Assembly: GCA_030038095.1 (NCBI GenBank)
Contig: JASHPK010000022.1
Span: 1-34,262, forward strand
Source of the DNA: Thermoplasmata archaeon
GTDB taxonomy: Archaea; Thermoplasmatota; Thermoplasmata; Lutacidiplasmatales; UBA184
Reading direction: 5' to 3'
Length of the DNA stretch: 34,262 bases
In this document: positions 1 to 34,262 of the stretch, one piece after another
Position numbering within the stretch: the stretch's first letter is position 1
How the letters are laid out: each line of letters opens with the position of its first letter
Notes under the pieces: generated by a model
What the model saw: the letters and a program-made list of their open reading frames with translations, nothing else
Told to the model about the DNA's origin: nothing
Databases searched by the model: none
Made by a program: the position numbers and the translations under genes

Positions 1-1
1 G

Positions 2-928
2 GGGCACGAGGTCGGGGCCCCGGTGTCGGAGCTGCTCGGGGGGGCGATCCGGGACCGGGTGCGCGCCTACTCGAACGGCTGGTACTCCGACTGCATCGAA
101 CCGGCGGAGTTTGCCGCGAAGGCGAAGGGAATGGTCCAGGGTGGATTCCGGGCGCTCAAGTTCGACCCGTTCGGCGACGAGTTCCGGAACCTCTCTCCGG
201 AAGGCCTCGCGGCCGCCGTCGGAAGGGTCCGCGCGGTCCGCGACGCGGTGGGACCGTACGTAGACCTCCTGATCGAGTACCATGGCCGATTCCTTCCCGA
301 GGCCGCCATCCGGGCCGGGCAGGCCCTCGACGAGTTCTCTCCCCGCTTCATGGAAGAGCCCGTCCTGCCGGAGCTCTCGGATGCCCTGCGAGGGTTCCGA
401 CGTCGGGTTCGTACGCCCGTGGCCCTCGGGGAGCGGCTCCTCCACCCCGCCGACTTCGAGAGCTTCCTCTCGCGGGGTCTCGTGGACATCCTGCAGCCGG
501 ACATCACGAACTCCGGAGGGTTCAGCTACGGGCGGGAGATCGCCGGGGTCGCCGCGGCGCGCGGGGCCCCGGTCGCCTACCACAATGCCTTCGGGCCGGT
601 CCAGACGGCCGCGACCCTCCAGATCGACGCGGTGCTCCCGACCTTCTTCCTGCAGGAGAGCTTTGAAGCGAGCTGGCCGGAGTGGAAGCGTTCCCTCGTT
701 CGAGGATACTCGATCGAGAACGGGGAGTTTCCCATCCCGGAACGTCCGGGCCTCGGGGTCCAGGTCGACGAGAGGGCGGTCGAGCGATTCCGATCGGATG
801 TGATCGAGCCCATCGGACCCGAGCCCCCCTGGGTGATCGCCGGGACCTGGGTACGCCGATCGGCGTCCTCGGCCGACTCTGCGGCGGATCGGGCCCGGGG
901 GAGCTCCGCCCAGTCCCGATCGACGTGA
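2..928 (+). CDS. Mandelate racemase/muconate lactonizing (enolase superfamily) dehydratase, 5' end outside window
   Basis: Only the C-terminal 308 residues are in the window; the reading frame is open to base 2 and the first residues (a GAPVSELLGG-type motif) are the middle of the family's N-terminal/barrel junction, so the GTG at 23 is not the real start. Acid-sugar dehydratases of this superfamily remove water from sugar acids using Mg2+. Visible active-site landmarks, in order: KFDPFG (catalytic Lys region), IEYHGRF (first metal-ligand strand with the His typical of galactonate/gluconate dehydratase-like members), FMEEPV (second metal Glu), LGERL (third metal Glu), QPDITNSGG, YHNAFGPVQ (catalytic His) and FLQES. 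This pattern favours a D-galactonate/gluconate-type dehydratase, as used in the non-phosphorylative Entner-Doudoroff pathway of Thermoplasmata, but the substrate cannot be fixed from sequence. The last 30 or so residues are low complexity (Ser, Ala, Arg) and probably a family-specific tail. Confidence 0.88.
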   Translation, partial: GHEVGAPVSELLGGAIRDRVRAYSNGWYSDCIEPAEFAAKAKGMVQGGFRALKFDPFGDEFRNLSPEGLAAAVGRVRAVRDAVGPYVDLLIEYHGRFLPEAAIRAGQALDEFSPRFMEEPVLPELSDALRGFRRRVRTPVALGERLLHPADFESFLSRGLVDILQPDITNSGGFSYGREIAGVAAARGAPVAYHNAFGPVQTAATLQIDAVLPTFFLQESFEASWPEWKRSLVRGYSIENGEFPIPERPGLGVQVDERAVERFRSDVIEPIGPEPPWVIAGTWVRRSASSADSAADRARGSSAQSRST

Positions 929-1035
929 CCCTGGGGTCCGGAAGACCGATTCCGATACCTTGGTTCAGCATCGGAAGTTGAAGAGAGCCCTTATCCGGGG
1001 CTCCCGCGTACTCTCAGGTTGCCGCGCGAAATCGC

Positions 1036-1530
1036 ATGTCGGCCGACGACGCCCTAGTCCCGCCAGAGCTCCGCCGGGTGCCGGGCAGGGCCCGCAGCTT
1101 GCTGCTCCTTCTGGTCGTGGTGGCCGTGGTGGCCACGCTAACCCTATGGGCCACTGAGCCGCAGTGGAGCTCGAAAAGCTCGTCGTCGACCACCGAGACG
1201 TTCGTCGTCGTGACGAGCGCCTTCTGGCAGTTTGTCGGGGCCGAGGGATGCTGGCCGAACGCCACCACGGGCGGTACGACCCTTCTCGCCGGAGCGGTCT
1301 GGCCCACCGGGATCGACCTCGCCTACTCCCTTCCGGGGCCGACGGCGTGTGTCGTGCGCGCGGTGGCGATCTCCACGGTCGGGTTCGGGCTCCTCAACGA
1401 CTCCGCCCCAGTCACCGTGCCCGGCTCGGGGACCGGGTGGCTGTGGGCCAACGTCTCACTGCCGGCGATCGCGTTCCAGGGCCAGCTCGACCTCTTCGTG
1501 TTCGTATCGAACCTGGGAGCCGGTCCCTAA
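1036..1530 (+). CDS. Small membrane-anchored secreted protein, unrecognised
   Basis: A 164-residue protein that I do not recognise. Residues 1-19 are charged, residues 20-40 form one strong hydrophobic segment (signal anchor or signal peptide), and a Ser/Thr linker (about 46-54) leads into a roughly 110-residue extracytoplasmic domain with two cysteines (in GCWPN and TACVVR contexts) that could form a disulfide. The C-terminal half looks like a beta-rich domain. A CTTATC box at 990-995 lies 43 bp before the ATG, so a short leader is likely. It sits just upstream of the giant surface protein on the same strand (137-bp gap) and could be an accessory surface protein; that is only inference. Confidence 0.7.
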   Translation: MSADDALVPPELRRVPGRARSLLLLLVVVAVVATLTLWATEPQWSSKSSSSTTETFVVVTSAFWQFVGAEGCWPNATTGGTTLLAGAVWPTGIDLAYSLPGPTACVVRAVAISTVGFGLLNDSAPVTVPGSGTGWLWANVSLPAIAFQGQLDLFVFVSNLGAGP

Positions 1531-1623
1531 GTGCTTCGGACGGAACGGGTCCCGCCCAAAGCTCCCGTTCAGCGCCCGGCACTTCCATTCGCCACCCGGA
1601 CGCGGAGCCGCGATGACCCCAAC

Positions 1624-1631
1624 CTTTAAGG
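1624..1631 (+). promoter_or_regulatory. Putative TATA box of the repeat surface protein gene
   Basis: CTTTAAGG is an A/T-rich island in very GC-rich DNA, centred about 41 bp before the ATG at 1668. It matches the TTAA-type boxes seen ahead of many genes here and would give a leader of about 15 nt. Confidence 0.45.
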
Positions 1632-1667
1632 CGAGGACTTGGTCGGGTTCTCACCCCCGGAACCCGA

Positions 1668-4600
1668 ATGGCCGCACGGAACCCGACCTCAGGCGCGAAC
1701 CCACCCCGGCGAACGATTCAAGCATCGGCGGAGCACCCTCCGATCTCAAGGACCGGCGACGACCGTGGAAGCCTCTTCCGCGGAGCGTGGAAGGTGGCGC
1801 CGGCCGCCGCGGTGGTGGCCCTGTTCGTCCTCGCCGCGCTGGCGGGGCCTCTCGCCCTCTCCCCGTCGATCCCCGGCCCCTCCGGGCTCTCGAAGAGCGC
1901 GTCGCCGTCGGCCGCCATCAGCCCGATCGCCTCGAAATCGACACCCACCGCGTGCAGCTCGGGGGGTCACGGTTCTCCGACGTCGGCCTCCGGGGCCAAG
2001 CTCGCCCCGGCGGCCGCTCCGGCCTCTCCCGCGGCTCGAGCCTCATTATCGCCCGACCAGTCCCCCCTGTTCAACTCTCAGGTCGTGCCCTACGCGGTGC
2101 TGACGGGGCCGTATGCCTACGTCGCCAAGGGGGCCGCGCTCCGGGACCAGGGATACGGGCTGATCAACCTCACGTGGCCGGGATCCTCGACCTCGAACTT
2201 GGTCGCCGCGTACATGATCTGGTCGGAGATGAACAACTCCGTCCCTCCATCCTACGGAACGTTGAACGGCGTGAACGTCACCGGGACGTGGACGGCGTAC
2301 GCCACGCCTTCACCCTGCTGGTCCCAGACGTACATCTACACGTTCGTCGCGGAGGTCACCAGCGACGTCGTGAACGGGATCAACAATCTCACCAACTTCC
2401 CCTCCAGCTTGACCAACGGGTACGATCCGTGGAACCAGACCGAGACGGGGATCCTCGATGAGGGGGTCTCCCTGATCGCCATCTACGATACCGGGAGCCG
2501 GGCGATCCAGCAGATCACCGTGTACTCGGGCGCGCTGACGAGCGAAGGCGCGACGCTCTCCGCGCAGCTCAACTACAGCACCGCGAACCGCACCGGTGCG
2601 AACACCACCTACATCGTCGCGGACGGCCAGCTTCCCGGGAACGAGGCGGAGTGGAACGGGACGGTCATCGACACGAACGCGTTCCCGGGCAGCGATCCGA
2701 AGGAGTCGCCCTACACCTGGAGCTACGGGAACCTCTCGGACACGAAGACCTACGCCGTCAACGTGACTGCCGGCGCCAACAACACGACGGCGGCGATGTT
2801 CCCCACCGACGGCGACTGCTTCACCTGGGTCGGCCAGGTGGTGGATGTCGGAGTGCCGGCCCTTCCTCCACCGTACAAGGTCACGTTCCAGGAGCAAGGT
2901 CTCCCCAACGGCGCGACGTGGAACGTCACCACGAACGGGACCACCCACACCGGTACCGTGGTGAGCGGCACGAGCTCGTTGAGCTTCAAGGTCCTCAACG
3001 GCACCTACAGCTACTCGGCTTCCCCCGTGACGGGGTACTCCTCGATCGCGCTCAAGGGCAGCTACACGATCGCGGGAGGTCCGGCTTTCCTCCGGATTCC
3101 GTACCATGAGATCCTCTATCCGATCACCTTCAACGAGACGGGGATTCCCCCGACCTCGTATCTGAGCTGGACGGTGGGGCTCAACAACACTTCGCAAGCG
3201 CTCGAGGTGTCCGGGTCCGCGACGGTCCCCCTCGGGATCGTGTTCGGGGCACCGAACGGGACCTACAACTTCACGGTCAGCGACTCCGGCCTCTACGTCC
3301 CCGAGCCGGCGAACGGCACCGTCACCGTGAACGGCGGGGGCGTTTCCGAGAGCATCCTGTTCGTTCCCCCACCCCTCTACAACATCACCTTCCAGGAGCA
3401 GTACCTCGCCCCGGGCACCAGCTGGGGAGCCGACGTCTCCTCGAATTGGGCGTACTTCACGAACACCACGTCGAGCGATTCGTTCACGCTCCAGCTTCCG
3501 AACGCGACGTACGGATACGACTACGTGAACGCCCTCGCGGTCGCGGGATACCAGCCTCCCACCTCCTTCTACTTCACCGTCACTGGAGCTCCGGAGACGG
3601 TGCTCCTGAACTACTCGCTGCTCTACCCCGTGTACCTCAACGAGACCGGACTGCCGACCGGGACGTCGTGGTCGGCGTACCTCCAGGGGATCACCGGGGA
3701 GACTACCGGGTACTCCACGAACTCGACCATCGAGTGGGCCATGCCGAACGGCTCGTACGAGTTCTACGTGATCCCGGTCTGGGCGTACGATGTGAGCCCT
3801 ATATCGGGCGATCTCACCGTGAACGGCGCGTTCGCGAACGCGTCGGTCGTGTTCACCCTCGCCCCGACCTACCTGCTGCAGTTCAACGAGACCGGACTCC
3901 CGACCGGGACCACTTGGTCGGTCTCGCTCACGCTGCCGACCTCGGCGGTGGTGACCGTCAACTCCACCGCGACGACCCTCTCCTTCGAGGAACCGAACGG
4001 ATCCTACGCGTTCACCGTCGGGGCCGTCGCCGGATTCGAGGTGACCCCCACGTACGGATATCCTGACATCGACGGGGCGGCCGTCTACGAACCGGTCGTA
4101 TTCTCGGCCGTCTATCCCGTCACCTTCACCGAGACGGGACTCCCGAGCGGGACCGACTGGGATGTCCTGTTCGCTGACTTCTACAACTACACCGACACTC
4201 CGACGATGGGCTTTCTGACTCCGAACGGCACGTATTCGTACTACGTGTACTCGGTCGGGACGTTCATCCCGACGCCCCAGACGGGATCTCTCACCGTGAA
4301 CGGGACGGGCCTTACCGTCTCGGTCGTCTTCTCGTCGACGGTGTCGCCGACCTACACGGTCACGTTCACGGAGACCGGTCTGCCCGCCTCGACCAACTGG
4401 TCGATCACGCTCAACTACTATACCGAGGCCACGACCGGCTCGACCCTCAACTTCACCGAGGACAACGGGTCGTATCCGTTCTCGGTCGGGGGCGGGATCG
4501 GATACGTCGCGAGCCCGGCCTCGGGAACCCTCAACGTTTCGGGCAAGCCCGCGTCCCAGTCGGTCGCGTTCAGCATCCCCACGGGGCTCTACCTGGTCTC

Positions 4601-5309
4601 GTTCACGGAGTTCAACCTACCGAACGGAGCGACCTGGTTCGTCAACATCACCGGTCAACCGGGTCTCGTCGCGACGGTCGAAGCGGGATCGGGCCATTCC
4701 GTCTCGACCTCCCTGCTGAACAACACCTACACGTTCACTGCCGCCACCAGCGCGAAAGGGTGGAGCACGACGGCGGGCGGCCAGTTCACCGTGAACGGCG
4801 GGCCGGTGCTGAAGACGGTGTCATTCACCGGTCCACCGCCCGCGACCTACGAGGTGACCTTCGTGGAGAAGAACCTCCCGTCGGGCGTGACCTGGTTCAT
4901 CAACATCAGCGGACAGTCCCCACTGAGCGCGACGGTCTCGAGCTCGGGCGGGACCCAGGTCTCGGTGAACCTCACGAACGCGAGCTACACCTACGCCGCG
5001 GCCACCAACTCGAAGGACTGGACTGCCTCGGGCGGGACCGTCACGGTGAACGGGGCCGCGCAAGAGGTGACGGTCACGTTCTCGAACTCCGGCAATGTCC
5101 CGCCGCCGTCGTCCTCCTCCTCGTCCCCGGCCCTCCCGTGGACCTGGATTGCCGTGGCGATCCTGGCGCTGGCCGCGCTCCTCCTCATCTTCTTCCTGAT
5201 CTACCGCCGGCGCAAGAAGGAAGAGAAGCCGGGAACCTCGACGACCCCGGGCGCGGGACCCGGCGCGGCCTCGACCTCGACGACGCCCCCTCCGCCCAAG
5301 CCGAACTAG
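1668..5309 (+). CDS. Giant cell-surface protein with nine GLP-x-G-T-x-W repeats, single C-terminal membrane anchor
   Basis: This 1213-residue protein is almost certainly exported and anchored in the cytoplasmic membrane. A hydrophobic segment near residues 42-60 is the export signal, preceded by a roughly 40-residue basic, Pro-rich leader that makes the exact start uncertain. Residues about 137-397 resemble the DUF3344-type surface domain (AAYMIWSEMNN, LNGVNVTGTW). Residues about 404-1140 hold nine copies of an 80-90 residue unit opening with V-T-F-x-E-x-G-L-P-x-G-T-x-W and containing PNGTY and VNG turns, a repeat common in Thermoplasmata surface and thermopsin-like proteins. A Pro/Ser linker precedes a membrane helix (about 1157-1180) followed by RRRKKEEK and a Ser/Thr/Pro cytoplasmic tail. 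N-x-S/T sequons are abundant, so heavy N-glycosylation is expected. No catalytic motif was seen. Likely roles are envelope structure or adhesion (inference). Confidence 0.85.
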   Translation: MAARNPTSGANPPRRTIQASAEHPPISRTGDDRGSLFRGAWKVAPAAAVVALFVLAALAGPLALSPSIPGPSGLSKSASPSAAISPIASKSTPTACSSGGHGSPTSASGAKLAPAAAPASPAARASLSPDQSPLFNSQVVPYAVLTGPYAYVAKGAALRDQGYGLINLTWPGSSTSNLVAAYMIWSEMNNSVPPSYGTLNGVNVTGTWTAYATPSPCWSQTYIYTFVAEVTSDVVNGINNLTNFPSSLTNGYDPWNQTETGILDEGVSLIAIYDTGSRAIQQITVYSGALTSEGATLSAQLNYSTANRTGANTTYIVADGQLPGNEAEWNGTVIDTNAFPGSDPKESPYTWSYGNLSDTKTYAVNVTAGANNTTAAMFPTDGDCFTWVGQVVDVGVPALPPPYKVTFQEQGLPNGATWNVTTNGTTHTGTVVSGTSSLSFKVLNGTYSYSASPVTGYSSIALKGSYTIAGGPAFLRIPYHEILYPITFNETGIPPTSYLSWTVGLNNTSQALEVSGSATVPLGIVFGAPNGTYNFTVSDSGLYVPEPANGTVTVNGGGVSESILFVPPPLYNITFQEQYLAPGTSWGADVSSNWAYFTNTTSSDSFTLQLPNATYGYDYVNALAVAGYQPPTSFYFTVTGAPETVLLNYSLLYPVYLNETGLPTGTSWSAYLQGITGETTGYSTNSTIEWAMPNGSYEFYVIPVWAYDVSPISGDLTVNGAFANASVVFTLAPTYLLQFNETGLPTGTTWSVSLTLPTSAVVTVNSTATTLSFEEPNGSYAFTVGAVAGFEVTPTYGYPDIDGAAVYEPVVFSAVYPVTFTETGLPSGTDWDVLFADFYNYTDTPTMGFLTPNGTYSYYVYSVGTFIPTPQTGSLTVNGTGLTVSVVFSSTVSPTYTVTFTETGLPASTNWSITLNYYTEATTGSTLNFTEDNGSYPFSVGGGIGYVASPASGTLNVSGKPASQSVAFSIPTGLYLVSFTEFNLPNGATWFVNITGQPGLVATVEAGSGHSVSTSLLNNTYTFTAATSAKGWSTTAGGQFTVNGGPVLKTVSFTGPPPATYEVTFVEKNLPSGVTWFINISGQSPLSATVSSSGGTQVSVNLTNASYTYAAATNSKDWTASGGTVTVNGAAQEVTVTFSNSGNVPPPSSSSSSPALPWTWIAVAILALAALLLIFFLIYRRRKKEEKPGTSTTPGAGPGAASTSTTPPPPKPN
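2879..5090 (+). repeat. Tandem protein-coding repeat block (nine units of about 250 bp)
   Basis: The DNA coding for the nine GLP-x-G-T-x-W units starts near 2879, 3119, 3380, 3629, 3870, 4119, 4359, 4599 and 4850. The units are diverged at nucleotide level, most strongly conserved over the first 40-50 bases of each, and two neighbouring pairs (units 4/5 and 8/9) are the most alike. This suggests growth by local duplication followed by drift. Confidence 0.8.
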
Positions 5310-5391
5310 GGGACCTCGCGGCTCCCAACCTGCCCCGGCGCCGCGACGACGGCGCCGGTCGGGTCTAAGCCACGGAGGGCCGGGCGACCAA

Positions 5392-5463
5392 GCCGCCAGA
5401 GAGGATCGAACTCCCGACCTGCTGATTACAACTCAGCCGCTCTCCCGACTGAGCTATGGCGGC
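5392..5463 (-). tRNA. tRNA-Thr (anticodon UGU)
   Basis: Read on the minus strand, the 72 nt fold as a complete cloverleaf: acceptor GCCGCCA pairs with TGGCGGC, D-stem GCTC/GAGC, anticodon stem GCTGA/TCAGC around loop GTTGTAA (anticodon TGT), and T-stem GGGAG/CTCTC (one G-T pair) with loop TTCGATC. No CCA is encoded (the next bases read TTGG), as is usual in archaea. No intron is present. A CTTACG box about 31 bp upstream is the likely promoter. Confidence 0.93.
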
Positions 5464-5491
5464 ATCCGAGAGAGACCTACGGTCGTGGGAC

Positions 5492-5497
5492 CGTAAG
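5492..5497 (-). promoter_or_regulatory. Putative TATA box of tRNA-Thr
   Basis: On the minus strand CTTACG is centred about 31 bp before the first base of tRNA-Thr, close to the spacing seen for the other tRNA and for the leaderless genes in this window. Confidence 0.4.
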
Positions 5498-5609
5498 GCT
5501 TTCCCGCATCGCCGTGCGACTTCCGCGCTCGGCGTGGTCCAGCGCTCGGCCACGCGACCTTCATGAAGGGACCGGGCGTTCGATGAACGACCGCGATGAA
5601 CGCGACTGG

Positions 5610-5615
5610 GATATC
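5610..5615 (+). promoter_or_regulatory. Putative TATA box of the VOC-fold gene
   Basis: GATATC is centred 28.5 bp upstream of the GTG at 5641, exactly the spacing expected for a leaderless archaeal transcript. This is a main reason for preferring the GTG start. Confidence 0.45.
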
Positions 5616-5640
5616 AACCGGGAAACAGAGGGCCGCTGGT

Positions 5641-6054
5641 GTGAGCTTCGACTTCGTCTACACCGCGATTCGGGTCCGAGACATGGCCGCCTCGATGAAC
5701 TTCTATACGGAAATCTTGGGAATGGAAGTCGTCGAGCCGCTTCAGCCAACGCCATTCACCAAGGGACAGGTGGTCATCCTCCGGAGCCCCGACGGTTCCC
5801 AGCAGCTCGAGCTGAATTGGTATGAGCCGGGGAGCCGGTTCGGTCCGAAATACACGAACGGGGAGGAGATGGACCACCTCGCGTTCGAGTGCGACGACGT
5901 GCCATCCGCGGTCGACGCGCTAGAGCGCCAGGGCGTGGAGGTACTTGTCCGCTCAAAGGAAATCGGGAACTGGAACGAGGCTTTTGTCAAGGACCCGAAC
6001 GGTATCTGGGTCGAATTACTACCGAGAAAGCGACCGACTGCTCCGAGCCAGTGA
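5641..6054 (+). CDS. VOC superfamily protein (glyoxalase I / dioxygenase fold)
   Basis: A 137-residue protein with two beta-alpha-beta-beta-beta modules of the vicinal oxygen chelate fold; it probably binds one divalent metal in the cytoplasm. Typical landmarks are YTAIRVRDM at the first strand, FYTEILGME, LELNWYEPG (Glu57), DHLAFECDD (His79) and DPNGIWVELLP (Glu125). These correspond to three of the four glyoxalase I metal ligands; the first ligand, normally His in the opening strand, is Tyr7 here, so methylglyoxal activity is not assured. An ATG 45 nt upstream (5596) is in frame, but the 15 extra residues fall outside the domain, whereas the GTG at 5641 starts four residues before the first strand and lies 28.5 bp after a TATA-like GATATC. 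Third codon positions are less G/C-rich than in most neighbours. Confidence 0.83.
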   Translation: MSFDFVYTAIRVRDMAASMNFYTEILGMEVVEPLQPTPFTKGQVVILRSPDGSQQLELNWYEPGSRFGPKYTNGEEMDHLAFECDDVPSAVDALERQGVEVLVRSKEIGNWNEAFVKDPNGIWVELLPRKRPTAPSQ

Positions 6055-6282
6055 GAAGGGTGGAATAGAGTGAGCTCTCGCCGGCCTGACGTGGGGCGCG
6101 CGGCCGATGACCTACCCGTGACCCGGTTGAGCGCGGGCTGAGAGACGGAGAGAACTCGAACCTGCTTACTCGGGCCGGCTTTGTCCGGGCGCTGCCCATC
6201 GGCGTCCCCCGGCGAACGGGCTGCTGGAAGGTGTAGCCAAGTCCACAGAACAGGTATCCCCCATGAGTCGGGTCCGGTTTTC

Positions 6283-6816
6283 ATGTCGGCCGTGCCAGTA
6301 ACACCTTCGGTTCCATGGACCGTGTCTCACGCCCGCACCACCTCTGGAGGGACTGCAGAGACGCTGGTCCTGGTCGGACTCATTCTACAGGTCCTGGGGG
6401 GAGCCCTCGTGATCGGAGGGCTGACCTGGTTCTTCGGCTACTCGGCCTTCCACCCCTTCCCGTTCCTTTGGGCAGCCATTATCGGCGGCGTGGTCGTGTC
6501 CGCGATCGTTGTCCTGTTCCTCTACTTTGCTTACACGCTTTCTTACCAGCGAATCCGACGCGGAGAATACGAGGCTGCCCGGACTCCCACCTTGGTGATT
6601 GGAATCCTTTCCCTGTTCGCGGGCCTTATCCCGGGAATCCTCTACCTCATCGGATACGCGAAGCTGGATTCGGCCGTTCGGGAGCAGCAGTCGTCAGCGA
6701 CCGGGTATGCTGCGTTCACGCCAGGTTCGCTGGTGGCGTGCAAGGGCTGCGGACGGGTCTATCCGATCGGTCATTCGGCGTTCTGCCCAGCTTGCGGTCA
6801 GAAGATGGCGGCCTAG
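6283..6816 (+). CDS. Three-helix membrane protein with C-terminal zinc ribbon
   Basis: A 177-residue protein with predicted membrane helices near residues 26-50, 62-86 and 103-124, followed by a cytoplasmic zinc ribbon made of Cys153-x2-Cys156 and Cys168-x2-Cys171 (CKGCG and CPACG). The arrangement resembles archaeal DUF-type integral membrane proteins with a DUF4190-like core in which a zinc ribbon monitors or binds a partner; I cannot assign a function. An open frame extends upstream to 6181, but those 34 residues are Arg/Ser/Gly-rich and non-hydrophobic, and the ATG at 6283 lies about 27 bp after GGTATC, a weak TATA candidate. It stands alone with no co-directional neighbour closer than 160 bp. 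Confidence 0.75.
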   Translation: MSAVPVTPSVPWTVSHARTTSGGTAETLVLVGLILQVLGGALVIGGLTWFFGYSAFHPFPFLWAAIIGGVVVSAIVVLFLYFAYTLSYQRIRRGEYEAARTPTLVIGILSLFAGLIPGILYLIGYAKLDSAVREQQSSATGYAAFTPGSLVACKGCGRVYPIGHSAFCPACGQKMAA

Positions 6817-6976
6817 ACCCGGAGTCTACTCATCAACTCGTGCAGCGCGGGCGCGGGGTTAATGTGGGACCCGCGAGGTCGAGGGCGGACCGCGATGAGG
6901 GCGGCGTAGCGAAGCTCACGAGAAGCGATGCCCTGCGGTGAGTCCGCCTTTTGGGAGCCCACTCGTTATATCGGGC

Positions 6977-7582
6977 ATGCACGAACGCAGCTTCACGGCC
7001 CGACCTACCCGAGCGGTCCGCTATGACCGGGCGGGGCGCACCGGTGTTGTGCGGGTCTTTTACGGGAGCACCTTGCGACCCGAGGACAGCGGATTCCCCT
7101 CGCTGATGGGATGGAAGAGAGGTCCAGCGACAGGAGTCGGGTTCCCGACCATCCAGTGCACCGTGACGTGCGATCAACCCGGCTATTGGAGCAACCTCGG
7201 ATGGATTCAGTGGGTAACGATGGATTATCATGGAGGGCACAAGGATGCGGCCCTCGTCGACCGACCCCCGTCGATGGCCCAGCTCGATCTTCCGTTCTCG
7301 ACGTTCGGCTACTGCCCCACATTCTTCGACGCCCCGGCGTACCCTTCGCACCCGAAGATCAACTGGAATGCCTCTCTCTTTCTCTGCACGTTTCCGATGA
7401 TGACCCGACGTGAGCCGATTGTGCCGCTGACGGGTTTCGAGTGGGGGTACCGGATCCCGCATCGGGGTGGCGCGGTCACCCGACTTCCGCTCCGAGTCGC
7501 GAAGGACGAGGACTGGAAGAGGACTCGAACGGAGGTCGCGCGGCGGCACCGAACGTGGACCTTTGCTCCCTCCTTCGTCTGA
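6977..7582 (+). CDS. Unrecognised soluble protein rich in aromatic residues
   Basis: A 201-residue protein that I do not recognise. It has no membrane helix or signal peptide. The core (about residues 45-180) is rich in Trp, Tyr, Phe and His (for example GWIQWVTMDYHGG, FSTFGYCPTFF, GFEWGYRI), with three scattered cysteines (in TIQCTVTC and FGYCP contexts), giving the composition of a real folded protein rather than a shadow frame. The frame is open 13 codons upstream (6938); the ATG at 6977 is chosen because the upstream part is unconvincing. A TTATAT island at 6966-6971 is too close to that ATG to be its TATA box, so the true start may lie further in (GTG at 7049). Bases 7583-7974 downstream are empty. 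Confidence 0.6.
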   Translation: MHERSFTARPTRAVRYDRAGRTGVVRVFYGSTLRPEDSGFPSLMGWKRGPATGVGFPTIQCTVTCDQPGYWSNLGWIQWVTMDYHGGHKDAALVDRPPSMAQLDLPFSTFGYCPTFFDAPAYPSHPKINWNASLFLCTFPMMTRREPIVPLTGFEWGYRIPHRGGAVTRLPLRVAKDEDWKRTRTEVARRHRTWTFAPSFV

Positions 7583-7974
7583 AGGTCGGACCGGACGCCG
7601 CGGCCGGGCCAACGACAGGAGTTCGATGGCACAGGTCTTTCGGCGAGCAGCGCGCGCGTCTGATGGCAGAACCGCGTTCAGTAGGAGGAGGGAGGGTACC
7701 CAGGCGTGGTTGCTTCGACGCTATAGCGGGGAGAATGCCCCTCCGAGAGTCAGTCCGCGGCCCCGGGAGGAGGTCCGAAGGGGCTCCGTAGAACCGGACC
7801 GGCGATTGCCGACGGGCCGGTTCAAACCTTGGTCGACCGGACCGGATACCCCCGGAAGCCCAAGAGTCCTCTCTCGCCGCGACAAGACTCGGGTCCGATG
7901 AATTCTCTATCCTCCTGCCACCGGCCCCTCCGGGTTTTGTCTCCCCGCGGGATTCAACTTGGGAGAATCACCGG
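7583..7974. other. Gene-poor interval between the aromatic-rich protein and the M19 dipeptidase
   Basis: About 390 bp without a convincing gene. Open frames exist on both strands but are Arg/Gly/Pro-rich with no domain, as expected by chance at this base composition. An A/T-richer patch around 7898-7912 (GAATTCTCTATCC) could hold promoter elements, but its spacing to the ATG at 7975 is too long for the leaderless pattern. Confidence 0.55.
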
Positions 7975-9174
7975 ATGATCCCCGAGACTCCTCTGCCCAC
8001 TGAACTCCAGAGATCCGCCATCGTCATCGACACTCATGCCGACACCCCGCAGCGGTTCGTGGACGAGCAGTTCGACTTCGCCGGACCTCTGGGCGGCGGC
8101 CACCTCAACCTCGAGTCGATTCACCAGGGCGGCCTGAGCGCGGAGTTCTTCTCCATCTGGGCCGAGCCCAAACGGTACGAGGGGCAGTATGCCCGCCGTA
8201 CCCTCGAGCTGATCGACTCCGTCCAGCGTCAGGTGTCCCGTCACGCGGACCAGATGGCCCTGGTGACCAGCTCCCAAGGAATCGAGGAGGCGTATCGGAG
8301 CCACAAGTTTGCCGCCCTGATGGGCATCGAGGGGGGCCACTCGATCGAGAACTCGCTTGCCTTGCTGCGACAATACTTCGCGCTCGGCGTCCGCTACATG
8401 ACGCTCACCTGGTCGAACTCGAACGACTGGGCGGACTCCTCCGGCGATATAGACGACCCTTCCGTCCCGCACGCTCCGGAGGGCCTAACGAAGTTCGGCG
8501 AGGAGGTGGTCCTCGAAATGAACCGGCTCGGCATGATGGTGGATATCTCGCACGTGTCCGATCCGACCTTCTATCGCACGCTAGCCGTCAGCCATGCTCC
8601 GCCCATCGCCTCCCACTCGGGGGCGCGCTCGCTGTGCGACCACCCGCGCAACATGACCGACGACATGCTTCGTGCGGTGGCCGAGTTCGATCGGTCGGGT
8701 TCGAGGGGCGGGGTCGTCCAGGTCAATTTCTTCTCCGGATTCGTCTCCCAGGACTACTGCGACGCGTGGAAGGCGCTCCGGCCTGAGGTCGACCGGGTCG
8801 TCGCCGAAACCCAAGAACGAGCCAGGGCCGAGGGCCGCGAGTTCTCGGCCGCGGACGGGGAGCGGCTCCGACGTCGCTACATGGACAGGATCCCCCGCCC
8901 GCCGCTCTCCCAGCTCGTCGACCAGATCGATCACGTCGCCCAGGTGGCGGGCGTCGACCACGTGGGCCTCGGCTCCGACTTCGACGGGGTGACCGGTCAG
9001 CTCCCGGAGGGCCTCGATTCGGCCGCCGACCTGCCCAAGATCGCTCGGGCCCTGCTCGAGCGCGACTACTCCGCCGACGATTGCCGCAAGATTCTGGGGG
9101 GCAACCTGTTACGGGTCTTTCGAGAGGTGGAGACCGTCTCGACGGCGGGCCGGGACGGGGTCCACTCCCTGTAA
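7975..9174 (+). CDS. Membrane dipeptidase (renal dipeptidase), peptidase family M19
   Basis: A 399-residue binuclear zinc dipeptidase of the amidohydrolase fold, probably cytoplasmic since no signal peptide is seen. Family ligands are all visible: His21-x-Asp23 in DTHADT, the bridging Glu119 in GIEGGHS, His193 in DISHVS and His214 in ASHSGARS, followed by CDHPRNM, and the Asp335/Asp337 pair in GLGSDFDG near the substrate site. Length matches bacterial and archaeal M19 enzymes (350-400 residues). The family cleaves dipeptides, including those with D-residues or dehydro-residues. It is a single-gene unit with large gaps on both sides; the start is taken as the first ATG, eleven codons before the first strand. 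The C-terminal 10 residues are dispensable-looking. Confidence 0.93.
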   Translation: MIPETPLPTELQRSAIVIDTHADTPQRFVDEQFDFAGPLGGGHLNLESIHQGGLSAEFFSIWAEPKRYEGQYARRTLELIDSVQRQVSRHADQMALVTSSQGIEEAYRSHKFAALMGIEGGHSIENSLALLRQYFALGVRYMTLTWSNSNDWADSSGDIDDPSVPHAPEGLTKFGEEVVLEMNRLGMMVDISHVSDPTFYRTLAVSHAPPIASHSGARSLCDHPRNMTDDMLRAVAEFDRSGSRGGVVQVNFFSGFVSQDYCDAWKALRPEVDRVVAETQERARAEGREFSAADGERLRRRYMDRIPRPPLSQLVDQIDHVAQVAGVDHVGLGSDFDGVTGQLPEGLDSAADLPKIARALLERDYSADDCRKILGGNLLRVFREVETVSTAGRDGVHSL

Positions 9175-9678
9175 GGTCCCTCTTGCTTGTGGGCAGTAGC
9201 GCCTCACCGCGGTCGGAGGGGACTTGGTCCAAGGGCGGTTCCGACCCTCCCGGCAGAACGTGCAGTGAGCGTCAGAACCTCCGGCGTTTCGCAGGGCAAC
9301 GTGGCTGCCAGCACAGCCGGGTCCGAGCCCTGGTCCTTCTAGGGGGAACCGCCGCATACTACCTTTGGCGCGACATCCAGCAGACTCGTCGTCGGAAGCG
9401 AGACGGCCTTTCGAGCGCCGTTCGGGAGCACGCCTCCGGGCGGGAGATTCAACCTCGGGCGGACCAACGTCGGAAGTTGTAGTCGCGACGAGGACGGAGA
9501 ACGTATCCGGCCGGGGGTCCCCGTCCCGCTCCGGATCGGCGGCCCGGCGCGCACCCCGCATGTGGGACGGGCGGAGCCTCAGTACCGGGAGCGAGCGCTC
9601 TCCGGAGTCGACCACCCGCGACCGGCTCGGACCGAAGACGGAAGAATCGGCGTACTGCTGACCGGGGTGAGGCGTCGG
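9175..9678. other. Gene-poor interval between M19 dipeptidase and DUF1801 gene
   Basis: About 500 bp in which I see no supportable gene, RNA or repeat. Several open frames cross it on both strands, all dominated by Arg, Gly, Ser and Pro with no recognisable domain. A short hydrophobic stretch encoded near 9325-9370 on the plus strand is too short and lacks an appropriate start. Confidence 0.5.
9666..9674 (+). promoter_or_regulatory. Possible ribosome binding site for the DUF1801 gene
   Basis: GGTGAGG lies a few bases before the ATG at 9679 and supports that start over the upstream in-frame start at 9562. Confidence 0.4.
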
Positions 9679-10089
9679 ATGCGAACGAAGACACGAGAAC
9701 CACGGTCGGGGAGGTCTCCCTCTCAGGAGATCGACGAGATGATCCGGGGGACGGACGACTGGAGAGGGGAGACGTTAGCGAGGCTCCGACAAGCGATCCG
9801 GAGGGCCGATCCCACCATCGTCGAAGAGGTCAAGTGGAGAAAGCCCAGCAACCCCGACGGGGTTCCGGTCTGGTCCCGTGACGGAATCGTCTGCGTCGGT
9901 AACATTCTCAAGAGCGCGGTTCGGCTGACCTTCCCCCAAGGCGCCCAGATCCGGGACCCGAGGAAGCTCTTCAACACGAGACTCGAGAGTCGCACGGTTC
10001 GCGCGATCGACGTGCACGAAGGAGAACGCGTCACCGACAGCGACCTCAAGGCGCTGATCCGCCAGGCCGTGGAGTTGAATCGATCGTAG
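9679..10089 (+). CDS. DUF1801 (YdhG/YjbR-like fold) protein
   Basis: A 136-residue small cytoplasmic protein matching the DUF1801 pattern: an amphipathic N-terminal helix (EIDEMIRGTDDWRGETLARLR), the conserved PTIVEEVKWRKPSNPDGVPVW segment, the glycine strand IVCVGNILKSAVRLTF, and the C-terminal DSDLKALIRQAVELN helix. The fold is related to frataxin-like and phosphoribosyl-binding-like small domains; no biochemical role is established for the family. The start is the ATG at 9679 with a GGTGAGG element in front; a longer frame reaches 9562 but adds only basic low-complexity residues. Neighbouring genes give no functional hint. Confidence 0.82.
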   Translation: MRTKTREPRSGRSPSQEIDEMIRGTDDWRGETLARLRQAIRRADPTIVEEVKWRKPSNPDGVPVWSRDGIVCVGNILKSAVRLTFPQGAQIRDPRKLFNTRLESRTVRAIDVHEGERVTDSDLKALIRQAVELNRS

Positions 10090-10440
10090 CTCGTCGCGCT
10101 CTAGGCAACCCTCTTGACCCCCTGGAGGGCGAGCGCCACGGCCGGTCGGCGACCGGTTCGAAACCATGCTCCTCCCAAATGTGCAAGCCCGAGGGGGTCG
10201 ATTCGACCCAACCGGACCGTCGATCGGCATCCAGTCCTTCCTGGTTCAAGCTCCTCCCGGTCGGAGTCCGCTCCTCTTCTGCGCGTCGAAATCCCTCGGA
10301 CCCCGCATTTGGTCTTTCAGCCCCCACGGTACCGGTGATTCCGGGGCCCCCCGTCTCGCACCTAGGCTACCGAGCGTCGTCCTTGGAGGAGCGATCGAAA
10401 TCCGGCGCTCCCCACCCGTCCCGTGGTTCCTTCGTCCGGG
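10090..10440. other. Gene-free interval between convergent DUF1801 and cupin genes
   Basis: About 350 bp between two convergent stop codons. No domain-bearing frame, tRNA or clear terminator is seen; short C-rich runs occur near 10341-10350 (ggggcccc palindrome) and could act in termination, but there is no T-tract to support this. Confidence 0.5.
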
Positions 10441-10821
10441 TCAGATCCAGTCAGGGACGACGGTCCGCGCTCCACCGGCATCGCCCGTGTTCACAGTCGA
10501 CTTGCGTTCGATCAACATGACTTGGGCCTCCTTCCTCGCCACTGGCTTGTGTTCGACGCCGCGTGGAACGATGAAGAACTCACCCTCCCGCAGCGGAACC
10601 TCTCGGTCCCGAAGCTGAATCGTGAACTCGCCCTTCGTCACGAGGAAGAACTCATCCTCGTCCTCGTGCCGGTGCCAGACGAACTCTCCCTCGAACTTGA
10701 CCAGCTTGATGTAGAAGTCGTTGACTTCGCCCACGATCTTGGGCTTCCAGTATTCCGAGAACCGGGCGAACTTCTCCTCGAGGTTCACTTTGTCTTCCCG
10801 AGTGACTTGTCCTCCAGCCAT
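10441..10821 (-). CDS. Small cupin-domain protein
   Basis: A 126-residue single cupin barrel. Cupin motif 1 appears as His50-x-His52 followed by an acidic run ending in Glu57 (WHRHEDEDEFF) and motif 2 as PRGVEHKP with His91, which gives the complete 3-His/1-Glu metal site. The family covers isomerases, dioxygenases and sugar-binding proteins; small stand-alone cupins of this kind are common in archaea and the substrate cannot be told. The first 30 residues (Lys/Glu-rich helix) lead into the barrel. The ATG at 10821 lies 30 bp downstream of AAGTTATTT on the minus strand, consistent with leaderless transcription. The divergent neighbour is an alpha/beta hydrolase. Confidence 0.88.
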   Translation of the reverse strand: MAGGQVTREDKVNLEEKFARFSEYWKPKIVGEVNDFYIKLVKFEGEFVWHRHEDEDEFFLVTKGEFTIQLRDREVPLREGEFFIVPRGVEHKPVARKEAQVMLIERKSTVNTGDAGGARTVVPDWI

Positions 10822-10846
10822 ACTGCCCCCGGACTCGCTACTTCCG

Positions 10847-10855
10847 AAATAACTT
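10847..10855 (-). promoter_or_regulatory. Putative TATA box of the cupin gene
   Basis: AAGTTATTT on the minus strand is centred about 30 bp before the cupin ATG. It is one of the most A/T-rich stretches nearby. Confidence 0.5.
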
Positions 10856-11123
10856 GACTCCCCCGAAGCGTCCCCTCGGTCGGACCATCGGTGCGGGGAC
10901 GCGCCGTCCGACGCCCGCGTCCTCGGAGGGCAAGTCTGCCTCCTCCGCGCGAAGCGGACCCGGCAGCGCGATCGGGGTCACTCGAGGGCCTCCGACCGGC
11001 CCTAGGCGCGTTCCGAACGCGCAGCCGTCTCGCGGTTCAGCTGGCGTGACGCGCGCCGGAGAAGTCCTTGCAAGCGCCCGGGGGGACGGCATGGGCGACG
11101 GCGGGGAAAGTCGGAAGACTTTC
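10856..11123. other. Upstream region of the alpha/beta hydrolase, open but probably non-coding
   Basis: The hydrolase frame is open back to an ATG at 10854, but the 90 residues this would add are Pro/Arg/Ser/Gly-rich and match no domain. I see no TATA box with good spacing to the ATG at 11124, so how this gene is transcribed is unclear. Confidence 0.45.
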
Positions 11124-12029
11124 ATGTACCCGCGGCTCCCCACCCCGATGGCCGGCGACGCGACCAGCCCCGAGAGGTCGGTGTGCACTCCTCGACGCGA
11201 CTTGCCTCCTGGGGTGGAGGAGCGATTCGTCGACGCGGGGGGCGTCCGTTTCCGCTATCTCACGGGTGGCGACGGTGACGCGACCCCCGTTCTCCTGTTG
11301 CACGGATGGCCGACCTGGTCGGAAGTGTGGCTACGCGTCACACCGAGCCTCGGCACGCGGCATCCTTGGGTCGCGGTGGACCTGCCGTGCCAGAATCGAA
11401 GCTCGCTGCTCCCGGGCAGGGATCGAAATCTATCCGCCTACCGGCGGTCCCTCGTCGCTTTCGTCGATGCGCTGGAGATGCCTCGGCTCGCTCTCGTGGG
11501 CAATTCGATGGGCGGTACGCTCGCGGCGATGGTCGCTCTCGATCGTCCGGAACGAGTTTCCCGGCTCGTGTTGCTCGACGCGGCCGGGCTCACTCCAAGA
11601 CTGCCCGGTCGCACGGCACGCCTGTACCTGCCCTTCTTGCTCCCCTGCTACTTCCGAGCGCCGGGCCCGAACCACGTAAGGAAGCTGCTCACCAAGGCGG
11701 TCTTCCACGACCCCGGATTCGCCGACGATGCCTGGGTCTCGGCCATGGTCGCCGGTTGGAGTCCGAGGGATCGGAGGCGGGCGCTGATGGCCACAGCGTT
11801 CGCGCTGCGACTGCCCGACGCATCCGTGGCCTCCGAGCTCGGCCGGATTCGGGTCCCGACCTTGGTGATCTCGGGGCGCCAGGACGTTCAATTCCCATGG
11901 GCGTCCGCTCTGGAGGCCTCGCGCGGAATTCCGGGCGCCGTCTTCTCCGCGATCGACGGGGCCGGACATTTCCCGATGGTCGAGAAGCCGGTCGAGATCT
12001 CCGATTTGATCTCGAAGTTCCTGGTGTGA
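11124..12029 (+). CDS. Alpha/beta hydrolase
   Basis: A 301-residue alpha/beta hydrolase, probably cytoplasmic. Counting from the ATG at 11124: oxyanion-hole motif HGWPTW (60-65), nucleophile elbow GNSMGG with Ser128, acid Asp254 in SGRQD, and catalytic His282 in GAGHFP, giving an intact triad. A cap domain of about 90 residues (roughly 155-240) sits between strands 6 and 7. The layout is that of esterases, epoxide hydrolases and C-C bond hydrolases; lack of a second Asp nucleophile argues against epoxide hydrolase or dehalogenase. Starts at 11091 and 11148 are also possible. It is convergent with the MFS gene and has no co-directional partner. Confidence 0.87.
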   Translation: MYPRLPTPMAGDATSPERSVCTPRRDLPPGVEERFVDAGGVRFRYLTGGDGDATPVLLLHGWPTWSEVWLRVTPSLGTRHPWVAVDLPCQNRSSLLPGRDRNLSAYRRSLVAFVDALEMPRLALVGNSMGGTLAAMVALDRPERVSRLVLLDAAGLTPRLPGRTARLYLPFLLPCYFRAPGPNHVRKLLTKAVFHDPGFADDAWVSAMVAGWSPRDRRRALMATAFALRLPDASVASELGRIRVPTLVISGRQDVQFPWASALEASRGIPGAVFSAIDGAGHFPMVEKPVEISDLISKFLV

Positions 12030-12163
12030 CCGTCCGGGGCCCGGCGATCCACGATCGCGTTCTTGGTCGAGCCTGGGCCGATGGGCTGGTTGCCGGCTTC
12101 CTCCCGGCGCCCGGCCGGTCGTTCGTTTTCGCAGCGTGAAGTCTTCTCTCCGGCGCCACCCGG

Positions 12164-13720
12164 TCACGGATCGGCGTCCAGCTCGGCCGGCGATCGTCCA
12201 GCGTCGGCGCGAGGCTCGAGCTCGGCACCGGGCGCGTTGGCCGGACTCAGGTTCCCGGAGGACCAGGCGAGCACGGCCGTCACCGCGAGGATCGCGGCCG
12301 AGCCGAGCAGGGCCACGTGGATGCCGTTCAGGAACTGGCCGCCGACTCCTCCCACAAGATTCGTCGTCCCGAGGAACACCCCGTAGGCGACGTACCGGGG
12401 GATGCTCACGGAGGCGATGGTCAAGGTCAGCACGAAACTGAGCAACATGCCCATGTTGCCCAAAGTGCCGCGAAGTCCGCTGATCGATCCGAGCGCCGAT
12501 GGCGGCGCCCGGTTCATGATCGCCGAGCTGTTCGCCGGGTAGAACATGCCGGCGCCGATCCCCTGCGTCAGGGAGATCAGGGGGATCCATCCCAGCCACG
12601 AATTCACCGTGAGCGTCGAGTAGCCGAGGACCGTCACCACGAGCATGACGACTCCGAGCGACATCAGGACCCTGACGCCCAACCGGTCCACCTGCCGCCC
12701 GAAGTACGGACCGGCGATGGCCCCGACGATGTACCCCGGCACGAGCAGGAGGGAGGCGTCGAGGGGCGAAAGTCCCCGCAGCCCCTGCAGGTACATCGTC
12801 AGGAGGAAGATCACGGAAAGATACCCGATCGACAGGAAGAAGAGAGCCGAGAGGGAGAGTCCCAGCGCCCGGTTCCGGAGCAGGTGCAGGTCGATCATCG
12901 GCTGCGCCGCCCGCAGCTCGATCAGCGCGAACACGGGCACCAGCGCGAGGCCCGCGAGGACGTAGTCGAGGTTCAGGGCGGACGTCCCATACGACGCGAT
13001 CTCGATCGCGCCGTAGCAGATGAGGGCGAGCGCCGCCGAGAACACCACGAATCCCGGGAGGTCGAACTGGGCCCGGACCCGGCCGGTCCGAGGCAGGGTC
13101 CTCAACCCGAGGGCGATGGCGACGGCGCCGATGGGGAGATTGATGAAGAAGATGTACCGCCAGCCGATGAGGGAGGTAATCACTCCCCCGAGCAGGATGC
13201 CCAGGATCGCCCCGATGCTGTACCCGAGCACGATGAATCCAAATGCCCGTCCTCGGCGCAGGGCGGGGATGGCCGCCGTGATGACCGCCGGCGCGTTCGC
13301 CCAGAGCATCGCGCCCCCGATCGCCTGGACGCCGCGCGACGCGATGAGGAACTCCGTGCTCGGAGCGAACCCGCACATCGCGGATCCGACCGTGAACACG
13401 GCGAAACCGAGATTGTAGACGCGTCCGCGGCCGAGGACATCCCCCAACCGTCCCGCCTGCGTGGTGAGCACGGTGGTGACGAGGAGGTAGATGAGAATCG
13501 TCCAGATCACGGTCTCGAGGGGCGACGCGAGGTCCCGGGCCATCGTCGGGAGGGCGAGGATGACGATGGTGCTGTCGATGGCCACCATCAGCGTCCCGAT
13601 CGTGGTGAGCAGCACCACGCTCGCCTCGCGGCGGGCTTTGGTCGCCTCCGTCTCGGGAGGGCCCGCGACCTCGAACGGCGCGGCGCGAGATGCCGGTGCC
13701 ACGGACTCCGACGGCGCCAT
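12164..13720 (-). CDS. MFS multidrug exporter, DHA2 (EmrB/QacA, 14-helix) family
   Basis: A 518-residue membrane transporter of the drug:H+ antiporter-2 family. After a 32-residue hydrophilic N-terminus come 14 hydrophobic segments. Diagnostic motifs are the helix-1 Asp49-Ser-Thr (DSTIV) of DHA2 carriers, motif A GRLGDVLGRGR (90-100), and the helix-5 antiporter motif C, GYSIGAILGILLGG (166-179), followed by WRYIFFINLPIG. Known members export lipophilic cations, antibiotics or other amphiphiles in exchange for protons. The C-terminal tail (about 30 residues) is Pro/Ala/Glu-rich. No regulator of the TetR or MarR type is adjacent. An AGATAAG-type island about 38 bp upstream of the ATG may be the promoter. 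Confidence 0.93.
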   Translation of the reverse strand: MAPSESVAPASRAAPFEVAGPPETEATKARREASVVLLTTIGTLMVAIDSTIVILALPTMARDLASPLETVIWTILIYLLVTTVLTTQAGRLGDVLGRGRVYNLGFAVFTVGSAMCGFAPSTEFLIASRGVQAIGGAMLWANAPAVITAAIPALRRGRAFGFIVLGYSIGAILGILLGGVITSLIGWRYIFFINLPIGAVAIALGLRTLPRTGRVRAQFDLPGFVVFSAALALICYGAIEIASYGTSALNLDYVLAGLALVPVFALIELRAAQPMIDLHLLRNRALGLSLSALFFLSIGYLSVIFLLTMYLQGLRGLSPLDASLLLVPGYIVGAIAGPYFGRQVDRLGVRVLMSLGVVMLVVTVLGYSTLTVNSWLGWIPLISLTQGIGAGMFYPANSSAIMNRAPPSALGSISGLRGTLGNMGMLLSFVLTLTIASVSIPRYVAYGVFLGTTNLVGGVGGQFLNGIHVALLGSAAILAVTAVLAWSSGNLSPANAPGAELEPRADAGRSPAELDADP

Positions 13721-13990
13721 CGAACCTTGGACGGCGTCTCACCCGCGGCTGCGCAGATAAGCCGACTGTCGCGCAATAACCTACAGGTCACTGTTCGACG
13801 GCCGCGACCGTGCGTTTCTCGCGGACACGATGACACTTCATGCCGGCCGGCACGGCCCTCTCGGGCGGCGGGCTACCCGCCCGGTCGAGTGCGCGATCCT
13901 CGCGAAGCTCGCGCGCCGGGTTCCGGCCATGGCGGGCTCACCGCGACGCCTCACCGGGACGACCGATTCGGCCGCTTACGCTCGATCGGT

Positions 13991-15499
13991 CTATGGGGCA
14001 CACGCCCCGAGGGCGGCGCCATCGTACGTCACGGAATCGATCACGTTGAGGTCGTAGTTGATCACGGAGCTCGAGATCGGGGCGTAGAAGAGCGGCGCCG
14101 AGTACGACTGGCCCGCCGCCGACACGATCCAGCTCAGGAAATCCACGAGCGCTTGGGCGTGGGCCATGGAGTACGAGGAGCCGTACGCCTCACCGAGGTC
14201 GGAGTAGACCAACACGTAGGTGTAGGTGACGATCGGATAGTCGCCCGGGCCGGGGGCATCCAGCACGGACACATTGTACCAGGTTCCTCCGGGCGTAGGA
14301 AAGAGGACCCTCGCGTCCGAGAGGGCGGATTCCGTGTCCGCGAGGTCGGCCAGGATGTAATTCCCGGCCGGGTTCTGGACCGCGCCGTACGGGATCGCAT
14401 CCGAGAGCGCGTACGACAGATCGACATAGCCGATCGAGTCCGGCATCGATTGTACCGCCTCGGTCATTCCCGAGCTACCCTTCGCCCCGACGCCGATGGA
14501 CGGCCAAAAGAGGGAGAGACCCCGGCCCACCGTGCTGTTCCACGTCGCGTTCGACTTCGAGAGATAGCTGGACCAGACGAACGTGGTGCCGCTCGCGTCG
14601 GATCGGTGGACCGCAACGATGGTCGCGTTGGGCAGGACCACCCCCGGATTGACCGCCTGAAGCGCGCTGTTGTTCCAGTTGGTGATGTCCCCGAGGTAAA
14701 TCCCGGCCAGTATCTGTCCCGTGAACTTGAGGGGATTGCTCACCGAGGGCAGATTGTAAATCGGAACGACGGCCCCGGCGGACTCCGGGAACGTGAACAG
14801 GCCGGGTGCCGGTTCCGTCGCGACCTCCGACGGACTGAGCGGTGCGTCAGTCGCGCCAAAGTCGATGGTCTTCTCGATTATGTCGGTGATGCCTGCGCCG
14901 CTCCCCTCGGCGAGGTAATTTACCGTGCTGTTCGTGTACGCGAGCGCCCACGCGTTCATCAAAGGCGCGACCAGGGTCGAGCCCGCCCCGTTCAAGGTCA
15001 GCCCGGCGGGGACGGAACAGCTCACTTCCTTCGCGGTGACGATGATCGAGACATTGGCCGACTTTGATTCGCTGTTGCCCGTCGCGGTCACCGTCAGGTT
15101 CCCGGTCAGGTTGGTGGTGCCGGAGGTGAACTGGACCGTCTCTCCTGACGTGGCGTTCAATGCCCCGAGCGCCCCGGGGGAGACAATCCAGGAGTACGTG
15201 ACCCCACTCGGGATGACGGCCCCGGACTGGTTCCATGCGAGAGCCCTGAAGTCCTGTTGTTGACCGAATCCGAGCTTCACACTCGCGGGCGAAATCGAGA
15301 CGAGCACCGGTGAACAGCCGGTGCAGGCTTTGGGGGTCCCGCTCGTGGACTTACCGTGCGAAGGCAGTAGGAAGGGAATCGCTATGGCGGATACCAGGAC
15401 CACCGCGGCGATTCCCACGGCCAATATTACGATCTGGAGGCGAGTGAATCTGGCTGGAGACGCCGGCGATGTGGTCGAGGATCCCGCTGCGGGCGGCAT
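13991..15499 (-). CDS. pstS: PstS-like phosphate-binding protein tethered to the membrane, with Ig-like domain
   Basis: A 502-residue extracytoplasmic protein: N-terminal signal anchor (helix about residues 21-43), a CTGC motif just after it, an Ig-like (Big_2-type) domain at about 62-145, and a PstS-type periplasmic binding domain from about 155 to the end. The PstS landmarks are LNGAGSTLVAPL at its start, the phosphate-binding Thr/Ser-rich GSGAGI and DFGATDAPLS segments, GDITNWNN, and VAVHRSDASGTT. PstS delivers phosphate to the PstCAB importer, but no pstC, pstA, pstB or phoU is in the window. The frame is open to 15763, yet the first 88 residues would be Ser/Arg-rich; the ATG at 15499 is chosen because a perfect CTTAAG lies 28.5 bp upstream and because the hydrophobic anchor then falls at a normal distance from the start. 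Confidence 0.88.
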   Translation of the reverse strand: MPPAAGSSTTSPASPARFTRLQIVILAVGIAAVVLVSAIAIPFLLPSHGKSTSGTPKACTGCSPVLVSISPASVKLGFGQQQDFRALAWNQSGAVIPSGVTYSWIVSPGALGALNATSGETVQFTSGTTNLTGNLTVTATGNSESKSANVSIIVTAKEVSCSVPAGLTLNGAGSTLVAPLMNAWALAYTNSTVNYLAEGSGAGITDIIEKTIDFGATDAPLSPSEVATEPAPGLFTFPESAGAVVPIYNLPSVSNPLKFTGQILAGIYLGDITNWNNSALQAVNPGVVLPNATIVAVHRSDASGTTFVWSSYLSKSNATWNSTVGRGLSLFWPSIGVGAKGSSGMTEAVQSMPDSIGYVDLSYALSDAIPYGAVQNPAGNYILADLADTESALSDARVLFPTPGGTWYNVSVLDAPGPGDYPIVTYTYVLVYSDLGEAYGSSYSMAHAQALVDFLSWIVSAAGQSYSAPLFYAPISSSVINYDLNVIDSVTYDGAALGACAP

Positions 15500-15524
15500 C
15501 CTGAACGTGGATGGACTTCGGCCC

Positions 15525-15530
15525 CTTAAG
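15525..15530 (-). promoter_or_regulatory. TATA box (CTTAAG) of the pstS-like gene
   Basis: CTTAAG is centred 28.5 bp before the ATG at 15499, the exact spacing expected for a leaderless archaeal transcript. Confidence 0.6.
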
Positions 15531-15884
15531 CTTGAGGAGGGGCTCGCCGGGGCCGCGGCGATCCATCCCTCATCCGTCTCGCCGGTATCGCGGGAGTGGA
15601 CTCCGATCGACGCGGACGTACCACTCGAAGGGACCTCCCGTCCGGCGGTTAGCCTCCGTAGACTATCGGGGTCGTTATAGGAGTGAGGTGATCGGCCGGC
15701 GGATGACCGCCGTTGGACCACCTCCCCAGAGGGATTCCGACGGTATCCAATGACGAAGCTCATCCGGCGGACCCGCAGAACGGACCCTCGAGCGCCTCGA
15801 CCGCCAAGCTCGACTCCGAATGAGCCGGGGAGCTCGGTCCTGCTTGACCGTCTCCAGCGAGTCCCGTGAACGGTGAACGGCGGA
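15531..15884. other. Divergent intergenic region between pstS-like and urocanase genes
   Basis: About 350 bp between two divergent promoters. Open frames here are extensions of the two genes and carry no domain. I see no operator palindrome strong enough to report. Confidence 0.5.
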
Positions 15885-15885
15885 A

Positions 15886-15891
15886 GCTAAG
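15886..15891 (+). promoter_or_regulatory. Putative TATA box of the urocanase gene
   Basis: GCTAAG is centred 28.5 bp before the ATG at 15917. It is a weaker TATA variant, but the spacing matches that of the other leaderless genes. Confidence 0.4.
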
Positions 15892-15916
15892 ACGACCCAG
15901 AGCGGTGACCGGATCG

Positions 15917-17584
15917 ATGCCCCGCACGCTCGAATCCGACCGGATCGTGCGCGCCCCCCACGGCACGACGCTCTCGTGCCGCGGCTGGTCGCAGGAGGCG
16001 GCGCTCCGCCTCTTGATGAACAACCTCGATCCCGAGGTCGCCCGCGACCCCCGCCATCTGATCGTGTACGGGGGCCGGGGCAAGGCCGCGCGGGACTGGG
16101 AGTCGTTCGATCGCATCGTCGCCGCTCTGAAGACGCTCGGGAACGACGAGACCCTCCTCGTCCAGTCCGGTAAGCCGGTCGGGGTCTTCCCGACCCATCC
16201 CTTCGCGCCCCGCGTGTTGATCGCGAACGCGCTTGTCGTCCCCCGCTGGGCGACGGACGAAATCTTCTGGGACCTCGAGGCCCGGGGGCTCACCATGTAC
16301 GGCCAGATGACGGCCGGAAGCTGGATCTACATCGGCACCCAGGGAATCCTGCAGGGGACGTACGAGACCCTCGCCTCGCTCGCCCGCCTCGAGTTCCAGG
16401 CGCCCGACCTGAAGGGCCGTTGGATGCTCACGTCCGGACTCGGGGAAATGGGCGGCGCGCAGCCGCTCGCCATTACGATGCTCGGGGGCGTAGCGCTCGT
16501 CGTCGACGTCGACCCGAAGGCCGTCGCGCGTCGCCTCGGACACCGGTACCTCGATGTCGAAGCCACCGATCTCGACGAGGCGCTGGCCCGGGTTCAGTCG
16601 GCGGTCACCGGGCACCAGCCCCTCTCGGTGGGCCTGCGAGCGAACGCCGCCGACGTCTACCCCGAGATCGTCCGCCGGGGCCTGACGCCGGATATCGTGA
16701 GCGACCAGACCGCCGCCCACGACATTCGCGTCGGGTACATCCCTCAGGGGCTGACCGTCGAGGCCGCGGCCGAAGCGCGCTCGAAGGACCTCGCGGGGTA
16801 TCTGGTCCGGGTGCGCGCCTCGCTGGCGACCGAGGCCCGGGCGATCCTCGCGCTGCAACGCCGGGGGTCGCACACCTTCGACTACGGTAACGACTTCCGA
16901 ACTCAGGCCCGCGACGCGGGGGTCGCGGACGCCTTCGAGATTCCGGGCTACGTCCCGAAGTACATCCGTCCGCTCTTCGCGGTCGGCAGCGGCCCGTTCC
17001 GGTGGCTGGCCCTCAGCGGCGAACCCGGGGACATCCGTCGGATCGACCGGATGATCTTGAGCGAGTTCTCCGAGAACGCCCACCTCTGCCGCTGGATACG
17101 CCTCGCGGGAGAGCGGGTGCACTTCCAAGGACTGCCCGCGCGGATCGGCTACATGGGGTACGGCGAGCGGGAGAAGTTCGGGCATCTCGTGAACGCGCTC
17201 GTGCACGACGGAGAGATCACGGCCCCCGTGGCCATCGGACGCGACCATCACGATACGGGAAGCGTCGCGAGCCCGTTCCGCGAGACCGAGGCGATGCGCG
17301 ACGGGTCGGATGCGATCGCCGATTGGCCGATCCTGAACGCGTTGCTCAACGTGGCGAGCGGCGCGAGCTGGGTGTCGGTCCACCACGGGGGTGGGGTGGG
17401 GATCGGCAACTCGATCCACGCCGGGCTCGTCGTGGTCGCGGACGGGACGGAGGACGCGGACCGACGGATCGACCGAGCGCTCCACAACGATCCCGGCCTC
17501 GGGGTCGCGCGGCACGCGGACGCGGGATATCCGGAGTCCATCGAGCTTGCCCGTCACGCGAGGTTCCGCATCCCGGAGAGCTGA
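15917..17584 (+). CDS. hutU: Urocanate hydratase (urocanase)
   Basis: A 555-residue enzyme of the histidine-degradation pathway that converts urocanate to 4-imidazolone-5-propionate with tightly bound NAD+ as electrophile; cytoplasmic homodimer. Nearly every family block is present: [20 protein letters not shown] at the N-terminus, [50 protein letters not shown] (NAD+ site), [36 protein letters not shown] and [11 protein letters not shown]. The start at 15917 gives the normal length (550-560) and the usual N-terminal motif at residue 20; an upstream start at 15866 adds 17 unmatched residues. One oddity: the family's catalytic Cys in the ARIC-W motif (Cys410 in Pseudomonas) is Gly here. The next gene (M29-like, 71-bp gap) is probably cotranscribed. 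HutH, HutI and HutG are not in the window. Confidence 0.94.
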
Positions 17585-17655
17585 ATCCGAGACCCGATCC
17601 CCGGCCCGAGCGGTGGCCCGCAAAGACCCAAGAGGGGTCAGGGCTTCCGCCCGGC

Positions 17656-18765
17656 ATGCCGACCCTGCCGACCGAGGCTCAGGCCGATCTCGTCGCACGT
17701 CGCGTGCTCACCTCCCGGCTCGGACTTCGTCCGAGGGAGAACGTCACGATCGAGGTCTATCCGTCTTCGCTCCCGTGGGCCGCGGGGTTCGTGCGCCAGG
17801 CACGCCGTCTCGGCGCGTACCCGCTCCTCCACTACGAGGACGAGAGCTCCTACTGGCAGGCGGTCGACTCGGGGAACGCGTCCATCGTGGGGACCCCCGG
17901 GAACCACGAGTGGGCGGCCCTCGAGAAGACCGACGTGTACGTCTACTTCTGGGGGCCGGAGGATCAGGCCCGGTACCACGCCCTGCCGGAATCGACCGCG
18001 TCGAAGCTCACCTCGTTCAACCGACACTGGTACGAGATCGCGGGAAAGAGCGGGGTGCGCGGGGTCCGTATGGGAATCGCCCGGGTCAGCGAGGAGAACG
18101 CCCGATTCTGGGGCGTTTCGCTCGCCCGCTGGAGGAAGGAGGTCCTCGCGGCGTCGCTCCGCGACCCCGAGACGCTTGCGCGGGACGCCGGGCGCATCCG
18201 CCGCGCCCTCGCCCGCGGCTCCGAGCTCCGGATCCGCCACCGCAACGGGACTGACCTCACCCTTGGACTCGCCCAGCGGCCGCCGACCGTCTTTCTCGGG
18301 AAGGTGACCCCGAAATCCCGAGGCGGGGCCGCCGGGACGATGGCGTCGGTCCCGGACGCCAACGTGCTCGTGGCCCTCGCGGAGGACACTGCCGACGGGA
18401 CGTTCATCGCGAACCGTCCCACGCTCATTCCGGGTCCATCCCTCCGGGGCGCGCGGTGGACGTTCGAGGACGGCCGGCTCGCTCGAGCGGACTTCGCGGA
18501 AGGCGAGCGTTCGTTCCAGCGTCGGTTCGCCGCTGCGTCCGCCGGGAAGGACCGCCCCTCCTTCATCGAGATCGGGCTCGACCCGGCTATCCATGCGTCA
18601 CCGACGCTCGAGGAGAGCGAGCGCGGGGCGGTGACGATCGGGGTCGGAGGCAACTCGCGGCTCGGCGGGAAGACGAAGTGCGACTTCCTCTCCTATGTCA
18701 CGCTCGCCGGCGCCACCGTATCGGTCGACGGCCGGCCCCTCGCCCGGGCGGGTCGGATCGTCTGA
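17656..18765 (+). CDS. Aminopeptidase family M29-like protein lacking most metal ligands
   Basis: A 369-residue protein aligned over its whole length with M29 (AmpS/AmpT) metallo-aminopeptidases: an N-terminal Rossmann-like domain (residues 10-110, with FVRQARRLGAYPLLHYED) and a C-terminal domain with the family's ASVPDANV, FIANRPTL, LRGARWTFEDGRL and IEIGLDP blocks. The best alignment I can make by eye retains the Glu of GE-type block 316 (in FIEIG) and the final Asp (KCDF), but the positions of the ligands Glu250, His345 and His376 hold Asn, Thr and Lys. It may therefore not be a peptidase; the same superfamily includes NicX-type ring-opening dioxygenases. It follows the urocanase gene on the same strand, so a role in histidine or urocanate breakdown is possible but unproven. 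Confidence 0.75.
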   Translation: MPTLPTEAQADLVARRVLTSRLGLRPRENVTIEVYPSSLPWAAGFVRQARRLGAYPLLHYEDESSYWQAVDSGNASIVGTPGNHEWAALEKTDVYVYFWGPEDQARYHALPESTASKLTSFNRHWYEIAGKSGVRGVRMGIARVSEENARFWGVSLARWRKEVLAASLRDPETLARDAGRIRRALARGSELRIRHRNGTDLTLGLAQRPPTVFLGKVTPKSRGGAAGTMASVPDANVLVALAEDTADGTFIANRPTLIPGPSLRGARWTFEDGRLARADFAEGERSFQRRFAAASAGKDRPSFIEIGLDPAIHASPTLEESERGAVTIGVGGNSRLGGKTKCDFLSYVTLAGATVSVDGRPLARAGRIV

Positions 18766-18839
18766 CCGCCGCCGCTTCCGCTGACCGTGCTATGGCGTGA
18801 CATACGGTCCATCGAGGGGCGGCTCTCTCGGAACACGGG

Positions 18840-18845
18840 TATATC
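18840..18845 (+). promoter_or_regulatory. TATA box of the two-helix surface protein gene
   Basis: TATATC within GGTATATCTC is the best TATA match in this part of the window. It lies 56 bp before the ATG at 18899, giving a leader of about 28 nt that ends with a purine-rich GGAAGGG, a possible ribosome binding site. The gene is thus unlike its leaderless neighbours. Confidence 0.55.
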
Positions 18846-18898
18846 TCACGAATCCGCGACTTGAGCCCTCTGACGGAACGTGTCCGTCGGAAGGGAAC

Positions 18899-20362
18899 AT
18901 GGAGACCAAGGCTGCAGAGAAAACGAAGAGAAATCGAACCATCGGCTGGGTGGTCGCGCTCGGGGCGACGGTCCTGATGGCCTTCGCGATCGTTCCGGCG
19001 CTCGCGGGGGCCGCGAGCGCCGCGGCCGCGACCCCGGCTGCCGGCTCGCCCCAGACCCAGCAATGGGCGTATGGCGGGCAGGGATGGTCGAACAACACCA
19101 TCACGATCGGAAACGCCACCGCCACCTGGGACGCCTGGTTCGGCTGGACCGTGGTCTTCACGGCGACGAACACGTCCGCGACGACCGTGCTGCTCGAGGA
19201 GCAGCGGACGGTCGGGGTGACCGTGAGCGCGACGTACAAGGGCCCGATCGTTCAGGCCTCGTACTTCTATCACGGGCAAGAGGTCGACACCGCGTTCGTG
19301 AACCTCACGAACCAGTCGACGGTCTACTCGGACGGGGTCGCGCTCCCGGCGCTCGGGGTCGATAACGTGTCGGCGAACATCCACGGCGCAATCGCGGAGA
19401 TGGTCAACGTGACGGCCGACTCGCACACCCGCAGCGCCTCGCTGACCGTGAACGGCAACGCCTCCGCGGCGGTGGCGTTCACGCCCAGTCTCGGGATCGT
19501 CCCGCTCAACCTCACGGACGTCGACCAGTGGAACTCGACCGCGAACGCGGTCGGCTCCGCGGGCTGGCAGCTGAACTGGTCGTGGGTCGCCTCCGGGCTC
19601 AACGGGACGACGGGAAGCGGCTCGGGCTCGCACGGCGGGGACCTGACCGTCTCGGGGTCGGTTGCGCTCTCCGGGTACAAGGTCGGGATCGTGAGCGCCT
19701 TCTCCGACCACCACGCCCGCATCGGGATCGTGCTCGTTTACCAGGGACCGTTCGACAACTACGACATGTTCATCTTCGTGCCCCACGACTTCGACCTCTT
19801 CGGCGGAGCGGCCCTCCCGTTCGACTCGATGGCGTACGGATCGGCGTCGATCGCCTCGGGGGAGACCCTCTATCTGGGTCAGGGACCCCGCGGACCGGAG
19901 ATCCAGGCGGCGGCCTCGACCTTCGCGGCGAGCGACGCGGCCACCAGCACGTCGATCGCGCCGATCGCCGGATCGAGCGCCGGCCTCGTCACCGCGGCGG
20001 CCCCCGACGGGCCGGCCGCGACGATCACCGGCCAGCCGATGAGCGTCAGCGCCGCGCAGGCGGAGGCGAACTGCCTCACGGGCGGATGCAGCGCGAAGGC
20101 CGCGAGCGGCGGCGTCGCCTCGGGGATCCTCCTCGTGGCGGTGGTCGCGCTCGTAGCCATCGTGATCCTCGGCACGGTCGGCGTCATCGAGTGGCGCAGC
20201 TACGCCGCCCGCACGGCGCGCACGAAGAGCTTGATCGGCGGCTACGGCGAGGCCTGGCAGAACGGGGTTCCCCCCGCCGCCTCCCTGCCCGGAGCGCCGG
20301 CCGGTCCCACGACACCGGTGGGCGGACCGTCCGCTCCCGAGGAGCCTCCTCGGAGCCTGTAG
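18899..20362 (+). CDS. Surface protein with N- and C-terminal membrane segments, unrecognised ectodomain
   Basis: A 487-residue exported protein that I do not recognise. Residues 14-40 form a signal-like hydrophobic segment ending in AAGSPQ, an Ala/Ser-rich cleavage-like region. The ectodomain (about 50-390) is beta-rich, with many N-x-S/T sequons and a Ser/Gly-rich loop (TGSGSGSHGG). A membrane helix at about 405-430 is followed by a basic stretch and a Pro/Ala/Gly-rich cytoplasmic tail. A cysteine pair (NCLTGGC) sits just before the helix. The same architecture is seen in the other large surface proteins here. The frame is open to 18797, but the ATG at 18899 starts immediately ahead of the signal sequence and has a purine-rich GGAAGGG in front. 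Confidence 0.78.
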   Translation: METKAAEKTKRNRTIGWVVALGATVLMAFAIVPALAGAASAAAATPAAGSPQTQQWAYGGQGWSNNTITIGNATATWDAWFGWTVVFTATNTSATTVLLEEQRTVGVTVSATYKGPIVQASYFYHGQEVDTAFVNLTNQSTVYSDGVALPALGVDNVSANIHGAIAEMVNVTADSHTRSASLTVNGNASAAVAFTPSLGIVPLNLTDVDQWNSTANAVGSAGWQLNWSWVASGLNGTTGSGSGSHGGDLTVSGSVALSGYKVGIVSAFSDHHARIGIVLVYQGPFDNYDMFIFVPHDFDLFGGAALPFDSMAYGSASIASGETLYLGQGPRGPEIQAAASTFAASDAATSTSIAPIAGSSAGLVTAAAPDGPAATITGQPMSVSAAQAEANCLTGGCSAKAASGGVASGILLVAVVALVAIVILGTVGVIEWRSYAARTARTKSLIGGYGEAWQNGVPPAASLPGAPAGPTTPVGGPSAPEEPPRSL

Positions 20363-20448
20363 ACGGGCATCGCTCACCCTCGGTGGACCTCAATCAAGGC
20401 CCGGGGTCCACCGACCAACCCCTTCCCGGAGTTTCTTTTCGCCGGAAG

Positions 20449-20925
20449 TCAACGGCCGCGAGTCGCACTCCGACGGGTCGAGAGGTGCGGACGGGCGAGC
20501 TCGATCACGTGCCGGTCGGTCTCGTAACGGACCTTCTGGAGTGCTTCCGCGGGCTCGGTCCACGCGAAGCGGTCGAAGATCGGCTCCGTACGCACCTCCC
20601 CGTCCGAGACGTAGCCGAGGAAGTAGACGGTCGTCTTGTGGACGTTGACGGCCTTCTTGAGGTCGTAGAAGCGGTAGGAGACCTCCCCGAGCTCCTCGCC
20701 GAGCGTGACCGAGCTCAAGCCCGTCTCCTCCCGGATCTCCCGCAGGGCCGCGACGCCGAGCGACTCGCCCGGATCGACGTGCCCCTTCGGAAAGCACCAC
20801 CGCTCCTCCGCGGCCTCGTGGAGCAGCAACAGCTGACCGGAGTCGGACCGCACCACGAGGGCTCCCGCGGCGAGTTCGGGCACGATCGGCGCTTCGGCGC
20901 GGTACGGAGCGCTGCGCGGCGGCAT
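20449..20925 (-). CDS. Nudix hydrolase (diadenosine-tetraphosphatase-like)
   Basis: A 158-residue cytoplasmic Nudix enzyme. The 23-residue Nudix box spans Gly48 to Leu70: GHVDPGE then seven residues then REIREETGL, a perfect match to G-x5-E-x7-R-E-U-x-E-E-x-G-U, where the Glu cluster binds Mg2+ or Mn2+. The FPKGHVDPGE context and the VSYRF and TTVYFLGY strands resemble Ap4A hydrolases of archaea and bacteria, which cleave diadenosine polyphosphates or other nucleoside diphosphate derivatives. The last 15 residues are basic and probably disordered. The ATG at 20925 lies about 26 bp after a CTTAGC element on its strand; the acyl-CoA synthetase diverges from the same 90-bp region. Confidence 0.9.
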   Translation of the reverse strand: MPPRSAPYRAEAPIVPELAAGALVVRSDSGQLLLLHEAAEERWCFPKGHVDPGESLGVAALREIREETGLSSVTLGEELGEVSYRFYDLKKAVNVHKTTVYFLGYVSDGEVRTEPIFDRFAWTEPAEALQKVRYETDRHVIELARPHLSTRRSATRGR

Positions 20926-20947
20926 GGTAAGGGGAGGAGCGACTCCT

Positions 20948-20953
20948 GCTAAG
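20948..20953 (-). promoter_or_regulatory. Putative TATA box of the Nudix gene
   Basis: CTTAGC on the minus strand is centred about 26 bp before the Nudix ATG. Confidence 0.4.
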
Positions 20954-20983
20954 AGCTCTCCTCAGGAGCGGGACGGCCGAATC

Positions 20984-20989
20984 CTTATC
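20984..20989 (+). promoter_or_regulatory. TATA box of the acyl-CoA synthetase gene
   Basis: CTTATC is centred 29.5 bp before the ATG at 21016, so the message is probably leaderless and starts the run of genes to 24142. Confidence 0.5.
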
Positions 20990-21015
20990 GGCCGGAAGGC
21001 CTCCGCGGGTCGACC

Positions 21016-22608
21016 ATGCTCGACCCGGAAGAGGAGTACCACGACCTCGCGGACCTCGTCCGGCGGAAGGCGCGCAAGAACGGACCCAAGACCGCCTTCC
21101 GTTTCCACGGTCGGGACATCTCCTACGCGGAGCTGGACCGCGAAAGCGACCGAATCGCGAACGGCCTCCATGGGGCGGGGATCCACGCCGGGGACCGGAT
21201 CGCATCGCTCCTGTTCAACACGCCCGAGTTCCCCTTCCTGTGGTTCGGTCTCGCGAAGCGGGGTGCGGTCCTGGTCCCGCTGAACACTGGCCTGAAGGGC
21301 GAGATCCTGCGCTACGAGCTCGCCGACTCGAGTCCCGCGGGCCTCGTCATCGACCTCCGGCTCTGGCCGAACTACGAACCGCTGCGGGTCGGGCTCGGGA
21401 TCTCCCGAGAATGGACGGTCGGCGCCCCGACGGGGGACGCCGCAGACGCCGCCGGACTCCCGTCGTTCGCCTCCCTGGCGAGCGATGAGACCGCCCCGCC
21501 CGGTCCGAAGCTTCAGCCGAGCGACCCGGCCTCCATCATGTACACGAGCGGAACGACCGGACCGCCGAAAGGAGCGATCATCCCGCACGAGAAGCTGATC
21601 ACGACGCCGCGGGAGATCGGCCAGCGGAGCCGACTCGGACCGCGGGCGGTCCTCTTCACCGCGCTCCCGCTCTTCCACTGCAACGCGCAGGAGATGACGG
21701 CCCTCACGGCCCTGCTCAACGACCTGACCGCCGCCTTCGACGAGCGGTTCCATGCGTCGGCGTACTGGGAGACCGCGGCGGGAATGGGCGCGACCCACAT
21801 CTCGCTCCTGATCGCGATGATCAACATCCTGTACAAGCAGCCCGAGAAGGCCACGGACCGGACCCACGGGGTCCGCACCGCGCTCACGGCGGGGACCACG
21901 AAGGCGATCTGGCCGGATTTCGAGCATCGGTTCGGGGTCTCGATCGTCGAACTGTACGGCATGACCGAGTGCGGCTGCACGACGCTCATGAACCCGCCCG
22001 AAGCGATCCGCGTCGGGTCCGTCGGGACGCCGCTCGGCTTCGTGGAGGCCGACGTCGTGGACGACAACGACCAGCCGGTGCCTCCCGACACGCGGGGGGA
22101 GCTCGTGGTCCGCCCGAAGGCGCCGTTCACGATGTTCCTCGGGTACCTCAACAAGCCCGAAAAGACGGTCGAGTCGTGGCGGAACCTCTGGTTCCACACG
22201 GGAGACTACGTCACGAAGGACCGCGACGGCTACTACTACTTCATCGACCGGAAGAAGGACGTCATCCGCCGTCGGGGGGAGAACCTCGCCCCGTACGACG
22301 TCGAGTCGGTCCTGAACCGGCACCCCGCCGTGTTCGAGTCGGTGGTCGTCGGCATCCCGTCGCCCCTCGGGGAGGAGGACGTGAAGGCGTTCGTCCAGCT
22401 GAAGCCGGGCAGCTCCGCGGAGCCGACCGAGCTCTTCGAGTTCTGCATCGAGCACCTCCCGTTCTTCATGGTGCCGAAGGTCCTCGAGTTCATCGACGAA
22501 ATCCCGAAGACCGCCAATCAGAAGTCGCAGCGTTATCTCCTCCGGGGCCGCAAGGGAGGCGTCGAGTACGACCGGGAGCAGCTCGGCGTCGTCGTCCGCA
22601 AGCCGTAG
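21016..22608 (+). CDS. AMP-forming acyl-CoA synthetase (CaiC/FadD-like)
   Basis: A 530-residue enzyme of the adenylate-forming superfamily that activates a carboxylic acid to acyl-AMP and then acyl-CoA. Landmarks: the ATP loop YTSGTTGPPKG at about residues 175-185, the A5 motif ELYGMTE, the A7 HTGDYV (about 395) with the adjacent DRKKDVIRRRGENLAP hinge, and the A10 lysine region near 501 (NQKSQRY). The RRRGENLAPYDVE hinge is most like crotonobetaine/carnitine- and medium/short-chain CoA ligases, so a fatty or branched acid is a likely substrate, but this is not fixed by sequence. The stop at 22608 is followed 31 bp later by the PIN gene. Other acyl-CoA genes lie within 5 kb. Confidence 0.93.
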   Translation: MLDPEEEYHDLADLVRRKARKNGPKTAFRFHGRDISYAELDRESDRIANGLHGAGIHAGDRIASLLFNTPEFPFLWFGLAKRGAVLVPLNTGLKGEILRYELADSSPAGLVIDLRLWPNYEPLRVGLGISREWTVGAPTGDAADAAGLPSFASLASDETAPPGPKLQPSDPASIMYTSGTTGPPKGAIIPHEKLITTPREIGQRSRLGPRAVLFTALPLFHCNAQEMTALTALLNDLTAAFDERFHASAYWETAAGMGATHISLLIAMINILYKQPEKATDRTHGVRTALTAGTTKAIWPDFEHRFGVSIVELYGMTECGCTTLMNPPEAIRVGSVGTPLGFVEADVVDDNDQPVPPDTRGELVVRPKAPFTMFLGYLNKPEKTVESWRNLWFHTGDYVTKDRDGYYYFIDRKKDVIRRRGENLAPYDVESVLNRHPAVFESVVVGIPSPLGEEDVKAFVQLKPGSSAEPTELFEFCIEHLPFFMVPKVLEFIDEIPKTANQKSQRYLLRGRKGGVEYDREQLGVVVRKP

Positions 22609-22639
22609 ACCGTCGGGCGCTCCGGTCCCCCCGCTCGTC

Positions 22640-23026
22640 CTGCTCGACACGAACTCCCTGTTCCTGCCCGTTCGGGTCGGCTTCCCGCTCGACGCCGAGG
22701 TCTCCCGAGCGTGCCCCGGGGCGACGATCGGCGTGCCGTCCTCGGTCCTCGGGGAGCTCGACCGGCTCGTGCGGCGCGACGTCCCGGGAGCCCGGGCCGC
22801 GCGCTCGCTCGCGGATCGGTACCGGCCGATCCCCGCGCACGCCCGGGGGGACGAGGCCGTGCTCGAGACGGCCGTCCGCGAAGGCGCCTGGGTCGTGACC
22901 TCCGACCGGGCCCTTCGGGGTCGGCTGGTCGCCCACGGGGTCACGGTGCTCTTCCCCCGGGACCGTCACCGACTCGAGCGGTACGTGGGCGAACGGGACC
23001 CGCCCCGCCGGCGCGGCAACGGTTAA
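22640..23026 (+). CDS. PIN-domain ribonuclease (Fcf1/Utp23-like, COG1412 type), apparent CTG start
   Basis: The 128-residue product is a single PIN domain: LLDTNSLFLPV at the first strand (catalytic Asp), VPSSVLGELDRLV (Glu), GDEAVLE (Asp) and VVTSDRALRGRL (second Asp), the usual acidic constellation that binds Mg2+ for RNA cleavage. It resembles the archaeal Fcf1-type PIN proteins implicated in rRNA maturation rather than VapC toxins, and no antitoxin-like gene is adjacent. The first ATG, GTG or TTG in frame is a GTG at 22733, which would delete the first strand and its catalytic Asp. No such codon exists in this frame for more than 100 nt upstream. A CTG at 22640 falls exactly before L-D-T-N and is the best guess. 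Confidence 0.75.
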   Translation: MLDTNSLFLPVRVGFPLDAEVSRACPGATIGVPSSVLGELDRLVRRDVPGARAARSLADRYRPIPAHARGDEAVLETAVREGAWVVTSDRALRGRLVAHGVTVLFPRDRHRLERYVGERDPPRRRGNG

Positions 23027-23027
23027 G
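23022..23027 (+). promoter_or_regulatory. Putative TATA box within the PIN gene stop codon region
   Basis: GTTAAG overlaps the PIN stop codon and is centred about 35 bp before the ATG at 23060, giving a short leader for the hydrolase gene independent of the upstream genes. Confidence 0.4.
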
Positions 23028-23059
23028 AAGCGCGCCCGGCTCGAGCGCGGTCGAGCGAG

Positions 23060-24142
23060 ATGCACGCGGCGGACCGCGACAACGATCGGATGCTCGACCT
23101 GCCCGAACCGGAGTTCGGGAGCGGGGTGATCGGGGTCTGCGACATCTGTGGGGAACGCCAGGCGGTGATCGTCCTCAGCAAGGAACGCTACAAGCTCTGC
23201 GTCATCGACTTCCTCAACAAGACGTGGATCAAGACCGAAAAGAAGCCGGGAGCCCCGGCGCCGGCCTACCGCAGCGAGCGCGTCTGGTACCCCACCGACG
23301 CGACGCCGAAGGGCCAGGCCCCCGCGGTGGCGCTCTCCCCGACCAAGGTCGTCAAGCATCCCGGCATCCTGGTCGTACCCGACTCCTACGGGATCACCAC
23401 GACCCTCCTCGACGGGGCGATCCGGTTCGCCACCCAGGGGTTCGAGGTCTTGATCCCCGACTTCTCGAAGACCGAGGGGTTCGGCACCTCCCACCACGCC
23501 GCGCTCCGAAGCGGGGCGATGCTGCGCGGCGGCGTGGACATCGGCTCGAAGCGGGTCCAGGAGCTCCTGCGGCTCTACGCGGACGCCCTCGCCTTCCTCC
23601 GCGGACGCGACTTGGTCGACCCGGCGAAGTCGGCGGTCTTCGGCACTTCGTACGGGGCGACCCTCGCCCTCGCGCTCGCGGCCGAGGACACCCGGCTTGG
23701 GGCCGTGGTGCTGGCCTACCCGATCCCGGTGCGCCCGGCGGAGCTGGGGGGGCTCGTCACGGCGCCTCTCCTGTTCGTCGGCGGCACGTTCGACCGGGCG
23801 GCGGCGCGATCGCGGCACCAGCTCGAGGCGATCCCGATCGGGTCGAAGGCGCCGTTCGACTACGTCGACCTCCCCCGGGTGCGCCACCACTTCCTTTCGC
23901 GCGACCTCCGGGCCTACGACCTGCCCATGGCGGAAGAGGCGTGGGGTCGGATCGTCGCGTTCCTGAAGCAGCAGCTCATGCCTCCGCCACCGAAGCCGCC
24001 GGCGCCTCCCACGGCGAAGTCCCCGCCGCCCACGGCTCCTCCAGCCTCGGGGGCCCCGACACCGGCCGTCCCGGCGAAACCTGCCGCTCCGGTCCCCACC
24101 CGACCGCCGGGCGGGACGCCGCCGACCGCGGGCCCAGGCTGA
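23060..24142 (+). CDS. Dienelactone-hydrolase-like alpha/beta hydrolase with zinc knuckle and Pro-rich tail
   Basis: A 360-residue three-part protein. Residues 1-60 contain Cys27-x2-Cys30 and Cys47 (CDICG, YKLCVID), a small zinc-knuckle-like module seen in Thermoplasmatota-type proteins but unusual for this enzyme family. Residues about 95-305 are a dienelactone-hydrolase-like fold with nucleophile elbow GTSYG (Ser197), Asp245 in GGTFD, and a His at 276 or 277 (RVRHHFL). Classic dienelactone hydrolases use Cys instead of Ser here, so the substrate is probably an ester other than dienelactone. Residues 308-360 are a Pro/Ala/Thr-rich disordered tail with repeated PPP and PAP elements. It follows the PIN gene by 33 bp. 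A GTTAAG element may drive it separately. Confidence 0.82.
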   Translation: MHAADRDNDRMLDLPEPEFGSGVIGVCDICGERQAVIVLSKERYKLCVIDFLNKTWIKTEKKPGAPAPAYRSERVWYPTDATPKGQAPAVALSPTKVVKHPGILVVPDSYGITTTLLDGAIRFATQGFEVLIPDFSKTEGFGTSHHAALRSGAMLRGGVDIGSKRVQELLRLYADALAFLRGRDLVDPAKSAVFGTSYGATLALALAAEDTRLGAVVLAYPIPVRPAELGGLVTAPLLFVGGTFDRAAARSRHQLEAIPIGSKAPFDYVDLPRVRHHFLSRDLRAYDLPMAEEAWGRIVAFLKQQLMPPPPKPPAPPTAKSPPPTAPPASGAPTPAVPAKPAAPVPTRPPGGTPPTAGPG

Positions 24143-24163
24143 GCCCGGTCCGGCCGACCGGGC

Positions 24164-24562
24164 TCACGGCCCCGAGGGCAGGGACGCCGCGGTCTCCACG
24201 AGCTCCTTCGCGGCTCGCGTGAACCGCATGGCCTTCGCGAGGTTCCCCTTGATCCGGAACGTGCCGTCGAGGATCGCCTTCACGGGATCGATCTCCTTCC
24301 TCATGAGACGGTTCCAGTTTTCGCGGGTCCCTTCGTACACGAACTCGCTCGCCAGGGCGCGCGCGTCCGCATGGTACGTGGCCGCGGAGCACTCCCCGTG
24401 GGCGAGCGCGAGCAGTACGCCGGGCGCGGGCGAGTCCGCCGCGGCGGGCCGTACGAGGAGGAGGATGTCGCCGACCCACGCCTGGGCCGCCTCCCGGTAG
24501 GCGGCGTTGGCGTTCAGCGCCTTCTGATAGGCGAGCGCCCACTCGGCGGACGGGAACTCCAT
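24164..24562 (-). CDS. SCP2 sterol-transfer-like protein
   Basis: A 132-residue single SCP2 domain with the hydrophobic core that binds lipids or acyl-CoA in the cytoplasm. Typical pattern: EWALAYQKALNANAAYREAA helix, WVGDILLLVRP strand, LALAHGECSAATY, and the conserved C-terminal block LMRKEIDPVKAILDGTFRIKGNLAKAMRFTRAAKELV. SCP2-like proteins often sit beside acyl-CoA enzymes and may carry acyl-CoA or lipid substrates. It lies 54 bp downstream of the 3-hydroxyacyl-CoA dehydrogenase on the same strand, but a CTTACG box 27.5 bp before its ATG suggests separate leaderless transcription. The overlapping frame on the other strand is a shadow. Confidence 0.87.
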   Translation of the reverse strand: MEFPSAEWALAYQKALNANAAYREAAQAWVGDILLLVRPAAADSPAPGVLLALAHGECSAATYHADARALASEFVYEGTRENWNRLMRKEIDPVKAILDGTFRIKGNLAKAMRFTRAAKELVETAASLPSGP

Positions 24563-24586
24563 CGGACCTCTCCCACGGCCCTCGGA

Positions 24587-24592
24587 CGTAAG
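24587..24592 (-). promoter_or_regulatory. Putative TATA box of the SCP2 gene
   Basis: CTTACG on the minus strand is centred 27.5 bp before the ATG at 24562. Confidence 0.45.
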
Positions 24593-24616
24593 AGACTGCC
24601 CTCCGCCCGCGCCGGG

Positions 24617-25582
24617 TCAAGCGGAGTAGTCGTAGAAGCCGCGTCCGGTCTTCCGACCGAGGTGCCCCGCGTCCACCAGGCGGCGGAGCGCCTGGGCCGG
24701 GCGGTACTTCGAGTCCCCGAACTCCCGATACAACGTCTCCGACACTTCGAGGCTGACGTCGAGGCCGATCATGTCCGCGAGCTCGAACGGTCCCATCGGC
24801 ATCCCCGCCCCGGCCTTCATCGCCGTGTCGATGTCGCGGGAGGACGCGACCCCCTCATCGAGCGCGAAGCAGGCCTCGTTGAGGACCGGGATGAGCAGGC
24901 GGTTGACCAGGAACGCGGGCGACTCCTTGACGCGGATCGGCACGAGCGGGTACCGGTGGTTCCGCAGCCCCTGGAGGAAGTCGATCGTGTCGGAGATGAC
25001 GTCGTCGCGGGTCTCGACCCCGCCCGCGACCTCCACGAGGGGCAGCGTGTACGGGGGATTGAAGAAGTGGGTCACGAGGGTCTCACGGACGTGCCGGAGC
25101 CCCTTCGCGAGGCGGGTGATGGACAAGGACGACGTGTTCGAACCGATCACGGCGTGGCTGGGGATCGCCGCGTCGAGGGCCTCGAGGACCGGCCGCTTCA
25201 CTTCCGTCTGCTCGAAGACCGCCTCGATCACGAGGTCGACGTCGGAGAAGTCCGCATAGTCGGTCGTGCCCCGGACCCGCGCGACGACCTCGTCGCCCCG
25301 GGCCCGCGTGAACTTCGCCGCCAGCTTCTCCCGCACCTTTGCCTTCTGCACGTCGGTGAGCCCGCCGGTCTCGGGCTCGACCCGTTCGATCTCCTTCGCC
25401 GCCCGCTCCTCGTGGAATCGGACGAGCTCGTCGACGTAGTTGCGCACCCGGGCGAGCCCCTGGTCGACGAGCGGTCGATCGAGGTCCTTCAGGACGACCT
25501 CGATCCCGTTGAAGGCGAGCACCTCGGCGATCGCCGCCCCCATCGTTCCGGCGCCGACGACCCCGGCCTTTGCGACGCGCAT
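24617..25582 (-). CDS. 3-hydroxyacyl-CoA dehydrogenase
   Basis: A 321-residue NAD+-dependent dehydrogenase that oxidises 3-hydroxyacyl-CoA to 3-ketoacyl-CoA (or the reverse). N-terminal Rossmann fold with GAGTMG (10-15), catalytic His172 in THFFNPP paired with Glu184, SNTSSLS (148-154) and Asn227 in FLVNRLL, then the C-terminal dimerisation domain containing GAGMPMGPFEL and GRKTGRGFYDY. A charged segment of about 35 residues (55-90) lies between the first beta-alpha units, as in some long-chain enzymes. The frame is open to 25756, but the start at 25582 places the nucleotide-binding loop at the usual position, and translation from the upstream ATG would run through the opposite-strand tRNA-Ser. 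With thiolase and acyl-CoA synthetase nearby it suggests beta-oxidation-type chemistry. Confidence 0.93.
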   Translation of the reverse strand: MRVAKAGVVGAGTMGAAIAEVLAFNGIEVVLKDLDRPLVDQGLARVRNYVDELVRFHEERAAKEIERVEPETGGLTDVQKAKVREKLAAKFTRARGDEVVARVRGTTDYADFSDVDLVIEAVFEQTEVKRPVLEALDAAIPSHAVIGSNTSSLSITRLAKGLRHVRETLVTHFFNPPYTLPLVEVAGGVETRDDVISDTIDFLQGLRNHRYPLVPIRVKESPAFLVNRLLIPVLNEACFALDEGVASSRDIDTAMKAGAGMPMGPFELADMIGLDVSLEVSETLYREFGDSKYRPAQALRRLVDAGHLGRKTGRGFYDYSA

Positions 25583-25655
25583 TGATACCCTCGGACGCCG
25601 CGACCGTCGGCGGGTAGATAACTCGACCGCGCCGGGCCCCTCGAGCAAGGGAAGC

Positions 25656-25661
25656 ATTAAG
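25656..25661 (+). promoter_or_regulatory. TATA box of tRNA-Ser
   Basis: ATTAAG is centred 29.5 bp before the first base of tRNA-Ser. Confidence 0.55.
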
Positions 25662-25687
25662 GTCGGGTCCCGGCTCGCACCCGTCGC

Positions 25688-25802
25688 GCGGGGATGGCCC
25701 AGCCCGGTAAGGCGCAGGATTGCTAATCCTGTGGTGATTTCACCTCGGGGGTTCAAAGGGGCCCGGGACGCGACCCGGGCCCGGGAAGTCCCCCTCCCCG
25801 CG
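25688..25802 (+). tRNA. tRNA-Ser (anticodon GCU) with probable intron in the T-loop
   Basis: The gene spans 115 nt including the discriminator. Acceptor GCGGGGA (25688-25694) pairs with TCCCCGC (25795-25801) and the discriminator is G73, as in archaeal tRNA-Ser. The D-arm is GCC/GGC, anticodon stem CAGGA/TCCTG with loop TTGCTAA (anticodon GCT), and a long variable arm (GGTGA/TCACC) follows, as in class II tRNAs. The T-stem GGGGG (25747-25751) pairs with CCCCC (25790-25794), but the 7-nt loop TTCAAAT is split by about 31 nt (roughly 25758-25788). The insert holds GGGCCCGGG and CCCGGGCCC around ACGCGA, a 9-bp hairpin. No CCA is encoded. The mature form would be fully normal, so this is a functional tRNA with an unusually placed intron rather than a pseudogene. 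Confidence 0.85.
25758..25788 (+). other. Predicted 31-nt tRNA intron between positions 59 and 60
   Basis: The insert interrupts the T-loop. A relaxed bulge-helix-bulge fold can be drawn: T-stem, then TTC (25752-25754) pairing with GAA (25785-25787), an A-rich bulge, and the 9-bp hairpin (25759-25767 with 25774-25782). The exact boundary is ambiguous by one base (25757-25787 also leaves a 7-nt loop). Confidence 0.7.
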
Positions 25803-25810
25803 TTCTTCCA

Positions 25811-26146
25811 TCATCCCGCAGGGGCCGCTGGGGCGGCGGTCGCGTGATAGACCTCGCCGTCCCGGCGGACCTCGACCCGGGAGCCCGCCTCGGGGAGAGG
25901 TCCGTCGACGATTGTGAGGACCCGGACCGCGTCGGCGAGCTCGACCAGCGCGAGACGATGCGGGCTCGGCCACCCCGCGGCCGGGCTCGACAGCTCCGTG
26001 CGCGCGAGCACGGTGCCGAATGGCGGCAATCCGTACGGGACCGCCGTCTGGGCCCCGCACTTCGGACACGGACCGGCTCGAGGCAAGTAGCGGAGCGTAC
26101 AGGAGGGACAGCGGCTCACCAGGATCGCCGGCGGCACCTCGGTCAT
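25811..26146 (-). CDS. DUF35 zinc-ribbon/OB-fold protein
   Basis: A 111-residue two-domain protein: rubredoxin-like zinc ribbon with Cys13-x2-Cys16 and Cys27-x2-Cys30 (CPSC, CPKC), then an OB-fold (about 40-105, with FGTVLARTEL and LALVELADAVRVLTIV). In archaea, DUF35 proteins act as scaffolds that hold thiolase and HMG-CoA synthase in one complex and channel acetoacetyl-CoA; the role here may be to pair with the adjacent thiolase. Its ATG overlaps the thiolase stop codon by 4 nt (ATGA), so the genes are translationally coupled. No HMG-CoA synthase is beside it. The gene ends 8 bp from the convergent tRNA-Ser. Confidence 0.9.
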   Translation of the reverse strand: MTEVPPAILVSRCPSCTLRYLPRAGPCPKCGAQTAVPYGLPPFGTVLARTELSSPAAGWPSPHRLALVELADAVRVLTIVDGPLPEAGSRVEVRRDGEVYHATAAPAAPAG

Positions 26147-27276
26147 CCTGGCGCCTCTCCGAGGATCGTGACGAAGTTGTGGGAGGCGAGCCCCCCGACC
26201 GACTGGGCGATCCCGAACCGCGGATGGGTGCCGGTGTCGGTCGGGCCCGCTTCGCCCCGCAACTGTCGGGCGACTTCCGCGATGGCCGCGAGACCCGAGG
26301 CGCCGACCGGGTGACCTCGGCCGAGCACCCCGCCCGAGGGGTTGAGCGGGACCCGTTCCTCCGGTCCGGGACCGCGGCCGGAGAACCAGGCCGACCCGCC
26401 GCCCGGGGGAGCGAAACCCAGGTCCTCGAGGTCGATGAGGAGGAACGGGGCGAACGCGTCGTGCGCCTCGATGACGCCGATCTCCTTCCGGGAGATGCCG
26501 GCGCTCGAGAACGCACGGTCCGCGGCGGAGCGGCTCGATGCGAACGTCGTGAGGTCCGGCCGGTCGACGATCGGGAGGGCCTCGAACGCCTGGCCGATGC
26601 CGCGCACGGTCGCGGCGCCGCTCCCGGACTCGACCACGACCGCTACCGCCCCGTCCGCGATCGACGAGCAGTGCAGGAGGCAAAGCGGCGGGGCGATCGA
26701 CCGGCTGGCCCGCACCTCCTCTTCCGTGACGGGGGTCCGGAACTGGGCGTACGGGTTCCGCGAGGAGGCACGTCGGGCCTCGACCGGGATGCGATCCACG
26801 ACGGAGGGGTCGGGGGAGTACCGCTGCACGTACCGCTCGGTGACGAGCGCGGCCAGCGCGGGCATGGTCGCGCCGGCGACCTGCTCGGTGGGGTGGAGCG
26901 AGCGGGCGAGCGCCGCGGCGACCTCGGGCGTGGGACGATCGGTCATCTTTTCCGCCGCCACGACGAGCGCTCGCTCATACCGGCCGCTCTCCACGGCCAG
27001 CACCCCCGCATGGAACGCGGCGGCTCCCGTGGCGCTCGCCGCCTCGACCCGCAGGCCGGCGGACGTCTCGAGGCTGATGCGGTTGGCGACCCGTGAGACG
27101 AGGTTCTCGACCCCATTGAGCGGCCCCGAGAGCATGTTCCCGACCACGAGGAGGTCGCACGGTTTCCGGCCGACGCCCTCGAGCGCCTGGGTCGCCGCCT
27201 CGGCGGCGAGGTCGACGAGGGATTCGGGTCGCTTCCCGAACCGGGCGAATCCGGTCGAGGTCACCTGGGCGCTCAC
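26143..27276 (-). CDS. Thiolase (SCP-x/archaeal type) with Ser replacing the nucleophilic Cys
   Basis: A 377-residue thiolase-fold protein of the archaeal SCP2/acetyl-CoA acetyltransferase type. Visible blocks: N-terminal FARFGKRPESLVDLA, the nucleophile segment VEAASATGAAA, IEAHDAFAPF (His272), LNPSGGVLGRGHPVGASG (His322), and the C-terminal SVGGLASHNFV. Active thiolases carry Cys where this protein has Ser81, so acyl-enzyme formation by the usual route is doubtful. The start is GTG at 27276, which overlaps the upstream nuclease stop by 4 nt (GTGA), and the downstream DUF35 gene starts in a 4-nt ATGA overlap. It may be a structural partner of DUF35, or may use Ser as in some condensing enzymes; both are inference. 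Confidence 0.87.
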   Translation of the reverse strand: MSAQVTSTGFARFGKRPESLVDLAAEAATQALEGVGRKPCDLLVVGNMLSGPLNGVENLVSRVANRISLETSAGLRVEAASATGAAAFHAGVLAVESGRYERALVVAAEKMTDRPTPEVAAALARSLHPTEQVAGATMPALAALVTERYVQRYSPDPSVVDRIPVEARRASSRNPYAQFRTPVTEEEVRASRSIAPPLCLLHCSSIADGAVAVVVESGSGAATVRGIGQAFEALPIVDRPDLTTFASSRSAADRAFSSAGISRKEIGVIEAHDAFAPFLLIDLEDLGFAPPGGGSAWFSGRGPGPEERVPLNPSGGVLGRGHPVGASGLAAIAEVARQLRGEAGPTDTGTHPRFGIAQSVGGLASHNFVTILGEAPG

Positions 27277-27827
27277 GGGGGGCCGCCTCCGTTGCGCGAG
27301 GTGATGAAGTGGACCCGCTCGACGAACTTCACGAGCGGCAGCCCGTGATCCCAACGGAGGACCGCGTTCCCTTCGCGCGTCGCCTCCACGGGAGGCAGAT
27401 ACGAGGCGAGCAGGCCGAGCACCCCTCGCTTCGGGACCTGAGTTGCGGCGAAGAGGCGCCAGGGGTCGCCGTCGCGATAGCCGAGCCGGCGGTAGGCGTA
27501 GATCGCGACGAGTCCGACGCGCTCGACCGCGGCCCGGTGCGCGGCCAACTGCTCGTCCGCCCGCCCGCTCGCGGCGCTGAAGTGGATGGCGACCTCCCGC
27601 GACGCCTTCACTTCGAAGGGGAGCGCGAGCTCGCGCCTCAGGGCCACGAGATCGAAGCCGAGGGAGCCGGCGCCCCGGACCACGAGGAACGGCTCGCTCG
27701 AGATGCGACGCAGCACCTCCCGATCGCGGGGCTCGAGGGTCTTGGAGTAGGCGAGGACCGACGCCCGGTCCCCCTGGAGGAGGTCCTTGAGCTCCCGCTC
27801 GTACGCGGAGAAGCTGCGTCCCACCAC
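27273..27827 (-). CDS. Hjc-like PD-(D/E)XK nuclease
   Basis: A 184-residue protein whose first 100 residues match the archaeal Holliday-junction resolvase/restriction-endonuclease fold: an N-terminal Glu (AYERELKDLL, Glu10 or Glu12), FLVVRGAGSLGFDLVAL with Asp59, and FEVK with Glu72 and Lys74, spaced as in Hjc. Residues 100-184 (AIYAYRRLGYR, GDPWRLF, KFVERVHFI) replace the short Hjc C-terminus and suggest a distinct subfamily. Metal-dependent DNA cleavage is likely; Holliday-junction specificity is not certain. GTG start at 27827 (27824 is also possible), 28.5 bp after the shared CTTAAG box. It is the first gene of an operon with thiolase and DUF35, an odd pairing of nuclease and acyl-CoA enzyme. 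Confidence 0.8.
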   Translation of the reverse strand: MVGRSFSAYERELKDLLQGDRASVLAYSKTLEPRDREVLRRISSEPFLVVRGAGSLGFDLVALRRELALPFEVKASREVAIHFSAASGRADEQLAAHRAAVERVGLVAIYAYRRLGYRDGDPWRLFAATQVPKRGVLGLLASYLPPVEATREGNAVLRWDHGLPLVKFVERVHFITSRNGGGPP

Positions 27828-27852
27828 GGGCCCCCCCGACGGCGCTCGAGGG

Positions 27853-27858
27853 CTTAAG
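27853..27858. promoter_or_regulatory. Shared palindromic TATA element of two divergent operons
   Basis: CTTAAG, a perfect palindrome, is centred 28.5 bp from the GTG at 27827 (minus) and 28.5 bp from the GTG at 27884 (plus). One element can place a leaderless transcript start at both first codons. No second TATA-like sequence is seen in the 56-bp gap. Confidence 0.6.
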
Positions 27859-27883
27859 TCGGCGCAGGGACTCCCGGGCGTCG

Positions 27884-29338
27884 GTGGCAGCGTCGGCCAG
27901 CCTCGAGATTGCGGCGGCGGACGTGCCGGTCGCGCGGGTGCTCGCGGCGGTGGTGGGAGACGCCGACCGGCGCCGCACGCTTCGGGGAGTCGCCGCCCAG
28001 CCGGCTCGGTTCCGTTTCTCCGAACTGCGGGGCCGTCTCCTGCGGGACCGGGTCTTCGAGGACTCGGGACGTCTGCTGACCCGGCTCAAGCGGCGGGGGC
28101 TCCTCCTCGAGGTCCCCGAGGGACACGGGGAGAAGCAGTACCAGGTCCCGTATCCGGACGAGCTCCGACGGCTCCTGCTCGACGAGGTCGAGCGGTCCGA
28201 GACCCTCGAACCGTCCGCCCTCCAGCCCGTCCCCGACGAATCGGCCGAGATCCGTTCGATGGATCACGAGTTCCTCGACCTGCTCCGCGAGATCCTGCGG
28301 GACCGGCTCGAAGAGACGGTGGAGTTCGGCAAGACCTTCGACGTCCGGGCGCTCGCGAAGTACCTCCGCGACCTCTTCGGCGAGGCGCTGTACTTCGACT
28401 CGCTGATCTCGATCCTGCAGCAGTACGCCCTCGCCGACGTCCCACTGATCGCGCCCTCGGGTCGTGCGACCGGCGCGACCGGCTTCCACCTCGCGCTCTT
28501 CGGCCCACCGGGAACGGGCAAGACCTTCTCGATCGACGACCTGATCCGCGGGAACCCGAGGAGCGGAGTGCCCGCCCACGGACTTCCGGGTCGGAACCGC
28601 TATTGCGGGGGGATCACGCCGGTCCAGTTCCTCCGGGTCGGGGCGTCGTACACCGGTCGCACGTTCAACTTCATCGTGCCCGAGTTCAACGACTGGTTCA
28701 AGTACAAAGGGATGGTCGAGCCGCTCAAGCTCGTGATGGAGCAGCGCGAGGTGAAGTGGGAGACCACCCTCGGCACGGTCGGCCCGTACACCTTCCGCTC
28801 GTTCTTTTCCGTCAACTACAACGTCCGCACGGCGGGGGCCCAGGACTACTGGACCACGATCGCGGACCCCAACTTCGCGGCGCTCGAGGATCGGATGCTC
28901 CTCCGCTTCCACGCCATGACCCGCGAGCGCTTCCGGGCCGTGGAGGCGAGCGCGGAACGGCTCGAGCTCGGCGACCTCGACTTCGCCCTCGCGAGCCGGA
29001 TCCGGGACCACCTCACGCTCGTCCATGCGATCGAGACCGGGCACCCGCTCGTGGCCGGGCGGTTCCGGGCGCGGCCGGTGCGGCTCGATCGAGCGCTCTA
29101 TGCGACCCTCCGCGCGGTCTCGGAGAAGGCGCTGAAGACGACGAGCTACCCGAAGTTCTCCCCGCGGCTCAAGTCGCGCGCGGTGCGCCTCGCCGCCGCG
29201 GCGTCCCTGCTCACCTATTTCGCCCACGCTTCCGAGCCGGGGCTCGGGATCCGGGACATCGAGTCCGAGTTCGCCGAGCGGTTCTACGAGGAGGAGATCC
29301 GTGCCCGAGAAGGGCGCCACGGACGAGCCGGCCCCTAG
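27884..29338 (+). CDS. MoxR-like AAA+ ATPase with N-terminal winged helix and altered Walker B
   Basis: A 484-residue ATPase. Residues 20-100 look like a winged-helix DNA-binding domain (GVAAQPARFRFSELR, SGRLLTRLKRRGLLLEV). After a linker the AAA+ core begins with Walker A GPPGTGKT (about 207-214). The MoxR family's LLADEINR Walker B aligns with FIVPEFND: the Glu and Asn remain but the Asp is Pro. Next come EPLKLVMEQREVKWE (MoxR ALLEAMQERQVT block), sensor 1 in VNYN (about 310), EDRMLLRFH (about 336-344; arginine-finger region, cf. LDRF) and SPRLKSRAV sensor-2 region (about 426-434). MoxR ATPases are chaperone-like remodelling factors usually paired with VWA proteins; here the partner is the zinc-ribbon gene that overlaps its last 38 nt. 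GTG start; leaderless via the shared CTTAAG box. Substrate unknown. Confidence 0.8.
   Translation: MAASASLEIAAADVPVARVLAAVVGDADRRRTLRGVAAQPARFRFSELRGRLLRDRVFEDSGRLLTRLKRRGLLLEVPEGHGEKQYQVPYPDELRRLLLDEVERSETLEPSALQPVPDESAEIRSMDHEFLDLLREILRDRLEETVEFGKTFDVRALAKYLRDLFGEALYFDSLISILQQYALADVPLIAPSGRATGATGFHLALFGPPGTGKTFSIDDLIRGNPRSGVPAHGLPGRNRYCGGITPVQFLRVGASYTGRTFNFIVPEFNDWFKYKGMVEPLKLVMEQREVKWETTLGTVGPYTFRSFFSVNYNVRTAGAQDYWTTIADPNFAALEDRMLLRFHAMTRERFRAVEASAERLELGDLDFALASRIRDHLTLVHAIETGHPLVAGRFRARPVRLDRALYATLRAVSEKALKTTSYPKFSPRLKSRAVRLAAAASLLTYFAHASEPGLGIRDIESEFAERFYEEEIRAREGRHGRAGP
29290..29297 (+). promoter_or_regulatory. Strong Shine-Dalgarno element inside the ATPase gene
   Basis: GAGGAGGAG just ahead of GTG 29301 is a clear ribosome binding site, in contrast with the leaderless pattern elsewhere, and decides the start of the zinc-ribbon gene. 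Confidence 0.55.
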
Positions 29339-29768
29339 ACGACGGCCGCGCGCGAAGTACCGCCGCGCCGACCCCGACCTCGTGCGGCGGCTCGCCCGTC
29401 GCGTCGTGCGGGCCGGCCGCGCCTCCTACACGTCCCAGGCCTCCTTCCGAGCGGCCCTGCTCGACCTCCTTCGACGGGACGACCCGGCCACGAGGATCAG
29501 CGGGGCCCGGCTGCGTCGGCTCCTGGTCGACGTCCCGGGGGTCCGCATCGGGGTGCGCTACACCGAGCGGCACGGCGAGCCGCCGCCGACCGTCTGCCCG
29601 GTCTGCTTCTCCCCCCTGAGGCCGATCCACAACCGGACCCTGACGGGCGACTCGGTGGTCCTCGGTCAGCGGTGCACGCGCTGTGCCTACTGGACCCACG
29701 AGGAGCGCCGGGTGCCGGTGCGGTACACGTTCTCGAAGGGCGGCGCCGAGGGACGGCTGACGGGTTGA
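29301..29768 (+). CDS. Small basic protein with C-terminal zinc ribbon, partner of the AAA+ ATPase
   Basis: A 155-residue protein. The first 25 residues are basic and Pro-rich, residues 26-85 look helical with an RRLARRVVRAG helix and a possible helix-turn-helix (SYTSQASFRAALLDLLRRDD, ISGARLRRLLVDVPG), and the C-terminal half contains a zinc ribbon with Cys-x2-Cys at about 99 and 125 (CPVCF, CTRCAY). This points to nucleic-acid binding or a scaffold role. The GTG start lies inside the ATPase gene (38-nt overlap) and has a good GAGGAGG ribosome binding site, so the two proteins are probably made together. I do not recognise a named family. Confidence 0.78.
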   Translation: MPEKGATDEPAPRRRPRAKYRRADPDLVRRLARRVVRAGRASYTSQASFRAALLDLLRRDDPATRISGARLRRLLVDVPGVRIGVRYTERHGEPPPTVCPVCFSPLRPIHNRTLTGDSVVLGQRCTRCAYWTHEERRVPVRYTFSKGGAEGRLTG

Positions 29769-29797
29769 CCCCCGGGTGGTCCGGGAGGCCGGACCAA

Positions 29798-32700
29798 TCA
29801 GTCTTCCTTCCAGGGATGCACCGGTTCCGGGGCCACCGCGGCGGGCGGCACGTAGGCGGACGGCGGGGGAGGAGGCCGGGCCCTCCGGCGGGACCGATCG
29901 GCGAGATACACGACGCCGGCGGCGACCGCGGCCCCCACGATGAGCCCGAGGATCAGCCCCTCCTCGAGATCGGACGTGCTCGAAGAGGTCGAGCTCGAGG
30001 TGGGCGGCTTGACCGCCACCGCGACCACGGTGAGTGGAAGGGAGCCGGAGACCGCGGCCCCGGTCGAGTCCGTGACCTTGAACGAGACCAGGAACGTCCC
30101 GGCGCTCGCGAACAGATGACGGACCGAGGATCCGGAGGCGTTCGACCCGTCCCCGAACGACCAGGAGACCGTGTACGGCACCTTCCCTCCGCTCGGCGCC
30201 GCCGAGAACTGCACGGAGTATCCGACGACGGGGGACGTGGTGGAGGAGCCGTTGTAGACGTAGGACTCGGTGGCCCCGAGGGCCGGATAGACCGTCACCT
30301 GAGTGGTGGCATTGAATCCGCGACCGAAGGAGTCCTCGTAGTGGAACGTGACGTTCCAGGTTCCGGCGGTCGACCAGGTCTGGACCGTGGAAAGGCCGGT
30401 GCCGCTCGTCCCTCCCTGGACCGTCCAGTCGTCCACGAGCGTGCCGACGCCTCCGGACACCACCGCCGTGAGGTTGACGGGCTGCCCCACGTCGACCCCG
30501 CCCACGGGCGAGATCACGATGTGTCCCGAGGGATTGGGCATCACGTCGACCGTCCCGACCGCAGCGTAGTACTCCCCGACCGAGTCGGTGACGACGAGGT
30601 TGACGGTGTTCGTCCCGATCGACGGGAAGGAGGTCGTGAAGTTGTTCGTGTAGGCGACGGCGAGCCCGTCCACCCACCAAGTGAAGTTGTAGGGGGCGAC
30701 CCCGAGGCTGGCCGTGGAGTTGAAGGAGACGCTCGCATTGGTGTCGGTCATCACCGTCGCCGGTAGGGTCACACCGCCGATCGCGGCGGTCGCGACGAGG
30801 CTGGCGTACACGTACACCTGAACCGACACGGCCACGAGGGGCCCTCCGACCGTCGCGCCGATCTTGATCGTGAGGTTGACGGTACCGGGGGCGTTCGGCG
30901 TACAGTTCCAATAGAGGCTCAGCCCGGAAGCGCCTCCGCCGCACCTACCGGTGGGACCGCTCGAGAGGATGGGGCCCAACGCGAGCGGACCCGAGCCGCC
31001 GGTCACCGTGATGCGGACGCTGAACGGCTGGCCCACTCGGTCCGGGTTGGGAGTGGCTGTGACCGACGGGGTCCCGAGCGGACTCGCGACGACGCTCAGC
31101 GTTCCGGATTCGTAGTTCGTGATCCAGATCTCGTTGAACTGTCCATGCGCTTCGGGGAAGCTCCCGAGCTTGGGGGTGGGTAGGGACAGGGCCTGGACCG
31201 GGAACTGGCCGACCGGGATGGAGATCGAGGAACCCCAGCCCGCCGCGACGCTCGAACCGTCGATCGCGGTGAGGTTTCCCGACAGCGCCGGGATCCCGAA
31301 CGTGGTCAGCGCGTAGACGAACTCTCGAGAAGGATCATACATGATGCTCCAGGACACGTAGTGATAGGGGATGGTCACCGGAGTCGCGTAGGCGACGTTC
31401 GAGGTCGCGTTGATGATCGTGATCTCGTTGCCGAGCACATAGACGCAGTTGTCGGCAGGGTCGTAGGTCGCCGAGGTGTCGTTCGTGCCCGCGTTCGAGA
31501 TCGCCGGGACCAGGACGGCTCCGGTCGCCCCGCTCACGACGGAGACGGCTCCGCTCGTGTGGTTCACTACGTAGAGATCGTCGTCCATCGGATCGAGCGC
31601 GATCGCGGTCTCCGTCGAGTTGCCCTTGGCGAGTCCCACCGAATTGGCGAGGGTCAGATTGTTCGCGTAGAGCGCGATCAACCCGGTCTCGTTGTTGAGC
31701 AGCCACAATCGGTTGCTCGTGTTATCCAGGGTGAGAGCGATGTTCGTGCCGGAGTTCGCGTATCGAGCTTCGAGCGTGGCAGTCGACGCGGAGTAGTTGA
31801 TCGCGTCGACGGCGTCCGTTGCGCCCACGTAGAGAAGATGGGACGAGTCGTTGAGCGCCAGGCCGACGGGGCGGCCCCCGACCAAGTCCTCCGGGATGGG
31901 ATTCGGGATGGAGAGCGACACCTGCAGGGTGATCGGATTCAGGACCGCGATCGAGCCGTCGCGGGCGTTCGCGACAAAGAGCTGGTTCGTGGACGGCGAG
32001 TACGCGAGGCCCGCCGGTCCCGGCCAGATGTCGTGTCCCGTCGCATTGGAGATCACGCGACCGATCGAGAGATTGACGAAGGTGACGGAGCGGGACGCTT
32101 CGTTCCAGATGAGAGCGTTCCCGGACTGATCGGGCACCATGGCGATTCCGGTCGGATTGACTCCCGTGGGTATGGTCCCGTTCAGGGGAGCGAGACCACC
32201 CGTCGTCGAGTTCCAGGTGGAGAATGAGTTGGTGCGGTTGTCCGTGACGAGGAATCCCCAACCGTCCCAGCAGGTGGCGGCGGAGGTTGCACCAAGTCCG
32301 GTTTGTGCAAGTCCGGTTGGGCCAAGCGAGCTCGCATTGTAGAGGACCGCGAGGTGACTGCTCGGGATGGTCACAATAATGTTTCCGGATGCGTTGGAAT
32401 ATGCGACGTCTGAAGCGGGGCCCGTCAGGGTTACCGGTGGGCCCTCCCGGTACGAACTTGAATTTACCACTGTAATATTGTCTGAATTCGCGTTGACGAC
32501 GAACACCTCCGAATCGGACTGGACGAGCGTAAGCCGGGTTGGGCTGCTGCCCACTGGGACACCGTTGACAACGACTGTCTCAGTCGTCGCGTTGATCACG
32601 GTGACGTTATCGGATCCCTCGTTCGCGACGAAGAGCGTGTGGTTCTGCGGGTCGTAGACGATCGCCGAGGGATCGATGCCCACGGGGATCGGCGCGTGGG

Positions 32701-33358
32701 CGGATTGAAGGGAGCTCGGATTGAAGACCGCGACCGAGTTGTTGAGCGGCTGCGTCGCGTAGACGAGGCCGTTGTTCGGGTCGAAGGCGAGCGCCGACGT
32801 GTTGACGAGCGATGGGATCACGCCGAAGAATCCCGGCGGCATCGTGGTCCCGTTGAGCGTCGTGTTCTCCGGGAAGTACTCCAGGACGGGGGCGGTGGAC
32901 GGCTGCGGGTATCGGGGGAGGGTCGACGAGACCGGCGCGTTCGGATACGTCGGGTACCAGACGACGTCCCGAGGCACGGTCGGCGGGGTGAGCACCACGG
33001 GCGACCCCACGGCCCAATCGGCGGTGCGGTAGGCGACGTTGCCCGCGATCGTGCCGTTGGCCGGATTGAGCAGGGACGGGAGGTAGGCGGTGTCGAGACC
33101 GTCGAGCACGGTCTGGGTCACCTGGCCCGCGGTCGGGACGTTCAGGGGAGCCGAGGCGGCCGTCGCGGGGGACGGCGTCGGCGCGGGCGGTGCGCCGTCC
33201 GTCGATCCCGACGGGGTGGGCCCGGGGGGCTTCGACAGCGGGACTGGGGCGGCTCCCGCGACCGGGGCGATCGTCGCGAGGAGGAGGAAGGACCCGACGA
33301 CGATCGTCGCGACTCCCAGAGCGAGCGCTCCGGCGAGGAGCTGGCGGGGGCGGCCCAT
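29798..33358 (-). CDS. Giant surface protein with YVTN beta-propeller and PKD/Ig domains, C-terminal anchor
   Basis: A 1186-residue exported protein. Residues 8-36 form a signal anchor, then a Pro/Ser/Thr-rich spacer to about 75. From about 186 to 690 are repeated propeller blades of the YVTN type (ALAFDPNNGLVYATQ, AIVYDPQNHTLFVANEG, SDNVTVINATT, and similar). Residues about 760-1110 contain three or more PKD/Ig-like beta domains (VTGGSGPLAL, TVSWSFGDGSN). A membrane helix at about 1133-1152 (GLILGLIVGAAVAAGVVYL) is followed by basic residues and a Pro-rich tail. This is the standard make-up of archaeal surface-layer or adhesion proteins; many N-glycosylation sequons. The ATG lies 29.5 bp after TTTAAG. 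Codons for residues about 250-360 are less GC-rich than the rest. Confidence 0.88.
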   Translation of the reverse strand: MGRPRQLLAGALALGVATIVVGSFLLLATIAPVAGAAPVPLSKPPGPTPSGSTDGAPPAPTPSPATAASAPLNVPTAGQVTQTVLDGLDTAYLPSLLNPANGTIAGNVAYRTADWAVGSPVVLTPPTVPRDVVWYPTYPNAPVSSTLPRYPQPSTAPVLEYFPENTTLNGTTMPPGFFGVIPSLVNTSALAFDPNNGLVYATQPLNNSVAVFNPSSLQSAHAPIPVGIDPSAIVYDPQNHTLFVANEGSDNVTVINATTETVVVNGVPVGSSPTRLTLVQSDSEVFVVNANSDNITVVNSSSYREGPPVTLTGPASDVAYSNASGNIIVTIPSSHLAVLYNASSLGPTGLAQTGLGATSAATCWDGWGFLVTDNRTNSFSTWNSTTGGLAPLNGTIPTGVNPTGIAMVPDQSGNALIWNEASRSVTFVNLSIGRVISNATGHDIWPGPAGLAYSPSTNQLFVANARDGSIAVLNPITLQVSLSIPNPIPEDLVGGRPVGLALNDSSHLLYVGATDAVDAINYSASTATLEARYANSGTNIALTLDNTSNRLWLLNNETGLIALYANNLTLANSVGLAKGNSTETAIALDPMDDDLYVVNHTSGAVSVVSGATGAVLVPAISNAGTNDTSATYDPADNCVYVLGNEITIINATSNVAYATPVTIPYHYVSWSIMYDPSREFVYALTTFGIPALSGNLTAIDGSSVAAGWGSSISIPVGQFPVQALSLPTPKLGSFPEAHGQFNEIWITNYESGTLSVVASPLGTPSVTATPNPDRVGQPFSVRITVTGGSGPLALGPILSSGPTGRCGGGASGLSLYWNCTPNAPGTVNLTIKIGATVGGPLVAVSVQVYVYASLVATAAIGGVTLPATVMTDTNASVSFNSTASLGVAPYNFTWWVDGLAVAYTNNFTTSFPSIGTNTVNLVVTDSVGEYYAAVGTVDVMPNPSGHIVISPVGGVDVGQPVNLTAVVSGGVGTLVDDWTVQGGTSGTGLSTVQTWSTAGTWNVTFHYEDSFGRGFNATTQVTVYPALGATESYVYNGSSTTSPVVGYSVQFSAAPSGGKVPYTVSWSFGDGSNASGSSVRHLFASAGTFLVSFKVTDSTGAAVSGSLPLTVVAVAVKPPTSSSTSSSTSDLEEGLILGLIVGAAVAAGVVYLADRSRRRARPPPPPSAYVPPAAVAPEPVHPWKED

Positions 33359-33384
33359 CGTCCGCCGGATGCTGACGGACCCCT

Positions 33385-33390
33385 CTTAAA
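33385..33390 (-). promoter_or_regulatory. TATA box of the YVTN surface protein gene
   Basis: TTTAAG on the minus strand is centred 29.5 bp before the ATG at 33358. Confidence 0.55.
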
Positions 33391-33410
33391 CTCGTGTCTC
33401 GACTCGCGGG

Positions 33411-34262
33411 CTACTGGGGCGGTCCCTGGGTCTGGATGAGACGGCCCGCATGCCCGTCCACGAGGAAGACCGGCTTCTGGCCCTTGTGCTCGAACTGGAA
33501 GTACCAGATCGGCACGTGGAGGAGCTCCCCCTCCGTCACCTCGACCTCGGTGCGGAGGTTCGAGATCATGCCGTGCTTCTTGTGGACGATGTCGGACTGC
33601 AGTTGCTGGACGTACGCCTTCGCGGCGTGCTGCGCCGCGTCCTCGCCGAGGTCGCCGTTCAGGATCGGCGTCCCCTGCGGGATCTGCTTCTTGTCGAAGA
33701 GCCCCCGGTCGCCGAGCGTGAACTGGTAGTCCTTCGGCTGGTAGGCGGTCATCGCCTTCACCGCGACGATCGGGTACTCGAACTGGCCCGAGACGGTCTC
33801 CGAGCGGTTCGGGTTCACGACCGGCCCGGCGAAGATCGGGACGACGGCGAAGCCGCCGCCGCGCCGGCCCGCGAGCGCGCTCCCGAGGAGGGCCCCCGCG
33901 GCCATCGTCCCGACGGTCGCGCCCACGGACGTGGCCACGGCCTGGTACTGGTACGTGGTCGTCGCCGACGTCGGGAGGACCCAGAACGGGACGTAGGAGA
34001 GGTGCTCCTCCGTGAGCTTCGATTCCTCGAAGTCGTGCCGGTGCATGAACCCCTGGCTGTCCATCCAGTCGTGGATCACCTTGACGGCCGCGGCCCGGTC
34101 CGCGACCTTGAGCGTGAGCATCGTGTGCTTGTTGATCTCCTTCCAACCCTGGCCGCCCAGGGTGATCGAACCGCCGCAGTAGTCGCAGGAGATCACCATC
34201 TCCCCGAAGACCGGGTGGATCGGCGCGCCGCACGAGGGGCACTTCAGCTCTTGGGCTCCGGC
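33411..34262 (-). CDS. Zinc-ribbon protein with glycine-rich hydrophobic segment, 5' end outside window
   Basis: The frame remains open to the right edge, so the start is missing. From the edge it encodes a zinc ribbon (CPSCG, then about 16 residues, then CDYCG), a domain with conserved-looking charged and aromatic residues, a glycine-zipper-like hydrophobic segment (VGATVGTMAAGALLGSALAG, about 110 residues after the ATG at 34197-34199), and a second soluble part ending in WYFQFEHKGQKPVFLVDGHAG. The zinc ribbon begins before that internal ATG, which is therefore not the start. The overall plan resembles archaeal zinc-ribbon proteins of unknown function that associate with membranes; I do not assign a function. 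It lies 52 bp upstream of the YVTN protein on the same strand, which has its own promoter. Confidence 0.75.
   Translation of the reverse strand, partial: AGAQELKCPSCGAPIHPVFGEMVISCDYCGGSITLGGQGWKEINKHTMLTLKVADRAAAVKVIHDWMDSQGFMHRHDFEESKLTEEHLSYVPFWVLPTSATTTYQYQAVATSVGATVGTMAAGALLGSALAGRRGGGFAVVPIFAGPVVNPNRSETVSGQFEYPIVAVKAMTAYQPKDYQFTLGDRGLFDKKQIPQGTPILNGDLGEDAAQHAAKAYVQQLQSDIVHKKHGMISNLRTEVEVTEGELLHVPIWYFQFEHKGQKPVFLVDGHAGRLIQTQGPPQ

Follow-up and report, generated by a model that had tools for sequence, protein, structure and literature searches.

We find that the gene directly downstream of hutU in this member of the Lutacidiplasmatales encodes a protein, P0001, that keeps the overall fold of the M29 aminopeptidases and in which, as judged from two alignments that agree, the loss of the M29 metal ligands is complete rather than partial. 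It is well supported at the level of sequence that P0001 would not be an M29 peptidase, and the same loss extends through a family of paralogues that many Lutacidiplasmatales genomes carry in several copies. The window, by which we mean the whole 34,262-nucleotide stretch of DNA that was analysed, makes up one entire contig of a genome that is 92% complete, and the features of its hutU locus are as follows:

15917 to 17584, forward strand: hutU, encoding urocanate hydratase (P0002), by Pfam and NCBIfam profile matches
17585 to 17655, forward strand: 71-bp gap between hutU and the M29-like gene, GC-rich (27% A+T)
17656 to 18765, forward strand: gene for the M29-fold protein P0001 (369 amino acids), an intact open reading frame whose product has no M29 metal ligands and belongs to a family of Lutacidiplasmatales paralogues
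18840 to 18844, forward strand: weak TATA-like element ahead of the next gene
18899 to 20362, forward strand: c4, whose protein seems by eye to be secreted or membrane-bound
20449 to 20925, reverse strand: c2, NUDIX hydrolase by Pfam, part of a conserved downstream block
21016 to 22608, forward strand: c3, AMP-binding acyl-CoA ligase by profile matches, part of the same conserved block

The start of hutU was placed at the ATG at 15917, which a codon-usage caller prefers, the first in-frame start being a GTG at 15866. No AT-rich promoter-like stretch was found in the gap between hutU and the M29-like gene, and a scan of the gaps of its relatives for TATA-like elements likewise found none, as against the single one in the window ahead of c4. 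The c4 gene comes after the M29-like gene or, where the latter is absent, directly after hutU, and a search of Pfam with the c4 relative in locus L125 returned no match. Elsewhere in the window, positions 7975-9174 on the forward strand match Peptidase M19, the family of membrane dipeptidases, with an E value of 1.7e-101. The product of positions 13991-15763 on the reverse strand resembles, by eye, a phosphate-binding protein of the PstS type, to which the open reading frame as listed adds a long N-terminal extension.

When compared with Pfam, P0001 matches family M29 (PF02073) with an E value of 7.4e-10 and 38.6 bits over a cut-off of 27, the best stretch spanning residues 187-289, which agrees with the initial reading of this gene as encoding an M29-like protein beside the urocanase; a search of NCBIfam gave no match. 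The predicted model of P0001 (pLDDT 95.4, pTM 0.91), together with structural comparisons using Foldseek and VIA, indicates that the M29 fold spans the whole chain. The eight best Foldseek matches are chains of NicX, PepS, AmpS and AmpT, with NicX on top, and the VIA Z scores are 28.7 for PepS, 28.2 for AmpT, 26.2-26.3 for NicX, 13.6 for CgnE and 13.1 for CgnB, with all others at or below 8.9. P0001 is therefore like the M29 aminopeptidases AmpT (2ayi), AmpS (1zjc) and PepS (4icr, 4icq and 4ics) over 339-352 aligned residues (Z 25.4-28.7) but is approximately 40-50 residues shorter and, unlike them, lacks all five side-chain metal ligands along with the tyrosine of the motif that holds them, the tyrosine being placed by counting.

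Our source for the M29 'EEHYHD' motif and for the ligands of AmpS was the accessible portion of PMC7023490. When 13 family members and 26 homologues from the class are aligned with MAFFT, AmpT residues Glu250, Glu316, His345, His376 and Asp378 fall opposite N236, F303, T327, L345 and Y347 of P0001, respectively, and a profile-profile check of the register with HHalign (100% probability, E = 1e-43, 355 columns) gave the same assignment. The sixth residue of the motif, Tyr352, corresponds to S334 when counted on from His345. The first-pass annotation of this DNA had described three ligands as replaced and two as retained. Its replacements of Glu250 by asparagine and His345 by threonine stand; the residue opposite His376 is a leucine and not the lysine it had named, and the retention of Glu316 and Asp378 does not hold, for the glutamate and aspartate it had in mind are E305, two residues past the Glu316 column, and D343, four residues ahead of the Asp378 column.

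This loss is a property of a family. The window's genome carries four copies of the M29-like gene, and family matches were detected in 75 of the 101 genomes searched, including 59 of 61 from the genus (none in G019 or G057), at one to nine matches per genome when fragments are counted. We also scored up to six candidates per genome in 292 genomes sampled evenly across the phylum, and there only the window's family gave matches below 1e-60. We aligned 80 family members, namely P0001 and 79 relatives that remained from 80 fetched loci once L185 was dropped for a stop codon, and every one of them lacks the canonical residue at all five ligand columns. With the ligands gone from P0001 and from every aligned relative, the earlier suggestion of a repurposed fold rather than an M29 peptidase is supported, and more strongly than it was first put. 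The 26 class homologues, which belong to other families, come from 16 genomes picked for matching P0001 and include several partial rows; all five ligands are present in 15 of them, four in 2 and fewer in 9. Further M29-like proteins with degraded metal sites are encoded by L098-L102, L114 and L115, all from other families of the class. Loss of the metal site may thus predate the expansion of the family in Lutacidiplasmatales, the branching order of the metal-free groups beyond the genus being tentative in the quick tree that we built.

The M29-like gene is under purifying selection. Its dN/dS is 0.11-0.20 in five pairs of genomes, three of which lie inside one genome trio and one of which (G005-G026) already has a dS of 1.15; the corresponding hutU values are 0.06-0.12. 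Values are higher against the window's own copy, at 0.38 and 0.44 in two distant pairs with dS of 0.8-0.9.

Could P0001 still be a working metalloenzyme? The simplest version of this idea, in which it is an active M29 aminopeptidase whose ligands appear to be missing through an alignment error, draws on the above-threshold PF02073 match and on the M29 fold itself, but MAFFT and HHalign arrive at the same register and a sequence-based search of the family for an alternative conserved set of histidine, aspartate and glutamate residues of the M29 kind revealed none, making this explanation extremely unlikely. In a second version, a metal would be held by substitute ligands such as E305, on the strand of Glu316, or E319, E320 and E322, among others. 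E305 is present in 21 of 21 members of the hutU-linked clade and H195 in at least 95% of them, while across the family 73 of 80 members have E319, the same number have E322, and 58 have an acidic residue at position 320, such that these three positions could in principle hold another metal. However, E305 is limited to that one clade (1 of 59 members elsewhere in the family), no histidine is conserved to 85% across the family, and at the two columns of the His-x-Asp pair hydrophobic or aromatic residues predominate. We consider a substituted metal site distinctly improbable.

A different kind of metal chemistry is suggested by NicX, a 2,5-dihydroxypyridine dioxygenase (7cn3, 7cup) that is like P0001 in fold and of similar length, with 308 residues aligned, and whose iron ligands are given as His265, His318 and Asp320 in the available part of PMC7910607. 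Unlike in NicX, the positions of His318 and Asp320 are taken in P0001 by a leucine and a tyrosine, L345 and Y347, according to a HMMER alignment of the family profile with 7cn3. His265 itself falls at a two-residue insertion that adjoins F303 in this alignment, or at F303 by ungapped count, and no histidine is found at or beside F303. A NicX-like ring dioxygenase was rejected, its iron ligands being absent. Because the metal and iron ligands of both enzyme types are missing, we strongly infer that P0001 should act neither as an M29 metallopeptidase nor as an iron dioxygenase of the NicX type.

The nearest precedent for P0001 is instead CgnE, a protein of crocagin biosynthesis that is both M29-derived and metal-free. 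According to the part of PMC10070186 that we could access, CgnE and its sister CgnB (6zsu, 6zsv) possibly evolved from M29 peptidases, and CgnE has two of its ligands mutated and binds no metal; the title of that paper names the two 'unusual peptide-binding proteins'. CgnE and P0001 share a degenerate metal site on an M29-derived fold, but CgnE has lost two ligands and has a zinc-binding sister in CgnB, whereas in P0001 five are lost and the loss holds throughout a large archaeal family. Among the called neighbours of the M29-like gene, which are hutU, c4, the NUDIX hydrolase and the acyl-CoA ligase, no biosynthetic cluster was seen. The metal-free M29-fold family described here resembles CgnE in principle but is a larger, archaeal group in which the loss of the site has gone further.

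Because the ligands are absent and one distant precedent exists in CgnE (Z 13.6), we favour a ligand-binding, non-peptidase role for the metal-free M29-fold protein P0001, a reading to which we would give an even chance of being correct. The P0001 lineage, which shares descent with metal-binding M29 aminopeptidases, has lost the whole dinuclear site, as the sequences show, and duplication in Lutacidiplasmatales has given a family of which many genomes carry several copies. Under this model, the mode of action of P0001 would most likely be binding and not metal catalysis, with the former metal cleft holding a ligand, either a peptide or a small acid, and with P0001 working as an accessory, a carrier or a regulator. 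The clade-specific residue E305, which by strand alternation is predicted to face the old metal cleft, might then tune which ligand is held. Against a non-catalytic view, the polar residues that are conserved in the family (D62, E63, R106, R135, R138, D299, E319, E322 and N333) could form a new active site that needs no metal.

The pairing with hutU is real but patchy. Relatives of P0001 with at least 50% identity occur in 20 genomes, the window's included (the copy in G044 is partial), and in 14 of these the M29-like gene is the next one after hutU and has the same orientation. The hutU-linked genes belong to one clade of 21 rows in the quick tree, inside which unlinked genes are nested, and the gene-neighbour check that had been put forward for this pair thus recovers a pairing that is conserved within one clade. 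In the 14 paired genomes the gap between the two genes is 22-71 bp, a length that depends on the start codons chosen, with an A+T content of 5-35%; because the gaps are this short, hutU and the M29-like gene are probably co-transcribed in this clade. The contig of G050 begins just before its M29-like gene, and the block that comes after is that of the hutU locus. In the other five genomes (G027, G036, G042, G044 and G054) the relative sits elsewhere. In the first four of these hutU has c4 or the NUDIX gene next to it, and in G054 the neighbours of the M29-like gene match those in G036.

We then read the hutU locus in 50 genomes of the genus, taken from 56 with a hutU match and with G005, G026 and G047 included because they carry the gene, and found the M29-like gene present beside hutU in 14 and absent from that position in 36. 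In 35 of these 36 genomes, c4 or the NUDIX gene lies next to hutU, G022 having neither. Between hutU and c4 in G029 (locus L097, positions 9118-9765) we detected a decayed relic of an M29-like gene, comprising a 52-residue piece of 47% identity (tblastn E = 6e-5) and a further piece, visible by eye, in another frame; the gene was therefore once present in this slot and later lost. Outside the genus, we looked on the downstream side of hutU in 20 loci from the class, over as much sequence as each offers (mostly about 2.5 kb; 1.7 kb for L236, 163 bp for L232, nothing for L235), and no M29-like gene was matched there. We also observed a divergent M29-like gene between hutU and the NUDIX gene in another locus (L195, positions 5971-8132), where it is convergent with hutU and is followed 32 bp downstream by a gene that by eye encodes a PLP-dependent aminotransferase-like protein. 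L254, whose DNA is 75% identical to that of L195, has the same arrangement of M29-like gene and hutU.

By its score against the hutU equivalog TIGR01228 (883.8 bits, cut-off 375), and with three Pfam domains, the urocanase of the window is a standard member of its family. The one change that we found is in the PARIC motif, where the cysteine, which we take to be the catalytic Cys410 of P. putida urocanase, is replaced by Gly428 in P0002 (PARIG, window positions 17135-17149). Its description as an altered urocanase in the first-pass annotation is accurate for this single substitution, and the protein is otherwise an ordinary HutU. Across 47 distinct genomes of the genus, a set to which the paired genomes G005, G026 and G047 do not belong, the residue is cysteine in 42, alanine in 4 (G011, G046, G018 and G024) and glycine in the window alone, and among the 20 class loci it is cysteine in 15 and leucine in 5. 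Taken over all 67 hutU genes, glycine, alanine or leucine stands at this position in ten (window, L053, L057, L217, L219, L228 and L230-L233), and because the cysteine is replaced this often it may not be essential. A coupling of the urocanase change to the M29-like neighbour was rejected, given that 2 of the 5 genus genomes with a replaced cysteine (the window's and G011) have the neighbour.

We know of no hut operon with an M29-fold partner. HutI scores above its cut-off in 12 of the 14 paired genomes, and matches to HutH and FTCD_N were obtained in 13 and 9 of them, respectively; the corresponding figures in the 62-genome samples are 46, 55 and 38. Because most of the paired genomes have their HutH, HutI and FTCD genes away from hutU, the M29-like gene fills no known gap in the hut pathway, and its substitution for a missing hut enzyme was rejected on the same counts. 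The window's own genome is without a strong HutI match and G021 has only a HutI fragment; in the former, the absence may be a gap in the assembly. The proposal that the protein takes part in imidazole catabolism is consequently not shown by these data: the remaining hut enzymes lie elsewhere, most of the hutU loci read in the genus have no such neighbour, unlinked members occur in the same clade, the contexts of the paralogues are varied and the urocanase change is independent of the neighbour.

What the paired gene does can be viewed in three ways. The pairing may be accidental, a member of an expanding family having landed after hutU and been carried along by a stable block, with a function unrelated to histidine. 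This account, which concerns the role of the protein and is compatible with the metal-free reading of P0001, falls only a little short of an even chance in our estimation. It would explain why the block of c4, NUDIX hydrolase and acyl-CoA ligase persists whether the gene is there or not, why close relatives sit elsewhere in five genomes and a relic remains in the slot in one, and why the paralogues have varied contexts, but it sits less easily with the maintenance of short, same-strand gaps in 14 species and with the different M29-like lineage in the same slot in L195. Alternatively, P0001 could be an enzyme whose old cleft has gained a new active site that uses no metal and which acts on the product or a side product of urocanase, for example in opening or protecting the unstable imidazolone ring. 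The conserved pairing and short gap fit such an enzyme, as do the ability of NicX, among the nearest folds, to open a heterocycle (the pyridine ring), the restriction of E305, N148 and T349 to the hutU-linked clade, and the more divergent genes of L195 and L254. We nevertheless regard it as unlikely, since the NicX residues His318 and Asp320 are L345 and Y347 here and His265 has no counterpart, no hut step is systematically missing, and 36 of the 50 genus genomes read lack the gene beside hutU. Finally, it is rather improbable that the family as a whole consists of ligand-binding proteins or metal-free enzymes of which the hutU-linked branch became a new auxiliary of histidine breakdown, such as a carrier, protector or ring-opener of imidazolone propionate.

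Pfam-based annotation would label these genes as aminopeptidases even though their sequences are without the M29 metal site, and genome surveys of soil archaea could in this way miscount them as protein-degrading enzymes. The family also offers a clear, multi-copy case in which to ask what a metalloenzyme fold does once its metal site is gone. Literature searches on M29 metal-ligand homologues, archaeal pseudoenzymes and urocanase yielded, among the matches listed, no paper that we recognised as dealing with this family. A paper on the Lutacidiplasmatales (PMC9287336) reports histidine degradation genes, and in the portion of its main text available to us neither 'M29' nor 'urocan' occurs.

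Beyond the hutU locus, paralogues adjoin genes for ABC transporters, an ammonium transporter, a DUF72 protein, GNAT enzymes and others, and no common theme was seen among these neighbours, whose Pfam assignments come from 20 proteins picked out of clusters that recur, the window supplying two of the 20. L127, L129 and L169 carry M29-like genes from different clades, and in each of these loci a relative of one and the same HpcH/HpaI aldolase is nearby, joined in two of the three by a luciferase-like monooxygenase. It looks as if the same positions were visited by different paralogues.

Follow-up and report, generated by a model that had tools for sequence, protein, structure and literature searches.

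A predicted family-wide suite of T-loop introns at position 59/60 of tRNA genes in uncultured Thermoplasmata archaea

The tRNA-Ser(GCU) gene of a Thermoplasmata archaeon is interrupted in its T-loop by 31 nt, and this insert is most probably (probability about 0.95) a tRNA intron processed by an endonuclease at a bulge-helix-bulge (BHB) motif between positions 59 and 60, within a family-wide suite of introns at the same bond. The gene is located in a stretch of 34,262 nt (contig JASHPK010000022.1, assembly GCA_030038095.1), which is referred to here as the window. The evidence comes from the anatomy of the gene, its orthologues, the other tRNA genes of the genome, and the splicing enzymes that the genome encodes.

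Structure of the tRNA-Ser(GCU) gene

The gene occupies positions 25688-25802 on the plus strand, in a 225-bp intergenic gap with a 3-hydroxyacyl-CoA dehydrogenase gene and a ChsH2-like OB-fold gene as neighbours, and apart from the T-loop insert it encodes a complete tRNA with G73. The 5' exon (positions 1-59 of the tRNA, 25688-25757) comprises the acceptor 5' strand, the D-arm, the anticodon arm with the anticodon GCT (25722-25724) in the loop TTGCTAA, the variable arm, the T-stem 5' strand, and the TTCAAA of the T-loop. The 31-nt insert, GGGGCCCGGGACGCGACCCGGGCCCGGGAAG, lies at 25758-25788, and the 3' exon (25789-25802), which is invariant in the orthologue alignment, supplies T60, the T-stem 3' strand, the acceptor 3' strand and the discriminator G73; the T-loop as encoded is TTCAAA, 31 nt and T. 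The stems are GCGGGGA/TCCCCGC in the acceptor (7 bp), GCC/GGC in the D-arm, CAGGA/TCCTG in the anticodon arm, GGTG/CACC in the variable arm and GGGGG/CCCCC in the T-arm. A sequence-only reading had described a gene with paired stems and G73 once the insert is removed, and this is what is seen; ARAGORN calls the spliced form tRNA-Ser(gct). The only other tRNA found within the window, tRNA-Thr(UGU) (5391-5463, minus strand; ARAGORN and Rfam), is ordinary, and its uninterrupted T-loop served as an internal control.

The precursor can be folded into three helices separated by two bulges. The outer helix h is the T-stem, in which GGGGG (25747-25751) pairs with CCCCC (25790-25794). In the central helix H, the exon residues U54 U55 C56 (25752-25754) pair with GGA of the intron (25784-25786) through C-G, U.G and U-A pairs, and A57 (25755) faces G25783. 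The sequence-only reading had taken as the partner of TTC a GAA, which adjoins T60, whereas the GGA sits three bases upstream of T60; across the 50 orthologues aligned below only this GGR register is conserved, and the two bases before T60 vary freely. The inner helix h' is the 9-bp hairpin that the same reading had claimed, formed by GGGCCCGGG (25759-25767) and CCCGGGCCC (25774-25782). The predicted 5' bulge is A58 A59/G (25756-25758) and the predicted 3' bulge A G/T60 (25787-25789), with putative cuts, placed by the BHB rule, after 25757 and after 25788. The central helix of three base pairs and an A57.G opposition makes the earlier term "relaxed BHB" apt, and it departs from the strict canonical hBHBh' form with its four standard pairs. 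The precursor fold is more stable than 200 dinucleotide shuffles (z -3.5).

Comparison with orthologous genes

A pattern scan of GTDB genomes returned 70 contigs, nearly all labelled Thermoplasmata. Altogether, 70 distinct Ser(GCU) orthologues from related Thermoplasmata MAGs carry an insert of 30-35 nt (mode 31) at the same bond, a recurrence well beyond chance, so that the comparison with related genomes supports the T-loop intron proposed for a Thermoplasmata tRNA-Ser(GCU). The carriers include UBA184 and Ca. Lutacidiplasma silvani AcS3-62, the type genome of Lutacidiplasmatales (PMC9287336), and within the genus nearly all sampled genomes that yield a Ser(GCU) gene have the insert-bearing form. 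A second, intact tRNA-Ser(GCU) was sought and was found neither in the own genome nor in the congeners yielding the gene, and the check for insert-free sequence returned the insert in many independently assembled MAGs. The uninterrupted loop is found in more distant relatives: an intronless orthologue from a related family (L038) reads TTCAAAT at the corresponding site, and in relatives outside the order the T-loop of this tRNA is continuous, reading TTCAAAT or TTCGAAT in several related families.

Exons and introns evolve very differently in the 50 gap-free copies, with a mean identity of 0.972 for exons and 0.607 for introns, and with 77 of 84 exon columns invariant versus 5 of 31 in the intron. 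In the nine-pair hairpin, 59 cells show two-sided changes, compared with 19.5 +/- 3.2 in shuffles (0/500), and seven of the nine pairs are affected. The intron helices are paired in 91% of cells, a value that drops to 63% or 55% when the structure is slid by one column, and U54-C56 pair with intron alignment columns 97-99 in all 50 copies (100% of cells). The junctions were placed at 59/60 because A59 and U60 are fixed in the 50 orthologues while intron base 1 and the last two intron bases vary. Judged by this comparison across orthologues, the insert is an intron, and the bases conserved within it are those that its processing would need.

One carrier of the archaeal intron-bearing tRNA-Ser(GCU) is titled "bacterium" (L129, DAIDCO010000057.1, isolate clean3188), and this MAG is probably mislabelled. 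Elsewhere Ser(GCU) is interrupted at other sites, namely in the 5' strand of the anticodon stem (L150 and L152, in G037 and G039) and in the D-loop (L156, in G040).

Introns in the other tRNA genes of the genome

The tRNA genes of the genome (G000), a fragmented MAG with 92% completeness, were tallied from tRNA matches across the whole genome, sub-threshold ones as well as strong ones, which gave 44 genes as a minimum. A simple T-arm pattern search yields many chance matches in this GC-rich genome, and candidates were therefore kept only with a fully paired 7-bp acceptor stem and 5-bp T-stem. At least 14 of the 44 genes contain an insert of 27-35 nt at 59/60: Ser GCU, GGA and CGA, two Glu CUC, Asp, Asn, Gln CUG, Gly UCC, Ala GGC, Arg UCU, Arg UCG, His and Leu UAG. 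Acceptor and T-stems are fully paired in all 13 besides Ser(GCU). The Leu UAG gene combines its T-loop intron with a D-arm intron (L206); D-arm introns occur in three more genes (Met, Arg GCG and Pro UGG; L203, L209/L299 and L301), canonical 37/38 introns occur in three (Met, Tyr and Leu UAA), and 24 of the 44 genes have no intron. Genes for tRNA-Trp, Pro(GGG) and Lys(UUU) were not found in this 92%-complete MAG, and they may belong to the part that is absent from the MAG, or further unusual introns may conceal them. The two Glu(CUC) genes (L178 on C58 and L180 on C20) have the same exons and resemble each other in their downstream flanks, but their T-loop introns differ; the pair may be a duplication, or one contig may come from a second strain.

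The pairing of the central helix is shared by the T-loop introns of the family. The U54-C56 triple is paired in 128 of 135 T-loop-intron tRNAs, and the base facing R57 follows R57, A57 facing G in 108 of 116 cases and G57 facing C in 14 of 19; the sequences share ancestry, and the Fisher p value of this association is therefore uncalibrated. Most tRNAs with G57 thus have a central helix of four standard pairs, and most with A57 one of three pairs and an A.G opposition.

Detection by tRNA search programs

As had been foreseen, the Ser(GCU) gene is missed by standard searches: neither ARAGORN nor Rfam at its gathering score calls it, and the sole Rfam match is sub-threshold (25.1 bits) with a wrong 3' end. 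Most T-loop-intron genes are missed or mis-bounded by the Rfam tRNA model and ARAGORN. Unspliced, 10 of the 14 suite genes are invisible to ARAGORN, and after deletion of the insert 13 of the 14 are recognised with the isotype expected of them. The two programs lose or mis-bound about a third of the MAG's tRNAs, a shortfall that would skew completeness checks as well as codon-tRNA analyses.

Distribution across the class and phylum

Since MAFFT placed the variable loops wrongly when nine isotypes were aligned, a covariance model (R1) was built from six well-aligned suite genes and run over 400 genomes of the class. The best E-values were about 1e-18 or lower in all genomes of the genus sampled and 3e-16 or lower in the other genera of the family, and no genome outside the family among the 400 fell below 4.8e-17, a level that ordinary tRNAs reach. 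The insert itself was confirmed by match lengths near 104 nt and by sequences from the own genome, G018 and G029. The suite is family-wide and, among the 400 class genomes sampled, confined to one family.

Sparse 59/60 introns were detected outside the family, in Arg genes of other families of the class (G037, G050 and G060) and in a Gln gene of G424, which belongs to another class of the phylum. These isolated introns (L246, L253, L258, L285 and L308) indicate that the site is thinly used across the phylum. A different arrangement is present in G038, an AT-rich genome of the same order and another family, in which ten tRNAs carry T-loop mini-introns of 13-14 nt at 59/60, for example TTCAAA followed by AGTGAACTGAAAA and T. 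Four UUCA/UGAA pairs are formed in nine of these ten, and the inner hairpin is absent. The mini-intron loci are L139, L247, L254, L259 and L271-L275, and several of these tRNAs have a second intron.

Splicing enzymes

The splicing endonuclease EndA is encoded once in the genome, as a single chain of 354 aa (L159:1004-2068, minus strand), and the ligase RtcB is also encoded once; no other splicing endonuclease was found in the genome. The nearest protein in both sequence and fold is the subunit-fusion structure 5x89 of Methanopyrus kandleri (E 5e-62, TM 0.88), followed by the A. fulgidus enzyme. The N-terminal half has a PRGG...SER stretch in common with the ARMAN-2 beta unit, and EndA is one two-domain gene in most relatives searched. 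The EndA of the class looks like a natural beta-alpha fusion. The 354-aa EndA of this genome has no insert at the CSL site of the chimeric structure 3p1y or at the 4fz2 insert (taken as the ASL), and no CSL insert ahead of LSLxEA. The acquisition of a family-specific EndA loop was considered and rejected, as no family-specific insertion is present and the architecture is that of relatives without the suite.

Relaxed or non-canonical introns have been tied to EndAs with a CSL or ASL, and homodimeric EndAs have been described as narrow (PMC6379350, PMC12397907, PMC4033280), although homodimeric EndAs have also been credited with cutting BHL-like motifs (PMC8707768). From the leading account of tRNA splicing one would not expect a T-loop suite in these archaea, and an EndA that lacks both CSL and ASL adds to the surprise.

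Proposed processing and alternative explanations

Several features expected of a BHB intron are present in the gene and genome. The exons join to a regular tRNA, the intron is precisely absent in some relatives, a helix-bulge-helix-bulge-helix with bulges AA/N and NN/T can be formed, H and h' are conserved (h' by covariation), and EndA and RtcB are encoded. In the proposed pathway the T-stem would act as the outer helix and the 9-bp hairpin of the intron as the inner helix, with U54-U55-C56 held by the conserved G-R-R near the intron 3' end. EndA would cut after A59 and before U60, and RtcB would then seal A59 to U60, giving the standard T-loop UUCAAAU, which would be free to fold onto the D-loop, and discarding the 31-nt hairpin. 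The cleavage, the exact bonds cut and the ligation by RtcB are what we infer from these features. If U54-C56 are held by the intron until splicing, the T-loop should be modified, and the elbow formed, only afterwards.

Retention of the insert, to give a mature tRNA with an enlarged T-loop bearing an extra hairpin, would agree with the stability of the hairpin and the conservation of its shape. However, the elbow residues U54 U55 C56 would then be tied up with the insert, the same unusual loop would have to be accommodated in 14 genes, beside 24 sister tRNAs with normal loops, and the relatives show exactly the uninterrupted loop. The base facing R57 also changes with R57, which is what a helix that serves processing would show, and retention is accordingly highly unlikely.

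A mobile repeat or self-splicing intron inserted in the T-loop has a very slight chance of being the right explanation. One insertion site common to many tRNAs suggests that introns spread at some time, but a length of 27-35 nt falls well below that of any ribozyme or element, and Rfam detected no further RNA family in the window. When introns from different tRNA genes of the genome were compared, their similarity was 0.65, hardly above the 0.60 of shuffled sequences, so that recent copying finds no support. Recent transposition of introns within the genome, tested in this way, is not supported, and any spread should be old. The catalytic core of group I introns takes roughly 100 nt or more; a group I intron was rejected because 31 nt is too short, and no Rfam intron match was obtained. 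An assembly artefact or a decaying pseudogene, conceivable in a fragmented MAG, is negligible, given an insert that recurs in tens of MAGs assembled independently in different studies, near-invariant exons around a covarying intron, and a gene that is the sole tRNA-Ser(GCU) found.

With the endonuclease-processed intron as the preferred reading, the sequence of the site suggests how introns may have come to be shared by many tRNAs. The T-loop sequence TTCRAA/T is near-universal in tRNAs; a UUC-based helix would therefore suit every tRNA, and the bond would be a ready acceptor for intron spread. A wider proposal, which we rate at somewhat short of even odds, is a euryarchaeal single-site intron expansion, in which a fused beta-alpha EndA without CSL or ASL would routinely clear relaxed-BHB T-loop introns from about a third of the tRNAs, the introns having spread through TTCRAA/T docking (UUC with the intron GRR).

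Relation to known intron systems

BHB introns, the 59/60 position and intron-rich genomes are already known from Thermoproteales, and intron richness also from Asgard archaea (PMC4090602, PMC11291895). Non-canonical tRNA introns have been reported in Crenarchaeota, Thaumarchaeota, Nanoarchaeota, Korarchaeota and three thermophilic methanogens (PMC3218864), and 59/60 is among the non-canonical positions listed for Crenarchaeota, especially Thermoproteales (PMC4090602). The introns described here resemble these in their 59/60 position, small hairpin, BHB-type junction and presence in many tRNAs per genome. They differ in belonging to another phylum and in that the T-loop introns are all at one bond, whereas the crenarchaeal introns are scattered over the tRNA; the crenarchaeal and Thermoproteales-type EndA is (alpha-beta)2 with a CSL, unlike the single chain without CSL encoded here. 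In the Asgard Atabeyarchaeia and Freyarchaeia, introns occur in 92-95% of tRNA genes (PMC11291895), so that there, too, uncultured soil archaea have non-canonical introns in very large numbers, but in a different phylum, whereas here the introns are T-loop-specific and in only about a third of the genes.

Korarchaeum cryptofilum was described in 2014 as the sole archaeon to combine non-canonical introns with a homodimeric EndA (PMC4033280); it shares the combination of a single-chain EndA with such introns, but its EndA has a specific loop that is lacking here. The M. kandleri EndA has been reported without a defined CSL (PMC12397907), and its structure 5x89 is described as a subunit fusion, while the fusion seen here looks natural and is class-wide. 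The circularly permuted tRNAs of Thermofilum pendens and Cyanidioschyzon merolae are joined at 59/60 (PMC3218864, PMC3978253), so that the same T-loop bond is a processed junction there, although in the present genes the exon order is normal. When the order Lutacidiplasmatales was described in 2022, tRNAs were searched with tRNAscan-SE 2.0, and that paper makes no mention of introns. In the literature searched, with subscription literature mostly outside it, no report of non-canonical tRNA introns in Thermoplasmatota was found, nor of a family-wide one-bond T-loop suite, 13-14 nt T-loop mini-introns, or a T-loop suite beside an EndA without CSL or ASL.

Implications

The suite belongs to a family of uncultured acid-soil archaea, and as a T-loop suite in Thermoplasmatota it offers an independent test of the co-evolution of EndA loops and intron diversity. 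The sister family, with its mini-introns of 13-14 nt, raises the question of how little structure is enough for EndA. If the euryarchaeal expansion is true, the rule that relaxed-BHB introns require a broad-specificity loop would fail.
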